A stretch of DNA of 64,000 nucleotides, taken from IMG/VR virus record IMGVR_UViG_3300043446_000566, positions 20,248 through 84,247 of that record. One strand, 5' to 3'. Within the stretch, counting starts at the first letter, position 1; every line of letters begins with the position of its first letter. Both the position numbers and the translations under genes were made by a program. Shown one piece after another: positions 1-64,000 of the stretch. This stretch comes from a virus. Below the pieces are notes generated by a model. It was not told the origin of the DNA. It saw only the letters and a list, made by a program, of their open reading frames with translations, and made no database searches.

Positions 1-406
1 CGTTATTCTTATTGGAATAGATCGACAACGATGCATCAGAATATTGTGGCTTTGCGTAGCTGTTGATCTTTCGAATATTTGCGCCATTGGACTGCTTGGC
101 CAAGTCAACATATTCTTTGAAGTCTGTAGGAAAAGTCAGACCTCTGATCCAGTCATGAATCTCTGTCCATGCACGGAGTTCTTCATCTACAAGAAACGTC
201 AGATTGAAAGTGTCATAAACTAGCTTTTCGCCAGGGACGTAGAGATCCACAAACGGCGTAGGCACAGGAATCTCAGTCAACGAAACGCCTGGAAGATTTG
301 CAGACTGACAAAAGTAAGTGAGTCCTTGCAGACGCTCAAAGGTCACTCTAAACTTTGTTGATTGTAACAGATCAAAACTAACAGGATTGCGGTTTAGTGC
401 TGTCAT
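1..406 (-). CDS. Tail-tube-like protein (T4 gp19 superfamily), partial
   Basis: The gene starts at the ATG at 406 and runs off the left edge, so about 135 N-terminal residues are visible (MTALNRNPVSFDLLQSTKF...). The arrangement 'F.V.F.....LTYFCQSANLPGVSL' followed by 'Y.PGEKLVYDTFNLTFLVDEEL..W..IHDWI' is the usual pattern of T4-type tube proteins (gp19 and the gp48/gp54 tube-like proteins). It probably builds or initiates the tail tube, or is a baseplate paralogue. It has its own candidate late promoter (437-444) just beyond the gp23 terminator. The C terminus is not visible, so the choice among tube paralogues is open. Confidence 0.75.
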   Translation of the reverse strand, partial: MTALNRNPVSFDLLQSTKFRVTFERLQGLTYFCQSANLPGVSLTEIPVPTPFVDLYVPGEKLVYDTFNLTFLVDEELRAWTEIHDWIRGLTFPTDFKEYVDLAKQSNGANIRKINSYAKPQYSDASLSIYSNKNN

Positions 407-436
407 CGGCTTTTGAACTCTCTGATGCTCATAGAC

Positions 437-444
437 TATTTAGC
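437..444 (-). promoter_or_regulatory. Candidate T4-type late promoter (GCTAAATA)
   Basis: The minus strand reads GCTAAATA in the short gap between the gp23 terminator and the tube-like gene starting at 406. The same NCTAAATA/NATAAATA element recurs in front of many late genes here, which supports it as this phage's late -10 element. Confidence 0.6.
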
Positions 445-448
445 TAAT

Positions 449-474
449 AAAAAAGGGGAGCATTTCTGCTCCCC
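449..474 (-). terminator. Rho-independent terminator after gp23
   Basis: An 8-bp GC-rich hairpin (GGGGAGCA, loop GAAA, TGCTCCCC) on the minus strand is followed by a run of T. It lies directly downstream of the capsid gene. Confidence 0.85.
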
Positions 475-517
475 TCTAGTTAGGTTGCCTTCACGGCAAT
501 CTTATTGTTCAACCAGA

Positions 518-1843
518 TTATTGGTTGATGTTCAGCACTGCGAACTTACGATAGTACACGTTCGTGTTTGTCGTAATTGCACCAGCTAGTGAACCGCCCG
601 ATGTACCATCAGCGAATGGATTCGAGACCATGCCGTAGCGAGTCTTGAAGCCAACCTTTGGCTGATAGTTGTCAGGATCGATAGCACGTACCATCTGTAG
701 AGGAACATATGGGCAGTAGAAGAGACCAGCGTCATAAGGCGTTGTTCCCTTGTAACCAACCACAATGTAGTCCGAGTTTGATACAGAGTATGGATCAACA
801 TAGACCTTGATGCGACCGAATAGCGTACCAGCGAAGGTGTTGCCAGTGTCGTCAACAGTTAGGTTTGTGTTGTTAGCTAGGGCTGAGTTGTAGTCAAGAA
901 GACCAGACATAGCTAGGGCTGAGCCAACGTCTGACGAGACGATTAGCAGGTTACCCTTACCACGACGAGTGTCCTTAGCAATCTTGTTGCTCGCGCGCTC
1001 GATTGCGAATAGGAGCGACTTGTACTTTTCTACCTGCCAGCGACCAGACGTATCTGTGTTGCTTGATAGGTTGAAGGCAGCAGTTGCAGCACCTAGGATA
1101 CCGACGTTAGCAGTTGCATAGACTGTACGAACAACTTCACGATTGATTTCTGCAAGGATTTCAGTCGATAGGATGTTTGATAGTTCTGTTTCAGCATCTA
1201 GACCATGGATAGCCTTTAGATCCTGAGCAAGTTCCATCGTGTACGAAGCCTGTAGACCGCGAGTCTTAGCTGTGACCGACACGCGCTCGATTGAGAACGC
1301 CATGTTTGCCATACCTAGTGTTTCGCCTGATGCAGTCGTGAAGCCAATACCAAGGTTAGCAGTTGTCATAGCTGCTACGTTCTGGCTTAGGTTTACGATT
1401 GCGTTAGCTACTGTATCGTTTGGTGTACCAGCAAATACAGTGTTAGCTTCGTTTACGAATGCTTCTGTGCCGCCTGGTGTGCCATACTTGCTGCGCATTG
1501 CAAAGATCAGTCCTGTTGGACCAGTCATTGGCTGAACGCCGCAGATGTCATAAGCCATTAGGTTAGGAAGAGCACGACGTACCAGTCCGATTAGGATTGG
1601 GTCGAAGCCTGCCATTGTTGTTGAACCCTGTGCAGACGTTACTGAGCCAGGAGCGCCAGCAATGTTTACAGGTGTTGCTTCGAATAGGCGTCCGAAATTT
1701 GACGCTTCTTCAGCTAGGGCACGCTCTTGATTCTCCAGTACAAGGGCTGTTACGGCGCGCTTGTATGGATCCGAGATCTTTGGGAGTTCTGGGTGATCAA
1801 GAACTGGTGCCCACTTCTTAGCATGTGTTTCGTTAAGATACAT
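518..1843 (-). CDS. 23: Major capsid protein (T4 gp23)
   Basis: This 441-residue protein is the major head subunit, cleaved during prohead maturation. The 'MAGFDPILIGLVRRALPNLMAYD..GVQPMTGPTGLIFAMRS.Y' block at about residues 77-120 is characteristic of T4-like capsid proteins. The C-terminal 'YYCPYVPLQMVRA..P....PK.GFKTRYG' block is also conserved. It follows scaffold gp22 in the canonical 20-21-22-23 order and has its own strong terminator. The upstream gap to gp22 is only 28 nt. Confidence 0.97.
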   Translation of the reverse strand: MYLNETHAKKWAPVLDHPELPKISDPYKRAVTALVLENQERALAEEASNFGRLFEATPVNIAGAPGSVTSAQGSTTMAGFDPILIGLVRRALPNLMAYDICGVQPMTGPTGLIFAMRSKYGTPGGTEAFVNEANTVFAGTPNDTVANAIVNLSQNVAAMTTANLGIGFTTASGETLGMANMAFSIERVSVTAKTRGLQASYTMELAQDLKAIHGLDAETELSNILSTEILAEINREVVRTVYATANVGILGAATAAFNLSSNTDTSGRWQVEKYKSLLFAIERASNKIAKDTRRGKGNLLIVSSDVGSALAMSGLLDYNSALANNTNLTVDDTGNTFAGTLFGRIKVYVDPYSVSNSDYIVVGYKGTTPYDAGLFYCPYVPLQMVRAIDPDNYQPKVGFKTRYGMVSNPFADGTSGGSLAGAITTNTNVYYRKFAVLNINQ

Positions 1844-1871
1844 TTTTAAATTCTCCGTAGTTCTTTAGATT

Positions 1872-3044
1872 TCACTTTGGTAGTGATTTTGTAATTGATC
1901 GAACATAATGTGCCATAATACCGGTTGTATCTACTTCAGGTTGTGTCTCGGACGTCTCTTCGGCAACCTTTACCTCACTCACAATCTTCTTTGTTGGGAA
2001 GTAGTTCTCGCGAATTACTGCGAGCTTATTATCAAAATCACCATCTGTGGTGAACTCCACGCCCTCTGCGAGCGACTTCAATTTTGCGATTTGCGTTTCC
2101 GTTAGACCATTGCAAGCCTTGCGGATAGCTTCATTCTTCTTTGATTCGTTTAGTTCCTTGCGAACTGCATCAAACTTCGACTGAATATCAGCAGCCGATT
2201 CTTCTAGTTCTAGAACCTTCGATGCTAGTTCTTCTGCTACGTCTAGCTTCTCATCTGGAATCTCGATGTAGTGTTCTGCGAATAGAGTCTTGAGACCGTC
2301 GATGAAGCCTTCGGTTAGTTCTGCACGAAGACCAGACTCGATAGCAACCTGATTCTCTGTCATCCACTGCTCTACAACGTAGTTGAGATAAGTGTCAACT
2401 TGCTCAGATAGATCTGTCTTGATTGTGTCATAGGCTTCTTCAAGGATCTTGTCGTTGTCAGCAAGAACGTCTTCGACGATCTTCTCAACGCGAGACTGAA
2501 CAGCTGATTCGAAGATCAGTGTAGCCTTGACACGGAAGTCTTCTGATAGAGACTCGCCATTGAATAGCGCGTCAACATCTTCCTTCATCGTGCCCTTGTG
2601 CTTAGCCACTAGACCCTTCATCATCTGCTTCTTAGCTTCGACGATTTCTTCTTCAGAAAGTTCTGTTTCTTCTTCAACAGCAACTTCTTCTTCAGAGATG
2701 ACTTCTTCATCTTCTGAATGCTCTACTGAGTCACCAAAGGTAGCAGCACCTGGGTTAGATGCTTTCTTAGGAGCAGCTGGTGCAGCGCTCTTGCCTGGTA
2801 TTGGCTCTTGAGGAGCAGCACGATCACCAGGAACTGGTGACTTCTTGACAGCAGCAGCGGCTTGCTTGCCTACTGATGCCGAGCCACCATCATTGCTTTG
2901 ACCTGGCTCTGCATAGTCGTCTGTTGGTGTAGCGCCACCAAGATCGTTTGCTTGTGCGCTTGTTGCTGGCATTGGATCCTGCTTTCTATTTGCAATAGAA
3001 GCCTTTAGGATTTCAGCAGCGGATTCTGATAATGTCTTGCTCAT
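1872..3044 (-). CDS. 22: Prohead core scaffolding protein (T4 gp22)
   Basis: This 390-residue, strongly acidic, helical protein has a low-complexity Ala/Pro/Ser/Glu N-terminal third. Its C-terminal half resembles T4 gp22 ('VDALFNGE.LSEDFR.KA..IFE.AV' and 'AVIRENYF' segments). It would form the internal scaffold around which gp23 assembles and be degraded by protease gp21. It lies between gp21 and gp23 and is preceded by an exact late-promoter motif 28 nt upstream of its ATG. The N-terminal low-complexity extension is longer than in T4. Confidence 0.9.
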   Translation of the reverse strand: MSKTLSESAAEILKASIANRKQDPMPATSAQANDLGGATPTDDYAEPGQSNDGGSASVGKQAAAAVKKSPVPGDRAAPQEPIPGKSAAPAAPKKASNPGAATFGDSVEHSEDEEVISEEEVAVEEETELSEEEIVEAKKQMMKGLVAKHKGTMKEDVDALFNGESLSEDFRVKATLIFESAVQSRVEKIVEDVLADNDKILEEAYDTIKTDLSEQVDTYLNYVVEQWMTENQVAIESGLRAELTEGFIDGLKTLFAEHYIEIPDEKLDVAEELASKVLELEESAADIQSKFDAVRKELNESKKNEAIRKACNGLTETQIAKLKSLAEGVEFTTDGDFDNKLAVIRENYFPTKKIVSEVKVAEETSETQPEVDTTGIMAHYVRSITKSLPK

Positions 3045-3071
3045 TTGTTCTAACTCCTGAAGAAGTAATAT

Positions 3072-3079
3072 TATTTATA
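3072..3079 (-). promoter_or_regulatory. Late promoter, exact TATAAATA
   Basis: The minus strand carries the perfect T4 late -10 element TATAAATA in the 39-nt gap between the GIY-YIG endonuclease gene and gp22. It is 28 nt upstream of the gp22 ATG. Confidence 0.8.
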
Positions 3080-3083
3080 AAAA

Positions 3084-3686
3084 TTAAAGTTTTGACACGG
3101 TCAAATAATCATAATGCTTCTCAAATGTCTGTTTGGAAACACGGAAATGATTATAGGCGTCTTTTTTACTACCAAAAACTATACCATTCACTTGAATAGA
3201 AATCGCACGAGGATTGTTTGATCCTTCGTTTCTTTTAGTGCTGGTATCAACGTATGATTTTTGAATATCAAATGATGGTTTATGTGAGTTAGCTGTTCCT
3301 ATTTTCTCTCTATGAGATTGTGACAACTTTTTACCAGCATTTTTTATACGCAAAATTTCTATATGTTTTTCTGTCAATTTTGATCCAGATCTATCTGGTA
3401 TAGATATAGCCTTATTCGTCAATTTTAGATTTGGATATGTCAAATTCCACATATAGATCATGTCTGTCTCAATTCTTAGGGCTTCTTTAGAGAATTCTAT
3501 GTCTTTTTTTAAAAAGACAACTTTATGCGATAATCCTAGCACTCGAATATTTTTTATGACGTTACACTTAGACTCGTTATGAGCATCATGTGATTTGCCA
3601 TGAAAATACGCCCTGTCTCCTTTGCCTTTACCAATATAAAAAGGTACATTATTCACAGGATCAATTAGCGCATACACATAATACAT
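3084..3686 (-). CDS. GIY-YIG homing endonuclease with NUMOD-type DNA-binding region
   Basis: A 200-residue free-standing homing endonuclease inserted between gp21 and gp22. The N terminus has the GIY-YIG core ('YVYALIDP' ... 'PFYIGKGKGDRAY'), followed by catalytic-domain segments. Residues about 100-130 (GSKLTEKH...GKKLSQSHREKIG) resemble NUMOD3 modules, and 'IQVNGIVFGSKKDAYNHFRVS' resembles a NUMOD1-like helix-turn-helix. Its start overlaps the gp21 stop by one base (TAATG), implying translational coupling. It is more AT-rich than its structural neighbours, consistent with acquisition. Confidence 0.92.
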   Translation of the reverse strand: MYYVYALIDPVNNVPFYIGKGKGDRAYFHGKSHDAHNESKCNVIKNIRVLGLSHKVVFLKKDIEFSKEALRIETDMIYMWNLTYPNLKLTNKAISIPDRSGSKLTEKHIEILRIKNAGKKLSQSHREKIGTANSHKPSFDIQKSYVDTSTKRNEGSNNPRAISIQVNGIVFGSKKDAYNHFRVSKQTFEKHYDYLTVSKL

Positions 3687-4330
3687 TATAGTTTTCCAAG
3701 AAAGTTTTCAAAAATCTTTAGAGAAATGTCTTCAATTTGCTTAGTTTTAGCTTTCTTTATTTGATCATAATATGCATTGACATCAATTTCTTGAATTTTA
3801 CCCTCAACAAACATCCATTCCTTGCCCTCCATGATGCCTTGTACAAAAGCACCAGGAGCAGAAGGATCCGCAACAATATCAGCCGCTGTGGCTAGATAGT
3901 AGTCGTCTTGCACCATGTTGACACCGTTCACTTCTTTGAGTGAACCCATGCCTCGTGATGATACACCGAGAGTAGCACCGCCTTCCATTAGAGACTTGGC
4001 GATCTTACCCATTGGTGTTTCAAGAATTTTTGCTTTGCCGATGAAGTTCTTGCCTTCTTGGCGTAGATTTACAATCAAGTGCGACACGCGATCAAGATTG
4101 ATAGTTGGAGAATCTGGATGACCTAGTTCTCCAAATGCGCGGTTCTTCTCTACATATTCTTTCATGTAGCGATCAACTTCTTTCGCAAGGATCTTGTTCT
4201 CGTAGATACGATTGTTGCGATTTGGCGTGTCAGCGACAAGAAATGGTCCTTCGATGAACAGTGTCTTCGTGCCATTCTTTTCTTCAGTCAGAACTCTGAC
4301 CTGCTCGACTGTTTCTCTGATTAGTTTCAT
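3686..4330 (-). CDS. 21: Prohead core protease (T4 gp21)
   Basis: A 214-residue serine protease of the T4 gp21 family that cleaves the scaffold and capsid precursor during head maturation. 'GELGHP' (about residues 67-72) carries the catalytic His and 'LGVSSRG' (about 120-126) the nucleophilic Ser. The N-terminal 'IEGPFLVADTPNRNNRIY' is typical of the family. It lies in an operon between a small basic protein (upstream) and the GIY-YIG gene and gp22 (downstream). Confidence 0.95.
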   Translation of the reverse strand: MKLIRETVEQVRVLTEEKNGTKTLFIEGPFLVADTPNRNNRIYENKILAKEVDRYMKEYVEKNRAFGELGHPDSPTINLDRVSHLIVNLRQEGKNFIGKAKILETPMGKIAKSLMEGGATLGVSSRGMGSLKEVNGVNMVQDDYYLATAADIVADPSAPGAFVQGIMEGKEWMFVEGKIQEIDVNAYYDQIKKAKTKQIEDISLKIFENFLGKL

Positions 4331-4332
4331 TT

Positions 4333-4662
4333 TTATAGTCCTAATGATGCTCTTTTTCTAAGTGAGCGTTTTCTCTTTATAAGCGCACGAGCCATCTTAG
4401 CTTTGCGCTTGATCTTTGCCTTCCTAGCTGCTCTCTTGCGATGCATTCTCTCAGAAGCCTTCATTTTCACCAATCTACCACCGCGAATAGTATATCCCTT
4501 TACGTTGGATACTTTTTTTCTGCGTTGGATTTTGCCACCGCGAACACGCGCTCTAACAATCTTCACACGCGCTTCATTCAATTCTACAGCAACATGTGCT
4601 TTGAGAAGATCTAGTTTCTCAAAGTAAATGCTTTTGATTTTTTCTTTGATCTCGTCGAGCAT
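4333..4662 (-). CDS. Small, highly basic head protein in the prohead-core position
   Basis: About 109 residues from the ATG at 4662, which overlaps the previous gene's TGA (ATGA-type coupling). The C-terminal two thirds is dominated by Arg and Lys (KRKAKMARALIKRKRSLRKR). Position between the portal and prohead protease matches T4 genes 67/68, whose products are prohead core components. The extreme basicity suggests DNA or scaffold binding in the prohead. Sequence identity to gp68 is not evident by eye, so the assignment is positional. Confidence 0.7.
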   Translation of the reverse strand: MLDEIKEKIKSIYFEKLDLLKAHVAVELNEARVKIVRARVRGGKIQRRKKVSNVKGYTIRGGRLVKMKASERMHRKRAARKAKIKRKAKMARALIKRKRSLRKRASLGL

Positions 4663-5429
4663 CACTTCATCTTCTTGAATGCAAACGACGCGACTTTGCC
4701 TAGATGCTCTGGGCTTTGCTTGACCATCTTAGCAATTTTGATTTTGTTTTGATCATTTACTGCATTGTATAGTTGATGCACAGCGCTAGCAGTATAACCA
4801 TCGACTAAAGCAGACGAGCCATCGTCAAACTTTAGCTTCTTAGCCTGCTTTGTCTTTACAATATTGGCAATGTGATCAATGTTTTCTACAATAGTTTGTT
4901 CTGACTGCATTCCTACAACGTCTTCAGCGCCTGTAGAGTTGTATGGCACTGTGAATGAAAGACCTAGCGCATCGTTTGTATAGAGAGCAACGCGCTTGCC
5001 ATCAGGAAACACTCTAACTCCCTTGCGCTTGAGGACAAGCATCATAGGTGGTGTTGGCGTATCAATTGCTTCAGAAAGATATTCGTCTCGTGTGATCTCA
5101 TAACCAGCCATGATGTTCTTGCGAACAGCAGAATAGGCTTGCTGAGAGCCAGTAACAGCGTCTGAAGTTGCTTGATAGTAACGCGAGATAACGTCGCGTT
5201 GACTGCGCGTTAGCTTACCAATATCACCCTTCTGGGCATTGGCTCTCAGCGCCATTTTGAGCGCAGGAAGTTCGCTAGCCTTCATTGCGCCAGCACGAAC
5301 TAGTCCTGCGATTCTCGCAGCTTGTAATGCCTGTGAATTAGGCTTCTGTTGCGTTGTTGTCGGAGGCGTCTGCTGATTCATCATCATTGGTGCTTCCGTC
5401 AACTTCTGCTTCATGTTCTGGAACTTCAT
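4662..5429 (-). CDS. Prohead-core-region protein, unknown function
   Basis: About 255 residues from the first ATG at 5429 (MKFQNMKQKLTEAP...). An alternative ATG at 5387 has a better ribosome-binding site (GGAAG, 5-nt spacing). The start lies inside the 3' end of the gp67-like gene in another frame. There is a Gln/Thr/Pro-rich N terminus, then a helical Ala-rich segment and a more globular C terminus ending in Lys-rich residues. The 'MK...MKQKLTEA' N terminus resembles short leader motifs on phage proteins targeted to the prohead. The position between gp67 and gp21 suggests a head-core component. I do not recognise a domain. Confidence 0.65.
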   Translation of the reverse strand: MKFQNMKQKLTEAPMMMNQQTPPTTTQQKPNSQALQAARIAGLVRAGAMKASELPALKMALRANAQKGDIGKLTRSQRDVISRYYQATSDAVTGSQQAYSAVRKNIMAGYEITRDEYLSEAIDTPTPPMMLVLKRKGVRVFPDGKRVALYTNDALGLSFTVPYNSTGAEDVVGMQSEQTIVENIDHIANIVKTKQAKKLKFDDGSSALVDGYTASAVHQLYNAVNDQNKIKIAKMVKQSPEHLGKVASFAFKKMK

Positions 5430-5586
5430 CGTTTGATTCTTCTGGTGTAAGTAGAGTAGATGCAATCTCGACCTTCTTTACTTCAAGCGCATCGCTAATT
5501 TTTGGTGCCATTGCTGCATTGAATGCGTTTACAAATGCTTCTTCGTCACCATTTACCGCTGCGTCTATGATATTGAACGATTCCAT
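5338..5586 (-). CDS. 67: Small acidic prohead core protein (T4 gp67-like)
   Basis: 82 residues from the ATG at 5586, chosen because GGAG lies 6 nt upstream; the in-frame TTG at 5598 has no such site. The N-terminal half 'IIDAAVNGDEEAFVNAFNAAMAPKISDALEVKKVEIASTLL' resembles the gp67/PIP pattern, and the rest is a very acidic tail. The position directly after the portal gene matches T4 gene 67. A CTAAATA late-promoter motif overlaps the portal stop just upstream. Confidence 0.75.
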   Translation of the reverse strand: MESFNIIDAAVNGDEEAFVNAFNAAMAPKISDALEVKKVEIASTLLTPEESNDEVPEHEAEVDGSTNDDESADASDNNATEA

Positions 5587-5604
5587 AATTATCTCCAATA
5601 AATC

Positions 5605-7191
5605 TTATTTAGTTATTTCACTACTGAATGCTTTGTTGATGTCATCAGCTTGTTGTTGTGGCTGTTGACTCGCTGAAGCATTTGTTTCTTTTGCTAGTGC
5701 TTGTTCTTGCGCTTGCTCTTCTGCAAGTTGTTCGTCCATCTTTTCAACATCTTCTTCATTGAGATGAAGAACATTCTTCTTGACCCATGCTTTAGAGAAG
5801 TATGTACCAATATATGGATCAATCAACTGCATCAGCTGCATTCTGCCTTGCATCAATTCAGTGTCTTTGAGTTCGGCAAAATTATTATCTTTGAGGAAGT
5901 TGTAGTGAATCTTTTCCTTCATCTCATTCCATTCGTCAATAGAACAGATGCCCTTCAGCGCTAGCTGGCGTTGCATCAATTCATCGAATAGCAATGAGAA
6001 TTTATCGCGCAGACGCTCGATAAACTTCATAAACTTCAGTTCATCGCGTGTGATTTCTGTAGCGCGACCTAGCGTGAAAGTCTGTGCAGTTTCAAGTCTT
6101 GAAGATGGTACGTTCAACGACTTGTATAGCTTGCCTTCAAAATACTTGACATCTGCCATTTCACCAAGGTTTTGACCTGGTGGCAGAGTTGTGATCTCTG
6201 TTGACTTGCCTTCACCGCGACGTGGAATCCAGAAGTCTTCCATCATTGACATAAACTTGCGGTCATCTTGAACTTGACCTGTCGTCGAGTCATAGACAAC
6301 TTTATTGCGGAACTTTGTCATGATGTCGCGAAGATACTGTTCAGCCTTCATCTTAGGCATGTTACCAACGTCGATATAGAACACGCGACGTTCTGGTGCA
6401 CGAGAGATGCGATAGATGACGATAGCATCTTCCATCATTCGAAGCTGATTCAATGGCTTGATAGCCTTATGAAGATGTGAAAGAACAAGTGATTTTCTTG
6501 CATCTAATAGACCAGAATTGATGTTTACAATCGCGTCAGGAGCAATCTTTACACCAGTATCTGTAGGCGATGTTACAACAGACTGCCCCTGGACAGTCGC
6601 TTTCTCGTTGTACACATAGAATTCTTGAGTGCCGATAACAGCTTCAACGCCTGTGCGTGGATCTTTTTTCTTGATCACAGAACGCACTTTCTTGATCTTG
6701 CGTGGATCAAGATATACTAGTTCTTGAATGCCTAGCTTTGGCTGCTTTTCGTCGATCAGCACTTGATAGAATAGTCTTCCGTCAATGTACCATCTGCGAA
6801 AAACATCTTGACCATCGTTTGAAAAGTTCAAAAGTCTTAGAACTGTATTGAACTCTTCGCGGATCATCTCTTTGATGTTATCTGGTTGTTCTAGATCATC
6901 GAGAATGAGCGTTACAGATTTACCTGCAACGTCGTGAACAATTGATTCGTTGATGATATCGTCGATTGCAGTCTCAAGTTCAGGCTGCATTGCCATTTCA
7001 CGATATCGAGTGATAAGGTCGTTCTCGTTCTTGAAATTAGATTCAAGATCAAGATAAGTGCCGAAGTATCCGCCAGCTGTGACGTTGATTGCACCATCAT
7101 CTTGTACAGGTGCAGTAATCGGTGACTGGACGGATTCTTCGTTCTTTTTAGCACGAACAATCTCGAAGCCAAATAAATTAATATTAGCCAT
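5605..7191 (-). CDS. 20: Portal vertex protein (T4 gp20)
   Basis: The 528-residue portal forms the dodecameric DNA entry vertex and nucleates prohead assembly. Diagnostic segments are 'YREMAMQPELETAIDDIINESIV', 'DPRKIKKVR', 'YRISRAPERRVFYIDVGNMPK.KAEQY' and 'DDRKFMSMMEDFWIPRREGGKSTEI'-like, all typical of T4-like gp20. Length agrees with T4 (524 residues). It is downstream of gp19 and upstream of gp67 in the standard late order. Confidence 0.97.
   Translation of the reverse strand: MANINLFGFEIVRAKKNEESVQSPITAPVQDDGAINVTAGGYFGTYLDLESNFKNENDLITRYREMAMQPELETAIDDIINESIVHDVAGKSVTLILDDLEQPDNIKEMIREEFNTVLRLLNFSNDGQDVFRRWYIDGRLFYQVLIDEKQPKLGIQELVYLDPRKIKKVRSVIKKKDPRTGVEAVIGTQEFYVYNEKATVQGQSVVTSPTDTGVKIAPDAIVNINSGLLDARKSLVLSHLHKAIKPLNQLRMMEDAIVIYRISRAPERRVFYIDVGNMPKMKAEQYLRDIMTKFRNKVVYDSTTGQVQDDRKFMSMMEDFWIPRRGEGKSTEITTLPPGQNLGEMADVKYFEGKLYKSLNVPSSRLETAQTFTLGRATEITRDELKFMKFIERLRDKFSLLFDELMQRQLALKGICSIDEWNEMKEKIHYNFLKDNNFAELKDTELMQGRMQLMQLIDPYIGTYFSKAWVKKNVLHLNEEDVEKMDEQLAEEQAQEQALAKETNASASQQPQQQADDINKAFSSEITK
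5606..5613 (-). promoter_or_regulatory. Candidate late promoter (ACTAAATA) for the gp67 gene
   Basis: ACTAAATA on the minus strand overlaps the portal stop codon and is 20 nt upstream of the gp67 ATG at 5586. It could drive the 67-(core)-21-22 segment. Confidence 0.5.
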
Positions 7192-7221
7192 ACGTTATCT
7201 CCATAATAAAAGACGATTCAA

Positions 7222-7767
7222 TTAAAATACGCCTTCTGGAATTGCTTCCCACCACTGATATGAGAACGTCACTGAGTATTCTTCGATAGAATCATTGTTG
7301 CCCCAATCTAGATCGATTGGCGCAACATCTGTAGGAAACAAACCGATAAATTTGTATGCCTTTAGAATCTTACCAGTTTTTCCATAATGCTTGACCGTAG
7401 CGTCTACACCGTAAGATGTAGGACCACCCGCAGCAGCGGCTCTTAGATTTCCGCGATGCGAGTTGATGTTATTCAGCCAGCGCTCGAATGCATTACGAAC
7501 CGTGAAGTCTTCGTCGTTGATGATATTTACTGACCAATCAGAGAATGTTCTGTTGCCAGCAAACTTTACTTCGCGACCAAAATACTGCACAGGAACAACT
7601 CCTACCGTCGTGCCAGGCAGCTGCGCACTCTTGCATTGAAACTGCATTTTGCGCGAAGCGTTGCCTGGATTAGAGAACGATGGGAAATTCATTTCTACAT
7701 CGAATAAGTTGGCGCGGGCGCCATCAAATTGCATTTGCGAACGAAATTCAGATACATTAAAAGCCAT
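7222..7767 (-). CDS. 19: Tail tube protein (T4 gp19)
   Basis: A 181-residue tube subunit stacked inside the contractile sheath. The pattern 'GARANLFDVEMNFP', 'FQCKSAQLPGTTVGVVPVQYFGREVKFAGNRTFSDWSVNIINDEDFTVRNAFERWLNNINSH' and the C-terminal 'YKFIGLFPTDVAPIDLDWGNNDSIEEYSVTFSYQWW' is classical gp19. It sits between gp18 and gp20 as in T4 and has a late promoter immediately upstream. Confidence 0.97.
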   Translation of the reverse strand: MAFNVSEFRSQMQFDGARANLFDVEMNFPSFSNPGNASRKMQFQCKSAQLPGTTVGVVPVQYFGREVKFAGNRTFSDWSVNIINDEDFTVRNAFERWLNNINSHRGNLRAAAAGGPTSYGVDATVKHYGKTGKILKAYKFIGLFPTDVAPIDLDWGNNDSIEEYSVTFSYQWWEAIPEGVF

Positions 7768-7793
7768 TGTATTCTCCTGACTTTACCTTATTC

Positions 7794-7801
7794 TATTTAT
7801 T
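7794..7801 (-). promoter_or_regulatory. Late promoter (AATAAATA) for the tail tube gene
   Basis: AATAAATA matches the T4-like NATAAATA late consensus, overlaps the end of gp18 and is 27 nt upstream of the gp19 ATG. Confidence 0.7.
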
Positions 7802-9569
7802 AGAAGCGTCCAACGATCTCGTCGAAGGAAACACCGCTACGAACAGCGACAAAGTTCAACTGAATAAAGTTTACGCTTCTTGCTGGCTTGATGTAGATAT
7901 CGCCAACGAACTGATTTGCATCAATTACTTGTGGCGTGTTGTTTGATTCATCGCAAACAACGCGGAAGTCATAGATACCACGGCGACCCTGAACATCTCT
8001 TAGGAATGGCTCTACTAGTGCTACGAACTGCGCTCTTGTGAATTCATCGTTGAACTCGAAGAGACTTGAACGCGATGCACGAGAGATTACCTTTTCTAGA
8101 ACAATGAACAGACGGCGCACATTGATTCGATCAAATGCGCTTGGGCGACCCTGTAGCGTCTTATCGCCGAAGAGAACAGTGCCTTCTCCTGGGAACGAGA
8201 CAACTGGGTTCACACCAGCCTTGTAAAGTGTATCGCGCTCAGCCTGTGTTGGGTTGAACGATAGCTTCACAAGATTGCGAATCTGACCACGGTTTAGACC
8301 TGCTGGCGAGAACCATGGATCACGCTGAAGATCAGTGCGAACACATAGACCAGCAACGTCAGCATTCAGTGGCACCCAACGATATACGTCGTTGTACTTG
8401 TCGTACTGATACTTCCAACCGCTATCCATTACACCGTATGATGTATCTAGTAGACCTGAGCCATTGCGGAACGAGGTTACGTCTGTTGACTTAGCTGAAG
8501 ATGTTACTGAGTTTGCATATGGTGGCGAGATAAACGCGACCGTATCCTTACGAGCATCTGCAACTGTTAGCACTTCGTTGGCAATCGATGTATAGTTAGC
8601 TTCGGTGAAGCTAGCGTTTGCACTTACAAGCCCGTCGCCTGCAAACAATAGAGAAATGTCAAACTTTTCTTTGTTGTTGAACAGGTCAATTGCTGCTACT
8701 GCGTTGCCTACTGTTGGAACACCATCAGATCCATTGTAGAACGAGTATGTCGTTGAAGAGACAGTTGGCGAGTGAACTGGTGTGCCAGTTGCGTATGCAG
8801 CTGCAACTGTTTGACCCCATGCGTTTGCTGTGTTTGAACCCAGCGGATGACCCAGCCAGTGAATATACTTCGAATTACGGAATACAACTTCCTTGTAATA
8901 GATCGAAGAGCCATCATCGCCCTTAGCGTCCGAGCACTTCGAAAGGTTTGCATAACGCTCTAGAACAGTGTTTGCTGTTCCTGTGAATAGACCGTCTTCG
9001 TCAACAACTACAAGGTGTAGTTCGTCTTTGAGGAACGAAGTATTACCAGTGACTGTCGCTGCATAGAACGAAGTGTTTGGAGCAGCATCAAATGACGTTG
9101 CATATGCCCAGCTAGCGAACTCTGACTCAGAACCGCAAACAGAAACTTTCAGCGAATTGCCGATTGCACCAGGATATCTTGCTGCGAATCTTACGTTTGT
9201 GTTAGAAGTGCCGTAACGATTATTGAAGTAATCGTCGTCATTCGCAATAATAGCAGCGTGGCTAGTATTTGACGTTGCGTTGTTTGAACTTGTTGCTGTA
9301 CCCACTGTATCGTTGATTACGCGGACGATGCGTAGATCATTTCCATACGACAGGAAGTTTGCAGCAGATAGGAACGAAACAGCTGAGTTTGTGTCAGGCT
9401 TTAGGAACTTTTCAGCAAGTCCTGTTTCGCTTGAAATCTGGATTACGCTATTTGCTGGACCCCAACGGAAGAATCCGACCGTTGCGCCAGTTGAAGTTCC
9501 TACAGCAGGAACAGATGTTGTTAGATCAATTTCAGAAGTGTTAACTCCTGGAGAAACTAAAAATGCCAT
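7800..9569 (-). CDS. 18: Tail sheath protein (T4 gp18)
   Basis: A 589-residue contractile sheath subunit. The N terminus 'SPGVNTSEIDLTTSVPAVGTSTGA.VGFFRWGP' and the C-terminal 'NVRRLFIVLEKVISRASRSSLFEFND..TRAQFVALVEPFLRDVQGRRGIYDFRVVCDESNN' are hallmark gp18 and sheath-superfamily blocks. It is shorter than T4 gp18 (659 residues), in line with marine relatives, with variation concentrated in the middle protruding domain. It lies between gp17 and gp19. Confidence 0.97.
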   Translation of the reverse strand: MAFLVSPGVNTSEIDLTTSVPAVGTSTGATVGFFRWGPANSVIQISSETGLAEKFLKPDTNSAVSFLSAANFLSYGNDLRIVRVINDTVGTATSSNNATSNTSHAAIIANDDDYFNNRYGTSNTNVRFAARYPGAIGNSLKVSVCGSESEFASWAYATSFDAAPNTSFYAATVTGNTSFLKDELHLVVVDEDGLFTGTANTVLERYANLSKCSDAKGDDGSSIYYKEVVFRNSKYIHWLGHPLGSNTANAWGQTVAAAYATGTPVHSPTVSSTTYSFYNGSDGVPTVGNAVAAIDLFNNKEKFDISLLFAGDGLVSANASFTEANYTSIANEVLTVADARKDTVAFISPPYANSVTSSAKSTDVTSFRNGSGLLDTSYGVMDSGWKYQYDKYNDVYRWVPLNADVAGLCVRTDLQRDPWFSPAGLNRGQIRNLVKLSFNPTQAERDTLYKAGVNPVVSFPGEGTVLFGDKTLQGRPSAFDRINVRRLFIVLEKVISRASRSSLFEFNDEFTRAQFVALVEPFLRDVQGRRGIYDFRVVCDESNNTPQVIDANQFVGDIYIKPARSVNFIQLNFVAVRSGVSFDEIVGRF

Positions 9570-9610
9570 GGTTTTACTCCTGGTGAATGGAGAATAGAAA
9601 TTCTACGCTT

Positions 9611-9618
9611 TATTTAGT
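9611..9618 (-). promoter_or_regulatory. Candidate late promoter (ACTAAATA) for the sheath gene
   Basis: ACTAAATA lies in the 61-nt intergenic gap between gp17 and gp18, 42 nt upstream of the sheath ATG. Confidence 0.65.
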
Positions 9619-9630
9619 AATTCTAAGTTT

Positions 9631-11253
9631 TTAGCGTTCGACGGTCTTCCAGAACACTCCATTTTCAACAAAACCCTCTGGAGCAGTCTCTTCATACGTC
9701 ATTGGAACGGGTAGCGAGTCGTTTTCGATCTGTTCCATCTGCTGACGATATAGCTTTTCTTTCATATTCGTCGAACTGAGTTCGGTAAAGAATGACTGGT
9801 TTGTGAGCCATGAGAATAGAACTAGACACATGACCAGATCATCATGTGAGCCTTCTTCAGCTGCAAAGCTATTATTCTGTGATATGAACGTAGAAAGTTC
9901 TGCGATAGTGTCAAAGTCTTGAATGATCAGCTTCTGGTTTTCAATCAGATTCTTGAGAATCGAACAGCCCAGACGCTTTACAGATTTGGTAGTTCTTATA
10001 CCACGATTAGACTTGGTTCCGTAGCCCCAAGTCGCAACAATTTTCTTCTGAAGTTCTACCGTCGAGATAATATTTTCATAGTCATAATCATCGAACAGAC
10101 TGTCTACGACCTGCTGGCCGTTGTCGTTGATCTCTACTAGGATAAAAGCGCTGTTATAATAATCGCCCATCTTCTTCAGAATTGTCGGATACAACAGCGG
10201 ACTGATATTATTGTCTTTATAAGTCGCAACGACTTTATAAGGAATCTCAGTCGTGTTGATCACTGTAAAGGCTGAATAGTCTAACCCCTTACCGCGTGAA
10301 GTATCTACTGAGATCACATAGTTGTGATTGGCCTTAGGCAGTTCAAAGATCTTGATGCCTGTTTCAGACAAGTGAATCGGTGCGATAAACGCAAGCGACT
10401 TGAGCGCATATGCTGAAATGAGAGTTCCAGCAGAGCCCATGAACTCGCATTCCATTTCCTGAAGAAATTTCTCTTCACCAAGAACAGATTTCTGATCATC
10501 TGCCCATTTCTGATCACGCCCTGGAACTTGTCTCCAGTTTGCCTCAATATGCAGAAAGCCGTTCTTTTGCTCAGTAGCTTCAGTCCACATCCTGTAGAAG
10601 TGATTCATGCCATTTGGCGTAGAAGAAATCAAAATCTTTGACGTTGTACCAGAAGAAATTGTAGGATATACCGATGTGAAGAACTCATCTGCGATGTTAC
10701 TTGGCACGAATGCAAACTCGTCGAGATATAGAAGCGAGATCGAGAAGCCACGAATCGCGCTTGAAGCAGTAGAAGTAGCCATCACACGGCAGTTGTTTTC
10801 TAGTTCAATGTCGCCTTTGTTCCATGTCTTGACGCCTTGCTGAAGCCATAAAGGCAACGCTTCATATGCAATTTTGACTCTTGAAAGAATTTCACGAGCA
10901 GTAGAAGCCTTGTTCGCGAGAATGGCGACAAACTTTTCTTCGTTGAATAGAATATACCAGAGGATATATCCAACGACCATCGTTGTTTTGCCGACCTGAC
11001 GACCAGCTTTTACAATGATCTTTCTGTTTGAATTGATATCTTCAATAGCCGTTTTCTGAAACGGATAGAGATTGATTGTGACAAAGCCTTTGTCTAGCGA
11101 GATGATCTTGACATAGTTTTCAATAAAGTAGACTGGATCACTTGCGCACTTGACATATTCTTGAACTTCATCAGCAGTCATCTGATGAACAACACCAACT
11201 CGTTTTAGGTGTGCATTACCGAGATAGTTTCTAACTTTCGGAATTAGATTCAT
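9631..11253 (-). CDS. 17: Terminase large subunit (T4 gp17)
   Basis: The 540-residue packaging motor ATPase and nuclease. The adenine-binding region 'NLYPFQKTAIEDI' precedes Walker A 'GRQVGKTT' (about residues 84-91), and Walker B is 'LLYLDEFAFV'. The coupling motif 'ILISSTPNGMNHFYRMW' follows. The C-terminal RNase H-like nuclease has 'VISVDTSRGKGLDYSAFTVI', 'LVEINDNGQQVVDSL' and a late 'HDDLVMCLVLF' acidic motif. Its start overlaps the 3' end of the small terminase gene. Confidence 0.97.
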   Translation of the reverse strand: MNLIPKVRNYLGNAHLKRVGVVHQMTADEVQEYVKCASDPVYFIENYVKIISLDKGFVTINLYPFQKTAIEDINSNRKIIVKAGRQVGKTTMVVGYILWYILFNEEKFVAILANKASTAREILSRVKIAYEALPLWLQQGVKTWNKGDIELENNCRVMATSTASSAIRGFSISLLYLDEFAFVPSNIADEFFTSVYPTISSGTTSKILISSTPNGMNHFYRMWTEATEQKNGFLHIEANWRQVPGRDQKWADDQKSVLGEEKFLQEMECEFMGSAGTLISAYALKSLAFIAPIHLSETGIKIFELPKANHNYVISVDTSRGKGLDYSAFTVINTTEIPYKVVATYKDNNISPLLYPTILKKMGDYYNSAFILVEINDNGQQVVDSLFDDYDYENIISTVELQKKIVATWGYGTKSNRGIRTTKSVKRLGCSILKNLIENQKLIIQDFDTIAELSTFISQNNSFAAEEGSHDDLVMCLVLFSWLTNQSFFTELSSTNMKEKLYRQQMEQIENDSLPVPMTYEETAPEGFVENGVFWKTVER

Positions 11254-11644
11254 GCTTCACCTTTTTCAATAAGTCAGCAGTCGAGCCGACAAAAACAGCC
11301 TTGTCAATCACTACATTCGTAGGCTTTTCTTCTGCTTCTAGATCTCTGCGTTGCTTCTGGAGCACCATGAGTTTCTCAGTGACTTCAGACATGTTTTTGA
11401 TTAGAGTCGCTGCGACTTCATACGCACGAGGATGCTGCGATTCTCTTGCTACGTTGAGAATGCCATCAATAGCCTCGTTACCACGTTCGATTAGCCCGTA
11501 GTATGTTGAACGTGAAAAATCTGCGTCTACAACTTTAGAAGACTCTTGTTCTTCTTGATAGACGGTGACAGGTTTGTTTTCTTGCACAGCAGGAATAAAA
11601 TCTGTATTCAAAAGTTCACTTAGTTTATTATCTGTACTGCTCAT
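11231..11644 (-). CDS. 16: Terminase small subunit (T4 gp16)
   Basis: 137 residues. The conserved central helical region 'LIERGNEAIDGILNVARESQHPRAYEVAATLIKNMSEVTEKLMVLQKQRRDL' is typical of T4-like gp16. It forms a ring that recognises DNA and regulates gp17, with which it overlaps by 23 nt. Its start overlaps the gp15 stop (ATGT/TAA region), so 15-16-17 are translationally linked. Confidence 0.93.
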   Translation of the reverse strand: MSSTDNKLSELLNTDFIPAVQENKPVTVYQEEQESSKVVDADFSRSTYYGLIERGNEAIDGILNVARESQHPRAYEVAATLIKNMSEVTEKLMVLQKQRRDLEAEEKPTNVVIDKAVFVGSTADLLKKVKHESNSES

Positions 11645-12642
11645 GTTATATTAGGATATTCCTCAAGTGTTTCAGAGAATCCAAACGCTGTGTCAATATT
11701 CGCTGTAGAAGGGCTTGGTACAACAGTCAGATTTGTCAACTTGTTATCGTTGAGATCAAACGATGATATTGTATAAGCTGTGTTAGTCACTGCGCCTCGC
11801 AGTGAGGTATTTACTACTAATAGACCAGAAAGATCTGTCAGAATCAAATTATTTGAAACTGGATCCCATGCTTTCACATAGCCAGCTGCGTTTGCTGCTG
11901 ATGCTGTTCTGCCTTCGTACACAAGTTCGCCGACTTTATAGTTGCCTGATCCAGATGTCAGAACGACTTTTCTTTCGCCTGTATCGTTCCAGGTATTGTT
12001 ATATGTATTAGCCTGAACAGTGCGAATTAGTTTGTTCTCTGTGATAGGACCATAGAGCATAGCTTTCGCAGAGAATGTGAGTGTCCATACAAGTGTGCGC
12101 ATCGAATCTTCTTCACCGACATCGTTCGAGATATCGTATGAGATGTTCTCTAGCACAATAGGCACATCGATTTTTAGATTAGACTTGCCAACAAGATCAA
12201 GCGTCACTGTATAGTCTGGGCTGAAGTATGGCAGAATCTGTTCAATGATCTGCGATCCATCTTCTGTATTTCGAACGTAGATGTTCAGCGTGATGCCAAA
12301 ATTATATGGCGCGACTTTGACTGCGTTGATAAGAGTATTAGTGTCTTTCGCAAACTGCGTGTTGAACATGCTTGTTTTGCGCAGAGGATCATATGTGATT
12401 GAGTTGATCTCAAACGACATTCTAGGCAATTGAATCTGGACTTCTTTGTTCAGACTAGGATCGCCAGTAATACGAGAATAGAATTTTTCTTTCGATGAAT
12501 ACGCAAGCGGCACAGTCACGCGCTCGATTTCAACAGTGCCTGCTTTATTGTATTTGTACAACTTGATGTCGTTGAACAGAGTTCCAAACGCAACAACTAG
12601 TTTGCGCGTGATACGATGGTAAAAGTGTGCTTGTGATAACAT
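11641..12642 (-). CDS. 15: Tail sheath stabiliser / tail completion protein (T4 gp15)
   Basis: 333 residues. The gp15 core covers about residues 1-215 ('FYHRITRKLVVAFGTLFNDI', 'VPLAYSSKEKFYSRI', 'PYFSPDYTVTLDL..KSNLKIDVPIVLENISYDI') and caps the tail after sheath polymerisation. A C-terminal beta module (about residues 228-300, 'GNYKVGELVYEGRTASAANAAGYVKAWD') is closely paralleled in gp14 next door. It is longer than T4 gp15 (272 residues) because of that module. Confidence 0.92.
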   Translation of the reverse strand: MLSQAHFYHRITRKLVVAFGTLFNDIKLYKYNKAGTVEIERVTVPLAYSSKEKFYSRITGDPSLNKEVQIQLPRMSFEINSITYDPLRKTSMFNTQFAKDTNTLINAVKVAPYNFGITLNIYVRNTEDGSQIIEQILPYFSPDYTVTLDLVGKSNLKIDVPIVLENISYDISNDVGEEDSMRTLVWTLTFSAKAMLYGPITENKLIRTVQANTYNNTWNDTGERKVVLTSGSGNYKVGELVYEGRTASAANAAGYVKAWDPVSNNLILTDLSGLLVVNTSLRGAVTNTAYTISSFDLNDNKLTNLTVVPSPSTANIDTAFGFSETLEEYPNIT

Positions 12643-12644
12643 TC

Positions 12645-13544
12645 TTATGGCTCACCGAATGGATTATGTTCTGTCCAGTCAAGAATATTATCTGCTTCAT
12701 TTTCAATACGCACATTATCTTCTTGTGCGTCGTTAGCATTTTCCATATCATCGCTGCTGCTTACTGTCCATGTTCCTGCAGGACCAACGATAGCTGTAGC
12801 AGCTGCAAACTCGCCTTTGATGTTCTTGATCTTGAGAATTCTTGTAGTCACATCCCAATCAACGACATAACCCTTTGCTGTAGCAGCATTGAGTGATGCG
12901 CCTTGATAGACGATATCGCCGTTTCTGAATGTACCAGTGCCGCCAGCAGATAGCGTATAGTTGATTGCAAATGCTCTTGTATCGCCAATCGAATCAATGT
13001 CGTTGTAACCAGTGTTGATGAACTCGCCGTTGTACTTGAACAATTCGAGTGACAGCCCGTACATGTATGCGTTCTTAGCAGCTTCGATGCCGACTCTGTT
13101 GCCGCCAGTTCTGCCCAGCTGGAAGAAGTTCTTTTCTTGCTCTACGAACTTGAGTTCCATTAGTTTCTGCTGCGTTGGCAGATACACTAGATCGCCTTCT
13201 TTTGGCACATTGCGCGTAGGAACCACTGAGGTCACATACTTTTCAAACGTCTTTCGAGCAACGCTCATCTTGACGCCCTTTGAAATTTCTAGACCAAACT
13301 TCGAGAAGAATTCTTCGTTGCCTTCAAAGTCATTTGTTGATTCAAGATACATGTCGATCTTGATTGCTTGCGTGAACGACTTGACAGGATCATCGCCATA
13401 GATTTCATCTAGCGACGATTGCGAGTCACGAGGGATGTAGAACACATCAATGCCGTGATTTCGAATCGCTTCGTTGATCAGATCCTCGACGAGAAACTGT
13501 TCACGCGACGCGCCTTGATTGTTGAAATAGACCGACGTTGCCAT
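12645..13544 (-). CDS. 14: Neck protein (T4 gp14)
   Basis: 299 residues, head-to-tail connector. 'QFLVEDLINEAIRNHGIDVFYIPRD' and 'LGRTGG' with the surrounding 'GDLVYLPTQQKLMELKFVEQEKNFFQLG' block are typical of gp14. Residues about 205-265 form the same beta module found at the C terminus of gp15 ('TGTFRNGDIVYQGASLNAATAKGYVVDWD'). The order 13-14-15 is conserved. Confidence 0.93.
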   Translation of the reverse strand: MATSVYFNNQGASREQFLVEDLINEAIRNHGIDVFYIPRDSQSSLDEIYGDDPVKSFTQAIKIDMYLESTNDFEGNEEFFSKFGLEISKGVKMSVARKTFEKYVTSVVPTRNVPKEGDLVYLPTQQKLMELKFVEQEKNFFQLGRTGGNRVGIEAAKNAYMYGLSLELFKYNGEFINTGYNDIDSIGDTRAFAINYTLSAGGTGTFRNGDIVYQGASLNAATAKGYVVDWDVTTRILKIKNIKGEFAAATAIVGPAGTWTVSSSDDMENANDAQEDNVRIENEADNILDWTEHNPFGEP

Positions 13545-13550
13545 CTTCTA

Positions 13551-14315
13551 TCATCCTGCCATGATTGCAAAAGGTGGCTCTTCGTATGCGTCAATCAGCT
13601 TCTCTTCAAGTCTACCAACTTCAACAACTGCTTCATCAAAGATCGTTTGACCATTGATCACAATGCCACCAGGAAGAATGTAGTTGCCGTATTTCTTTAG
13701 GTTCTCGCCCCACTGACGCTTAAACAGCTGAGTCGTGTACTCTTTGAGCCATGTGTCGTTGTAAATCTTTGTATAAGTGTCTGGATCTACAACGCGCTTG
13801 CATTCAATGACAATATAGCTGCCAGGATCTAGTTTACCGTTCCAGTCCATATGAATATTCAGACGGTTGACTTTCTTATTGAAGTCAAATGGCACTTCGC
13901 CAGTGACAATCATATCAAGCATAGCCAGATGCTGACGCGCAATATAGTAGTAGGTATAAGAAGAAGATGTCAGATTGTAGAAGTCGTTCAGACGCAACTG
14001 ATAGTTGATGTCGAACATATTGAAGCCAGCAGAAGACGATGAAGATGCTTGCGCTGAAGTCAACGGGAATACTTTTGTCACTCCAATAATGCTTGAAGCA
14101 AGAGTGATATAGTTGTTTGAAATGTCACCAGCAGTCACTGCTGTGGCTAGATATTCGTTCTCTGTGCCGTCAAAGTGATAGTCTCTGTATAGCTGAAGCG
14201 CATCATCGATTCGATCTTCTAGCTGATCGTCATCGACGTTGATATCAACTACTGGAAAGCCCAGTTTGCGGAGGCAGTAGTCTTTTAGTTCTGAGCGAGA
14301 TGTTGGTTGTGCCAT
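13551..14315 (-). CDS. 13: Neck protein (T4 gp13)
   Basis: 254 residues. 'RSELKDYCLRKLGFPVVDINVDDDQLEDRIDDALQLYRDYHFDG' at the N terminus and 'NDTWLKEYTTQLFKRQWGENLKKYGNYILPGGIVINGQTIFDEA' near the C terminus are diagnostic. It joins the portal to the tail neck. A candidate late promoter is 26 nt upstream of the ATG, so this is probably the head of the 13-14-15-16-17 unit. Confidence 0.95.
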   Translation of the reverse strand: MAQPTSRSELKDYCLRKLGFPVVDINVDDDQLEDRIDDALQLYRDYHFDGTENEYLATAVTAGDISNNYITLASSIIGVTKVFPLTSAQASSSSSAGFNMFDINYQLRLNDFYNLTSSSYTYYYIARQHLAMLDMIVTGEVPFDFNKKVNRLNIHMDWNGKLDPGSYIVIECKRVVDPDTYTKIYNDTWLKEYTTQLFKRQWGENLKKYGNYILPGGIVINGQTIFDEAVVEVGRLEEKLIDAYEEPPFAIMAG

Positions 14316-14339
14316 TTGAAAACTCTCTAAAGTGACAAT

Positions 14340-15014
14340 TTATTTAGCTAGTTCATAATCTTCAGCATAATAATCTCGGACTTTAGCCTCAAGATCAGAT
14401 GTAATGATCGCCGTCAGTTTGCGGCTTTCGTTGATCCTAGGGATCTGAATGTCTGCTGGAGCACCAAATTCAATCGCAACAGTCTTCAGACTGCTTTCAA
14501 AATTCGTGAAAGGCAAAATAACCAGCTTCTCTGCGGGTATGTGTCTGTACCAGAAAGCCTGCTGTCTAAGCACAAGGTTATTAGTCTTCAGTGTATGATC
14601 TTCAAAAATCTGTTCTGGTGTGATGTTTGCCGCAAAACTCAGACAGTCTTGGATCACGTTATCTGGAATTTCTGGCAATATTGTTTCTGGAGAGCCGTCT
14701 GAATAAGCTGACAAGTCTATGCCTGTGAACCAGTTTGGCTTGAACTTGATGAGAAACTTGATGTAGTTTGGGCTTCGAAAGTGATTCGCACCAGAGATGA
14801 ATCGCTCGACTGGATCTCTCCAGAAGACGTAGTATTTCTCAATCACAGACGGATCAAAGTTATCAATTTTTCGAGAGCATTGATACAGCATTCTGCCATA
14901 ATCGGCATGCTCTTCAAGAAATATGCTATACGGAGCAAGCACATTTTTTGTCGTTCGAGTTCCTGTTTTTGTAGGACACACGAACACAAGTTTATGATCT
15001 TTAGAGATAATCAT
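14340..15014 (-). CDS. Sulfotransferase-family protein
   Basis: About 224 residues from the ATG at 15014, chosen because it overlaps the upstream TGA (ATGA coupling); an in-frame start further upstream would sit inside the previous gene. 'LVFVCPTKTGTRTTKNVL' matches the 5'-phosphosulfate-binding loop and 'YYVFWRDPVERFISGANHF' the 3'-phosphate-binding motif of PAPS-dependent sulfotransferases. It would transfer sulfate, or could act as a related glycan-modifying enzyme. It lies at the edge of the fibre region; a second family member is at 22250-22903. Confidence 0.85.
   Translation of the reverse strand: MIISKDHKLVFVCPTKTGTRTTKNVLAPYSIFLEEHADYGRMLYQCSRKIDNFDPSVIEKYYVFWRDPVERFISGANHFRSPNYIKFLIKFKPNWFTGIDLSAYSDGSPETILPEIPDNVIQDCLSFAANITPEQIFEDHTLKTNNLVLRQQAFWYRHIPAEKLVILPFTNFESSLKTVAIEFGAPADIQIPRINESRKLTAIITSDLEAKVRDYYAEDYELAK
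14341..14348 (-). promoter_or_regulatory. Candidate late promoter (GCTAAATA) for the neck operon
   Basis: GCTAAATA overlaps the last codons of the sulfotransferase gene and is 26 nt upstream of the gp13 ATG. Confidence 0.6.
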
Positions 15015-15529
15015 GAGAACTTCATATATTGATATCCGCTGGATGGAAGACCGATCAGACCGCTCCAAGTCCAATATGCGTAACCGCCGCTATAAGAATA
15101 TGTCGCTGCTGAAGCATTGTATGTGCTTCCAGTCTGTCTTTTGATCGATGTGAAATATCCAGTCGCACCAGGGCTTGACGAAAAGCCTGATATGCTAAGT
15201 TGAAAATTGTTGGTACCACCTGCTACAGAATCGTAGATGTAGTACAGAGTCTTGCCGTCTGGAAACGTCGTTTGACCTAATGCGCCAAAGTTGCTTTGTG
15301 AATATCCATACAGCTGAAGATATGCCGTTCCATAAGTGGTATAATACGCTTGATATCCGCAATCAATTCTGAATGATCCGCGAAGATCATTCATAGAGAT
15401 TTGACCCGTAGAAATCCCTGCTAGGTTTCTGGGACCACTATCGTTTAGACCGATAGATGCTGTCCCAGAAAGACCTAGTTCAAGATTTACTCTGTTTAGA
15501 TCTGCGCTACCAGTTATTGATAACGGCAT
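15011..15529 (-). CDS. Small fibre-associated virion protein
   Basis: 172 residues rich in Gly, Ser, Tyr and Thr. The N terminus 'SIGLNDSGPRNLAGISTGQISMNDLRG' matches the 'S..D..VR.LAG..SG.ISM.D..G' module common at the start of phage tail-fibre or decoration proteins. The remainder looks like beta sandwich. The stop overlaps the sulfotransferase ATG. A related protein is at 23229-23948. It is probably a tip or accessory adhesion protein. Confidence 0.75.
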   Translation of the reverse strand: MPLSITGSADLNRVNLELGLSGTASIGLNDSGPRNLAGISTGQISMNDLRGSFRIDCGYQAYYTTYGTAYLQLYGYSQSNFGALGQTTFPDGKTLYYIYDSVAGGTNNFQLSISGFSSSPGATGYFTSIKRQTGSTYNASAATYSYSGGYAYWTWSGLIGLPSSGYQYMKFS

Positions 15530-15535
15530 TGCTTT

Positions 15536-15733
15536 TTACTGCTGCTGAGGTGATCCGATCTGAGCCTGTGCTTGACCGAAGACTTTCTTCAACACAGGAT
15601 CTGCGACTCTGTGTGGAAGTTCCTGAAGCGCACCAAGAATAACATTCAATTCATTGATTGTCACTTCAAGTTTCACACCTTGCTCAGCTGGTGACTGAGG
15701 CTGTGCTAGCTTATCTAATTGTTCATTTGCCAT
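15536..15733 (-). CDS. Small virion-region protein, unknown
   Basis: 65 residues from the ATG at 15733, preferred because GGAG is 9 nt upstream; upstream in-frame starts overlap the preceding gene. The sequence is MANEQLDKLAQP..., a helical centre followed by a Gln-rich tail (GQAQAQIGSPQQQ). The segment 'VKLEVTINELNVILGALQELPHRVADPVLKKV' resembles small conserved proteins that accompany tail-fibre genes in marine T4-like phages. Role unknown. Confidence 0.7.
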   Translation of the reverse strand: MANEQLDKLAQPQSPAEQGVKLEVTINELNVILGALQELPHRVADPVLKKVFGQAQAQIGSPQQQ

Positions 15734-15747
15734 ATTCATAATCTCCA

Positions 15748-16122
15748 TCAAACAGGTGGTGTTGTATTTGCTGTATTGGCTGTGTTAGCCCAAGGTAGAG
15801 AGTTTGAATCCACTTCAATGATTGGATTCTTCTTCCCATCGATTTGCTTTTGAATCTGTTCGTCGATGTGTTGTTTGTATCCACCAACGACAATAGCTTT
15901 GATCCATGAAAGAACAGCGTCTTCAGTCAGTTCTTCATAAGTCACAAATCCATCTCCGTTCACATCTTCAGCCCTAAACGGTGTTGCGCCATGAAACGTG
16001 CCAGAGTTGCCGTCTGCGTCAGTTCCAGTGCATTCCCATTGTGTGCCTACGATGAGGTCTGAGTATTGATTCGTGCTAGTCTTTTTGAGACTCTTTAGCT
16101 TCCAAGTATAAGTCAATGACAT
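15748..16122 (-). CDS. Small conserved phage protein with an EF-hand-like loop
   Basis: 124 residues. The N terminus 'LTYTWKLKSLKKTST...VGTQWECTGTDADGNSGTFHGATPF' belongs to a small-protein family widespread in marine phages. Residues 53-64 (DVNGDGFVTYEE) form a textbook EF-hand or dockerin-type Ca2+-binding loop, with acidic or Asn ligands at positions 1, 3, 5 and Glu at 12. It is followed by 'LTEDAVLSWIKAIV', a helix. A late-promoter motif lies 42 nt upstream inside the fibre gene. It is probably virion- or fibre-associated. Confidence 0.75.
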   Translation of the reverse strand: MSLTYTWKLKSLKKTSTNQYSDLIVGTQWECTGTDADGNSGTFHGATPFRAEDVNGDGFVTYEELTEDAVLSWIKAIVVGGYKQHIDEQIQKQIDGKKNPIIEVDSNSLPWANTANTANTTPPV

Positions 16123-16131
16123 TGTATGTCC

Positions 16132-19100
16132 TCAAATGATGCTGGACAGTCTTCCAACGATAGTATTTAGTTGTTCCTTCAGAGTTTCTATTTGCGACTG
16201 CTGCTCTTTGATTGCTTCGATGAGAAGTCCGACCATGTTGCCATACTGTACACCATACTCATCGACATCTGCGGCATATGTGACAGCTTCTGGCAATACT
16301 TGTTCAACTTCTTGAGCGATGACACCAATCTGACGAGTCTTATTCTCATCATCAATCTTATTATAATACACGCCGCGAAGACTGTTGACTTTATTCAATG
16401 CGTTATCAACTGTGACAATATTCTCTTTCTTTCTTCTGTCAGAATACGCAACGATATTACCTGTTGAGTAGATACCGCCGCTGACATACAAGTAATAAGA
16501 AGATGATGTGGTCGATGAGCCGACGCCCATGCAGTTATTAGCGACATTATGGTAAAGATACCAACGACTGTTTGCTTCACGATATACACCACCGTTACCA
16601 GCAGAGTCATACATGAATCCATTGACGCCACTGTATACGTCATAGATGCCACCATAGGAATTCTTACTTCCGCCAATTCTCCATGGCGTGTAAGTGCCAC
16701 TAGAGTTATATCCAAAATATATAGACGTATCGGCGCTGTAGTAAAGAATTGGAGTACGAAGTGAGCCATCCGCTTGCAGCGAGTTGTTTACATAGACGTT
16801 GCCACCACCAAGCGGATCACTGCCGTTATTGACCGACATGACCTGTGTGCCCATGTCATAGTCAGTGTAAAATTTTACACCTTGATAACTTGCATTGGCA
16901 CCAATTTTAATACCAGTATGAAACGCGATACGAAGATCTGGATACGGATGAGTCCATGCTCCTGACTCACGATAGATTGCATAAGCGGTGCTAAGCCCAC
17001 TATCAAAGTACATTCCAAATGGATGGTCAGTGCTTACAGCATAGTTGTTTGATAGGTAGTATGTGTTGAGTCTGTAGAGGATTGACGTACTGTTTCCATC
17101 TATGTAATAACCAGTGTTATCTTGATCATAGAAAATACCCGAACGGAACGACGAGCCGTTGTAGGCGTATCCGTCTAGCAAATAAAGTGGATTGTGGTAG
17201 TTATTATTTGAACTGTTCGGTGTAATAAAGCGCACACCATTACGGAACATAACCTCGACACCAGTACCGTTGAAGTTACCGCTCAGATTAGCAATAGGAT
17301 CTACGTTGAAGCATGGAGTGATATTGCCCGACGTATCACCAAACACAACAGCGCCATAGGTCGTGCTATACCCATAATAAGAGCCGTAAAAGGCTTTCCA
17401 GTTTATGTTGGCAGAGTTTCGTACAAAGAATGTGCCCACAACAGAAGCTGAAGTAGGGTCGACATAGTACGCGGTGTTGTTACTGTCGTAGAAGATAGGG
17501 GCGCGAGAAGACGCGTATGATGTTGTATTACCACTGTTGTCAATGATGAATGCATTTATAGTGTCGGCGCTATTATTAAAGCGATAACCATATGATGGTG
17601 TTCCTTTGGCATATGAGCTATCACCAGCCCAATTTTGAACACCGTACCAGTTAACAGAGGTTAAAATTGATGTACCATTTGGATCAACATAGTACGAGGT
17701 GTTGTCATAGTCGTAGAAAATGCGGCTTCTGACGCTGCTCTCGCCCACAACGTACTGATCGCAATATAGAATTTTACTGCCATATGTGCGCACATACGTC
17801 GAGTCAGCCATATACCAGCCGCCGCCATATGACTCAAAATAAAATCCGCTAGTTCCAGAAACTCTGACCCATCCACCGTTGGCATAAATGTCGCCTTTGA
17901 CATGCAACTTATAAGATGGATTAGAAGCACTAAAATTACCAATACCGACGTTATTACTATACATCATCATTCCGTCAGTCGGAAGTGTTGTAGTATTTTC
18001 GCCATCGTATCCAGTAGCAAAGAATAATTTTCCTAGCGCATTCGCCGCATACATTCTAAGTTCAGCGTTACTGCTATCATATTGACGAATACCGCAGCGC
18101 CAACCAGTGCTTGAACCAAACGTGATTAGACCATCGTATGCACCTTTTTCCATTGCGAGTTTGCCATAAAAGATGCTAGTTCCGGCTGGATTGCAGTAGT
18201 AAGCAGTATTGTCACTATCATAAAACAGTGGTGCGCGGAAATCTGATGTAGCGTATCCTGTTCCTCCGACATGCAACGCATAAGAAGCAAAGTTGTCGCC
18301 GCCAGTAGCAACCCTAAGATTGCCACTACTATCAACAGTCATTACTCCTAAATCGCTGCTGTTTCTCCAAACAAAATTAGCGCCTGTTCCATAGTATGTG
18401 GTGCTACCTGAAGCAAAATAAAATCTTGCTCGCCCTTCAGATGATGTGTGCCAAACCCCTGTAGCGGGATTGAGGTTGTTTATCGTAGAAACAGTCAACG
18501 CATTTATAACAGATGTGCTAGCAGGATCAATATAGTACGCAGTGTTATTGCTGTCATAGAAAATAGGTGCACGGAAATCTGAACCAGCTGTTCCTGTTCC
18601 AAAGACATCGATGTTTCTAGTTGACCCATAAACAGAGAATACTGCGCGACTATTCACATAGTCGAAAATCGTGAAGTCTTTATATGTGCCAGCAGCGCCA
18701 CCCCAATCTAGACCAACAACAGCATATGTTCCGCCAGTGTATGCATCAGCTGTCTTGAATTTGAGTCTAGCAGCTAAGTTTAGATCACCTGTATTAGTGA
18801 ATGAAAGATTTGCACTTGTGACTGGAGTTTGATTTGATCCGCTAGCTGCAACACCAACAATATAGTTTGTTGCCGCGGAAGCAGCAGATGCATTGATCGC
18901 AGTCGATGGACCAGTAGCACCCTGGACACCTTGAGCGCCTTGAACACCCTGCGCACCAGTCGCACCCTGGACGCCTTGAGCACCTGTTGCACCAGTAGCA
19001 CCCTGAACACCTTGAGCGCCTGTTGAGCCTGTCGCGCCTTGAGCGCCAGTAGCACCAGTCGCACCCTGCACACCTTGTGCACCAGTCGATCCAGTTGCGC

Positions 19101-21885
19101 CTTGAACGCCTTGCGCGCCAGTAGATCCTGTAGCACCTTGAACGCCTTGTGAACCAGTTGCACCAGTCGCTCCCTGAGCACCAGCAGCACCTTGAATTCC
19201 TTGGAAGCCCTGTGAGCCAATCGCGCCTTGAGCGCCAGTAGCACCTTGAACACCCTGCGCGCCTTGGACGCCCTGAGCACCCTGTGCGCCAGTTGCACCC
19301 TGCGCTCCAGCGGCACCTTGCGCACCAGCGGCACCCTGGACACCTTGTGCTCCCTGAACACCTTGAGCGCCTTGAACACCCTGCGCACCTTGGAATCCAG
19401 CACCATAAGCAATTAGATGCGCATCAAACCAAGACGCGGATGAGGCTCCCTCGATAACTTGTGATGTTGGATTACCAGTGTATGCAGTAACTTCAACGTA
19501 ATCAGTTGAACCATTGAAATATAATGTTGTGTCAATTGTTTGATTCTGAGATACGCCAGTATTAGCAACAGGATCATATGTTAGTGTCGATTGAGTAGTG
19601 CCATTTTTTCTCAATTGAATATTATGTTGTTGATTGTTTACTGAACCTGCTTGCCATAATATCTGAACATTGATTTGATAATATCCAGCAATCGTTGGTT
19701 GAAACTTGTTTGTTGTGAACCAGTTTTGCGGATCATAGTCGTCAACAAATGTGACAACCTGATCTGATCCGTTTGTAATAGTTTGATTTGTTCCACCCTT
19801 GACAGCACGAACAACATATGGGCTTGCTGCGAGACTTGATGCTGGACCAGTAGCACCTTGTACACCTTGATAGCCTTGTGAACCTTGAGCGCCTAAAGCG
19901 CCTTGAACGCCTTGCGCTCCCTGTGCGCCAGCAGCACCTTGAACACCTTGAAAACCTTGCGCGCCTTGTACGCCTTGAGATCCAGTCGCGCCTGTAGCAC
20001 CTTGAACACCCTGAGATCCAGTCGTTCCAGTTGCGCCTTGAACACCCTGAGCGCCTGTCGCGCCCGTAGCGCCTTGTGCACCAGCAGCACCCTGAAATCC
20101 TTGAGCGCCGACAGAACCTTGTACACCCTGCGCGCCTTGAGCGCCAGATGATCCTTGCGCACCAGCAGCACCTTGAACGCCTTGATAGCCTTGTGAACCT
20201 TGAACGCCCTGTGCGCCAGTGTCGCCTTTGTCACCAGTTCTTACGAATGTGATCGTTGTATTTGTATTATTCGGGAACGTCGCTGTAGAAAGTGTAGAAT
20301 CAAAACCAGCAATCGGAACACAGAACCATCCGTTAGGATCACCGATATGCGAGTGATTGCCGATGATACTGAACTGCGCATATTCTAGCACGTTCGCAGT
20401 GTTTGAGATTCTAAATGTGCCTTTGACAGCAGATGTAGAATCGTCAATTGTCTGAAGATAGTTGTAAGTGTTTGCGCCAGTGCTGTCGATATAATCAATA
20501 TAAAGAGTCGTTGCGCTTAGAAGCGTCGCATTATTGACCTTTAGATTGCCATTTGATGGATCTGTATTTGCAGTGCTTGTCAAGAAGTTGTAGATGAATG
20601 ATGCACCGCCGAATGAACCAGTTTCACCCTTGAGTCCTTGCGAACCCTGTGAACCTTGAGCGCCAACAGAACCTTGAACACCTTGATAGCCTTGTGAACC
20701 TTGAGCGCCTAATGCGCCTTGGACGCCTTGAGCGCCTGTTGATCCAGTAGCACCTTGAACGCCTTGAGCACCAGTAGCACCTTGAACGCCTTGAGCACCA
20801 GTAGATCCAGTAGCACCAGTTGCGCCTTGAACGCCTTGAATACCTGTTGCGCCTTGTGCGCCAACGACACCTTGTGAACCTTGGACACCTTGCGAGCCAG
20901 TTACACCTTGAAAACCTTGCGAGCCTTGAACGCCTTGAGCGCCAGTTGAGCCTGTAGCGCCTTGAACGCCTTGATAACCTTGAAAGCCTTGCGCGCCTTG
21001 AACCCCTTGAGATCCTACAGCGCCTTGAATGCCTTGCGCACCAGTTGCACCTTGAACACCCTGAGCACCGATATCGCCTTGAACCCCTTGAGATCCTACA
21101 GCGCCTTGCACACCTTGCGCGCCAGTTGCACCTTGAACACCTTGAAAACCTTGCGAACCTTGAACGCCTTGTGATCCAGTCGCACCTGTAGCACCCTGGA
21201 CGCCTTGAGCACCTTGAAATCCTTGAACACCTGTAGAACCCTGAACGCCTTGATATCCTTGCGATCCTTGAACACCTTGTGCTCCTTGGACGCCTTGCGA
21301 GCCTTGAGCGCCTAAAGCACCTTGAACGCCTTGAGCGCCGACAGAGCCTTGTGCGCCGACTGATCCTTGCGCACCATTAGCGCCTTGGACACCTTGAGCG
21401 CCAACAGAACCTTGCACTCCAGCAATACCTTGAGCGCCAGTAGAACCTACTGCACCTTGAGAGCCTTGCGCGCCTTGAATGCCTGCTGCACCTTGCGCGC
21501 CAAGAACACCTTGCGCGCCTTGAAATCCTTGAGCACCCTGAGAACCTTGTGCTCCTTGAATGCCTTGATAGCCTTGATATCCCTGCGCGCCTTGAAATCC
21601 TTGTGCGCCTTGAACACCTTGATAACCCTGGTAGCCAGAAACGATATTGACTTTATCGCCGCCGTTGTTCTCGCGAACAGTGATATTTGAACCACCAGCG
21701 TTTGTGATGACATTGACTTTATCGCCAGCGCTTTGCTGATCGCGAACTACGATGCGACCTTGCTGACCATTTGGACCAGGAGAAACATTGACTTTGTTTC
21801 CACCCTGTTCGCGGATCAGAATGTTACTCTTATTCCCAGCGTTTTGAGTCGCTGAAGAATTATTTGCGCTGACTGAAATTTTCAT
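16132..21885 (-). CDS. Giant collagen-like tail fibre with peptidase S74 chaperone domain
   Basis: A 1917-residue fibre. Residues about 90-430, 560-690 and 825-1000 are collagen-type Gly-X-Y tracts built from GAQGVQG and GATGAQG units, interrupted by beta domains ending in '[20 protein letters not shown]' and similar. The second half contains at least five copies of a '[15 protein letters not shown]' repeat, at roughly 150-190-residue spacing. The C terminus ('[27 protein letters not shown]' ... '[16 protein letters not shown]') is a peptidase S74 intramolecular chaperone, which trimerises the fibre and is autocleaved. It is a host-adsorption fibre. The repeats are also visible as DNA-level tandem repeats. 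Confidence 0.93.
16164..16171 (-). promoter_or_regulatory. Candidate late promoter (ACTAAATA) inside the 3' end of the fibre gene
   Basis: ACTAAATA on the minus strand lies within the last codons of the giant fibre gene, 42 nt upstream of the EF-hand protein gene. Confidence 0.4.
18900..19395 (-). repeat. Collagen-type Gly-X-Y coding tandem repeats in the first large fibre
   Basis: Dense short tandem repeats with a 9/18-bp flavour (codons for GAQ, GVQ, GAT). Similar blocks occur at about 19850-20215 and 20640-21640 of the same gene, and at about 24370-24895 in the second fibre. They generate long spurious open frames on the opposite strand and are likely sites of slippage or recombination. 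Confidence 0.85.
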
Positions 21886-22217
21886 TTAGTGATTTGCGGA
21901 TACACTGTGATAATGCCTTCGATCACTCTTGAAGTAACATTTGCTGCGTCTTTCATCTTGACATCGTAGAGATATCTGCCAGCTTTGATGTTAGCTGTAG
22001 TCGCCGAATTCATCGACAGAGCAACATTGCCGTTGGCTACGTTGTCGATTGTCACAGCTAGATTCGCAGTGACGTTGGCTGAATAGTAAGACTTACGAAT
22101 AGATGAAGAGAATGTGTAGTTGGCGACGTTGATTACACTTCCATCGTTGTTTGTCAAATCGATATTGACCGAGAAGTCTGTGCCTTGATCGCAATAAAGT
22201 TCAACAAAACTAGCCAT
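21882..22217 (-). CDS. Small beta-rich virion protein upstream of the fibre
   Basis: 111 residues: [23 protein letters not shown]..., a short immunoglobulin-like or beta-sandwich layout ('[20 protein letters not shown]' and '[33 protein letters not shown]'). Such proteins are found next to fibre genes in marine T4-like phages and are probably a fibre connector. The stop overlaps the giant fibre ATG by 4 nt. A candidate late promoter is 30 nt upstream. Confidence 0.75.
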
Positions 22218-22246
22218 TTTTGTACCCTAGAGAGGTTATATTTGAT

Positions 22247-22254
22247 TATTTAGC
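22247..22254 (-). promoter_or_regulatory. Candidate late promoter (GCTAAATA) for the giant fibre unit
   Basis: GCTAAATA overlaps the end of the second sulfotransferase gene and lies 30 nt upstream of the 111-residue gene that precedes the giant fibre. Confidence 0.6.
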
Positions 22255-22903
22255 TAAAGGTAATTCCCTTGCTATTGAAAAAATCATAATCTTCACGGTA
22301 GAATTCTTTGATTTTTAGCACATCAGCTTCAGATAGGTCTGTCCTTTTATGCAACTTGATTCCTAAATTTTCCCTAGGTATTTTAGATGGCTCTAGATCA
22401 AATAGCCTGCAAATTTTTCTAGCCTCGTTGTCGAAATTCCTAAAGTCTAGAAATACCGTGTTTGGATTTTGAAACCATTCTTTTTGACTTTGAAAAATGG
22501 TGCTTCTATTTTGTCCTAAAGTATCTAAAAACTGTATCGGAGTTATTGAGTCGATCTTATTCTTTTGAGTTTCTGTTAGATCCTCATACGTCGCGACAGA
22601 AGCGCATGAAAATTCTTCACCATAGAAATGACCTAGCAAATACTTTACAACAGCAGAAGGATCTCTTCTCTTATGAATCTCACCTCTTGTAGAAGCTAAG
22701 ACATGGTTGAATGCAGAAACGTATCTTTCAACTGGATCTCTGTAAAAACAATAAAAAGTATAATCATTTGGCTCTGAAATACTCTTTTCATGTGTGTGAG
22801 AATTCAGATCAGCATCTAGATTCTTTAGCAAATTATGTAAAGAAGCGGAGCCAGTTTTTGGATTATACAGTAGCGCTATTCTCTTTTCTTTATGGAGTAG
22901 CAT
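22250..22903 (-). CDS. Second sulfotransferase-family protein
   Basis: 217 residues. 'IALLYNPKTGSASLHNLL' is the PAPS 5'-phosphosulfate loop and 'YTFYCFYRDPVERYVSAFNH' is the 3'-phosphate-binding motif. The C-terminal 'HKRTDLSEADVLKIKEFYREDYDFFNSKGI' resembles the last helices of the Sulfotransfer_2-type fold. It overlaps the preceding gene by 14 nt. It is divergent from the copy at 14340-15014 but has the same motifs. Its base composition is AT-richer than the structural genes, suggesting acquisition. Confidence 0.85.
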   Translation of the reverse strand: MLLHKEKRIALLYNPKTGSASLHNLLKNLDADLNSHTHEKSISEPNDYTFYCFYRDPVERYVSAFNHVLASTRGEIHKRRDPSAVVKYLLGHFYGEEFSCASVATYEDLTETQKNKIDSITPIQFLDTLGQNRSTIFQSQKEWFQNPNTVFLDFRNFDNEARKICRLFDLEPSKIPRENLGIKLHKRTDLSEADVLKIKEFYREDYDFFNSKGITFS

Positions 22904-23222
22904 TCAGTTTAGCCACATTCTCATTTTGAATTGCGATAATATCAACTTTTGAGTCGACCCATTGACGAAAATATTTGTTAGATCCAATACCTTGCTCTGA
23001 GATTTTCGCATGAGAAATAAAATTTGTCTGAGTAGGTGGATCTAGAACCAATGTTCCGCTATGATAAACATGAACATGATAGTCACTACCTGGCACCATT
23101 CTGCTAGTGTCAGTCGATATAACGTAATAGTTTATGGCTGTATACACATGATCCTGAATAGCTTCGTTGTATTCAGAACCGACGCTGGGTATATGAAAAA
23201 TGTGTGTTATGTTATTTGCCAT
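22890..23222 (-). CDS. Small hypothetical protein in fibre region
   Basis: 110 residues (MANNITHIFHIPSVGSEYNEAIQ...). No domain recognised; a mix of beta strands and a His/Tyr-rich 'DYHVHVYHSGTLVLDPPTQTNFISH' segment. It lies between the 239-residue fibre-associated gene and the second sulfotransferase, and overlaps the latter by 14 nt. Either a virion accessory protein or a partner of the sulfotransferase is possible; this is inference from position. Confidence 0.65.
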   Translation of the reverse strand: MANNITHIFHIPSVGSEYNEAIQDHVYTAINYYVISTDTSRMVPGSDYHVHVYHSGTLVLDPPTQTNFISHAKISEQGIGSNKYFRQWVDSKVDIIAIQNENVAKLNATP

Positions 23223-23228
23223 TGTATT

Positions 23229-23948
23229 TTACAGAGTGAGCGATACGTTGAAATTGCCAGTCCATCCGTTGAACGCCTTCCATGGCGTGTACACTCCGCT
23301 ACCTAGTGGAAATTCATAGACAGTATAATTACCACCAGAGTTATAACTATTACTTGTCGATGAAGCGCGGGTTCTTGTTACACCAAAAACAGTAACCGAA
23401 GTCCACCAGTTACCCAATGTCGATGTCGTCACATCGCCAGAAAAAGCTATAGAAGTGTTTAGTAATGTTGTAACAGAACTTGGCGCAGTGTCTACTTTCC
23501 ATAAGTCATAGACTGCAATTATGCTGGTGCTTCCACTTCCACTTTTACTTGTTCCAACAGTAGAGTAAGATCCTATAGTTCCAAATCCAGAGGAAATACC
23601 TTGTCCGCTAAACTGTGAACTTGCGAAAGATGTTGTACTTACGCCAAATGCTGTGTAATAATAACTATGATAGACTGGACCGCCAAAATTAGAAGTCGTA
23701 GAACTGTATGTTCCGGAAGTTCCTTGGCCACCAGTCCATGTTGTTCCAGCAGAACTATCAAAATTAGAAGATCCACCGATATATTGGCGAATCGTCAATG
23801 CTGAAGGATTTGTCGAGATCGATAGATTATTAGAATGCGACGCAACATAACCACCACCTCTAACATATGATCTCAGATTCGATGGAGGTGTGCCTCCACC
23901 GTATTCTGTTTTGATATCACTCAGCGTAGGAGTAGAACCGATAGTCAT
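23229..23948 (-). CDS. Gly/Ser/Thr-rich fibre-associated virion protein
   Basis: 239 residues. The N terminus 'STPTLSDIKTEYGGGTPPSNLRSYVRGGGYV' is the same type of fibre-adaptor leader seen in many phage tail proteins ('L.D...YGG..P.NL..Y.RG'). The remainder is low complexity (Gly, Ser, Thr, Tyr, Trp) and beta-rich. It overlaps the upstream fibre stop by one base. It probably decorates or tips the second fibre. Confidence 0.75.
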   Translation of the reverse strand: MTIGSTPTLSDIKTEYGGGTPPSNLRSYVRGGGYVASHSNNLSISTNPSALTIRQYIGGSSNFDSSAGTTWTGGQGTSGTYSSTTSNFGGPVYHSYYYTAFGVSTTSFASSQFSGQGISSGFGTIGSYSTVGTSKSGSGSTSIIAVYDLWKVDTAPSSVTTLLNTSIAFSGDVTTSTLGNWWTSVTVFGVTRTRASSTSNSYNSGGNYTVYEFPLGSGVYTPWKAFNGWTGNFNVSLTL

Positions 23949-26848
23949 TATCTATTTTCCAGTTCTTTCACTCTCTTGTCTAGTTCCTTGATAGCTTCAA
24001 TTAGAACTGGAACAAGTTTATCATAAGAAACTGACAAGTGACCGTCAACCATCTCTGAAACTGCTGAAGGTAATAGCTGTTGAATTTCTTGAGCGATGAC
24101 GCCATATTGTAGTCTCTGATCTTTTTCTGGATCAATCCAGCGGAACGAAACACCATTGATCGAGTTTACCTTATCAACAGGAGTTTCAATATTTCCGTAT
24201 ACATGCTTTAGTTCAGCGTCTGATGCGGTCGAGAAATCATAGGCATAAACAGTCGTCGATGACCAGTAAATGCTACTGCAAGCAGCTGCTGTTTGTGAAG
24301 AACCAATTCCAGCAACACCTACAAGATAATTTGTTCCAGCTGAAGCAGAGGCATTGATCGATGTAGAAGGACCAGCAGCGCCTTGCACACCCTGAGCGCC
24401 TGTCGCGCCAGTAGCACCTTGAACGCCTTGAGCACCAGTAGCACCAGCCGCGCCTTGCACACCTTGAAATCCTTGCGCGCCTGTGCCGCCATTAGTACCA
24501 GCAGCACCTTGAACACCTTGGAATCCCTGTGCACCTGTACTGCCGTTGCTACCAGCTGCACCTTGTACGCCTTGGAATCCTTGAGCACCAGTCGCTCCTG
24601 CGGCACCAGCAGAGCCTTGAGCACCCGTTGCGCCAGCAGTGCCTTGAGAACCAGTCGCACCTTGAGCGCCATTGCTACCAGCAGCGCCTTGAGCACCAGT
24701 AGCACCTGTTGCACCAGTCGCGCCTTGTACACCCTGAGCGCCTGTCGCGCCTTGAACACCTTGTGCGCCAGTAGAACCAGTTGAGCCTGTAGCACCCTGT
24801 ACGCCTTGGAATCCTTGTGCACCTTGCACACCTTGAAATCCTTGGAATCCTTGAGCGCCTTGTCTACCTTGTGCACCCTGCACACCTTGTGGACCTAATG
24901 CGCCAGGGTTTGAAGTATTCGCTGAGAATGCGAGTCTTGTATTTGAACCAGATGTTGAAACTGCTACGTTGATCGAATCAGTATTTGCAACTTCTAGATT
25001 CTGCTTATTTGTCACACTGCTTGTATTTGCGTGATACACAGAAACAGTATTTGCGGCAGTATTCGCAGCACCATAAGCCGCTACAGCGGTATCATATGCT
25101 GTCTTTACTGTGCTTCCAGCCGCTGCATCAGTAGTGCTTGTGCTTGTGACTGTTGTGATAAGATTCTGAGTAGTAAGCAGTGTATAATACGCAAGATTCG
25201 CATTACCAGTTGCGCGCCAGACACCAGCAGTTGATGAGAAGAAGATCTCAGAGTTGCCGTTGGTTCCTGCACGGCGGCTACGGAATGTAGCATCGCCATC
25301 ACTTACAGCTGAAGCACGAAGAACAAAGGTATTTGAATCTAGTGTAGTAGATCCTGTAACAACCTGTGTGCCTGTGATTGTCACGTTATTGAATACAGCA
25401 TTACCTTGGCTGAGGCTATATGTGCCTGCTGTATCAAGGATTATGTTTGTTGCAGTAGTTCTGCCGTTTAGATTTGCTGTGCCAGTCACAGTCAGATTCT
25501 GTGACATGGTTGTATTCTTGCTCACAGCAAGATTAGAAGACAGCGTTGTGTCTCCAGTCACGCCCAACGTAGTTCCTACAGTCGCAGCACCAGTGATTGT
25601 AGCTGAAGCGAGTGTAGCAGCGCCAGAACTGAGTGTTCCTGTTACTGTAGCATTCTGCGATACTGTGACGTTCTTGCTCACAGCTAGGTTTGATGATACA
25701 GTGGTATTACCAGTTACTGTAAGATTTGCTGATAGCGTTGTGTCGCCAGTCACGCCTAGTGTAGTGCCAACAGTTGCAGCACCAGTAATAGTTGCTGAGG
25801 CAAGTGTAGCAGCACCAGAATTCAATGTTCCAGTGATTGTAGCATTCTGACTAATTGTTGCGTTCTTACTTACAGCTAGATTAGAAGACAGCGTTGTATT
25901 AGCTGCTACAGTTAGATTAGCAGATAATGTGGCATTGCCAGTCACGCCTAATGTGGTACCGACAGTTGCAGCGCCAGTAATAGTAGCTGAGGCAAGTGTA
26001 GCAGCACCTGAACTTAGTGTGCCAGTAATCGTTGCGTTTTGGCCAATCGTTGTATTTTTGCTTACAGTCAGATTAGAAGATAATGTTGTATTACCTGTGA
26101 CAGCAAGATTAGATGATAAAGTCGTATCACCAGTCACACCCAGAGTCGTGCCAACAGTTGCAGCACCAGTAATAGTAGCTGAGGCAAGCGTAGCAGCACC
26201 AGAACTGAGTGTTCCAGTGATCGTCGCATTTTGGCCGACTGTGAGATTGCTTGTGATAGCGACATTTGAATTCAATGCTGTATTGCCAGTAACAGTAAGC
26301 AGACCAGAAAGCGTTGTGTTTTGCGAAACAGCTACGTTAGAGTTTAGTGCTGTATTGCCAGTAACCTTTACATCGCCAGTGACGTTTGCTGTTCCTGTGA
26401 TTGTAGTGTTCTGTGAGATAGTGACGTTCTTTGAAACAGCGACGTTTGAGTATAGAAACGTATTACCAGTCACTTCAGCAGTCGATACGACATTCAATGT
26501 GCCAGTGACATTGGCATTCTGTGAGATGACTGTGTTCTTAGAAACAGCTAGATTTGATGAAAGCGTTGTATTGCCGCCGACTGTAGCTGTGTTACCAACA
26601 GAGAGAATAGAAGTTGTTGTCGTGCCACCAATCAGAGCGTCAGAAGCTGCGCCGATCAGAGTCAGAAGAGTTCCGCTTGTTGATCGCGAAAGAGTGATCG
26701 CGCCGTTAGAGATAATGAAGTCGCTATTATCTTTTACGAATGGATGATTTCGTAGAATGTTTCTGTCAGCAATCAGAGAATTTGTAGCTACGCGCCAATC
26801 GTCAAACGTATTAGCGATTTGAATTAGTCCAATATTTACGTTAGCCAT
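23948..26848 (-). CDS. Second large fibre: beta-repeat shaft, collagen tract and peptidase S74 domain
   Basis: 966 residues. The N-terminal domain ('[29 protein letters not shown]') is the usual virion-attachment module of marine fibres. Residues about 75-450 consist of a repeated unit of about 45 residues ('[14 protein letters not shown]', '[14 protein letters not shown]', '[18 protein letters not shown]'), a predicted triple-beta shaft. Residues about 655-825 are a collagen-type Gly-X-Y tract. The C terminus ('[30 protein letters not shown]', '[16 protein letters not shown]') is a peptidase S74 chaperone. Confidence 0.92.
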
Positions 26849-26849
26849 T

Positions 26850-27056
26850 TTATCCTCTGTTCAAAATCTGCTGTAGCATATTTTTGATTTCTAAGACGTC
26901 CGATTTTATCTTATTTATTTCGGCATCTCTTAGTTGATTTTCTCTATGCTTTTGAAGTTCGTTTTGATACTTGCTTACTTCAGTTACATCCGTACACAAA
27001 ACCGCCATGTTAGTAGCGTCTCTAGCGTATTTTGTGCCCTCAATCTTGTACTTCAT
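26850..27056 (-). CDS. Small coiled-coil protein preceding the fibre
   Basis: 68 residues; the C-terminal half ([37 protein letters not shown]) is a clear heptad-rich coiled coil. It is adjacent to the fibre gene (1-nt gap) and overlaps the stop of the 968-residue structural gene by one base. It may be a trimeric connector or a fibre-assembly helper. No family recognised. Confidence 0.7.
26912..26919 (-). promoter_or_regulatory. Candidate late promoter (AATAAATA) upstream of second fibre
   Basis: AATAAATA lies inside the coiled-coil protein gene, 64 nt upstream of the fibre ATG. An in-gene position makes it less certain than the intergenic examples. Confidence 0.4.
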
Positions 27057-29962
27057 CAGCCACCTGGTACTGCGATAACCTTCAGCGATTCTACCATCGG
27101 AGTCACTGTAGGATCAGATGCTGTCAGACGAATCTTGACTGCGAACTGCTTGAAAGTCTTACCGAGTGGCATAGAACGAACACCGTCGAAATACTCAATC
27201 GTTCCGCTTGTTAGCGAGAAGCGATACTCTAGCGGCACGCGCTTTGTCTGATCTGGCGAAATATTGTCTCTTGACTTGGTCATTTTCTGCCATTTCTTCG
27301 AGACAAACGGATCATTATCAAGCGCTGAAAGCACCTTGAAGTATACTGCAATGTCTGTTCCTGCTGGCTTGATAGCTGTCATGCGAACGACTAGATCGCC
27401 TGCGTCAAAGCCATCTTCAAGCGTCACGATCTTTGTCTGATACTTAGCAAGGATATTACCGCCAGATGCGTCAGTCTCACCGTTGATTACAGCTGTCGCG
27501 TTTGTAGCAACACCAGGCTCAGCGATAGTGATTGTTGGCGTAGTCAGATAACCAGATCCTGGATTGATGATGTTGATTCCAAGAATTGTATTTGAAGTGC
27601 CGTTGATCTGAAGCAGAGCAGGCGTCACGTTTGCTGTAGCTTGAATCGAATCAGCAACGTCAGGTGCGCTGATAGAAACAACAATGTTGCTAGCATTAGC
27701 ATGTGTGCCTTGCGTAGTGACAGAGATCAGATTATTCGCAATACCTGCGTTGTTGATGATATTCTGTAGCGCAAAGAAGCCAAATCTTTCCTTGTTCACA
27801 ACAGGCGAAACTGATTCGTCAGATGTCGTCATCGTGACGCGAACATTCACGCTTTCTGTATTGCCAGAAGCAATCAGTCTTCTTCTGTTTGAAGAAGCAG
27901 AAGAAATGTCAGTGTCTTTGCCGAAGTTGTAAAGATCATTATTATTGACAGTCACATAACCAGCTTGAGATCCGTCAGTCTTATAAGTCATCACTTCATA
28001 TGTGATTGAAGTTGGCGAGAATCTCTGTTCTGTTGCTGCAATCTTCATTAGATCCATAACAACATTTGGCTTCTTTGTGTCGTTTACTGACAGATTGAAG
28101 TATGCTGTATTTGAACTTTCGAATGATGCGCGATTGACCTGGAACATCAAGTCTCTGTTGAGAATCGGGTTCCAGTTAGAAGCATTCTGCGATGTGAAGA
28201 AGCTACCGATATATGGCTGTTCTGAAATGCGACGAGTATTGCCTGTGTCGTCAGTATATTCACCGCCGATTGTAGCTGTCCACACTTCATAGTCTGACGA
28301 TTCAGTGATTAGCTTGATCGCATATTCTGTAGAAGACTGAAGATATACAGGATCAGCAAACGTGAACTTTGTCAGTGTAGCTGAGTTAGCTACGCTAGGA
28401 ATAGCTGAGACCTTGATATAAGCAGGCTCTAGAGTTCTTGTAGCAATGATATCGTTACTTGGCAGACCATTATCAATAGGCGAAATCGCTACAGTAAATG
28501 GCAGAAGTTCATCTGCTGCTGTTGGCTTTGCCTTGAAGAATAGATCAATTGAAGAGATATAGACGCCATAGGCATTCTTGATTTCTCCGTTAGTAATCGA
28601 ATTACCCTTTGGAGTGAAGAATGTCTGCGCCATGTACTTGCGATCATTGATTCTCTGAGTTGCTTCAGTGATCTTTGAGACAGCTTGTAATGTGTTTGGT
28701 GTCTGTTCACGAAGCACGAAGTTACGAGCATTTTCAGTGCTGTTTACTTTGCCTAGTGCTGTATACTTTGCGATAGCGCGCATTTTGTATGCGTTGTCAT
28801 TATACGTCGCAGTATCAGTAACCGTGAATACTCTTTCACCAACTAGCCATCTTAGCGAGTTCTCTGACGGAAGATGGAAGATACCGTATAGCGCGCCGAC
28901 ATCATCAACAGTATGCTTGCCGATAGAGTAGATGCTATTTGACGTTGGAGCAGCTGGCATCGCAGCGTCTAGAATCGCTTCGGTCCAGCCCATTGATGTG
29001 TTCGAGACTACAGAAACAACATTCGCAGTGAAGCCCATGTTGGTTCCACCGACAATCGTGATCGTATTGCCAACAAGCGTCGAAACGCCATCACGAGTCG
29101 TGTTATTTGTCGATAGGACAATTGAACGTAGATTGACTGTATTAGCGCCAGAAACAACAGACGAAAGCGCGACATATGAGTTCTGCGAACTGTTCTGAGC
29201 GCTCACCGTAAGAGTAGCAGCACCAGTCAGCGTTTCACCTGCCTGAAAGCGATTATTAGCATAGATGTTTTGAACTGTTCTGCTGTTATTGACAAACTTT
29301 GTCAGATTCCAGATATTTGAAGAGCCAGAATAAGTGACATCAGTGTTCGCTCTGCCGAGAATAGGATCCACTACTAGCACACCCTTTGTCGTGTCCAGCA
29401 CTTCCCACTTCTTGACTTTACCCAAGAATGTATAGGCAGGATTTTCTACGCCTGTGTAAACAGAGAAATTCAGATACGCATTATTCGCAGTCTGATAAAC
29501 TAGATCGTCAACAGCATAGTCAGAAGATACAATATCAGTTCCTGTACTCTTTGAGATGTTCAGAGAAAGAAAGTTATCGTTGACATAAATGAGATTATTA
29601 TTAGCAGTAATCGAAGTGCCAAGGACTTCAGCATATGCCTTAGATGTTGAACCGTAAAGTGAGTCATTGATTCGAATGTTTGAGAAAGCAGTGTTTGACG
29701 TTACGTTGATTACAGATCCTCTTTGCGTAAAGTCATTGACCTTGATGCTGTCAAAGAATAAATTTGCAGTAGCATCTGGCTTTAGATTTCTCGCATCGAT
29801 ATTGATATCATTTTCACGAATAAATGGTGTCACACCGATAGGGTTGCTGTCATATACTGGATCAGTGATTCTCTGATTTGTGTTGACTGATGCAGCAGCC
29901 GCAGCAGCAGCCGCTGCTGCTCTCTGGTTCAATGCCATAACACCGTAAATTGCTTGTCCCAT
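27056..29962 (-). CDS. Large virion structural protein (baseplate/fibre region)
   Basis: 968 residues. The start 'MGQAIYGVMALNQR' is followed by an uninterrupted run of ten Ala, then beta-rich domains. 'NPGSGYLTTPTITIAEPG' (about residues 790-810) is a GxGY beta repeat shared with gp6, gp7 and gp8 of this phage. The C terminus 'VPLEYRFSLTSGTIEYFDGVRSMPLGKTFKQFAVKIRLTASDPTVTPMVESLKVIAVP' resembles carboxy-terminal domains of large structural proteins in marine T4-like phages. It likely sits at the baseplate rim or fibre base. Its exact T4 counterpart is not obvious. Confidence 0.85.
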   Translation of the reverse strand: MGQAIYGVMALNQRAAAAAAAAAASVNTNQRITDPVYDSNPIGVTPFIRENDINIDARNLKPDATANLFFDSIKVNDFTQRGSVINVTSNTAFSNIRINDSLYGSTSKAYAEVLGTSITANNNLIYVNDNFLSLNISKSTGTDIVSSDYAVDDLVYQTANNAYLNFSVYTGVENPAYTFLGKVKKWEVLDTTKGVLVVDPILGRANTDVTYSGSSNIWNLTKFVNNSRTVQNIYANNRFQAGETLTGAATLTVSAQNSSQNSYVALSSVVSGANTVNLRSIVLSTNNTTRDGVSTLVGNTITIVGGTNMGFTANVVSVVSNTSMGWTEAILDAAMPAAPTSNSIYSIGKHTVDDVGALYGIFHLPSENSLRWLVGERVFTVTDTATYNDNAYKMRAIAKYTALGKVNSTENARNFVLREQTPNTLQAVSKITEATQRINDRKYMAQTFFTPKGNSITNGEIKNAYGVYISSIDLFFKAKPTAADELLPFTVAISPIDNGLPSNDIIATRTLEPAYIKVSAIPSVANSATLTKFTFADPVYLQSSTEYAIKLITESSDYEVWTATIGGEYTDDTGNTRRISEQPYIGSFFTSQNASNWNPILNRDLMFQVNRASFESSNTAYFNLSVNDTKKPNVVMDLMKIAATEQRFSPTSITYEVMTYKTDGSQAGYVTVNNNDLYNFGKDTDISSASSNRRRLIASGNTESVNVRVTMTTSDESVSPVVNKERFGFFALQNIINNAGIANNLISVTTQGTHANASNIVVSISAPDVADSIQATANVTPALLQINGTSNTILGINIINPGSGYLTTPTITIAEPGVATNATAVINGETDASGGNILAKYQTKIVTLEDGFDAGDLVVRMTAIKPAGTDIAVYFKVLSALDNDPFVSKKWQKMTKSRDNISPDQTKRVPLEYRFSLTSGTIEYFDGVRSMPLGKTFKQFAVKIRLTASDPTVTPMVESLKVIAVPGG

Positions 29963-29975
29963 TTATTTTTCCTAA

Positions 29976-32900
29976 TTACAGTAAGCTATTAGATATCACT
30001 GGAGAAAGAGAACTCTGATAATTCCAGCTTGTCGAATAATTTCTATCTAGCGTTAGTTTGATAGGCTCTATTCTTCCAAACACGCCTTGCATAGGCATTA
30101 CACCTGCGCCGTTGATTCCTACTTGAATTGTGCTTGTTGGCTCATTTGAAGTTGGTGCAACAGAATATGCAGGCACTGATACTCTATATGTGATCGAAGA
30201 TGCTGGCTGATAATATCCAGTGACTGAAAGCAGTGAAGATAGATCAGACGAAGAATATCCAGCAGCACCGATAGCAGTCAGATACGAAGCAGTTAGGGCT
30301 GCGTCATCATATCCCACTTCTTGGATGACCTCATAATTTTTACCGATAGAATCAGTGATCAATGGCTGGTGCTCTAGTGAGTAGAAGTAATCGCTTTCAG
30401 GTGTCAGCGTCAAGAACCCATCATATTTAGCGATCATAGCTGATTGAACGCGCTGAGTTCCGTCAGCTGTTGCTAGTTTCTGTGTCGCGATAGGAGTTTC
30501 AGTATATCCAAGAGTCACGAACTTGTCTCTGACGTTGTTATTATTTGCTGGCTTTAGAGTGAAAGGAGTGATATACTTGTAGCAGCCAAGTAGTCCAGAC
30601 TCAATAGAAGCAGCAAAATCAGTTGTCTGATCAGCAATGCTTAGATCATTAAACTCATCGACAATTGTACCGTAGATTGGCTTGTTGATAAGTGGCGTTG
30701 TTGGTGACTTAGGTGGATCACTGATAATCTGGCTCTCTGATTCTTTCAGAGCAACATAATTTTCGATGTTGTTGATTCTTGTGTCGAGCGCAGAGATGTC
30801 CTTCATCGTGTAGCGACGATTATCAATGTAATTCAACTCGATTGAGCGCAGTGACGCTGTATATGGAGGAATATACATCGTGTAAATCGGCATCGAATCA
30901 TCGCCTACAAAAGGCTCTTGAGGCGATAGCGAAGGAACACCGTTTAGAACTTTGAATTCCTTGTCCTTCGTTACAACAACCTTGTCGATTCTAGGCAGAT
31001 AATAGTCATAGTCTAGCTGCATTGGATCAGTTGGACGCTGAAGAATGCTGCCGCTGAAACTCATATTCTGCGTGACGATTTCAATCGTGCCGTTTGTGAC
31101 CGCAGCGCTGAACGCCTTATTCACCGAGACTGATGTTAGGTTGCTTACACCGTTTACGACACGAATATCGTTACCGACACGAATCATCGTGCCTGTTGTG
31201 ATAGGCGGCGTCAATACGTTTGAAGTCAATGCTGTGTTAGCTGTTACTGTATAACCACCAGATGAGACATTTACTCTTGCGTTTGCATTAGCATACGCAT
31301 ATGGAGCAACAGATATGCCTGAAGCACGAATTGGGCGAAGATCAATACAGTCACGAAGATTGTACACTTTACCCGAAGATGCCTTGAATAGAGGAATCTG
31401 CTCTGAGTTATACAGCGTCGTGCCGTATGAGAAGCCAGACAGATAACCAGTACCCGAATGCGTGAAGTAGTCAAACAGAACAGCTGTCTGACCTCTTGGT
31501 GGTTGAGCACCTGGCTTTAGAGTGATCGAAGCGTGATTATAGAAGTTCTCAGTCTGACCGCTATCAAATGTATAGCGATCAGTGATGTCGACCATGTTTG
31601 TAGTATTTGGCGCATGGCTCAGATTAGCTGAGTCGTAAATCTTATTGATGCTGATGACATCTGAGATAAACAGCGATTGCTTCTGACCAGGAATATTATT
31701 CACGACATTTGAAGTTGTGAACCATGCAATACCGTTAGAAGCATTCAGCTTGACTTCTGAATAACCAGAAACTGCTGTAGCAGAAGAAAGAGTATCGCCT
31801 GCTGTCAGTGCTGAGTTAGAAGATACTAGCGTCTTTTGACGACGGAAAGATCCGTTTGCGTTAGCAACCTTAGTCGTCAAATAAACGTCGCCTGTGAACG
31901 ATGTGCCCGAGCCACTATCTGTGTACAGCGAAATCTGAGTGTTGCTTGTTCTATAGACGCTTCTTGGTGAAGCTGTCATGTCTAGAATCTTACCAACATT
32001 CGCGCCTGTTGTTGGAACAACGATAATATTTTCACGAACGTCAGCTGAAGATACAGTCGCGCCGTCAGTACCGAAATCAAAAGTCTGACCAGTCACAGTG
32101 ACTGTGGCAGCACCGTTCGTGGCAAACGAAACACCCTTGCTAACGTATCTGCGGTAGAGATCAACATTCACATCGCTATTATACTTGATATAATAGTTTG
32201 GAAGTTCAAAGAGCATCTTGTCATAATTAGCATCTTCGATTACTGTATTGCCTGTTCCATCCTTGCTAACGTCACTGACATTAGCTTGAAGATTAGCAGC
32301 AGCAAACGAAGATGTATTGGCAATGATGATCGACTTAGCAGCACCAAGCGGTAGCGTTAGATTGAAGCGATCACCGTTTGCTGGAATAGCTTTGAATGCT
32401 GTGTCAAGAACCGCGACCTTAGTTGTTGTGTTGTAATTGATGATCTTGCCTGAGTTGCCAACAGCGCCAGTAGTATCAAGCAGAGTGATCGTGCCACCAA
32501 GATATGCGTTCGCGTTTGACGAGAAATGCGCAGGGAAGTTGACGCTCAATGTATTAGCAGAAGTGCCATTTGCTGTAGAAATGATAGGCGTAAAATTGAT
32601 ATCTGTCAGATACGAATAGTACAGCACTGAATCTGATGTTCTGTCAAAGTTCTTTAGTTTAGCTGTACCGATTCTTGTCGAATAGTAAGCGGCACTGCCT
32701 GAGCCAAATGTCACAGCGTTGTTTACTGTGCTGTGAATATCGACTTCATTCAAGCCTTCAGAGAATACAATACCGTTTGCGCTGCCCAGCACGTTTGCTA
32801 GCTGTAAGCGATTGCCGTAGTAAACTGAAAGATCATAGTCTTTGCTCGACTTTGTGTTTCTTGCGCGAGTCGATGGAATCTTGGTCGTTCCGATTGTCTC

Positions 32901-33881
32901 AAACTCAAAGCCCTTCACATAAGCCTTGCCTGGCTCTACGTTGATAATGAACGTCTCAGTATTTTCTGAGAGACCAGCAGGCGTATTCGCGCTGATATTG
33001 ATTCTAAATGGCTTTACAGCATAGTTGCCAGACTCATCATATGTTCTACGAGCAAAAGTCTTTTCGAGTTCTGAGTAGATTGGATAACTGACCTGGCGAG
33101 TGATGACACCATTCTCTACGCGAAGAAGTTCAAAGAATCTGCGATCATCTACTGAGTCAAGTGTTCTCTTTGCAAGAACTAGATTATATTGATATCTGTC
33201 AGCGCCTGGAGCCTGATAATTGAACGACTCTTGCGCAGGGTCTAGAAGCGCTGCGTCGTCACTGCTTGTGACAATTGATTCTTCAATTTGAAGACCGACT
33301 CTGTAAGAAGGAGTTGCGCTGTATGGATCTAGAACGATTGTATCAGCAGCGACTGAAACGAAATAGCCATCAACGTAGAACACACCGTCGTTGATGCTAA
33401 CAGTCGATCCAACACCAGTAGGTGACGTTGCTGTGACGTTTGCCGAGTTTGTGGCAGCAGTTGTTAGAGTCTGACCAGCAGTGAATCCTGCGCCTCTGAT
33501 GTATTTTACCATCAGAGTTCTGTCAGTCGTGTTTGAATAGGTCTGGATTACCTTAGCGCGAGTCTTAGGAGAGCCAGTATTGAATACTGTTACACCATAG
33601 AAGTTCTCTAGGTCAATATCAACGCCATTGTATTGCTTGTCTAGCTTTACATAGTTGACTGCGGTATCTAGCGTTAAATGCCCACCGATAACAGGCGATC
33701 CGTCTTGGAAGATGTGATTGCCGAACTGCTTTACTTGGTTCTGAAGAATTGACTGGATCTGAGTCAATTCACGCGCTTGAACTGCGAATCCTGGCTTGAA
33801 CAGAATGCGCATATAGTTCTTCTCTAATGCGCCGTTAGTAGCCTCGAAATCGTCCCAATAAGGTTCTGCGTTGAAATCCAT
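29976..33881 (-). CDS. Large virion structural protein, DUF4815 type
   Basis: 1301 residues. The N-terminal 'WDDF......KNYMRILFKPGFAVQARELTQIQSILQNQVKQFGNHIFQDGSPVIGG' is the DUF4815 signature of marine T4-like structural proteins. The C terminus 'SMIAKYDGFLTLTPESDYFYSLEHQPLI' and 'GMQGVFGRIEPIKLTLDRNYS'-like segments are also typical. It is probably a baseplate-peripheral or fibre-anchoring protein. It follows gp8, and an exact TATAAATA lies in the end of gp8, 112 nt upstream. Confidence 0.9.
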   Translation of the reverse strand: MDFNAEPYWDDFEATNGALEKNYMRILFKPGFAVQARELTQIQSILQNQVKQFGNHIFQDGSPVIGGHLTLDTAVNYVKLDKQYNGVDIDLENFYGVTVFNTGSPKTRAKVIQTYSNTTDRTLMVKYIRGAGFTAGQTLTTAATNSANVTATSPTGVGSTVSINDGVFYVDGYFVSVAADTIVLDPYSATPSYRVGLQIEESIVTSSDDAALLDPAQESFNYQAPGADRYQYNLVLAKRTLDSVDDRRFFELLRVENGVITRQVSYPIYSELEKTFARRTYDESGNYAVKPFRINISANTPAGLSENTETFIINVEPGKAYVKGFEFETIGTTKIPSTRARNTKSSKDYDLSVYYGNRLQLANVLGSANGIVFSEGLNEVDIHSTVNNAVTFGSGSAAYYSTRIGTAKLKNFDRTSDSVLYYSYLTDINFTPIISTANGTSANTLSVNFPAHFSSNANAYLGGTITLLDTTGAVGNSGKIINYNTTTKVAVLDTAFKAIPANGDRFNLTLPLGAAKSIIIANTSSFAAANLQANVSDVSKDGTGNTVIEDANYDKMLFELPNYYIKYNSDVNVDLYRRYVSKGVSFATNGAATVTVTGQTFDFGTDGATVSSADVRENIIVVPTTGANVGKILDMTASPRSVYRTSNTQISLYTDSGSGTSFTGDVYLTTKVANANGSFRRQKTLVSSNSALTAGDTLSSATAVSGYSEVKLNASNGIAWFTTSNVVNNIPGQKQSLFISDVISINKIYDSANLSHAPNTTNMVDITDRYTFDSGQTENFYNHASITLKPGAQPPRGQTAVLFDYFTHSGTGYLSGFSYGTTLYNSEQIPLFKASSGKVYNLRDCIDLRPIRASGISVAPYAYANANARVNVSSGGYTVTANTALTSNVLTPPITTGTMIRVGNDIRVVNGVSNLTSVSVNKAFSAAVTNGTIEIVTQNMSFSGSILQRPTDPMQLDYDYYLPRIDKVVVTKDKEFKVLNGVPSLSPQEPFVGDDSMPIYTMYIPPYTASLRSIELNYIDNRRYTMKDISALDTRINNIENYVALKESESQIISDPPKSPTTPLINKPIYGTIVDEFNDLSIADQTTDFAASIESGLLGCYKYITPFTLKPANNNNVRDKFVTLGYTETPIATQKLATADGTQRVQSAMIAKYDGFLTLTPESDYFYSLEHQPLITDSIGKNYEVIQEVGYDDAALTASYLTAIGAAGYSSSDLSSLLSVTGYYQPASSITYRVSVPAYSVAPTSNEPTSTIQVGINGAGVMPMQGVFGRIEPIKLTLDRNYSTSWNYQSSLSPVISNSLL

Positions 33882-33897
33882 TTATTATACCTATGCT

Positions 33898-35514
33898 TTA
33901 GAATTCTACGACTAGTTTGAGTGTCTCAGTCTGATAAGGGTTTCTAACGATCTTATCTCTATTTTCAACATAGAGAATCTCACCGCTAAGAGTATTTATA
34001 CTTGGGCTGACAACGCTCAATCCCTTTGCGAAGACTGATGGTGCGTCTTTCTGGCGCAGAGTCTGCGAGATAGCCTCATCAATATCACCAGAAATCTGGT
34101 TGACTGAGAGAATATTGTTTGTTGTATCTACGTGGACAATCGTTGCGGCAAAAGTTGCTGTTTCATAGCTTGATCCAACATACACTCTCTTGTTCGTAGA
34201 GAAAGCTACAGCTGGTGTTGTCGTATAAATCTTAGTGTACATCGCATAAGTCGCAGCTGTCGCGAATGTCAGATTTGAATTTGTTGTTCTGACATCTTTG
34301 ACGATACAAGCCTGACGAAGTGTGTCATTACCATCAGCAATGACAGGCAGATAACCGCTAACATCACCAGAGAAATCAACAGAGATCATTAGATCAGAAG
34401 CACCGAGTTCGCGAACAGCATCGTAGCCATGACCATATTGTGGGCTGATTACAGCTTGAAGGTTAGCTGTGTTGCCATTAGCCTGGTGTAGAGGATCAAC
34501 AAGCGTGATCGAAGCGTTGCTATATCCGCTGCCGCCATTGATGATATTCACACTTGTGATAACGCCATTAGTAACGTCAACAGACACGTTTGCGCCAGAT
34601 CCATCACCAGAAACAGACACGACAGAATAATTGTTCACGCTATTGTTTGAATAGTATCTTGTGCCACCATCGACTACTTTGATGACATCGAGGCGACCGT
34701 TTGTCGCGTTATTATACACAACATATTCGCGCAATACAGGCATATACTTGTCTGTGAAGAACTTGTTCTTCAGACCAGAAGGAATCGTGTACATATACTT
34801 CCAATAGTATCCATCGCTAGTCTCGACGTATGGATTCTCTGGCAGTTCACCGCCGATTGTGATTTCAGGCATCACTGTTGAAGTCGCGCCGCTGTTATTA
34901 TACAGGCATTTGAATACCTGATCAGCAGAATTTCTGACATAGAACTTGTTGATATACTGTGTCGCTGAAGTTTCTAGTGTATAGATTGTCTGACTAGTAG
35001 CAGTTGCTGCAAATACTGTATTCGTATACAGAAAGTCGCCTGCTGCGTTGACTGAGTAGACTTCTTTGGTCGTCTCGCCGACTGTGATCAGCTTTCCATT
35101 TGTGATGCCGTAGGCAATCGTCGCTAGATTCACACCATTTGCGATGACGTTTGCTGAGCCGATAGAGACGTTTACGTTTCCAGTCAGTTGTGTCGAAGCT
35201 GTCTTTACAAAGAGATTAGCCGTCTGATCATAGGCAACATATACGTTACCAGAACCCCAATCGACACGAGGAATCACTGGCTGAACATCACTGCTGGTAA
35301 TCTTCTTGAGCAGAATGCCCTGCGAAAGAGTCGAGTTCTTATAGCTTGTAGTGTCATATGGCGCTTCAACAATATCAGTTATTACATTGCCACTAGAATT
35401 CCATTCTAGTGAGTGTCCAACCATGACATAAACATTCGCCAATGGTTGCGAGATCATTTTTTCAAAGTTTTTGGCGTTTGTAACACCGAAATCTTTTGTG
35501 ACTAGCGACTTCAT
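33898..35514 (-). CDS. 8: Baseplate wedge protein (T4 gp8)
   Basis: 538 residues. The N terminus 'DFGVTNAKNFEKMISQPLANVYVMVGHSLEW' and the block 'YKCLYNN.G..S...P.......NPYVETSDGYYWKYMYTIPSGLKNKFFTDKYMPV' are diagnostic of marine gp8. 'GGTRYYSNN' and 'NGGSGYSNASITLVDP' are GxGY repeats shared with gp6 and gp7. It is part of the wedge that anchors short fibres. The order gp25-6-7-8 is as in T4-like phages. Confidence 0.9.
   Translation of the reverse strand: MKSLVTKDFGVTNAKNFEKMISQPLANVYVMVGHSLEWNSSGNVITDIVEAPYDTTSYKNSTLSQGILLKKITSSDVQPVIPRVDWGSGNVYVAYDQTANLFVKTASTQLTGNVNVSIGSANVIANGVNLATIAYGITNGKLITVGETTKEVYSVNAAGDFLYTNTVFAATATSQTIYTLETSATQYINKFYVRNSADQVFKCLYNNSGATSTVMPEITIGGELPENPYVETSDGYYWKYMYTIPSGLKNKFFTDKYMPVLREYVVYNNATNGRLDVIKVVDGGTRYYSNNSVNNYSVVSVSGDGSGANVSVDVTNGVITSVNIINGGSGYSNASITLVDPLHQANGNTANLQAVISPQYGHGYDAVRELGASDLMISVDFSGDVSGYLPVIADGNDTLRQACIVKDVRTTNSNLTFATAATYAMYTKIYTTTPAVAFSTNKRVYVGSSYETATFAATIVHVDTTNNILSVNQISGDIDEAISQTLRQKDAPSVFAKGLSVVSPSINTLSGEILYVENRDKIVRNPYQTETLKLVVEF
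33993..34000 (-). promoter_or_regulatory. Candidate late promoter, exact TATAAATA, in the 3' end of gp8
   Basis: TATAAATA on the minus strand, 112 nt upstream of the DUF4815 gene ATG. The match is exact, but it lies in coding sequence. Confidence 0.45.
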
Positions 35515-35517
35515 GTT

Positions 35518-38500
35518 TTATCCGTTGGTTTTGATGATTGAGTAAGAAACGACATTGTAGGTCGGTGTCTTTTTGTAGAGAACATTTCCTGTAGACGAAA
35601 CGCTGGCGTTCAGATTCACAGTATTTCCAGAGATATTGACCACATAGCGATCATATGTGGTGCTAGAAATATTGAATTGCAGATTATCACCAGCAGCTAA
35701 ACTTTCAGAAACTGCGCTTGTATTTCCATACACAACGACGTTCGCGTTTCCAGAAGTAATTCTCAGAACGCCATCGCCGATTCCACCGATTGGATTTTCG
35801 AGCCATAGCAACGATGCTGAGTTGACGTTTGAAACGACGCGAGTGTATTGCTTCAACGAAGCAGTTTCTGTAGTATTTATGACAATGATATCACCGTTGC
35901 TCACACGAGTTGTGAAGCTAGAGTTATTACCGTAGAATGCACGGCTGCTATAGCTGGTGTTCGCATTTGTCGAATTCGCCGAGTTTGAATAGAACACATT
36001 TGAAGCAACACCGTTATTCACATAGATAACGTCCTTCATCACATACTTGGACAATAGTTGCATACCTGCTGGATGTGCGACGTTGTTGATCGTCTCTTTA
36101 TAATCGTCCAGCGACTTCTCAGAAGAAACTTCATACGAGAAGTTGTGATAATAGTCCTTATTCTGTAGTTTCTTATCAGCGCTCACGAATCCATCTGTAT
36201 TCAGATAGAAGCCGTTGTACTTGATCAGACCATTCAAGAACTCAGCATTCGCTTTAGCTAGACCATCGCCGTAGAAGAATGGATATTTTCTTTCTTCAGC
36301 TAAATTCAAACCGTTGAACGAGATTGTCGCATTCTGCGCAAATACGTTTGTTGTTACATTGCCTGTTGCTGTATTGATCAATAGAGGCAGCGATGTGTTG
36401 ATAGAGCCAGAATAGTTGAATATACGAATGACTGTGTTCGTAGAATCTGCTCTATAGATCTCATCAACAGTAGCCTGGAATGTAGCGCCGCTATTTGTTG
36501 CACCACCTTGCCAGACAGATTCACCGCCAAGAATAATGACGCCAGAACTTAGGTTATCTGTTAGAACGTCTGCAACCTTTAGCGAAACGACTGGCGTGTT
36601 CGCATAGTTGAAGCCTCTGTTTATGATATGAAAGTCTTGGATTCTGCCGATATCTGTCGCGCTGGTTTGAATGTTTTCGCCGTCGCTCAGAAGCAGAATG
36701 TTCAATTCAGCACCAGTGCCAGAAGAAGCACCACCGCTAGAGTTTAGAATCACTGGTGTTGGAGCAACGACATAGCCACCGCCGCGATCTGTAATCGTGA
36801 CAGCAGTGATCTTTCCGCTGCCGTTGACAGTAACAGTAGCATTACCAGACCAGCCAGTGCCGATGAAATTGATATAGTCTGAACTGCTATAACCAGTGCC
36901 GCCGTCGTTTACTAGAATCGTTCCTAGCTTGCCAGTGCCACGCACATCTGGTCTAAAGTCAAAGAACAGATTGAACGAATTGATATTCGTTTCATTGATG
37001 TTATTATCGTAGATCTTGTCTAGATAAACAGTCTTGACGTTAGCTGAAGTGCCTGGATCTGTCACGATATAATCTGTTACAACAGCATAGTGTGAAGTTT
37101 TGCCTACGTCAAGGAACAATCTTGTGCCAGTATAATAGCCGTTTGCTAGACTATAGCTGTTGTTCGACGAGTTGAGTCTGATGCTCTTAGCTGTCTTGTT
37201 ATAGTTTGAGAACTGACCGCTAGGAATGATCAAGAATCCACCATCAGATGAGAAATCTGAATCAAACAATGAAACAGCATCTAGTTGCCCGTTGTCAGTT
37301 GTTGGCGCTTCTTCAAAGAATGAACCGCCGTCAATTAGATCAAGAAGACGAATCTTGCCGAGTGTCAACGTGTCAAACGTCATCGCTCTGCCAATCTCAG
37401 TCTGTGCATTGGCAAAAATGCGCACATTGCTTGTCGCGTCTGGCGCAACAGCAAGAGCAGTGGCTAGCGTTGCGCGTTTAGTTGTTCCGCTGTATGAAGA
37501 AATGATAGCAGAGTTTGGCGAACCACTAGCGCCAGTTCCCGCGACAATTTGAAGAACAAACGACTTGTAATAATCATTTGTCGTACTAGCGACAAAATTT
37601 ACTGTATTGAGATTCACGACGCTGGTTGTATTACCAGATCCAGTTGTTAGATTGACACTATAAGCAGCATTGTCAAAGCTATATCCGCTACCATTATTCA
37701 GCGTGATATCTTTCTTATAAACGAATGCGTCTGTGTTGAACTGAATACTCGCACTGTTTGGAGCATCATCCCAGATAGCGTCAATTGTAAGATTTGAACC
37801 GATGCCTGTAGGCGAATTGATTCGAATCAGCGAGTTCGCATATGCTCTGAACAGATAACCAGGATTGATGATTGAAGCAGATTCAATCGATCCAACTGAT
37901 ACGTTATTGACTTCAGCGACAGCTTTTACAGCATCAGCAGACTGATTCAATCCACCATAGAGTACAACTGGATCGCCTGTGCGATATAGCGTGCCTGTTT
38001 GAACTACGCCGAATCTGTTTCTATAGAGATAGATGTTCGAGATCAGCGATACAATTTTTGATTTGAATGTCTTAGGATTGCCATTCGCATCTTCAAAATT
38101 GATGATCAGATTTTCGCCTGGATCAAACAGACGAGTCACATTTGAAACGTAAAGTTCAATGACTTCTCTGCCAGTCTCTTTGTCAATATTGCGAACAGCT
38201 GCTTCAATGACGCAGGTAGTTCTTGACGTTTCGCCTGTGCCTAGATGTCTTTCAAGAAGATTGATATCAAAGCCATCATATTCTGTAGCAGAGAACGCAA
38301 GGCGAAGCGCTTGCGGTTGCTTCCATTTACCGTCAGAAGCCTTTAGAATATCTTGCTTTGGAAAATAAACATCGACTTCCTGATTATACAGGACGCGGAA
38401 TATGAACTTGAACGAGTCGGGTGTTCCCTTCTTTGCGTAGAAGGCTCTAGCAGCCTTTACGATCTTTGCAGTAGTAAGTTCAGTCTCTTCTGGAAAGTTT

Positions 38501-38718
38501 GGAATCAGCTTGTCTTTTAGATATCGAATCAACGTGTCTTTCGTTGTGTCGATATCCATATAGTCATAGAGATTCTTACCGACTTGAACTGTATTGCCTT
38601 CGCGCTCAGTATATTCGTAGTATTTCTTTAGAAGAGCGACAAAATTAGGATGATCAGTTCTGATGAACTCAGGTAACTGGTTCTCTACAATCGTCGAGAT
38701 ATAATTATTTGCGAACAT
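35518..38718 (-). CDS. 7: Baseplate wedge protein (T4 gp7)
   Basis: 1066 residues from the ATG at 38718, which overlaps the gp6 TGA (ATGA-type); an in-frame TTG one codon upstream is less likely. The N-terminal 'NNYISTIVENQLPEFIRTDHPNFVALLKKYYEYTE' and 'TLIRYLKDKLIPNFPEE...AKIVKAARAFYAKKGTPDSFKFIFRVLYNQEVDVYFPK' are characteristic of gp7, the wedge-assembly initiator. The mid and C-terminal parts contain several GxGY beta repeats ('GGTGYSSSDYINF', 'RGGGYVVAPTPVI'). The C-terminal region 'YHNFSYEVSSEKSLDDYKETINNVAHPAGMQLLSKYV' is typical. Confidence 0.92.
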   Translation of the reverse strand: MFANNYISTIVENQLPEFIRTDHPNFVALLKKYYEYTEREGNTVQVGKNLYDYMDIDTTKDTLIRYLKDKLIPNFPEETELTTAKIVKAARAFYAKKGTPDSFKFIFRVLYNQEVDVYFPKQDILKASDGKWKQPQALRLAFSATEYDGFDINLLERHLGTGETSRTTCVIEAAVRNIDKETGREVIELYVSNVTRLFDPGENLIINFEDANGNPKTFKSKIVSLISNIYLYRNRFGVVQTGTLYRTGDPVVLYGGLNQSADAVKAVAEVNNVSVGSIESASIINPGYLFRAYANSLIRINSPTGIGSNLTIDAIWDDAPNSASIQFNTDAFVYKKDITLNNGSGYSFDNAAYSVNLTTGSGNTTSVVNLNTVNFVASTTNDYYKSFVLQIVAGTGASGSPNSAIISSYSGTTKRATLATALAVAPDATSNVRIFANAQTEIGRAMTFDTLTLGKIRLLDLIDGGSFFEEAPTTDNGQLDAVSLFDSDFSSDGGFLIIPSGQFSNYNKTAKSIRLNSSNNSYSLANGYYTGTRLFLDVGKTSHYAVVTDYIVTDPGTSANVKTVYLDKIYDNNINETNINSFNLFFDFRPDVRGTGKLGTILVNDGGTGYSSSDYINFIGTGWSGNATVTVNGSGKITAVTITDRGGGYVVAPTPVILNSSGGASSGTGAELNILLLSDGENIQTSATDIGRIQDFHIINRGFNYANTPVVSLKVADVLTDNLSSGVIILGGESVWQGGATNSGATFQATVDEIYRADSTNTVIRIFNYSGSINTSLPLLINTATGNVTTNVFAQNATISFNGLNLAEERKYPFFYGDGLAKANAEFLNGLIKYNGFYLNTDGFVSADKKLQNKDYYHNFSYEVSSEKSLDDYKETINNVAHPAGMQLLSKYVMKDVIYVNNGVASNVFYSNSANSTNANTSYSSRAFYGNNSSFTTRVSNGDIIVINTTETASLKQYTRVVSNVNSASLLWLENPIGGIGDGVLRITSGNANVVVYGNTSAVSESLAAGDNLQFNISSTTYDRYVVNISGNTVNLNASVSSTGNVLYKKTPTYNVVSYSIIKTNG

Positions 38719-40787
38719 CAATCAACCGTTTTCATTGTGATATTGATCGATCCAGTGTCTGTGTCGTCAATAGTGATAATTCTGCTTCTAGCTGATTCAA
38801 AGTTGTTTGACTGTGGCTTCGCAACGACTCTGAAGATCTTCAGAGGATCATTGATTGAAACTGGATCAAACTGATTTAGATAGACTTTACCGAGCGTGTA
38901 GTCAATTGTTCCTGCTTCAGTATTCAGAGTTGTCTTGATATTCAGATCGTCAAAGTAATAGCTTCTCAGAATACCGTATCTGCCTTGGATAGAAACATTG
39001 AACGTCGAAGTTGTATCGACTTCTTCTTGATAAATCACATACGCTACAGCTGTAGTGTAGTTGATGCCTGGATTATCGACAACAATTTCAGTGATCTTGC
39101 CGTTTACAATCACAGGATAAGCATTCGCGCCAACACCGTCACCAGAGATTACTAGCGTCGGAGCGCTCAGATAACCAGTGCCAGAAGTCAATACGCTGAT
39201 CGAATCAATGCCAGACGAAGAGCCTGGCGTCTCTTCTAGAAAGCAATCGCGCAGCACAGCTTCTTTGTCATACTGCTTGAATGCTGGCGTAGAATAGATT
39301 CTGTATTTTGGATCTTCTCTAGAAATCGGCGTCGAATAATTCAACGTGTAGTTTCGAGCAGCGCCGACTTGAGGGATGATTCTCTTTTCGATCACAGTCA
39401 CAGCGTCGCTATAGCTGATTGATTGCTCTGCATCATCGATTGATCTTAGCAGTTTAGATAGCTTGAACTTGCTGTTGAAATCGTTTAGATCTGTGTTATT
39501 ATAGTCCACAATCGCTGTTCTGACTAGACTCTTGATAGAATCAGCAGAGCGAGTTGTCTTTGTTGGGCTGAAATAGACTTCTGCGAAGATATTCAGATAG
39601 TTATAATCGACGTTGACGAATTCTGGAATCACAGTCACAACAGACGATGGCTTGATAACATCATTGATCACAGACAGCTTTTCTGATTCAGTGATCTCAT
39701 AGCCATAAGTTGGCTTCGCTGCGACAAACACTTTGCCGTAAACAGGTGGATCATTTTGTTCACCACCCCATACGTTTACAGACTCAAAGTATGGATACTT
39801 CTTATTGATGATTGCGATGATATCGTCTGTCGTAACGCCGCGATTGTTAGAAACATAGGCTTTAGGCGCTGTCGTTCTGATTCTGTCGATGCTTTCTTGA
39901 TTCGCACCACCAGAAGCAGCTTCATTTGGGAAGATAATATGAGTGCTGAATCCACTCACAGATTCAACTAGACTGAATGAGTTAGCCTTGTTTGCTGCTG
40001 CGCCATTCGTCTTTAGATAAGTTGCGATGACAATATTACCGTTTACAAGTTTCTTGCCGATAATATCGTCACCGAAATAGATCTTGTACTTGCCGTTGCG
40101 GCTTTCGTCAACAAAGAAGACTGCTGATGTCGCAGAGGTCGTTGTTGCGTCTGTCGCGAGAGTAAATCGCTCTGTCTTTAGACTTGTCGCCGATTCTTGA
40201 ACGATTACTGAAATCGTGTTTGTGTCGATTCCAGAGTCAGGAAGTTCAAACGACGATGTTGGATTATTTGTAGCATCGTAGGTATATGTGTAAGATAAAG
40301 GCTGACCCTCGTAGATATACAGGTCATTGAAGCAGAATCTGCCGCAAGTTGGGTCATAATCGCCGACCATCGCCTCTGTATTCACGAAAACGTATGAGAC
40401 AGAATCGATTGGTGCTGATTGGAATCGAGTGAACTTAGGCAGCGTCAGACTTGCCTGTGTGCTACCGCCAGTTCTGCTGATCTGGAGATCAATCTTTGCG
40501 CGAGGCGCGATATACGAGGTTGGCGTATAGCCTAGCATCTTGGCATGCGAAACAACAGAATCGCGAAGCAGCGCTGTGTCTAGAAACATCTCATTGGCGA
40601 TCATGTTGTTGTAGAACGCCATGTAATGCGTATTGTACGCTAGCACATCCAGCAGGACATTCATGCCTGCCGCTTCAAAGTCGAAATCTGTGAATTCTGA
40701 TTGGTCTTTCAGAAACGTCTTGAGGCTATTCTTGATAGCAGCAAAATCTAATTCTGAAACCGTCAGCTTTTGATCTACATTTGCCAT
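38718..40787 (-). CDS. 6: Baseplate wedge protein (T4 gp6)
   Basis: 689 residues. 'ELDFAAIKNSLKTFLKDQSEFTDFDFEAAGMNVLLDVLAYNTHYMAFYNNMIANEMFLDTALLRDSVVSHAKMLGYTPTS' is the classic gp6 N terminus, and 'NNRGVTTDDIIAIINKKYPYFESVNVWGGEQNDPPVYGKVFVAAKP' is the conserved centre. gp6 forms the ring that ties wedges together (baseplate_J fold). It overlaps the start of gp7 by one base and abuts gp25. Confidence 0.96.
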   Translation of the reverse strand: MANVDQKLTVSELDFAAIKNSLKTFLKDQSEFTDFDFEAAGMNVLLDVLAYNTHYMAFYNNMIANEMFLDTALLRDSVVSHAKMLGYTPTSYIAPRAKIDLQISRTGGSTQASLTLPKFTRFQSAPIDSVSYVFVNTEAMVGDYDPTCGRFCFNDLYIYEGQPLSYTYTYDATNNPTSSFELPDSGIDTNTISVIVQESATSLKTERFTLATDATTTSATSAVFFVDESRNGKYKIYFGDDIIGKKLVNGNIVIATYLKTNGAAANKANSFSLVESVSGFSTHIIFPNEAASGGANQESIDRIRTTAPKAYVSNNRGVTTDDIIAIINKKYPYFESVNVWGGEQNDPPVYGKVFVAAKPTYGYEITESEKLSVINDVIKPSSVVTVIPEFVNVDYNYLNIFAEVYFSPTKTTRSADSIKSLVRTAIVDYNNTDLNDFNSKFKLSKLLRSIDDAEQSISYSDAVTVIEKRIIPQVGAARNYTLNYSTPISREDPKYRIYSTPAFKQYDKEAVLRDCFLEETPGSSSGIDSISVLTSGTGYLSAPTLVISGDGVGANAYPVIVNGKITEIVVDNPGINYTTAVAYVIYQEEVDTTSTFNVSIQGRYGILRSYYFDDLNIKTTLNTEAGTIDYTLGKVYLNQFDPVSINDPLKIFRVVAKPQSNNFESARSRIITIDDTDTGSINITMKTVD

Positions 40788-41179
40788 TATCTAACCTTTT
40801 CTAAAAACATATTTATTGTGACTGGTGCTTCCAGATTGTTTATGTAAAAGCGAATAGTAATAGCATATCTATTTTCGTCAGGTTGAGCCTCGACACGAAT
40901 CGCGTCAATTCCAACGCGAGGCTCATAGTTCTCTATAGCTTTTGAGATCTCAGTTCTCAGCACGTTGGCTGTGATGAATGAGACATCTTCAAACAGCAGA
41001 GATCGAACTCTGGATCCAAACTCTGGCTGAAACGGCTTTTCGTAGCGATTTGTCAGAATCAGATTTCTCAGAGCACCAATAATCGCTGCATTGCCAGTGC
41101 GCTTTACGACATCTTTTGTCACTGGATGAGCAGTGAAGTTTAGGTCTATGTCTTTGTATGTGCGGACTTCTAGCGCCAT
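40787..41179 (-). CDS. 25: Baseplate wedge protein (T4 gp25)
   Basis: 130 residues; GPW/gp25 family. 'DLNFTAHPVTKDVVKRTGNAAIIGALRNLILTNRYEKPFQPEFGSRVRSLLFED' matches the family signature (EPR-like core 'YEPRVGIDAIRV'). It joins the wedge to the sheath initiator. A candidate late promoter is 25 nt upstream, and the gene is fused at one base to gp6. Confidence 0.97.
   Translation of the reverse strand: MALEVRTYKDIDLNFTAHPVTKDVVKRTGNAAIIGALRNLILTNRYEKPFQPEFGSRVRSLLFEDVSFITANVLRTEISKAIENYEPRVGIDAIRVEAQPDENRYAITIRFYINNLEAPVTINMFLEKVR
40810..40817 (-). promoter_or_regulatory. Candidate late promoter (AATAAATA) upstream of gp6
   Basis: AATAAATA, matching the NATAAATA consensus, lies in the last codons of gp25, 23 nt upstream of the gp6 ATG. 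Confidence 0.5.
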
Positions 41180-41203
41180 TTATTTTTCCAAGAACCTTTA
41201 GAC

Positions 41204-41211
41204 TATTTAGT
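41204..41211 (-). promoter_or_regulatory. Candidate late promoter (ACTAAATA) for the gp25-6-7-8 unit
   Basis: ACTAAATA lies in the 32-nt intergenic gap, 25 nt upstream of the gp25 ATG. Confidence 0.65.
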
Positions 41212-43149
41212 TTAGCAAGGCTGAGTACATGGATCAACTGTCTTAGCAGGCAGCAACGAATCTGGTGTACTGTCGATAGTAACGTCGCCGCTGCCTCCAG
41301 CAGTTTGCTGTTGTTCAAGCCCGTATGTATAATCATCACCGTCAAATTGATCTGCTGGAGAAGCAGCAGCAATTGTCGGCACAGCTACATTTGGACTATT
41401 GTAGTCATAGCCCTTGAATTCTTCATCGGCTGTGTCTAGCGTGTCGATGAAGTCAGACTGTGTAGCTGAACAGCCCTGTGTCAGAGGATCGACTTTGAGA
41501 ATCAGATTCAGATATTCGTCTGATGTATTGTCTGGATTCTCTGGATCATTGCCCTTCTTTTTCTTCGAGCAAGAAGCCTGGAACAGCTTCAATAGACCAG
41601 CCAGCAGACCCTTCACAGCGTTGATCGCCGCTAGATCTTGATTGATGCTGTCCATGATTTTGTTTTTGATCGCGTTGATTTCATTTGTTTTCTGGTTCAG
41701 CAGCGCGACCAGTTCTGAATCTGATAACGATCTGATTGCATCGTTTTGTAGATCGTCCAGTAGACCCTGAATTGTTCGTGTGACAGCATTCATATACTCT
41801 GGCTTTGTCAGAGATTGTGTCACATGAACTGGCGTCGCACACTCAATCGTTGCATACGTTCCGTCTGACTTCATGTAGCGAGTTGTCATTCCTTCAGTCA
41901 GATTCGAACCCATTGAGGTTGTCAGCTGATCAAGACCATCAAATGCTGCGAGAATGTCGCCAGGGCTATTTGAGGGCAGAATGCGCATGACAGGCGTTTC
42001 AGCTGTCACTTTGTACACGATCTCATTTGCTGTTGCGGCAATCGCATCGTCGATCACGATTTGTGTGTCTGTCACTGATACAACAAAGTATTCTTTTCCA
42101 GCGTAATAGATCTTGTTGTCGGCTACGAGTGAACTTGTAAATGTCGTGCCGTTTCCAGTAATCACATTATCCAAACAGACAGTGTTGCCTATATTTGGCG
42201 TCTTGATAGCAACTGTTAGATCTGACGAAGTAGCTGAATATGCCGTGTTGACAACAAATCCGACTTCTTTATACAGCGTAGCACTTGTATTAGAGTTTCT
42301 AAATGGCTGAGTGACAGTCAAAAAGTCGCCGAGCGAATTGATTGTATTGACCTGTTTGATCTCGCTGTTCACGTTGATGTACATACCAGGAGCAAGCGTT
42401 ATCGTAGAGCCTACTGCTAGCGGAACACTCGCAAGATTCAAAGTCGCGACTGAAGCTGTAGTGATCTTAGTGTTGTCTGTCAGAACGTCTACCGAAACAG
42501 ATCCAGCGCCAGCAGAGGTATACGTTTTGCCGACAATCAGTTTTTCTTGACTGTTGACAATAATTGTTGTGCCGACATTTGCTGCTGGATATACGGTTTT
42601 TGAAAGATTCGCAGTAGCTACATTTGTCGAGGCGATATTGACAGTCGCGCCACTGATCACGACATTTCCGTACAAAGCCTGAAGCGTCAGAACCTTGTCT
42701 TCAGTATTGACGCCAGAAAGTTCATTCGTGTGATTAGTAAATGACTGAGTAGCTTCGTAAAGCGTATTGCCGAGTGTCGACCATTGGCTGATAGGCATTC
42801 CAAGGAAGTTTGAATTCGCAGCGTCTTGTGCTTTACCGAGTACAGCAAGCAGATTATCTCTCGCAGTCGCTACAGTTCCTCCTTTAGCAAACAAGTCGGG
42901 AAGCGCGAGTTTCATATTCGCGAAATCGTTTTTTGTGAGATCGTCGAGTTTTTGTTTCACTGCTTCCAAAGTTTTTCTTTGGAAGTTCTCAAATTTCTCT
43001 TTCAGACCATCAAGAAACGATTTGCCTCTCTTGATATTGTCTTTGATTTTTGTTATGATATCTTTGAGCGCAGCAGGGGGGAAGCTAATCTTTCCGAAAG
43101 GAATAGGTGCCCCTGTAAATGTCATTGCGAGAGTCTGTAGAAGTGGCAA
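41212..43149 (-). CDS. Virion structural protein of the baseplate region
   Basis: About 645 residues. No ATG is available upstream of 'PLLQTLAMTF'. The frame is open back to a TAA about 60 nt earlier, so the protein starts at TTG 43149 or at a rarer codon further up (see findings). The N-terminal stretch before and around the start is hydrophobic (IIKWILCLIGGLPLLQTLAM). It is followed by a Lys/Asp-rich helical region (about 25-75), beta-rich domains, a helical 'IQGLLDDLQNDAIRSLSDSELVALLNQKTNEINAIKNKI' segment and an acidic tail ending in CTQPC. It lies between gp25 and the spike. Family unknown; probably a central baseplate or tail-associated protein. Confidence 0.75.
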   Translation of the reverse strand: MPLLQTLAMTFTGAPIPFGKISFPPAALKDIITKIKDNIKRGKSFLDGLKEKFENFQRKTLEAVKQKLDDLTKNDFANMKLALPDLFAKGGTVATARDNLLAVLGKAQDAANSNFLGMPISQWSTLGNTLYEATQSFTNHTNELSGVNTEDKVLTLQALYGNVVISGATVNIASTNVATANLSKTVYPAANVGTTIIVNSQEKLIVGKTYTSAGAGSVSVDVLTDNTKITTASVATLNLASVPLAVGSTITLAPGMYINVNSEIKQVNTINSLGDFLTVTQPFRNSNTSATLYKEVGFVVNTAYSATSSDLTVAIKTPNIGNTVCLDNVITGNGTTFTSSLVADNKIYYAGKEYFVVSVTDTQIVIDDAIAATANEIVYKVTAETPVMRILPSNSPGDILAAFDGLDQLTTSMGSNLTEGMTTRYMKSDGTYATIECATPVHVTQSLTKPEYMNAVTRTIQGLLDDLQNDAIRSLSDSELVALLNQKTNEINAIKNKIMDSINQDLAAINAVKGLLAGLLKLFQASCSKKKKGNDPENPDNTSDEYLNLILKVDPLTQGCSATQSDFIDTLDTADEEFKGYDYNSPNVAVPTIAAASPADQFDGDDYTYGLEQQQTAGGSGDVTIDSTPDSLLPAKTVDPCTQPC

Positions 43150-43187
43150 GCCACCAATCAGACATAGAATCCACTTGATAATACTGC

Positions 43188-43352
43188 CTAGACCAATTGA
43201 GACACATACTCCTCTATATTAGGATATACCAACTTTATTGGATAATCCTGGCGCATCAGATATTCGTATTCTTTGAAATCAATCTTTTTGCCTTGATTGA
43301 TTTTAGCGATCAAACTCCATATTTTATTGATGTCATTCGCGTTAGTACACAT
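43188..43352 (-). CDS. Small 54-residue protein between gp5 and the 645-residue protein
   Basis: ATG at 43352, stop TAG at 43188-43190; sequence begins MCTNANDINKIWSLIAKINQ and ends EEYVSQLV. It is too short for automatic tracks but has regular phage-like codon use and helical character. Its ATG is immediately adjacent to a CTAAATA element. Its 3' end carries an AGAGGAG sequence that could serve the following gene, so it may act as a translational leader. Function unknown. Confidence 0.55.
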   Translation of the reverse strand: MCTNANDINKIWSLIAKINQGKKIDFKEYEYLMRQDYPIKLVYPNIEEYVSQLV

Positions 43353-43359
43353 ATTTAGT
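43352..43359 (-). promoter_or_regulatory. Candidate late promoter (ACTAAATA) abutting a start codon
   Basis: ACTAAATA on the minus strand ends at the A of the 54-residue ORF's ATG. A transcript from it would start inside that ORF and so lead the 645-residue gene instead. Confidence 0.4.
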
Positions 43360-43360
43360 T

Positions 43361-44779
43361 TCACAGTTTAGGCTCAGAAGGCGCAGTGACTTCTTTCTTT
43401 TCAAGAAATGCCATAACGTCAGTCTTTTCTTTGACATTCGCTGGAGTAGTCTTGACCATCGTTGGCAGTTTAGTCGAAACTCTTTTCGCGACATCTGCAT
43501 TGCCTGCTGGCTTCGGATCAGAAGAAGTCGGAGGCAGAATGTTCGTGATCACACTATTCATTGTTGTCAGTAGTGTGCTGATCCAGAAATTAGGACCCGT
43601 GATCTTCACACCAGTTGATGCAGGATCTGTTGGCGGAACTGCTGTTGGATTTGGTGCACCAGAGATTGATGTCAGACCACCAGAGTCCAACGACACTCCA
43701 GAGCCACCATATCCGTTCAGTGTGCCTTGAGAACTCAGATCCAGCTTTCTCACACCAGAGATTTTAGCTTCTTTACCAGCATAGACGTTGAAATTATCAA
43801 GGGCTGTGATGTTGATGTTTTCACCCTTTAGATTCATGTCGCCACTAGAAATAATGTCGATTCCAGCACACTGAATCACTAGCTTGCCGTTGATTCGCAG
43901 AAACATATCAGACTGGACAGTAGTATCTTTCGTGCCATTGACATATTCTTTATGACTGCCCATCGTGATGTCGTATCTGTGGTTGAATGACTTTAGCTTC
44001 ACAGACGCTGAAGGCAGAAATTCAAGCGTCGAGCCTGTGCGATGTGAAAGCTGAACGCGCTCAAAGTTTCTAGTGTCATCAAGTTCTAGCGCATGACCTG
44101 ACTCTGTTTCAGTCACGTTGTTGAATGGATAGTTCGCATTGAAAGACGGAAACGGTTCACGCCACGAATATCCACCAGCGCTTTTGATTCCAACAATTCG
44201 ATTCTTTCTCTGAAAATCGATTGTCGTATTGGCAATTGATTCAGAACGAACGCCAAGAGAACTGCCATCATTGCCCTCAATGCGATCTGGACGCGCTAGC
44301 TTAGAGATCGATGGGATGTTTAGATCAGCTGGATTGCGCTTTGGCACATCAGCCTGAATCGTTGGTCCACTTGCGTTGATGTTGACGAGCGAATCTTTCA
44401 GGCGTTTTGGAAAGAACGGATGCGACGCTTTCTGTGCGTCTGTATATGGATCTGTGAATCCTGTCTGTGGCTCACGGATCTCTTCTGGAATGCCTGGAAC
44501 TGTGCCGAGAAGAATAGGAAAGCGCCCGTCTTTGCCATCAGCAAAGAATCCAAAGACCATCGTGCCTTCAATCGGTGGCTTGACAATCGGCGTGCCAAAA
44601 GGCAGAACAGGATGCGCCCACGGCAGATCCGCAGTCGGGATCTGTGTTGTATCTTCTGTGTGCCAGCCAAAGCAGCGAACCTGGCAGCGCCCCATTTCTA
44701 GCGGGTCAAGTCTGTTTTCAACAACTCCAAACCACCAGTAGAAGTTGTTCAACCCCATGAAGTCTTGATCGTTCGTCAT
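43361..44779 (-). CDS. 5: Baseplate central spike, gp5-like without lysozyme domain
   Basis: 472 residues. The N-terminal OB fold is 'NNFYWWFGVVENRLDPLEMGRCQVRCFGWHTEDTTQIPTADLPWAHPVLPFGTP' and 'EGTMVFGFFADGKDGRFPILLGTVPG'. The C-terminal part has gp5/VgrG-like beta-helix repeats ('MFLRINGKLVIQCAGIDIISSGDMNLKGENINITAL.NFNVYAGKEAKI'). The T4 lysozyme insertion is absent. It forms the membrane-piercing trimer with the hub protein encoded upstream, whose stop it overlaps. Confidence 0.93.
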   Translation of the reverse strand: MTNDQDFMGLNNFYWWFGVVENRLDPLEMGRCQVRCFGWHTEDTTQIPTADLPWAHPVLPFGTPIVKPPIEGTMVFGFFADGKDGRFPILLGTVPGIPEEIREPQTGFTDPYTDAQKASHPFFPKRLKDSLVNINASGPTIQADVPKRNPADLNIPSISKLARPDRIEGNDGSSLGVRSESIANTTIDFQRKNRIVGIKSAGGYSWREPFPSFNANYPFNNVTETESGHALELDDTRNFERVQLSHRTGSTLEFLPSASVKLKSFNHRYDITMGSHKEYVNGTKDTTVQSDMFLRINGKLVIQCAGIDIISSGDMNLKGENINITALDNFNVYAGKEAKISGVRKLDLSSQGTLNGYGGSGVSLDSGGLTSISGAPNPTAVPPTDPASTGVKITGPNFWISTLLTTMNSVITNILPPTSSDPKPAGNADVAKRVSTKLPTMVKTTPANVKEKTDVMAFLEKKEVTAPSEPKL

Positions 44780-46113
44780 AAATCTCGCGCCTTCACATAT
44801 TCTTTATTCGCAATAACAACTCTATCTAGTGAAGATGCTAGTGAGTTCTTAGCCAGATTCAGAATCGTCTGATGACCACCAGATGGCGTGATCACATGTC
44901 TTGTGTTTGTAATCAGATACTTTCCAGAGTAGTACGGATCAATCGTTCTTTCAGCCTGTGTGCTTCGAGTGAATGCTGGCATATCCATATTGACAACGCG
45001 CCCAACTGTAAACAGAATATTACCAGGAACAATGCATTCGATTTTAGTATTTTTCAATAGATTGAGTTGACTTTTTCTTTGCAGTAAAGTGTTTTCTACG
45101 TTAGTGTCTGTGACTCTATATGCTTTTGATAACAGGTAAGGTGCGTTAGACTGGTCGTGATTCGTCATTGAATAGTTAATATGAGAATCGTATTCAGTAA
45201 AAATAGCCTTGTTGTTTCTGTTGGGCGCGTTGTTGATAGGAAAGTTTGCTCCGTCAATAAAATGGACTTTGTTCATCTTGCTAGCAGAATATGGCTTCTC
45301 TACATACTTCTGACGCAGAATGTCCAGAGTATATAGTTTGCCAGAGTATGTCATGTTCTTTGAAGTTTCCATCATATCAAAGCTGTTCGTAAATCTGAAA
45401 TTGCTGATCTTGTTTGCGTTTTGATAAGCAGCAGTCGTTTCATCTTCTGTGAGTTTTGCGTTGCTATACTGAAGCGTGATCAGCGGATCACTTCTCACAA
45501 GCGAAGTCAGCGGAAGAAAGTTGAATCCATCCACATTCTCAAAGAACAAAAACGTTGATTCGTTGTGGTCAAAAGCATTTTCAGCAAAATATTGGATCGC
45601 GTCTAGAGGCGACATTCTAGGAATAATCACATCTTGAATACCGATGCTGTTCTCGAATGCGCCGATTCTGTTGGTGTTGATTCTCAAATTACCAGTACAG
45701 ATCGATCTCACATATTCAGTGATGACTTTGCCTTTGAACGACTTTGAGATGCTTTGCGAGTTTGAGAAAATCAATTCTTCAGAGCAGAAATGCAGCACAT
45801 AAGTCTGACCCTGCGATTCGCCGGGCTTTTTGTCAGACGCTTTGTAGATTCTGAATGATCGTTTGTATTTGTCGTCAGTATTTGGGCGATTGAACGATAC
45901 AAATATGAACTCGTTGCCGTGCAGTTCTAGCTGCGCATACATGCCAGCAGCATCGACAATCTGAATCGTGCCTGTCACAACAGAAGAAAAGATGTCCTCA
46001 TAGATGTTCAAGACGTTGAACATCTGCGAAACGTCAAATACCTTGCCGCCCGAAGTCACAATCGTGATCGAGTTGACTGATACATCGCGTGTTGATGAAT
46101 TCTTATTAGCCAT
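44776..46113 (-). CDS. 27: Baseplate hub protein (gp27-like)
   Basis: 445 residues. 'VSQMFNVLNIYEDIFSSVVTGTIQIVDAAGMYAQLELHGNEFIFVSFNRP' and 'PRMSPLDAIQYFAENAF....STFLFFENVDGFNFLPL' are typical of T4-like hub proteins that form the cylinder holding the spike. A beta-rich C-terminal domain contains 'YSGKYLITNTRHVITPSGGHQTILNLAKNSL'. It overlaps the spike gene by 4 nt and gp53 by 8 nt. Confidence 0.88.
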   Translation of the reverse strand: MANKNSSTRDVSVNSITIVTSGGKVFDVSQMFNVLNIYEDIFSSVVTGTIQIVDAAGMYAQLELHGNEFIFVSFNRPNTDDKYKRSFRIYKASDKKPGESQGQTYVLHFCSEELIFSNSQSISKSFKGKVITEYVRSICTGNLRINTNRIGAFENSIGIQDVIIPRMSPLDAIQYFAENAFDHNESTFLFFENVDGFNFLPLTSLVRSDPLITLQYSNAKLTEDETTAAYQNANKISNFRFTNSFDMMETSKNMTYSGKLYTLDILRQKYVEKPYSASKMNKVHFIDGANFPINNAPNRNNKAIFTEYDSHINYSMTNHDQSNAPYLLSKAYRVTDTNVENTLLQRKSQLNLLKNTKIECIVPGNILFTVGRVVNMDMPAFTRSTQAERTIDPYYSGKYLITNTRHVITPSGGHQTILNLAKNSLASSLDRVVIANKEYVKARDL

Positions 46114-46789
46114 TTAGGACAGAGTTGAGTTCGCCGCTCATTGCCTCGACATATTGCTTCTTCAGCAGCTTGATCTCGCGTTTAGCCTCATTCTGTGCGA
46201 CTTCATAATCGTACACATAGACAGGCTTGTATGTTGACTTGACAGAAAGCGTCGAGGTCACTGCGCTGTTTGCATTCGAGTTATTTGCTCTGAATACTGT
46301 GTTTGCATATGTCGGTGTATTGATAATGTTTGTTGTCAGCGTATTAGACGCATAGCTATACTGTTGCAAGGTAACAACATGTTTCTCGGTCGTTACTGTC
46401 GTTGCGCCTGCGGCTTCAGCTAGAGTATTTTCGACTTCTAGTTCGTAGTGGTGAATGTTTGCATATGCTTGCGCAATTGAAGTGTAGTTATAGTCTTTGA
46501 GAATCTTGCGCTCTAGAGCGTCCATCGGCAGCGGGAAATCAAACTGCGGATCAGTCAGCCCGTTCACAAAGCATATGATCCAGTGCAGCGTAGGATCACC
46601 ATATTGCTGATAGGCAACTATCTCGGGTGTATCGCCTTCTTGCAATTGATACTTGTAGAACGCATAGACGTTGGCTAGAACTTCTTCTTTGATCTTGAAG
46701 CGAGAGAAGATATTCGCAACAGCCTTTGGACTGTCGTTCTTCAGGTCAAATGCGTAAAGGATTTTTGGTAATGCGCTAAAATATTGCAT
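46106..46789 (-). CDS. 53: Baseplate wedge protein (T4 gp53)
   Basis: 227 residues. 'YFSALPKILYAF......AVANIFSRFKIKEEVLANVYAFYKYQLQEGDTPEIVAYQQYGDPTLHWIICFVNGLTDPQFDFPLPMDALERKILKDYNYTSI' is a highly recognisable gp53 sequence (LysM-like wedge component). It overlaps gp48 by one base and the hub gene by 8 nt. Confidence 0.95.
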   Translation of the reverse strand: MQYFSALPKILYAFDLKNDSPKAVANIFSRFKIKEEVLANVYAFYKYQLQEGDTPEIVAYQQYGDPTLHWIICFVNGLTDPQFDFPLPMDALERKILKDYNYTSIAQAYANIHHYELEVENTLAEAAGATTVTTEKHVVTLQQYSYASNTLTTNIINTPTYANTVFRANNSNANSAVTSTLSVKSTYKPVYVYDYEVAQNEAKREIKLLKKQYVEAMSGELNSVLNG

Positions 46790-47805
46790 TAGTAACCCTC
46801 GTCTACGGCTTTCTTGTCGATGATTGCTGTTTCTCTAAAAATCAAAGACATTCTCGTTTCTACTGGCGCGCCATCACGATGCGAAGCGTAGCCATTCGGC
46901 GCGTAATCTAATGTGATGTTTTCGAGAACGCATTGTTTTGTCTTGAACAGATAGTTATTTGGTTCATCGTGATGATAAAATTCAATTTCGAATCGAGAAG
47001 GAGGAATAAAGTATCTGCCTGTTGATCCAGCAGGAATCTCAGGTGCAGAATAATATTTGAATTGTCGGATTATTTGCTTGATAATAACTGCTTCAGTCTC
47101 ATTTCTAGGCACTAGTCTGAAGTCAAATGTAAATGTTCTAAGTGATGGCGAATTGTAAAGCACCTCAAGTTGAGGGTTGATAGTTTTACCTGTTGTGCCA
47201 AACACCAGCAGATTGGTCAATTCTTGACTAGACTGGAGACCTGGAATCGAGCCAGCAACTTTTGAAGCTGCTTCCATGATAAACGGGTCGATTGCGCCAG
47301 TGCCGCCACTTTTGCCAACTAATGCCTGAGCAAACATTCCTGCACCACCCAAAACAGCTGTCAGCGAAACAGCATCATATTGTTGCTCATAAGAGGTAGT
47401 AACACCCTCGGGCATGAATAGTGCAATCGCTAACGCAAATTGCTCTGTATTTCGGCTCAGTGAGAAGTTTTTGAAACTTTCTTTTGCTCTGCCAACGATG
47501 TCTTTTTCGCCAAGTATCATATCTCCTGCTTTATTGATTGCATCTGTTGCCGTATTTGCAGCAGCACCAGCAAGACCCAATGTTGCATCATTCACAAGTT
47601 GTGCAGCCGCTGCTCCTTTTTGTCCCAGAATTGCGGTACCTGCGTATAAACTAGTTTCGGTAGGATTGGTTGCAGCTGTAGAGCCAATCGTCTGCGTTTC
47701 AAAAATTTTGAATAGGATGTATGGAAGATTTTCTTGCAAATTTGCAGGGAATTTTAGAATACCCAACTGGCTTTTATCTATTGTTTTTCCAATTACCCTT
47801 GGCAT
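46789..47805 (-). CDS. 48: Baseplate/tail tube junction protein (T4 gp48-like)
   Basis: 338 residues. The N terminus 'LGILKFPANLQENLPYILFKIFETQT' and the C-terminal half 'YNSPSLRTFTFDFRLVPRNETEAVIIKQIIRQFKYYSAPEIPAGSTGRYFIPPSRFEIEFYHHD' with 'CVLENITLDYAPNGYASHRDGAPVETRMSLIFRE' are typical of gp48, the tube-nucleating protein. A central Ala/Gly-rich low-complexity segment (about 55-110) is an insertion relative to T4. It is the first gene of the minus-strand baseplate unit. Confidence 0.88.
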   Translation of the reverse strand: MPRVIGKTIDKSQLGILKFPANLQENLPYILFKIFETQTIGSTAATNPTETSLYAGTAILGQKGAAAAQLVNDATLGLAGAAANTATDAINKAGDMILGEKDIVGRAKESFKNFSLSRNTEQFALAIALFMPEGVTTSYEQQYDAVSLTAVLGGAGMFAQALVGKSGGTGAIDPFIMEAASKVAGSIPGLQSSQELTNLLVFGTTGKTINPQLEVLYNSPSLRTFTFDFRLVPRNETEAVIIKQIIRQFKYYSAPEIPAGSTGRYFIPPSRFEIEFYHHDEPNNYLFKTKQCVLENITLDYAPNGYASHRDGAPVETRMSLIFRETAIIDKKAVDEGY

Positions 47806-47818
47806 CTAAAGACTCTCG

Positions 47819-47826
47819 CTAAATAG
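47819..47826 (+). promoter_or_regulatory. Late promoter (GCTAAATA) for the plus-strand operon
   Basis: GCTAAATA sits in the 25-nt divergent gap, 5 nt before the gp4 ATG. By the T4 spacing (+1 six nt after the element), transcription would start at the A of the ATG, so the first message may be leaderless. Confidence 0.6.
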
Positions 47827-47830
47827 TTGC

Positions 47831-48265
47831 ATGGCTTACTCTGGTAAATTTGTTCCTAAGAACTCTAATAAATATTTAGGTGATCCTACGAAGATCTTTT
47901 ACAGGTCTCTGTGGGAACGTCGGGTTATGGTATATTTAGATGAGAATACCACTGTCGTCGAATGGTCGAGTGAAGAGATCGTTATTCCTTATTTATCGCC
48001 GCTAGACAACAGAGTTCACAGATATTTTCCAGACTTTTTTGTGAGAGTTCGCAACAAAGACGGATCAATCGAAGAGGTCATTCTAGAGGTAAAGCCAGCA
48101 GCGCAGACGGTTCCTCCAAAAGTCGCAAAGCGTGTGACTCGAAAAGTCATTCAGGAAGTCATGACTTACGGTGTGAACGAGGCAAAGTGGAAAGCTGCCG
48201 TTGAGTATTGCAAAGATCGTAACTGGAAGTTCAAGTTAGTCACCGAGAAAGAACTAGGAATATAA
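47831..48265 (+). CDS. 4: Head completion protein (T4 gp4/gp50)
   Basis: 144 residues. 'AYSGKFVPKNSNKYLGDPTKIFYRSLWERRVMVYLDENTTVVEWSSEEIVIPYLSPLDNRVHRYFPDFFVRV' and 'ILEVKP' are diagnostic. The 'PDF ... EVK' arrangement is a PD-(D/E)xK-like nuclease core, as predicted for this family. It acts at the head-tail vertex after packaging. It is the first gene of the plus-strand operon and overlaps the next gene by one base (TAATG). Confidence 0.95.
   Translation: MAYSGKFVPKNSNKYLGDPTKIFYRSLWERRVMVYLDENTTVVEWSSEEIVIPYLSPLDNRVHRYFPDFFVRVRNKDGSIEEVILEVKPAAQTVPPKVAKRVTRKVIQEVMTYGVNEAKWKAAVEYCKDRNWKFKLVTEKELGI
47873..47880 (-). promoter_or_regulatory. Candidate late promoter (CCTAAATA) for the gp48-53-hub-spike unit
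   Basis: CCTAAATA on the minus strand inside the gp4 N-terminal codons, 68 nt upstream of the gp48 ATG. An overlapping AATAAATA on the plus strand makes the region ambiguous. Confidence 0.35.
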
Positions 48266-48813
48266 TGCCATCATTGTTTGACAAGTTGGGCAAAGAGATG
48301 AACGCTATTGGGATCAAACCCAGAACAGCAGCAGCCCGTTCTTGGCTAGGATCAAAGCTGTCTCGCTTCACGCTGTCGACCAACAGAAGTGCGGTTCTAA
48401 ACGACGCGAGTAGAATCTCAGCCCGCGCTTTTATTGGTAAGATGTATCTGTTTCACTATGATCCGAAATACAAAGACACGCTGCCAGTCTGGGACAAGTT
48501 CCCGCTGGTGATTCCTATGGATGTCTACGATGACAGTTTTCTCGGTATGAACCTGCATTATCTGGATCCATACAGTCGCCTAGCCCTTCTGGATCAGCTT
48601 CACGATTTCATAAACAACGATAAATATGATGACACTACGGTTTTTCGTTTGTCGTATTCATTGCTACAAAAATCTAGATCGTTCTCACTTGTACAGCCAT
48701 GCATAAAGCGATATCTATTTGAGCATGTGATGTCGTCGATGATCTATGTAGAGCCAGATAGTTGGGAAACTGCTATCTTTTTACCAGTACAGAAAATGGT
48801 GTATAACCGATAA
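48265..48813 (+). CDS. Conserved T4-like head protein, possibly DNA end protector (gp2)
   Basis: 182 residues. The core 'GKMYLFHYDPKYKDTLPVWDKFPLVIPMDVYDDSFLGMNLHYLDPYSRLALLDQL' and 'RLSYSLLQKSRSFSLVQPCIKRYLFEHVMSSMIYVEPDSWETAIFLPVQK' is widely conserved in marine T4-like phages. Its position next to gp4 matches T4, where gene 2 neighbours gene 4. The gp2 assignment rests on position and remembered annotations of relatives, not on an alignment. It overlaps both neighbours by one base. Confidence 0.65.
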   Translation: MPSLFDKLGKEMNAIGIKPRTAAARSWLGSKLSRFTLSTNRSAVLNDASRISARAFIGKMYLFHYDPKYKDTLPVWDKFPLVIPMDVYDDSFLGMNLHYLDPYSRLALLDQLHDFINNDKYDDTTVFRLSYSLLQKSRSFSLVQPCIKRYLFEHVMSSMIYVEPDSWETAIFLPVQKMVYNR

Positions 48814-49535
48814 TGGAAGAACTAACAGTACCAGGCTCCAGAACGCAATCTGTTGGATCACTCCAGCAGTTCATGGGACAGGATTTTCTGAGGTCTTCTC
48901 AGTTTCTGTTTTTATTACCTCGTGTACCTGAATATCTAGAGACGGACAGTACAAAGGTATTTTCATATCTATGCGAATCGGTAGAATTTCCAGGGACTGT
49001 CGTTCAAGCGATAGACTATAAAATCCCGGGCACCAACAAAATCAAAGTGCCGTACTCTAGAGATCTAAACGAAATCACTTTGACATTTCTTCACAACATA
49101 GAAACACCTGTGTATAAATTTTTCAGCGGATGGATCGAGTCTTCATTTGGTCGTAACAACCCTACAACTGAGAATCTCTATTATGATGATTGTGTAGTGG
49201 ACATGCAACTCATACAATTCACCGATGTTCAAAGAAACTCTTCAAAGTTTTTAGGTGGATTGTCATCACTGATCAATGATGTCGATCTTCTCAATAAGAG
49301 TTTTCTAGACTCGTCGAATCTCTTTAGAGCAACTACAGTTGCTCAGAAATTCGTCAATAGAGTGAACTCTACGCAGAACTTTGGCGAACAGCCAAGAGAC
49401 AGATATTACACGATCAAATTCAAGAATGCTTACCCTGTGAGCGTCGCGAATATGCCTTCTAACTGGTCAGATGATGGATATCATCGAGTGACTGTAAACT
49501 GGGCATATGAATCATTCAATATTATTTTATCATAA
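48813..49535 (+). CDS. Tail-tube-like baseplate protein (gp54/gp19 superfamily)
   Basis: 240 residues. 'FLRSSQFLFLLPRVPEYLETDSTKVFSYLCESVEFPGTVVQAIDYKIPGTNKIKVPYSRDLNEITLTFL' and the C-terminal 'YTIKFKNAYPVSVANMPSNWSDDGYHRVTVNWAYE' follow the tube-protein pattern. With a gp48 homologue elsewhere, this is a candidate gp54-type tube initiator. It is one of three tube-fold proteins in the window. Confidence 0.75.
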   Translation: MEELTVPGSRTQSVGSLQQFMGQDFLRSSQFLFLLPRVPEYLETDSTKVFSYLCESVEFPGTVVQAIDYKIPGTNKIKVPYSRDLNEITLTFLHNIETPVYKFFSGWIESSFGRNNPTTENLYYDDCVVDMQLIQFTDVQRNSSKFLGGLSSLINDVDLLNKSFLDSSNLFRATTVAQKFVNRVNSTQNFGEQPRDRYYTIKFKNAYPVSVANMPSNWSDDGYHRVTVNWAYESFNIILS

Positions 49536-49544
49536 GAGAGATCT

Positions 49545-50300
49545 ATGGCTTTACCTAAAATTGATTTGCCGATTTTTGAATTGAAGTTAGTATCTGTATC
49601 TAATCCAGTCAAGTTCAGACCATTTCTTGTAAAAGAAGAAAAGCTGCTTTTGATGGCGTTGCAATCTGAAGATGAAGATACTATTCTAAAGACGATCAAG
49701 CAAGTGATCAACAACTGTCTTGTGGATGAGATTGACATCGACAAGATTCCTATCTTTGACATCGAGTATCTGTTTTTGAATCTCAGAGCAAGATCTGTCG
49801 GCGAGAAGATTGAAACATATTTCATCTGCCGAAACATTGTCGGCAAGACTCAGAATGAAGAAGGCGTTGAAGAAGATGTGACTTGTATGCATATGATGCC
49901 TGTCGAGGTCAATCTTCTTGACATCAAGCCGCCTATTTCTGATCTACCATCAAAAATCTACATCACGAAAAATGTGGGCATACAACTCAATTTTCCAAAT
50001 CTAAAGTCATTCAAGTCTATTCAGCGTCTAGTTCTATCAGACGATAACGAAGATGTGTTTGATATGATCTATAATTGTACAGACTATATCTTTGACGAAA
50101 ACGAAATGTACTACGCAAAAGAATCTTCTAAAGAAGAGTTTTATGCGTTTCTAGATAGTCTGACGCAAGAACAGTTTGACAAGATCACTGGATTTTTTGA
50201 GCAGCTGCCTACAATCAAGCACAGTCTTGATCACAAATGCCAGAAGTGCGGATTTGATCATAATCTAAACATGGAGGGACTCAACGATTTTTTTACCTAA
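49545..50300 (+). CDS. 26: Baseplate hub/tail assembly protein (T4 gp26)
   Basis: 251 residues, T4 baseplate gp26 family. 'PKIDLPIFELKLVSVSNPVKFRPFLVKEEKLLLMALQSED' and 'FDIEYLFLNLRARSVGEKIETYFICRN' with a C-terminal Cys-x-x-Cys (KCQKCGFDHNLNMEGLNDFF) are typical. The gene ends in a run of seven T read as T-TTT-TTT followed by ACC TAA. A -1 slip there continues directly into the gp51 frame. It therefore behaves like the upstream partner of a tail assembly chaperone pair preceding a tape measure gene. Confidence 0.92.
   Translation: MALPKIDLPIFELKLVSVSNPVKFRPFLVKEEKLLLMALQSEDEDTILKTIKQVINNCLVDEIDIDKIPIFDIEYLFLNLRARSVGEKIETYFICRNIVGKTQNEEGVEEDVTCMHMMPVEVNLLDIKPPISDLPSKIYITKNVGIQLNFPNLKSFKSIQRLVLSDDNEDVFDMIYNCTDYIFDENEMYYAKESSKEEFYAFLDSLTQEQFDKITGFFEQLPTIKHSLDHKCQKCGFDHNLNMEGLNDFFT
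50288..50294 (+). promoter_or_regulatory. Putative -1 programmed frameshift site (T TTT TTT)
   Basis: The last two sense codons but one of gp26 are TTT TTT preceded by T, a canonical X-XXY-YYZ slippery heptamer in the correct register. A -1 slip gives TAC CTA ACC and leads in frame, with no stop, into the gp51 ORF, predicting a fusion of about 327 residues. A weak 5-bp hairpin (50302-50306 with 50320-50324) follows. Confidence 0.7.
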
Positions 50301-50527
50301 CCTTTCGTGATGGTTCGCTGAAAGCATATTATAACAACATGTTTACACTCACACATCAGTACAAGTATACTTTGACTGAACTTGAAAACATGATACCGTA
50401 TGAGCGTGATATGTACATCGGCATGGTGAACAACTGGGTAAAGGAAGAGACTGAGAAACTCAAGCAAAAGAATCTAGAAAAACAACAACAGATTTCAAAA
50501 ATAGCCAGAGCAGCAAAGAGAAAGTAA
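50294..50527 (+). CDS. 51: Baseplate hub assembly protein, gp51-like, expressed by frameshift
   Basis: The reading frame is open from the slippery site. It reads YLTFRDGSLKAYYNN MFTLTHQYKYTLTELENMIPYERDMYIGMVNNWVKEE and ends in a Lys/Gln-rich helix. The phage-conserved 'FRDGSLKAYYNNM...Y..TL.ELENMIPYERDMYI' block begins before the only ATG (50339), so initiation there would truncate the conserved domain. No ribosome-binding site precedes that ATG. The natural product is therefore probably a gp26-gp51 fusion made by -1 frameshifting, with gp26 alone as the major product. Confidence 0.75.
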   Translation, partial: YLTFRDGSLKAYYNNMFTLTHQYKYTLTELENMIPYERDMYIGMVNNWVKEETEKLKQKNLEKQQQISKIARAAKRK

Positions 50528-52744
50528 ATGGGATTAGCTTCACTTGCCTCAACCTTGTATTCTATTCAGTCTCGAAAGAATATTCCTCTGAGAACAGCGT
50601 TTTCTATGATGGTGAGAGAGGATCTTGCCACTCGTTTTTCTGTCTTCAATCTGACTAAAACTATTACCAAATCAGAGTTTCTTGCTACGCTAGCACACGC
50701 GAAATTCGGTAGTCTTACACCGATGCAGAAAATGGAAGAGCAAGAAAAGAAAAAAGCAGCTGCACTTGCTCTAAAAAAAGAAAAAAGACTTGAGAAGTTC
50801 CAGAGATTCACAGTAGGCTCTATTGCTGGTCTCAATAACAAGATCAACATGCTCTCAGCTATCACCGAAAAGAACACTGGGCTGATCAATAGCCTTTACA
50901 ATGATCTAGGATACTTCAAGAACCAAAGAAGCATCAACATAAACAATGTCAATCCAAAGAGCATCCGTGCTCCTTTGCGCAAAAACACTGTCAAGAATCA
51001 GATTGATGAGATCAACAAGCAAATTGACGTACTCAAGAATACTAAACTCAAGCCATCAAAAAAGCCTTCTGAAAAAAAGAAAACAAAAAAAGAAATCAAG
51101 GAAACTGGTTTGCTTGATTCAGTTGTTGAATCGCTCACAAAAAATCCACTGTTCTTACTGGCGCTAACAAAAGGAGTTGGCAAGGCGATTGGCATCGGCA
51201 CAATTGCAGCGCAACTAGGCTCATTGTTATCCCTGCCAAAGACGGTAGGAAATATCATGGATCGATTGGGCGGGAAATCTTTATACGACGATCCTACTAT
51301 AGAAAAAATAAGTCAATACGCGACAACTGGTGCAGCTACTCTTGGAACATATACCGCAGTCAGAGGTTCTTTGGCCATTGGTAATTTGGTCAAGAACTAT
51401 ATGAACAAGAAAAATCCAAATTATGCTCGCGATACTCGTATGAAGCAAATGAATGAGATGACTAAAGGATTTCAAAAAAAAGGATTGAGTTATAAAGATG
51501 CACAGAAAAAAGCTGGAGAAAGATACAAAAAAATTACTGGCGTATCAAAGTTTCTAAAAAAGTGGAAAGTCATAGGAAAAATTCTGCGAGGCGCATCAAA
51601 AGCCCTTCCAGCACTAATGGCGGCTGATGTTGTTTTTGAGATTGCTAGAATCTCGAACTACGTCTCTGATCATGCTAATGGCAAGATGCACGATACTGAC
51701 TTCAAAAAAAATGTTTCGCGTAGTCTAACAGAAATATCCAGCACAGTTGGATTCAGTGCGATGGGCGGCATAATTGGATCTGTTGCTGGTAGTGGACTAT
51801 TCCCTGGAATCGGAACACTAGCTGGTGGTTTGATTGGTGCAGGTGTTGGAGCTGTTACTTCTATACTAGTTCCAGAAGAATCTATGGATGAAGTTGGAAC
51901 TAAGTTGTTTGAACTCTTCTTTGAGGGTAAAGCAGCGGCTGAAAAAACAGAACCAGCACCAGCGGCTTCGACTCCAGCTGCACCAACGCAAGCTAAAGTC
52001 ACTCAACAACCATATACTCCACCAAAAGAGTTTGTTCCTCAAGTTGGTACGCTGGGAGCAATGCCATTGCAGACTATTCCAGCAGATACACAAAAAATAC
52101 TAGAAACAATTAGAAAAAAAGAATCTAGCGGAAATTATAAAGCTATAGCAAAAGGATCAACTGCTTCTGGCGCATATCAATTTATCGATTCTACATGGAG
52201 AGCGCAAGCTAAAGCTGCTGGCATCGGAACAGAATACCCTTCAGCATATCTGGCGCCTCCACAAATTCAAGATGCAGTTGCTGCTCATTATGTTGAAACA
52301 ATTTTAAAAAATGTAAATGGTGATGTCACTAAAGTGCCACTAGTGTGGTACACAGGAAATGCTTCAGGCAAAATGTCTGCTAACCAATTAGAAGTGAACA
52401 AAGGACTTACATCAGAAAAATATCAAGCTGATTGGTTGAAGCTGTATGCTAAGAACAGTCCAGCAAAAACTGCAACAATGCAAACAGTTTCTGTAGTAGA
52501 ACCGCCAAGTATTCCTACTAATGCCGCAGTTCAGCTTCCTCCAGCCGCTGAAGCAGCCAAAGAAGTTGTTGATGGCACTAATAAGAATGCAGAGATTCAA
52601 GCAACTGCCGCAATACAGTCCGTAGCGAGAATGCAAGGTCAGTTGAATGCTGTTTCAACAGAAACGATCAGAACTCGTCAAAAAATGCTTGAGAGTGATG
52701 AATTCCCATCAGCTATGAACGCTGATATGGAACGATACGCATAA
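50528..52744 (+). CDS. Tape-measure-like tail protein with lytic transglycosylase domain
   Basis: 738 residues. The N-terminal helical, Lys-rich part (1-240) includes 'MEEQEKKKAAALALKKEKRLEKFQRF'. Hydrophobic helices around 205-240 and 400-450 ('LIGAGVGAVTSILVP') suggest a membrane-active central region. An Ala/Pro-rich linker (about 475-500) leads to a transglycosylase SLT/Rpf-like domain at about 525-640: 'LETIRKKESSGNYKAIAKGSTASGAYQFIDSTWRAQAKAAG', with candidate catalytic Glu about 532. It directly follows gp26/gp51, the slot of a tape measure (T4 gp29) gene. It could supply the peptidoglycan-cleaving activity missing from the spike. Confidence 0.85.
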   Translation: MGLASLASTLYSIQSRKNIPLRTAFSMMVREDLATRFSVFNLTKTITKSEFLATLAHAKFGSLTPMQKMEEQEKKKAAALALKKEKRLEKFQRFTVGSIAGLNNKINMLSAITEKNTGLINSLYNDLGYFKNQRSININNVNPKSIRAPLRKNTVKNQIDEINKQIDVLKNTKLKPSKKPSEKKKTKKEIKETGLLDSVVESLTKNPLFLLALTKGVGKAIGIGTIAAQLGSLLSLPKTVGNIMDRLGGKSLYDDPTIEKISQYATTGAATLGTYTAVRGSLAIGNLVKNYMNKKNPNYARDTRMKQMNEMTKGFQKKGLSYKDAQKKAGERYKKITGVSKFLKKWKVIGKILRGASKALPALMAADVVFEIARISNYVSDHANGKMHDTDFKKNVSRSLTEISSTVGFSAMGGIIGSVAGSGLFPGIGTLAGGLIGAGVGAVTSILVPEESMDEVGTKLFELFFEGKAAAEKTEPAPAASTPAAPTQAKVTQQPYTPPKEFVPQVGTLGAMPLQTIPADTQKILETIRKKESSGNYKAIAKGSTASGAYQFIDSTWRAQAKAAGIGTEYPSAYLAPPQIQDAVAAHYVETILKNVNGDVTKVPLVWYTGNASGKMSANQLEVNKGLTSEKYQADWLKLYAKNSPAKTATMQTVSVVEPPSIPTNAAVQLPPAAEAAKEVVDGTNKNAEIQATAAIQSVARMQGQLNAVSTETIRTRQKMLESDEFPSAMNADMERYA

Positions 52745-52771
52745 AAAAAGAGGGACTGTTTCCAGTCCCTC
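52743..52771 (-). terminator. Rho-independent terminator after gp32, between convergent units
   Basis: A hairpin GAGGGACTG with loop GAAA/TTTC and CAGTCCCTC is followed on the minus strand by seven T. The plus-strand operon also converges on it but lacks a T tract on that side. Confidence 0.85.
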
Positions 52772-52789
52772 TAGTATAATCGCTAGTGC

Positions 52790-53683
52790 TTATTCAGCAG
52801 CTAGCTGTTCAAAGTACGACATATCATCGTCTGAAAGATTTGTGCTTTCAGCAGTCACCTTCTTAGCAGGAGCAGAACGAACGACAGGCGCATCAGCCTC
52901 TTCGTCATCGATCTTCTTAGCCGTTGCGCCTGCGACGCCACCAGCACCAAGGACCTTGTTCAGCTTTGCCTTGAGTTCATCATAAGACTTGAAGTTCTTG
53001 GCATCAAGAAACTCTCTGAGCGAGTAAGAAGCCTTCCACACCTTCTCAATCTTCGATTCATCATCGAATAGAGGGCTAGGAGCCTCAAACTCAGACTTGT
53101 CATAGTTGCGATAGCCTTCGACCTGACGAATCTTGACCTTGAAGTTAGCACCCTTCCAGAAGTCAAACGGATTCATTGGTGTCTCATCAGCAAACTGCGG
53201 TGTCAGCTGCTCGTTGATCTTGTCAAAGATCTTCTTGCCAAACTTGAAGAGAAACACCTTACCCTCATTCTCTGGGCGCTTTGGGTCAGTGATAATAAGA
53301 ATGTTTGCGATATAAGTCAGGCGACGCTTCTGCTTACGGGCAATCTCCTTGTTAGCTTCTACGCCAGAGTTCCATAGAACAGTGTTGTACTCAGAGACTG
53401 GATCAGCCTTACCGAGAGTCGTCAGCGAGTTCTCGATATACCAACCACCAGGACCTTGAAAGCCATGATTCCAGATCTGAACCCAAGGAAGACCATCTTC
53501 ACCATCAACTGCTGGCGTGTCAAGGAATCGAATTACAGCATAGCCAGAGCCTGTCTTATCGACATCAGGCGTCCAGAAACGATCATCTGCGCCTCTCTTC
53601 TCACCAGTGCCAGACTGTGACTGCTCAACTGCGCGCTTTAGCTTGTCGAGGGAAGAGTTCTTTTTTAGACTAGAAAGATTCAT
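52790..53683 (-). CDS. 32: Single-stranded DNA-binding protein (T4 gp32)
   Basis: 297 residues. 'MNLSSLKKNSSLDKL' is the cooperativity (LAST-like) N terminus. The core carries 'YAVIRFLDTP', 'ENEGKVFLFKFGKKIFDKINEQ' and 'MNPFDFWKGANFKVKIRQVEGYRNYDKSEFE'. The C-terminal acidic tail ends 'SDDDMSYFEQL'. The Cys/His ligands of the T4 zinc site are replaced ('PVSEYNTVLWNSGVEANKEIARKQKRRLTYIANI'), so no Zn2+ site is expected. It coats replication intermediates and recruits gp59. It has a consensus sigma-70 promoter and its own terminator. Confidence 0.96.
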   Translation of the reverse strand: MNLSSLKKNSSLDKLKRAVEQSQSGTGEKRGADDRFWTPDVDKTGSGYAVIRFLDTPAVDGEDGLPWVQIWNHGFQGPGGWYIENSLTTLGKADPVSEYNTVLWNSGVEANKEIARKQKRRLTYIANILIITDPKRPENEGKVFLFKFGKKIFDKINEQLTPQFADETPMNPFDFWKGANFKVKIRQVEGYRNYDKSEFEAPSPLFDDESKIEKVWKASYSLREFLDAKNFKSYDELKAKLNKVLGAGGVAGATAKKIDDEEADAPVVRSAPAKKVTAESTNLSDDDMSYFEQLAAE

Positions 53684-53750
53684 ATTTGTATACTCCGTAT
53701 GTTTGTATTAGTTGTATCAGCGTTTTATCCACTTTTCTCATCACCATATC

Positions 53751-53779
53751 ATTATATATCACACTCAAGTAGATGTCAA
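53751..53779 (-). promoter_or_regulatory. Consensus sigma-70 promoter for gp32
   Basis: The minus strand reads TTGACA (53774-53779), a 17-nt spacer and TATAAT (53751-53756): a perfect host vegetative promoter 68-97 nt upstream of the gp32 ATG. It overlaps the 3' end of gp59. Strong early or middle expression is expected. Confidence 0.9.
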
Positions 53780-54361
53780 GTGTGTTTTCAGCAAATTTTT
53801 ATACTTGCTGGTATCGACAGTCAAAAAAGATCCATACTTACGAATCTTCATTGAATACTTGGGATAGATCACATCATCTTCAATTTTCTTATCCCAAATT
53901 CTTATGAAGTCAAGGATGTTGTTCAGAATCACCATCGTCTCAATCGTGATATCTTTTTGCTGAAGACAGACTAGCAATCGCGGTAGCTGCCCATCATTGA
54001 CTTCAAATAGCTTGTTGAACTCTGTTGGAACTGGAACAATTCTGGCTAGATCATTCTTGAATGTCTCGCTCATTGATTCAGTCACTCTCATCCATTCTGT
54101 ATAGGCTTTAGCAGCTTCAGCTGATACAAGTTTTCTTGAGAAGCTGGCATTACCAGCTACAAAGTTTGCGACTAGAAAACTGACAGCAACTTCCTCTTTG
54201 TACATTCGCGCAAGTTTGTGAAACACATACTTGTCTTTGCGCTTTTCAAATGCATCAACAGAAGACTTGATCTGCCCATCAAACGTAAAGAAGTTGTAGC
54301 TTTCACTTGAGAAGTGAAGTCTGATCGCGTTATACAGCTTGTAAAAATCGTAGCCAGTCAT
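53765..54361 (-). CDS. 59: Helicase loader (T4 gp59)
   Basis: 198 residues. 'DFYKLYNAIRLHF' and 'VDAFEKRKDKYVFHKLARMYKEEVAVSFLVANFVAGNASF' match the gp59 pattern of helices ('YKLYLMIKQH', 'QKRRDKYFFQKL', 'LALIFISNLVAN'). The C-terminal 'NNILDFI..WDKKI.DDVIYPKYSMKIRKYGSFLTVD' matches too. It loads the replicative helicase onto gp32-coated DNA. It lies next to gp32 as part of the replication block and starts 3 nt after gp33. Confidence 0.88.
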   Translation of the reverse strand: MTGYDFYKLYNAIRLHFSSESYNFFTFDGQIKSSVDAFEKRKDKYVFHKLARMYKEEVAVSFLVANFVAGNASFSRKLVSAEAAKAYTEWMRVTESMSETFKNDLARIVPVPTEFNKLFEVNDGQLPRLLVCLQQKDITIETMVILNNILDFIRIWDKKIEDDVIYPKYSMKIRKYGSFLTVDTSKYKNLLKTHLTST

Positions 54362-54364
54362 GAT

Positions 54365-54589
54365 TTAGAATGACAGTGTTCCTGTTCGCGGTAGTTGACG
54401 TAGATCCATCGCTTCACATTGAATCAGACTCTTGAGTGGTTCATTGATCAGCGTAGCAGCGACTTCAACTTCAAGATCATTTTCTTCACAGTATGAAGTG
54501 ATTGCGTCCATGTGATCAGTTTTTGAATCTAGCGCTCTCTGCATGATCATCATTGAAAACTTATTCTTTTCTTCTCTACTTACCATCAT
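54365..54589 (-). CDS. 33: Late transcription coactivator (T4 gp33-like)
   Basis: 74 residues from the ATG at 54589, preceded by AGAGAGGA. The pattern 'HMDAITSYCEENDLEVEVAATLINEPLKSLIQCEAMDLRQLPRTGTLSF' is the compact gp33 form of marine T4-like phages. It bridges RNA polymerase, the late sigma (gp55) and the sliding clamp at late promoters. Its presence agrees with the many NATAAATA elements. Its start overlaps the end of the SleB-like gene. Confidence 0.85.
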   Translation of the reverse strand: MMVSREEKNKFSMMIMQRALDSKTDHMDAITSYCEENDLEVEVAATLINEPLKSLIQCEAMDLRQLPRTGTLSF

Positions 54590-55202
54590 TGATCCTCTCT
54601 GAGTAAAATATATGGCGACCGATCTGAGAAACATATCTCTTGCTGTTTGCCCATGAAGGCTCTACATAGTCAGCATGAAAGTGTGTCGCGTTCCCTATTA
54701 TACCATACTTCTTTTTAGAAATCAAGATGTTTTCAGCAATGCTCTTTGACTCAAGCCAATTCTTCATTGAATTGATTGTTCTTTTAGGAGAACACACCCA
54801 TGAGAACTGGCAGATGCCGTTGTTCTTTTGATTGACCACACCGCAAACAGTTCCAGCATAGCCCTTCTTCACACGATTCATCGTCACTTCAGCAACAGCA
54901 ATCTTGCCTGCTTTGGGTTCTGTGCCAGCTTCAAAGTAGATGTTTCTTGCAAGACACTGAACTTCTTTCTGGACAGCTTGCTGCTTTGCGTATGCAACCT
55001 TATAGGTTTTCATCTGCTCATCCATCTCAGAGATGTGCGCTACCAGTTCTTGATTGACTTCTCTTTGCTTGCTGATCTCATTTTTCATTGAGACATATTG
55101 CATAGAAGGAACAACTACAATCAAAAACGTGAAGCAAAATAGTCCTCCGAACTTTAGAAAAAAGTTATGGTTCTTGTCAAAATAATTTTGTACTGCCTTC
55201 AT
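54576..55202 (-). CDS. Membrane-anchored SleB-type cell wall hydrolase (endolysin candidate)
   Basis: 208 residues from the ATG at 55202, chosen for its GGGAG site 8 nt upstream. Residues about 14-35 form one transmembrane segment (FFLKFGGLFCFTFLIVVVPS), followed by a coiled-coil linker (about 38-75). The C-terminal Hydrolase_2/SleB domain begins 'CLARNIYFEAGTEPKAGKIAVAEVTMNRV', with the family's catalytic Glu in 'FEAGTEP', and continues 'GICQFSWVCS' and 'ATHFHADYVEPSWA'. It cleaves peptidoglycan outside the inner membrane; a signal-anchor endolysin mode is plausible. It lies just downstream of the tmRNA terminator. Confidence 0.9.
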   Translation of the reverse strand: MKAVQNYFDKNHNFFLKFGGLFCFTFLIVVVPSMQYVSMKNEISKQREVNQELVAHISEMDEQMKTYKVAYAKQQAVQKEVQCLARNIYFEAGTEPKAGKIAVAEVTMNRVKKGYAGTVCGVVNQKNNGICQFSWVCSPKRTINSMKNWLESKSIAENILISKKKYGIIGNATHFHADYVEPSWANSKRYVSQIGRHIFYSERINDGK

Positions 55203-55226
55203 GTTAGTTACTCCCATTTATGCAGT

Positions 55227-55262
55227 GGAAAGAAAAGGCTGGTGGCTGTTACACCACCAACC
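55227..55262 (-). terminator. Rho-independent terminator of the tmRNA gene
   Basis: A 9-bp stem (GGTTGGTGG with CCACCAGCC, 8-nt loop) followed by TTTTCTTT on the minus strand, directly after the tmRNA coding piece. Confidence 0.85.
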
Positions 55263-55486
55263 CTGACCTTTCTGTTACCAAGCGGTCAACTCTGGTAATC
55301 CCATACTGCCTTAGGCAGCGAGAGCCATGTCGTAAACATCATCGTTTGCGTTTACTTTGTTTTGCGCGAATTACGTTCGTCACCTTTCGAGCGCACTTTG
55401 TCTATTACTTGCCCTGTCGAAACCAGTCAGCCCCGTAGAATTGGTGGAGCTGGGCGGAATCGAACCGCCGTCCAGAACACCTTTAC
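55263..55486 (-). ncRNA. ssrA: Circularly permuted two-piece tmRNA (ssrA)
   Basis: Read on the minus strand, the acceptor piece comes first (about 55486-55442). It has a T-arm GGCGG-TTCGATT-CCGCC, then CAGCTCC and a 3' ACCA ending at 55442. A 7-nt intervening segment (55441-55435) follows, then the coding piece starting GGGGCTGACTGGTTTCGACAGG at 55434. GGGGCTG pairs with CAGCTCC to form the acceptor stem. The tag reading frame is at 55349-55311: resume codon GCA, encoding ANDDVYDMALAA then TAA. The ALAA end is the usual degradation signal. The order 3' piece before 5' piece is the permuted arrangement known from alphaproteobacteria. The 5' limit abuts the stop of the MGME1-like gene. Confidence 0.95.
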
Positions 55487-56170
55487 CTAAGTGTTTACGC
55501 TGTTATCTACGTTGTCGTAGAAATTTTCTATGTATGTCTTCAGATTGTTCCTGTGGATATTTAGTTCTTCGCCCTTCACCTTCATAGTCTGACAGAAATT
55601 GGCAGCATCTACGCCGATCAATACGACAACTTGCTCAATCGGAGTACCAGTCAGTTCAGTGAACATGTCCGCATAGGCTACGCACTGCATGAAGTAGTTG
55701 CCAATGTTCTCTTTCTTCTTGAGACGATTAGATGTCTTGAAGTCGATGACAGACAGAACACCTTCATGCTCTGCAATACAGTCAACAGTGCCAGCTAGCT
55801 TTAGCTTGTGCGAATAGAGCGGAGTCTCAAGGCAATGAATGTTGTTGACCTTCTTGACCAGTTCTTCCTTCATGCGCACATACAAAGACTTCACATTCGG
55901 CATCATCTCTAGCGTAGAGACATCTTCGTTGTTCAGCAAAGTTTCAATCGCTTTGTGAACACCGCTGCCTCGAGTCGTCGCTGTGCGAGAGATCTTGTTT
56001 GCTTTCTCTTCACCAACTTTCTTGCGCCACTCAAGAATGCTTTGCTTGTTGTAGTCAGCAAGAACTGTAGTGACAGAGACATACTTCTCACCAGTAGGAG
56101 TGACGTATCGCCGCTGAGGACCATCTTCGCGCAAAAGAACGGGAAGATTATGAGGGACATGAACAAACAT
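55487..56170 (-). CDS. PD-(D/E)XK exonuclease, MGME1/Cas4-RecB-like
   Basis: 227 residues. 'YVSVTTVLADYNKQSILEWRKKVGEEKANKISRTATTRGSGVHKAIETLL' followed by 'KLAGTVDCIAEHEGVLSVIDFKTSNRLKKKENIGNYFMQCVAYADMFTELTG' is the RecB-type nuclease layout: catalytic Asp in GTVDC, then D-x-K in 'IDFKTS', then a Gln-containing helix. It probably processes DNA ends during recombination-dependent replication. It is cotranscribed with DexA upstream and abuts the tmRNA downstream. Confidence 0.9.
   Translation of the reverse strand: MFVHVPHNLPVLLREDGPQRRYVTPTGEKYVSVTTVLADYNKQSILEWRKKVGEEKANKISRTATTRGSGVHKAIETLLNNEDVSTLEMMPNVKSLYVRMKEELVKKVNNIHCLETPLYSHKLKLAGTVDCIAEHEGVLSVIDFKTSNRLKKKENIGNYFMQCVAYADMFTELTGTPIEQVVVLIGVDAANFCQTMKVKGEELNIHRNNLKTYIENFYDNVDNSVNT
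55558..55565 (-). promoter_or_regulatory. Candidate late promoter (ACTAAATA) upstream of the tmRNA
   Basis: ACTAAATA on the minus strand inside the 3' end of the MGME1-like gene, about 72 nt before the acceptor piece of the tmRNA. It could make the tmRNA a late transcript. Confidence 0.35.
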
Positions 56171-56770
56171 TTAGATATGCTCTACCATATAAAGCATCTG
56201 TAGAATGTCTAGAGCGCAATCGTTTTGCGGAATGTGCTTAGTCACATAAAGATCGTGATTGAAATTTGGAATCACTGCATATCCATTTCGTGAATCTGTG
56301 GCAAGAAGATCGACAGCAGTACGGACATCACGCCACATATTATACATGAACAAAGGTTCTTCACCAACAGAACGACATAGGCTATCAAGTGCCATCTGGT
56401 CTAGATTGCCACGCGCCCAGACAATCTGATTATTGCCACCATGAGAATTGATATAAGATCTCATTCGCGCAATACCTTCTTTAACCGAAACATCTAGATC
56501 ACTCGAAGCCACAGACATCTGTTTGGCCAACTCACATTGTTTAGCCCACCAGCTGATAGTATCAGCCGTCTCAACTCGACCAAGTCGGCGTTGCTCTTCA
56601 GCATCAAATTTTACAAACTTTGATGTCATCACAAATCGATTGTACTCAGAGACCATTTCGTCTTTAGTTGCATTGATGACGATATCAGTGAAGTCGAATC
56701 GAGTGATAGCAGCCGACAAGACAACGCTTGTTGACTCAACGCCGAGTGTTTCTACATCTACCATGAACAT
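56171..56770 (-). CDS. dexA: DexA-like 3'-5' exonuclease
   Basis: 199 residues of the DEDD exonuclease family, closest in layout to T4 DexA. 'MVDVETLGVESTSVVLSAAITRFD' (Exo I, D-x-E), 'DTISWWAKQ', 'VWARGNLDQMALDSLC' (Exo II Asp), 'MWRDVRTAVDLL' and the C-terminal 'HDLYVTKHIPQNDCALDILQMLYM' (Exo III). It has a near-perfect sigma-70 promoter 34-62 nt upstream of its ATG, making it the first gene of the dexA-nuclease-tmRNA-SleB-33-59 unit. Confidence 0.92.
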   Translation of the reverse strand: MFMVDVETLGVESTSVVLSAAITRFDFTDIVINATKDEMVSEYNRFVMTSKFVKFDAEEQRRLGRVETADTISWWAKQCELAKQMSVASSDLDVSVKEGIARMRSYINSHGGNNQIVWARGNLDQMALDSLCRSVGEEPLFMYNMWRDVRTAVDLLATDSRNGYAVIPNFNHDLYVTKHIPQNDCALDILQMLYMVEHI

Positions 56771-56803
56771 AATAAATTATCCCTTATCAAACTCAACATA
56801 GTT

Positions 56804-56832
56804 AGTATACTACAATTTTAGAAAAAAGTCAA
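56804..56832 (-). promoter_or_regulatory. Sigma-70 promoter for dexA
   Basis: TTGACT (56827-56832), 17-nt spacer, TATACT (56804-56809) on the minus strand, in the gap between PhoH and dexA. Confidence 0.85.
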
Positions 56833-56835
56833 GTC

Positions 56836-57585
56836 TCATCCGTTGGCAATCTCCCACTTATCAACCGCAATCAGGAAGTCTTTTACAAGACTTGAGCGGA
56901 CGATATCTTCAGTTGTAAACTCTACGCTGGTGAACGATGGCATTGTTCTTGCAATCTCGTGAAACTTAGCCAGCCCAGACTTGTCACCAGCTTTGCGGTA
57001 CAGATCCGTCTGCCTGTAGTCACCGCAGAAGATGATCTTTGAGCGATAGCCAACGCGAGTCATGATTGTGGACAACTCTTCCCAGTTCATGTTCTGACAC
57101 TCATCCACAATAATAATTGAATCGTCAAAGGACATGCCGCGAATGAAGCTGGTAGATATAAACTCAATACGCCCTTGCTCTTTCAGATACTCATACGCAT
57201 CACGGCGATTGAATAGCGTGTGGTAAATTTGCATGTATGGCTGTTCATACAGACTCATCTTCTCTTCTAGAGAGCCAGGCGTAAAACCAACATCTCTAGA
57301 CTGAACAGCACTACGAACAATAACAACACGGCGAAAGGAAGAGTTCTTATCAAAGACTTCTTCGATAGCTTTGTAGCAAGCAATAAAAGACTTTCCTGTA
57401 CCAGCAGAACCAGTAAGCATAATAAAATAATCACCGCGTGTATATGCATCGAAAAATTTCTTTTGGTTTTCTGTCAGTGGAGTAAAGGCGCGCAGTTCAC
57501 TGGGCTTGACTCTTGCGAGTGTTTTCTTTTCTTCACTCTCGTTGACTTCAATGATTGTGTTGCTAGCCGACTTTCTTTTAGACAA
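56836..57585 (-). CDS. PhoH-like ATPase
   Basis: About 249 residues. The frame has no ATG before the Walker A motif. A TTG at 57585 with AGAGAGG 4 nt upstream gives MSKRKSASN... and is the best start; another TTG at 57600 lacks such a site. Walker A is 'GSAGTGKSF', Walker B 'SIIIVDECQNM'. 'TPGSLEEKMSLYEQPYMQ' and 'GDYRQTDL' are typical PhoH. The family is very common in marine phages. Its role is an RNA/DNA-linked ATPase, unproven in phage. Confidence 0.92.
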   Translation of the reverse strand: MSKRKSASNTIIEVNESEEKKTLARVKPSELRAFTPLTENQKKFFDAYTRGDYFIMLTGSAGTGKSFIACYKAIEEVFDKNSSFRRVVIVRSAVQSRDVGFTPGSLEEKMSLYEQPYMQIYHTLFNRRDAYEYLKEQGRIEFISTSFIRGMSFDDSIIIVDECQNMNWEELSTIMTRVGYRSKIIFCGDYRQTDLYRKAGDKSGLAKFHEIARTMPSFTSVEFTTEDIVRSSLVKDFLIAVDKWEIANG

Positions 57586-57596
57586 ACTGCCTCTCT

Positions 57597-57911
57597 TCAA
57601 CTAGTTTGAAACGCATTATGCTTCTTCAACACCTGATCCGTCTTGATACGTTTGCTAGTTTTCTTTAGCACCCTGTTGGCAAGAGGACTGCGCGGGTTCT
57701 GTTCTGCAATCTTATGCATAACTTCTTTCCAGGTGTTGTCAGTCTTTTTGCCAGCCATATCACCAGGTCCAGTGTAGCTAAACAGTGGAGCGCTGCTATG
57801 GTATCGTTCTAGGTGCGGATTGTTGTTTTTGAAATCATCATAAACAGAAATCGACATAGTATGTTCTTCAATCTTCTTGGTCTTCTTGTTCAAGAATTCG
57901 TATGTAGGCAC
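57597..57911 (-). CDS. Small conserved protein with FmdB-like N terminus
   Basis: 104 residues starting at GTG 57911 with GAGG 8 nt upstream. 'MPTYEFLNKKTKKIEEHTMSISVYDDFKNNNPHLERYHSSAPLF' resembles the start of FmdB-type phage proteins, but the Cys residues of the zinc ribbon are absent. 'DNTWKEVMHKIAEQNPRSPLANRVLKK' is the conserved C-terminal part in T4-like relatives. It overlaps the PhoH unit and follows the HAD phosphatase by 3 nt. Function unknown. Confidence 0.75.
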   Translation of the reverse strand: MPTYEFLNKKTKKIEEHTMSISVYDDFKNNNPHLERYHSSAPLFSYTGPGDMAGKKTDNTWKEVMHKIAEQNPRSPLANRVLKKTSKRIKTDQVLKKHNAFQTS

Positions 57912-57914
57912 GGG

Positions 57915-58535
57915 TTATTCCTCAGTATGTCTCGTTATACTTCCATTAGGCTTGACATGGTACGCCTTGAACTCTACGTTCGGATGCTTGTCCTTTAGAC
58001 GAAGGAAGTGATTCAAATTTTGAACACTATCATCATACAGCGTTGCACGACGGTGACCACCAGCAGTCAACTCTCTGCTAATTGCTCGTGCTTTCTTTTC
58101 AGCGACAGTGCCTTCTGACGTATCATTGCCTGAGCGATGCACATGGATATTGTCAATGTCTACGCCATGCTTCCGAAACGCATGAAGGAATCTGTCTTTA
58201 TTGTCAAAGTCCGCACGGGCTGTAGCTACAATCACCTTGCTGCCAGTCTTCTTGGCATTCTTGTGGATTGCTTTCATCTTGTTCAACATGCGAGTCATCG
58301 GCTTGGACTCTTTGTCAAACTTTTCAGCGGAACGAAACTCGCTGAAATCGTAGTGATGACCAGCAGGAAGTTTGTGCGTATTGTACTCTGAATTGCTCAG
58401 AGAGTCGACCTGCCTGTCTCCGTGCATTACCTTGACTCTAGCTGTTGTATGGAAAAGCGTATCGTCCACATCAAAGACGTGGAGTCCGGTGCCTTCTTTG
58501 GCAGCTTCATCAAGGTATTGTGCGAATGTCTTCAT
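57915..58535 (-). CDS. HAD-superfamily phosphatase
   Basis: 206 residues from the ATG at 58535 (MKTFAQYLDEAAKEG...). Motif I is 'HVFDVDDTLFHT' (DxDxT), motif II 'VIVATARADF', motif III/IV 'AISRELTAGGHRRATLYDDS', as in polynucleotide 3'-phosphatase and other phage HAD proteins. The N-terminal leader 'MKTFAQYLDEA' recurs on head-targeted proteins of T4-like phages. An exact TATAAATA ends 5 nt before the ATG. A host or phage nucleic-acid end-processing role is possible. Confidence 0.85.
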   Translation of the reverse strand: MKTFAQYLDEAAKEGTGLHVFDVDDTLFHTTARVKVMHGDRQVDSLSNSEYNTHKLPAGHHYDFSEFRSAEKFDKESKPMTRMLNKMKAIHKNAKKTGSKVIVATARADFDNKDRFLHAFRKHGVDIDNIHVHRSGNDTSEGTVAEKKARAISRELTAGGHRRATLYDDSVQNLNHFLRLKDKHPNVEFKAYHVKPNGSITRHTEE

Positions 58536-58539
58536 CACT

Positions 58540-59076
58540 CTATTTATACCAGCCAGGAATACCTCGAATCTTCCAGTTCGCCATTCTGCGCTTGTGCAGC
58601 ATGTAATAGTTGCGATATGCACCAACAGCGTCACCAGGAATCTTTGCGTCATCTGGCATAGCCTGTGGAGGGTCTTGCCAGTTTACGATAGGAATGCTAT
58701 TAGGAGCATTCAGCAGTGGCTGGAGCAGAGTCTCGCACTTGTGAGTCTTGCCATCATAGCGATACTTGTACTCGTAAATGAGGTAGTACGTCAGGTCAAA
58801 AAGCCAGCGGTAGTGGTCAATGTTCTGACGCACCCACACAGCCGACGGATGGTTCACATGCCCTGCAATGTACAGGATCTGTTCACGCTCATCAGAAAGC
58901 GTCCAGCGCTTTACCTTGCGGTTGGTCTTGCTTAGACCGATGCTTTGAGCGCCATCAAGAATGCGGTGCGCTGTACACATAAGCTGGCAGGACTCAAGGA
59001 TCATCTTGACAACATGTTTGTCACAATGGTACTGGGCTGCAATTTTAGGATCACTATCAAGAAAAAATATATTCAT
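58540..59076 (-). CDS. Conserved phage protein, unknown function
   Basis: 178 residues from the ATG at 59076. 'MNIFFLDSDPKIAAQYHCDKHVVKMILESCQLMCTAHRI', 'PSAVWVRQNIDHYRWLFDLTYYLIYEYKYRYDGKTHKC' and 'DAVGAYRNYYMLHKRRMANWKIRGIPGWY' are blocks I have seen repeatedly in phage genomes without an assigned activity. His, Lys and Arg clusters suggest a nucleic-acid or nucleotide role. Upstream is a terminator and no ribosome-binding site is visible before the ATG. Its last codons form the TATAAATA of the next gene's late promoter. Confidence 0.8.
   Translation of the reverse strand: MNIFFLDSDPKIAAQYHCDKHVVKMILESCQLMCTAHRILDGAQSIGLSKTNRKVKRWTLSDEREQILYIAGHVNHPSAVWVRQNIDHYRWLFDLTYYLIYEYKYRYDGKTHKCETLLQPLLNAPNSIPIVNWQDPPQAMPDDAKIPGDAVGAYRNYYMLHKRRMANWKIRGIPGWYK
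58541..58548 (-). promoter_or_regulatory. Late promoter, exact TATAAATA, with +1 at the ATG
   Basis: TATAAATA overlaps the stop of the 178-residue gene (Tyr-Lys-stop) and ends 5 nt before the HAD phosphatase ATG, so the T4 +1 position coincides with the A of the ATG. Confidence 0.6.
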
Positions 59077-59081
59077 ATGTG

Positions 59082-59105
59082 AAAAGGGGCAGAGCAATCT
59101 GCCCC
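59082..59105 (-). terminator. Rho-independent terminator
   Basis: GGGGCAGA, loop TTGC, TCTGCCCC followed by TTTTC on the minus strand, just after the 144-residue winged-helix-like gene. Confidence 0.85.
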
Positions 59106-59119
59106 TTCCTGTGTTAGCA

Positions 59120-59557
59120 TCAAGCGAGACCTAGCTGCATCTTCAGATCAGCAAGTTCCTCCTCACTGACATCTGAAATCTGCATGTCGGCATCAAGAAT
59201 AGGGACATCAAACTCATCAGCCTTGACCGCAGGCTTGCGACTCACGACCGACTTGACCTTTGCGACCTTGACAGGCGCAGCGACCTTAGCAGCCTTGCCC
59301 TTGCGAGGCTTAGCGACCATCAATGGTGCAATCTCAGCAGCATTCATCAGCCGATACGACACAGCCTTGCGGCCCTCACGCTCGGTCTTGATATCGCCAC
59401 CGCGATCACGCAACTGAAAGATATTCACCATCAGACTGCCAGGCTGGCAACCCAACTGTGCGACCATCGCCGAAACCTTGACAGACTTACCGCTCTTCAG
59501 CATTTCATAAGTCTCAATAACCTTCTTAGAAGGATAGACGTTTACATTCTTACTCAT
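59120..59557 (-). CDS. Small basic protein with winged-helix-like N terminus
   Basis: 145 residues from the ATG at 59557 (GAGG 5 nt upstream); the upstream in-frame extension belongs to another gene's sequence. 'SKKVIETYEMLKSGKSVKVSAMVAQLGCQPGSLMVNIFQLRDRGGDIKTEREGRKAVSYRL' reads like a winged helix-turn-helix with a beta wing. A Lys/Ala/Val-rich linker and an acidic tail (DADMQISDVSEEELADLKMQLGL) follow. It is probably a DNA-binding regulator or nucleoid-like protein. It is followed by a strong terminator. Confidence 0.75.
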   Translation of the reverse strand: MSKNVNVYPSKKVIETYEMLKSGKSVKVSAMVAQLGCQPGSLMVNIFQLRDRGGDIKTEREGRKAVSYRLMNAAEIAPLMVAKPRKGKAAKVAAPVKVAKVKSVVSRKPAVKADEFDVPILDADMQISDVSEEELADLKMQLGLA

Positions 59558-59564
59558 ACATACC

Positions 59565-59705
59565 TCACAGAAAAATAATAAACCAACGAACCAAAGAAAC
59601 AAGAAGAATCAAACCCAGCGGCAGGACAACACAGTATCGCAGAAACATCACGAACTCGTTGTCGGCCTTGCGCTGCCGCCTGCTATAGTAGTCTTCGTCA
59701 TCCAT
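59565..59705 (-). CDS. Small single-pass membrane protein (46 residues)
   Basis: ATG at 59705, TGA at 59565-59567. A charged N-terminal tail (MDDEDYYSRRQRKADNEF) is followed by a long hydrophobic helix (FLRYCVVLPLGLILLVSLVRWFIIFL). It is wedged exactly between the 127-residue coiled-coil gene and the winged-helix gene. It could be a small inner-membrane effector or holin-like protein; nothing specific is recognised. Confidence 0.6.
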   Translation of the reverse strand: MDDEDYYSRRQRKADNEFVMFLRYCVVLPLGLILLVSLVRWFIIFL

Positions 59706-59709
59706 AAAA

Positions 59710-60093
59710 CTAGGCAATCACCGAATCGATGCCAGCATTCATAGCCGCAATCTGCTCAGGAGAGTACGACACGACAGGACCAGCCTTCTGGTTCGCCTTG
59801 CGCATCGCCTTCGGACTCTTGAGAGCCAGCAACTTGGCTTCCATCTGAGCGATACGCTCCAGACGCTTTGCTTCACGCGCCTTGAGGCGCTCAGCCTTCT
59901 TGAAGAAGGCCGCAGCCCGCTTAGCCGTACGGGCATCAGCCTTCACGGCACGATTGACGATCACTTCTTCCTTAATCTTGGACCGAAGATTCTTCAGTCC
60001 AACAACATGCGCCTTCAGCGTGTTCCGCAGAGCCGCAATCTCGGCGCGCTGGGTCTTCACCGCATCGCGCATCTGGTTCAAAGTCATACCCAT
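59710..60093 (-). CDS. Small basic coiled-coil protein
   Basis: 127 residues from the ATG at 60093 (AGGTG 5 nt upstream). The whole protein is helical and Ala/Lys/Arg-rich ('MRDAVKTQRAEIAALRNTLKAHVVGLKNLRSKI', 'AAFFKKAERLKAREAKRLERIAQMEAKLLALKSPKAMRK'). The C terminus 'YSPEQIAAMNAGIDSVIA' is conserved-looking. It is likely a nucleic-acid-binding or structural coiled coil. It heads a unit driven by a sigma-70-type promoter. Confidence 0.75.
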   Translation of the reverse strand: MGMTLNQMRDAVKTQRAEIAALRNTLKAHVVGLKNLRSKIKEEVIVNRAVKADARTAKRAAAFFKKAERLKAREAKRLERIAQMEAKLLALKSPKAMRKANQKAGPVVSYSPEQIAAMNAGIDSVIA

Positions 60094-60151
60094 AAATTCA
60101 CCTATCTCACTTTTCAAGTTGGGTCAGAGTCATTTCTCACCCTATGCAATC

Positions 60152-60179
60152 AGTATACTAAAATTATTGGAAAAGTAAA
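60152..60179 (-). promoter_or_regulatory. Sigma-70-type promoter for the 60.1-kb gene unit
   Basis: TTTACT (60174-60179), 16-nt spacer, TATACT (60152-60157) on the minus strand, 59-86 nt upstream of the ATG at 60093. The region between it and the CAU tRNA gene (about 60180-60319) holds no ORF that I can support. It contains a G/C-rich stretch able to form a hairpin (CTGGAGTC...GACTCCAG at about 60282-60302). Confidence 0.7.
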
Positions 60180-60319
60180 GCGCGAGGAATGTCAATAGAA
60201 TCAATCACTTACGCGGATGCTCTGGAACCGTTGGTGGAGCGGCTGGAGCGGGTCAGGCTAGACCCCTGGTATAGATGGTCTGGAGTCTGGAACGACTCCA
60301 GGAGGGGCTGGTGGAGAGT

Positions 60320-60392
60320 GGTAGCGCCCGCAGGACTTGAACCTGCAACTGTGGATTATGAGTCCACTGTGATGCCATTTCACTAAGGCGCA
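60320..60392 (-). tRNA. tRNA with CAU anticodon (Ile2 or Met)
   Basis: A cloverleaf with D-stem GTGA/TCAC, anticodon stem GTGGA/TCCAC, loop CTCATAA, T-arm GCAGG-TTCAAGT-CCTGC, and encoded CCA. The acceptor stem has a T:T mismatch at 1:72. The loop plus TTCAAGT context resembles lysidine-type tRNA-Ile2, but Met cannot be excluded. The stop codon of the 38-residue ORF lies within its 5' end. Confidence 0.85.
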
Positions 60393-60499
60393 ATTTTACT
60401 CTTGACTGGTGGCTTCTTCCCAAAGATACGGTCCCAGCTGTCATCAAACTTTTTCCTGGGAACGCTCAATGGGCGCGGCTTGCTTCCTTTGCCGCTCAT
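60383..60499 (-). CDS. Small conserved phage protein (38 residues)
   Basis: ATG at 60499 overlapping the HNH gene's TGA (ATGA). The sequence MSGKGSKPRPLSVPRKKF... with 'DDSWDRIFGKK' matches a tiny protein widely found in phages. Its last codons and stop overlap the 5' end of the CAU tRNA. Function unknown; too short for standard ORF thresholds. Confidence 0.75.
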   Translation of the reverse strand: MSGKGSKPRPLSVPRKKFDDSWDRIFGKKPPVKSKIAP

Positions 60500-61068
60500 G
60501 CTGCGTCACTCCAAACTCGTGAAGTGCGCGGAATCGAAGCCATCAGAAACTCCATCTGATCGACAAGAATCTTTCTGTTCTTCAGAAGAATCTTTTCATG
60601 AACTGTCGGTGAGTACGGAACATACAGAAGATGCTTCTTGAACTCTTCTGGTGTTCGGCTGCCCTTTCGATGATTACATGATCGGCAGGCTGTCACACAA
60701 TTTGTCCAGTGGTTTGTGCCACCGCGAGACTTCGGCAGAACATGATCGATTGTCAGATGGCGACTGTCAAACACATCACCACAGTAAGCACACATATGCC
60801 TATCGCGAGAGTACAGAGTCTGACGGTCGACGTAGTTAGTTTTAGAATTGTAGAACTTTTCGCCAAGGATCGGTCCGTTGACACCAATGATAGATGAAAT
60901 TTTGATTCTTGATCTATTGCCATGATCATTAAAACCACCGATCATTGTTCTCACGACAGTGCCTGTTTCCCAAAGAACCTTTTCTCTGGCATAGTAACAC
61001 GCCGCAATCTCATGATTGCACCAATCTTTTGGCGTTCCACTTTTATCTACAACAAGCACAAGCGACAC
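60496..61068 (-). CDS. HNH endonuclease
   Basis: 190 residues starting at GTG 61068 with AAGGAG 6 nt upstream. The HNH fold with zinc ligands is 'CAYCGDVFDSRHLTIDHVLPKSRGGTNHWTNCVTACRSCNHRKGSRTPEEF' (residues about 92-145; His in 'IDHV', Asn in 'TNHWTNCV', C-x2-C pairs). The N-terminal 'LVLVVDKSGTPKDWCNHEIAACYYAREKVLWE' is typical of the conserved T4-like HNH protein often found near tRNA or DNA-metabolism genes. It may be a housekeeping phage nuclease rather than a mobile element. Confidence 0.92.
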   Translation of the reverse strand: MSLVLVVDKSGTPKDWCNHEIAACYYAREKVLWETGTVVRTMIGGFNDHGNRSRIKISSIIGVNGPILGEKFYNSKTNYVDRQTLYSRDRHMCAYCGDVFDSRHLTIDHVLPKSRGGTNHWTNCVTACRSCNHRKGSRTPEEFKKHLLYVPYSPTVHEKILLKNRKILVDQMEFLMASIPRTSRVWSDAA

Positions 61069-61089
61069 GATATTCTCCTTAGCATAAAT

Positions 61090-61177
61090 TGGCGGAAGCG
61101 GTGAGATTCGAACTCACGGACCTATTAGAGCCTGCAGTTTTCAAGACTGCTGGATTAAACCACTCTCCCACACTTCC
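61090..61177 (-). tRNA. tRNA-Ser(UGA)
   Basis: GGAAGTG/CGCTTCC acceptor, anticodon loop CTTGAAA on stem GCAGT/ACTGC, long variable arm, G73 and encoded CCA. Confidence 0.95.
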
Positions 61178-61189
61178 AATTGTATATAG

Positions 61190-61363
61190 TCAGTCAACTG
61201 GTCCCCATTTACCTACGGGACATGATGTAGTCTTCCATTGTGTTTTCAGCGCAAGAATACATCCGCACTTACTGCAAACACCTATCTTATTGTGTTCGCA
61301 GATACGGCAATGTGCAAGCCGTCTATCTTTATCAACAGCGCTAGCGATTCTATCGTCTAACAT
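61190..61363 (-). CDS. Small zinc-ribbon protein (57 residues)
   Basis: ATG at 61363 with AGGA 6-7 nt upstream, stop TGA at 61190. The Cys-rich core 'HCRICEHNKIGVCSKCGCILALK' then 'SCPVGKWGP' is a four-to-six Cys zinc ribbon, a small family common in phages. It is nested between tRNA-Ser(UGA) and tRNA-Gly(UCC), which it nearly fills. Function unknown. Confidence 0.75.
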   Translation of the reverse strand: MLDDRIASAVDKDRRLAHCRICEHNKIGVCSKCGCILALKTQWKTTSCPVGKWGPVD

Positions 61364-61380
61364 ATTTGTTCCTAAAAGGT

Positions 61381-61454
61381 TGGAGCAGAGTACGGGAGTC
61401 GAACCCGTCTGACTAGCTTGGAAGGCTAGGACACGACCGCTATGCCAACTCTGC
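61381..61454 (-). tRNA. tRNA-Gly(UCC)
   Basis: GCAGAGT acceptor, anticodon stem CTAGC/GCTAG with loop CTTCCAA, T-arm GACGGG-TTCGACT, encoded CCA. Confidence 0.95.
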
Positions 61455-61460
61455 GTTATC

Positions 61461-61538
61461 TGGTACCCGCAGCGAGATTCGAACTCGCACTTTACAGATT
61501 TTAAGTCTGTTGCCTGCTGCCGATTGGGCTATGCGGGC
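61461..61538 (-). tRNA. tRNA-Leu(UAA) with a short variable loop
   Basis: Acceptor GCCCGCA/TGCGGGT, anticodon stem ACAGA/TCTGT, loop CTTAAAA (anticodon UAA), variable loop of only 5 nt (AAAGT), T-arm GCGAG-TTCGAAT-CTCGC, A73 and encoded CCA. Leu tRNAs normally have a long variable arm. Confidence 0.88.
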
Positions 61539-61543
61539 AAAAT

Positions 61544-61620
<77 letters not shown>

Positions 61621-61648
61621 ATAATTCTATATATTACGCTTCAACAAA

Positions 61649-61743
61649 TGGTACCCCTGGCAGGATTCGAACCTGCGCTATGCTCTAATCTGGAGCCAAT
61701 GCCACTTTATAAGGGTGGTGTTCTACCGCTAAACTACAGGGGC
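61649..61743 (-). tRNA. tRNA with UAU anticodon (Ile) carrying a long variable arm
   Basis: Acceptor GCCCCTG/CAGGGGT, D-stem GTTT/GAAC, anticodon stem CCACC/AGTGG (C:A at 31:39), loop CTTATAA. The variable arm of about 25 nt contains a GCTC-CAGATTA-GAGC hairpin. T-arm GCAGG-TTCGAAT-CCTGC, encoded CCA. A class II arm is not expected on tRNA-Ile. Confidence 0.85.
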
Positions 61744-61749
61744 GCAAAA

Positions 61750-61835
61750 TGGCGGAAGGCAGTGGACTCGAACCACATCCTCGAAAAGACGTTTCGTTTA
61801 GCAAACGAACGTGAACCCTGTTCACATTACCTTCC
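61750..61835 (-). tRNA. tRNA-Ser(GCU)
   Basis: Acceptor GGAAGGT/GCCTTCC, anticodon stem TTCGT/ACGAA with loop TTGCTAA, long variable arm, G73, encoded CCA. Confidence 0.95.
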
Positions 61836-61839
61836 TAAT

Positions 61840-61914
61840 TGGTGCGCCTACCAGGACTCGAACCTGGACCAAAGGTTTAGAAGACCCTTATGATTTCCGT
61901 TTCACCATAGGCGC
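61840..61914 (-). tRNA. tRNA-Arg(UCU)
   Basis: GCGCCTA acceptor, anticodon loop CTTCTAA on stem AGGGT/ACCTT, T-arm CCAGG-TTCGAGT-CCTGG, encoded CCA. Confidence 0.95.
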
Positions 61915-61921
61915 AATAAAC

Positions 61922-61995
61922 TGGTGCTTCTTGATGGTTACGCTCCAACGTCTCTAAATTATCAGTTTAGGGTTCTGCTATTGAACTAAAGAAGC
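61922..61995 (-). tRNA. tRNA-Ile(GAU) with non-canonical T-loop
   Basis: Perfect acceptor GCTTCTT/AAGAAGC, anticodon stem CTAAA/TTTAG with loop CTGATAA, encoded CCA. The T-arm is GTTGG-AGCGTAA-CCATC, lacking T54-T55 and with one stem mismatch. Confidence 0.85.
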
Positions 61996-62000
61996 AAACT

Positions 62001-62077
62001 TGGGGTGACAGGTCGGATTCGAACCGACGATTACGACTTTCACAGAGTCGGGACTTTGGCCACTTGTCAACTGCCAC
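62001..62077 (-). tRNA. tRNA-His(GUG)
   Basis: Acceptor GTGGCAG/CTGTCAC, C73, anticodon stem CGACT/AGTCG with loop CTGTGAA, T-arm GTCGG-TTCGAAT-CCGAC, encoded CCA. The base before G1 is T, so the usual encoded G-1 opposite C73 is absent. Confidence 0.93.
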
Positions 62078-62083
62078 ATAAAT

Positions 62084-62158
62084 TGGCGCCCTTGAGAGGA
62101 CTCGAACCCCTAATACAACGTCCGTAGCGTAGCGTGATGTCCATTTCACTACAAGGGC
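62084..62158 (-). tRNA. tRNA-Arg(ACG)
   Basis: GCCCTTG acceptor, D-stem GTGA/TCAC, anticodon stem CTACG/CGTTG (one T:T mismatch) with loop CTACGGA, T-arm AGGGG-TTCGAGT-CCTCT, encoded CCA. Decoding would rely on inosine at position 34. Confidence 0.9.
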
Positions 62159-62162
62159 AAAT

Positions 62163-62237
62163 TGGTGCCAAGTGTTGGTATCGCGCCAACCTATTCTGCT
62201 CTTCAGGCAGGTGCTAATCTATCTCAGCTAACTTGGC
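62163..62237 (-). tRNA. tRNA-Phe(GAA) with non-canonical T-loop
   Basis: Acceptor GCCAAGT/ACTTGGC, anticodon loop CTGAAGA, encoded CCA. The T-arm is GTTGG-CGCGATA-CCAAC: C54 and G55 instead of T54-T55. The 117 nt that follow to tRNA-Cys hold no supported gene (see findings for a Cys-rich 20-codon frame at 62264-62326). Confidence 0.88.
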
Positions 62238-62354
62238 AAATTCTTATGCAGGACGGACCTTTGTTACCTGCCTAGTTGCGTACGCCAACAACCGTGCCGA
62301 CAGTTATCGCAATGTGGAAGGGTAATTACTCCTATTCATTGCTTTCGTCGAAAC

Positions 62355-62429
62355 TGGAGTTGCGGACTGGACTCGCACCAGCATAGAAGAGTTTTGCAGA
62401 CTCTCGCCTCACTTTTCAGCCACCGCAAC
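62355..62429 (-). tRNA. tRNA-Cys(GCA) with G55 in the T-loop
   Basis: Acceptor GTTGCGG/CCGCAAC with T73 (typical of Cys), anticodon stem AGAGT/ACTCT with loop CTGCAAA, encoded CCA. The T-loop is TGCGAGT (G55 instead of T55). Confidence 0.92.
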
Positions 62430-62439
62430 AAAATAAAAT

Positions 62440-62521
62440 GAAACGCATTAGCCAGAGTCTTAATAAGGAGCTACTCTCTTTTAATTCTAGGCATTCTCCA
62501 AGCCAGATACTAATGTATTTC
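62440..62521 (-). ncRNA. Candidate structured small RNA in the tRNA cluster
   Basis: This 82-nt segment between tRNA-Met and tRNA-Cys is closed by a 12-position terminal stem, 62510-62521 (GAAATACATTAG) with 62440-62451 (CTAATGCGTTTC), with 11 pairs. An inner AGAGT/ACTCT helix is possible. It is followed by ATTTTATTTT. It lacks tRNA arms, an anticodon or a CCA, and has no ORF. It is comparable in position to the unassigned stable RNAs C and D of the T4 tRNA cluster. Confidence 0.45.
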
Positions 62522-62525
62522 AAAA

Positions 62526-62601
62526 TGGTAGCAGTGATCAGACTCGAACTGATGATAAACTCCGTATGAAGGAGGTGCATTAGCCGCTATGCTACACTGC
62601 T
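62526..62601 (-). tRNA. Second tRNA with CAU anticodon (Met or Ile2)
   Basis: Acceptor AGCAGTG/CACTGCT, D-stem GCAT/ATGC, anticodon loop TTCATAC on stem CCTCC/GGAGT (27:43 mismatched), T-arm ATCAG-TTCGAGT-CTGAT, encoded CCA. C38 in the anticodon loop is unusual. Confidence 0.85.
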
Positions 62602-62607
62602 ATAAAA

Positions 62608-62692
62608 TGGTGGGTGCGATAGGATTCGAACCTATTAGACCTAGATGGCTGATTTACAGTCAGCTGCGACCCTCCAACTTCGCCGCACACCC
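62608..62692 (-). tRNA. tRNA-Tyr(GUA)
   Basis: GGGTGTG acceptor, anticodon stem GCTGA/TCAGC with loop CTGTAAA, long variable arm, A73, encoded CCA. Confidence 0.95.
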
Positions 62693-62693
62693 A

Positions 62694-62767
62694 TGGCTGA
62701 GGGACGTGGATTCGAACCACGATAGACGGATTCAAAGTCCGTCGTCCTGCCGTTAGACGATCCCTCA
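62694..62767 (-). tRNA. tRNA-Gln(UUG)
   Basis: TGAGGGA acceptor with T1 typical of Gln, anticodon stem ACGGA/TCCGT with loop CTTTGAA, G73, encoded CCA. Confidence 0.95.
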
Positions 62768-62775
62768 ATAAAACT

Positions 62776-62849
62776 TGGAGCGAGTAGCGGGAATCGAACC
62801 CGCACGATGACCTTGGCAAGGTCACAGGCAACCATTACATCATACTCGC
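62776..62849 (-). tRNA. tRNA-Gly(GCC)
   Basis: GCGAGTA acceptor, anticodon stem TGACC/GGTCA with loop TTGCCAA, T-arm GCGGG-TTCGATT-CCCGC, encoded CCA. Confidence 0.95.
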
Positions 62850-62853
62850 ATAT

Positions 62854-62929
62854 TGGTGCACGGTGTAGGACTCGAACCTACATAATTCACCTTGTAAAAG
62901 TGACGCTTGACCTCTCAGACCAACCGTGC
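62854..62929 (-). tRNA. tRNA-Val(UAC)
   Basis: GCACGGT acceptor, anticodon stem TCACT/GGTGA with loop TTTACAA, T-arm GTAGG-TTCGAGT-CCTAC, encoded CCA. The first 15 nt also encode the last residues and stop of the HNH gene. Confidence 0.95.
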
Positions 62930-63439
62930 TTTGTATTCCCTAAGATACGCATTCCTTTTCGTATCTTTTCTGTATCTAGAACCTCGACCCTTTGACCCAT
63001 AAGTTTCAGTTTGCGTATGGCAATTTGGGCATAAAATTCTAAGATTACTTAGTTGATTGTTATCGCTATCTCCGTCAATATGATCCATTTGTAGAGTCAG
63101 CGGTTTATCATTCCACGTATCGCCTATACCGCAAGATTCACATTTGAAATTAGATTTCTCAAGCAGATATTGCTTTAGTGATCCATCCCCAACTTTCTGT
63201 CCAGATTCAATTTTAGATACAGTAACTTTTCTAGCAGCTTCGCCAAAACATTCTAACGAACAATATTTGTTCGTACTGCTTTTGTTGTATGGAAACATTG
63301 TTCCACAGTTTCCGCATTCATATTCTGTAGTGATACGTTTTCTACTTTTCGTATAACGCCCACCCTCTTTATGAATAGATTTATGTCCATTCAGTCCTCT
63401 GAATGAATCAAATCCTTTACCGCAAATATCACAGTCCAT
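62915..63439 (-). CDS. HNH homing endonuclease inserted in the tRNA cluster
   Basis: 174 residues from the ATG at 63439 (GAGG 9 nt upstream). An N-terminal C2H2-like finger (CDICGKGFDSFRGLNGHKSIH) and a second Cys4 ribbon (YECGNCGTMFPYNKSSTNKYCSLECFG) precede the HNH core 'CESCGIGDTWNDKPLTLQMDHIDGDSDNNQLSNLRILCPNCHTQTETYGSKGRG'. The layout is that of free-standing phage HNH homing endonucleases. Its 5' side touches a truncated tRNA, and its 3' end overlaps tRNA-Val by 15 nt, so it marks an insertion. A candidate late promoter lies 36 nt upstream. Confidence 0.93.
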   Translation of the reverse strand: MDCDICGKGFDSFRGLNGHKSIHKEGGRYTKSRKRITTEYECGNCGTMFPYNKSSTNKYCSLECFGEAARKVTVSKIESGQKVGDGSLKQYLLEKSNFKCESCGIGDTWNDKPLTLQMDHIDGDSDNNQLSNLRILCPNCHTQTETYGSKGRGSRYRKDTKRNAYLREYKARLV

Positions 63440-63474
63440 TTCAGTTATCCTCAAATCTAGCTGAATAGTATACC

Positions 63475-63482
63475 TATTTAGT
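63475..63482 (-). promoter_or_regulatory. Candidate late promoter (ACTAAATA) for the HNH endonuclease
   Basis: ACTAAATA on the minus strand between the tRNA remnant and the HNH gene, 36 nt upstream of its ATG. Late promoters ahead of homing endonuclease genes are known in T4. Confidence 0.6.
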
Positions 63483-63490
63483 ATTTTTGA

Positions 63491-63516
63491 GTGTTCTACC
63501 GCTGAGTTAATCCCGC
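63491..63516 (-). pseudogene. tRNA remnant: 5' acceptor and D-arm only
   Basis: The minus strand reads like tRNA positions 1-26 (GCGGGAT, then a D-loop AGCGGTA with GAAC), then loses tRNA character. No anticodon, T-arm or CCA counterpart follows before the HNH gene or before tRNA-Val. It appears to have been truncated by the endonuclease insertion. Confidence 0.6.
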
Positions 63517-63718
63517 AAATAAATTTGTTGTTTGCACTATCTGCTGCGTCTCATCCAACAGAGGTCATGACGGTGTTGGCTTTCTTTTGGCGCAGTTAGT
63601 CGGGCTTTACGATCACCCATCGCTTACAAACAACAAAAAAGGTGCAGGGCTTTCACCTGCTGCTAATCAAACCTTGCGGTGATTAATCTGCCGCCTCTTT
63701 ATATTCAGCGGACTTATA
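63517..63718 (-). other. Gene-poor structured interval in the tRNA cluster
   Basis: About 200 nt between tRNA-Ala and the tRNA remnant. Hairpins TAATCA...TGATTA (10-nt loop) and GCAGG...CCTGC, followed by ACC and six T, could be a small RNA with terminator (about 63635-63700). A 27-codon basic frame starts at ATG 63620 and ends at 63537, but has no convincing ribosome-binding site. Confidence 0.4.
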
Positions 63719-63796
63719 TGGTGGAGATAGTCGGATTCGAACCGACCTGTGTCCTGCGTGCAAGGCAGGTGTTCACCCCTAGCAAACCCTATCCCC
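63719..63796 (-). tRNA. tRNA-Ala(UGC)
   Basis: Acceptor GGGGATA/TATCTCC, anticodon stem CCTGC/GCAGG with loop CTTGCAC, A73, encoded CCA. Confidence 0.94.
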
Positions 63797-63801
63797 AAAA
63801 T

Positions 63802-63886
63802 TGGCTGCCTCTGTTGGACTCGAACCAACAATGTCTTTCGACGACGGATTAACAGTCCGTTGCATTACCATTCTGCGCAAGAGGCA
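63802..63886 (-). tRNA. tRNA-Asn(GUU) carrying an extended variable arm
   Basis: Acceptor TGCCTCT/AGAGGCA with U1:A72 and G73 as in bacterial Asn tRNAs, anticodon stem ACGGA/TCCGT with loop CTGTTAA, T-arm GTTGG-TTCGAGT-CCAAC, encoded CCA. The variable region is about 14 nt with a GTC-GAAA-GAC hairpin, unusual for Asn. Confidence 0.88.
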
Positions 63887-63887
63887 A

Positions 63888-64000
63888 TTATCTTTTCTTT
63901 CCGTTCTGAGGAACAAATTCTGGAAGCCATCGTGCGAAATTTTGCACTAGATTTTGTTTCGAGTATTTGTATCCTGTCTTTTCTACAAATTCATTATAAC
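63888..64000 (-). CDS. C-terminal end of an unidentified protein, partial
   Basis: An open frame enters from the right edge and ends at TAA 63888-63890, 1 nt before tRNA-Asn. The visible 36 residues end 'YSKQNLVQNFARWLPEFVPQNGKKR'. They are basic with aromatic residues; the family cannot be told from the fragment. Confidence 0.5.
   Translation of the reverse strand, partial: YNEFVEKTGYKYSKQNLVQNFARWLPEFVPQNGKKR

Follow-up and report, generated by a model that had tools for sequence, protein, structure and literature searches.

The window analyzed here, a 64,000-nt stretch of DNA from an uncultured virus, contains an interval that a first-pass annotation read as a circularly permuted tmRNA (ssrA) gene, which raises the questions of what type of tmRNA this is, whether the gene works, and what it would do for a phage. 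The source record (84,247 bp) is a genome fragment that, judged by its structural proteins, belongs to a T4-like myophage; its portal protein is up to about 53% identical to those of DLP_6, Mosig, and cyanophages. The gene is an intact permuted ssrA of the betaproteobacterial type. The elements referred to below are as follows (coordinates are those of the window).

55558-55564, minus strand: CTAAATA, candidate T4-like late-promoter -10 element, inside the end of the exonuclease ORF (positional enrichment)
55487-56170, minus strand: upstream gene for a PD-(D/E)XK-type exonuclease (phrog_298, 5e-68)
55442-55501, minus strand, 5' end approximate: acceptor piece, the tRNA-like 3' half (RF04321, ARAGORN 3' tRNA domain, covariation)
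55435-55441, minus strand: 7-nt spacer ATTCTAC between the two pieces, whose removal is predicted (sequence reading)
55264-55434, minus strand, 3' end approximate: coding piece (RF04321 and RF01850 matches, covariation)
55311-55349, minus strand: tag frame ANDDVYDMALAA plus TAA, GCA...GCC TAA (ARAGORN, synonymous codon changes in relatives)
about 55228-55263, minus strand: intrinsic terminator, hairpin and U-run (fold energy against shuffles)
54576-55217, minus strand: endolysin-like gene just past the terminator (phrog_938, 1.9e-22), which adjoins the tmRNA gene in relatives
54365-54634, minus strand: gene for a gp33-like late-transcription coactivator, used as a locus marker (phrog_254; found by tblastn in Melnitz and Mosig)

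Two programs identify the gene. ARAGORN calls one permuted tmRNA in the window ("tmRNA*"; minus strand, 55220-55534) with tag ANDDVYDMALAA, and RF04321 (tmRNA_permuted) matches at 55501-55311 over its full model (1-213) with 139.8 bits (gathering score, 47); a chance origin of the match is excluded. A phage-borne permuted tmRNA was therefore correctly recognized from the letters alone. The alpha-tmRNA model of Infernal, proposed as a check together with the permuted mode of ARAGORN, also matches, but RF01849 (alpha_tmRNA; 77.2 bits, cut-off 50) falls below RF01850 (beta_tmRNA), which is the best within the clan (120.6 bits, gathering score 84). On these scores we assign the tmRNA to the beta-type and reject the alpha-type. 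The gene occupies 55228-55501 of the minus strand, a strand not given before; the interval 55263-55486 first proposed is too short at both ends, lacking the 5' portion of the acceptor piece as well as the U-run of the terminator.

In the order expected of a permuted tmRNA, the acceptor piece precedes the coding piece. The former holds one strand of an inter-piece helix, the T-arm, CAGCTCC, and an encoded ACCA; the latter runs from GGGGCTG through the D-region ACTGGTTTCGACAGGG, the partner strand of the inter-piece helix, a hairpin, and the tag to a 3' pseudoknot-like region. Read by eye, the acceptor stem pairs completely across the spacer (CAGCUCC/GGGGCUG), and G3:U70, the alanine identity pair, is present on direct reading of the sequence. 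The tag frame (55349-55311) is clean, with a hydrophobic AA end followed by its stop, and the spacer (55441-55435) is 7 nt. The order of the two halves, the acceptor-stem pairing, the tag frame, and the 7-nt spacer were described accurately in the first-pass annotation.

The length of the spacer, by contrast, is not the puzzle for processing that it was thought to be. In Rhodocyclales (Accumulibacter and Dechloromonas), permuted copies have spacers of 3–6 nt, in a search deliberately confined to short ones; spacers of 25, 30, and 43 nt occur in further permuted copies from bacteria. Across 56 viral and phage copies, found mostly with search patterns whose reach is limited to spacers of at most about 30 nt, lengths range from 4 to 142 nt and are mostly 4–8 nt; phages S-CAM1, S-SSM7, and BUCTxx99 have 4 nt. 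We dropped the idea that a 7-nt spacer is unique, since Rhodocyclales bacteria and phages often have 3–8 nt. Because spacers at the shared phage locus alone range from 4 to 142 nt, their length is at most loosely constrained. RNase P and tRNase Z have been proposed to process two-piece tmRNAs (PMC3985003), and RNase P plus 3' trimming would suffice here.

The gene is flanked by a candidate late promoter and a terminator. The terminator, rightly described as strong, folds at -22.2 kcal/mol (z -4.8), a value that none of 200 shuffles reached. A late-promoter motif had been placed about 70 nt upstream, and CTAAATA lies ∼63 nt ahead of the covariance-model start. The minus strand of the window holds 13 copies of this heptamer, the plus strand only one. 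Seven of the 13 minus-strand sites are 10–90 nt upstream of minus-strand gene starts, where 6% are expected (binomial p 4e-6, an approximate value because the gene list was hand-chosen from the ORF list), and CTAAATA ranks top among 105 heptamers of equal composition in the same positional test. The broader pattern [CT][AT]AAATA shows no overall excess (21 seen, about 23 expected); enrichment is confined to the position-specific test of CTAAATA. We consider CTAAATA likely to be a late-promoter element of this phage, alongside ATAAATA. Relatives have a similar motif ahead of the tmRNA gene, at varying distance. Other minus-strand sites in the window include those at 9617, 14347, 16170, 22253, 41210, 47879, and 63481.

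The location of the gene is conserved. On the minus strand, the order of genes is PhoH, exonucleases, tmRNA, endolysin, gp33-like late coactivator, gp59 helicase loader, and gp32. An orthologue of the exonuclease is upstream of the tmRNA gene in many viral contigs and in phages Melnitz and Mosig, which also have counterparts of gp33 and gp59, and the position between a PD-(D/E)XK nuclease and gp33/gp59 identifies a Melnitz/Mosig-type ssrA locus. The neighborhood is common to viral contigs with short spacers and recurs at lower identity in a second group with spacers of 20–28 nt. The exonuclease gene of the window runs into the tmRNA gene: its final codons (SVNT-stop) share sequence with the 5' strand of the acceptor piece. 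A large tRNA array is located elsewhere in the window (60319-63886), with 18 tRNAs called by ARAGORN and two further Rfam tRNA matches absent from that list (61925-61995 and 62166-62237).

Conservation of structure was assessed in an alignment of 10 short-spacer copies, one from the window and nine from its viral relatives, with 36 consensus pairs. Across the ten copies, 98.1% of pair cells are kept, even though MAFFT offsets the acceptor stem of the window by one base (spacer +1, junction -1) and so has it falsely counted as partly unpaired. Both sides have changed in at least one copy at 15 of the 36 pairs, and none of 500 shuffles reached such pairing and covariation; when partners were slid by one to three bases, pairing fell below 53%. 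The paired changes are in the inter-piece helix, the acceptor stem, and the hairpin. Because pairs changed in compensation and the ends of the tag were kept while codons changed synonymously, the tmRNA is, on evolutionary evidence, functional, a working gene and not a remnant. Over the core, it is 82% identical to the copy in viral contig L016, which is among its nearest relatives. In a tree of about 240 columns, the window joins the short-spacer viral copies weakly (79/49).

SmpB was sought in the 84-kb fragment and in 27 viral contigs, and SspB in 19 records, among them the complete genomes of Melnitz, Mosig, DLP_6, and BUCTxx99. Neither gene was found, so host factors would be needed. Scarcity of ssrA in the host, once offered as a reason for carrying the gene, is unsupported because nearly all bacteria carry tmRNA (PMC11915505). 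We instead suggest, with a probability of roughly 85% for the explanation as a whole, that the intact beta-type permuted ssrA tops up host trans-translation late in infection. Transcripts started at the late promoter, and others continuing from the exonuclease gene, would stop at the terminator and form the precursor. RNase P would cleave ahead of GGGG, leaving a few nucleotides over at the 3' end, and host 3' nucleases would trim the 7-nt spacer back to CCA, while pairing in the acceptor stem and in the long inter-piece helix, which covaries, would hold the two pieces together. Host AlaRS would then charge the RNA with alanine via G3:U70, and host SmpB and EF-Tu would deliver it to ribosomes stuck on broken mRNAs, where tag ANDDVYDMALAA would be added and the product would go to ClpXP-type proteases. 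The phage tmRNA would thus supplement the trans-translation of the host.

The tag leaves room for another role. It is intact and degron-like, and its length is 12 aa; 22 of the 28 different tags from phages are longer than 10 aa, whereas all 13 sampled bacterial tags (same order and Rhodocyclales) are exactly 10 aa. In two groups of syntenic viruses, the AND start and the [LM]AA end are kept, the middle varies, and codons change synonymously, and in many phage tags, extra residues lie between a kept AND..[YF] and a kept [LMIV]AA. In E. coli, AND..Y/F is the adaptor-binding part of the tag. The charged phage tmRNA could accordingly compete for entry into ribosomes, with the altered tag changing which proteins are tagged or what becomes of them, for instance through a stronger adaptor-dependent degradation that recycles host protein and that host tmRNA does not provide. 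Authors of the Melnitz study have proposed selective tagging of host proteins (PMC9004378). We nevertheless consider this diversion unlikely, in part because some syntenic phages have 10-aa tags. It is similarly doubtful that phages rebuild the tag by placing two to four or more residues between AND..Y/F and LAA, the latter taken as the ClpX-binding part, such that host adaptor and protease handle the products differently. Tags of alphaproteobacteria are naturally longer, and ancestry may be the simpler reading of length in phages. That the tag is tuned to infection, as first speculated, is possible. Predicted tags of 18–31 aa occur in seven viral permuted tmRNAs (L112, L121, L122, L124, L129, L067, and L069), with examples such as ANDESYTEDFEEEFALAA and the tag of cyanophage S-SSM7, which has a VTA end.

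Far less probable than diversion is that the gene is a functionless passenger, a fragment of a host gene from imprecise excision or the remnant of an attachment site. tmRNA genes are common integration sites (PMC11915505), but this one is complete, has its own terminator, and sits at a conserved place, amid genes for replication and late regulation in T4-like phages, with no integrase among the genes examined; the compensatory changes across viral relatives already largely refute a passenger. A misidentified tRNA-like structure or chance frame is refuted, because the weak tRNA-domain matches that do occur in other genomes, those with standard tmRNAs, score about 30–44 bits, a fraction of the full-model RF04321 score.

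In the survey of the Melnitz study, 402 of 18,146 phages bore tmRNA, and 53 of 133 unique structures were predicted to be two-piece, 50 of these 53 being marine or aquatic (PMC9004378); in the tmRNA database, 79 entries are from phages and 11,946 genes are permuted (PMC11915505). Permuted tmRNAs were thus already known in phages (PMC9004378), and the window adds another. Methylophilales phage Melnitz and Pelagibacter phage Mosig (PMC9004378) are, like the phage in the window, T4-like (Kyanoviridae) and share the order nuclease, tmRNA, gp33. They differ in that their tmRNAs are alpha-type (RF01849 best), their spacers are 142 nt and 44 nt, respectively, the endolysin gene is not between tmRNA and gp33, and, in Melnitz, a glutamine riboswitch match is just 3' of the tmRNA. 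The Melnitz spacer is the longest in our sample (tmRNA at L109 2740-3202). Type of tmRNA therefore differs by phage lineage at a conserved locus, perhaps through replacement in place.

The nearest relatives are uncultured T4-like viral contigs (L012-L022, L024, and L026-L028) with the same gene neighbors. Their spacers are 4–6 nt, and they have tags such as ANDDVYEMALAA, several being identical to ANDDVYDMALAA of the window. Their acceptor stem is usually CUUCUCC/GGGGAAG in place of CAGCUCC/GGGGCUG, and in several, about 0.5–1.2 kb separates the exonuclease from the tmRNA gene, which in the window abut directly. Beta_tmRNAs (RF01850) of Rhodocyclales are permuted and short-spaced as in the window, but their tags are 10 aa and ANDERFALAA-like. 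In a Pseudogulbenkiania MAG (L049 and L078, the same genome), a standard tmRNA (tag ANDETFAVAA) accompanies a permuted one (L049 6613-6925, minus strand) that has an odd tag, ANFDIYDVQHVA, with an HVA end, and bacterial-looking neighbor genes; it may be a mobile element, a second copy, or a binning error.

Stenotrophomonas phages BUCTxx99 (spacer of 4 nt, tag ANDDVYVVALAA) and DLP_6 also have permuted tmRNAs, distant in sequence and with different neighbors. These are unannotated in their records (DLP_6, KU682439.2, L066 3832-4175; BUCTxx99, OR529408.1, L068 2941-3266), and a literature search on DLP6 and tmRNA found no reports. Stenotrophomonas itself has a one-piece tmRNA, which would make for a mismatch between these phages and their host. 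The beta-type structure of the window tmRNA hints at a betaproteobacterial host, but such a clue is unreliable because Stenotrophomonas phages bear permuted tmRNAs, that of DLP_6 being beta-type. The gene in the window and its uncultured relatives are a well-supported addition to phage-encoded two-piece tmRNAs, in which one phage locus hosts spacers of widely different length, and their variable tags offer ready-made material for finding out whether tagged proteins are redirected by phages.
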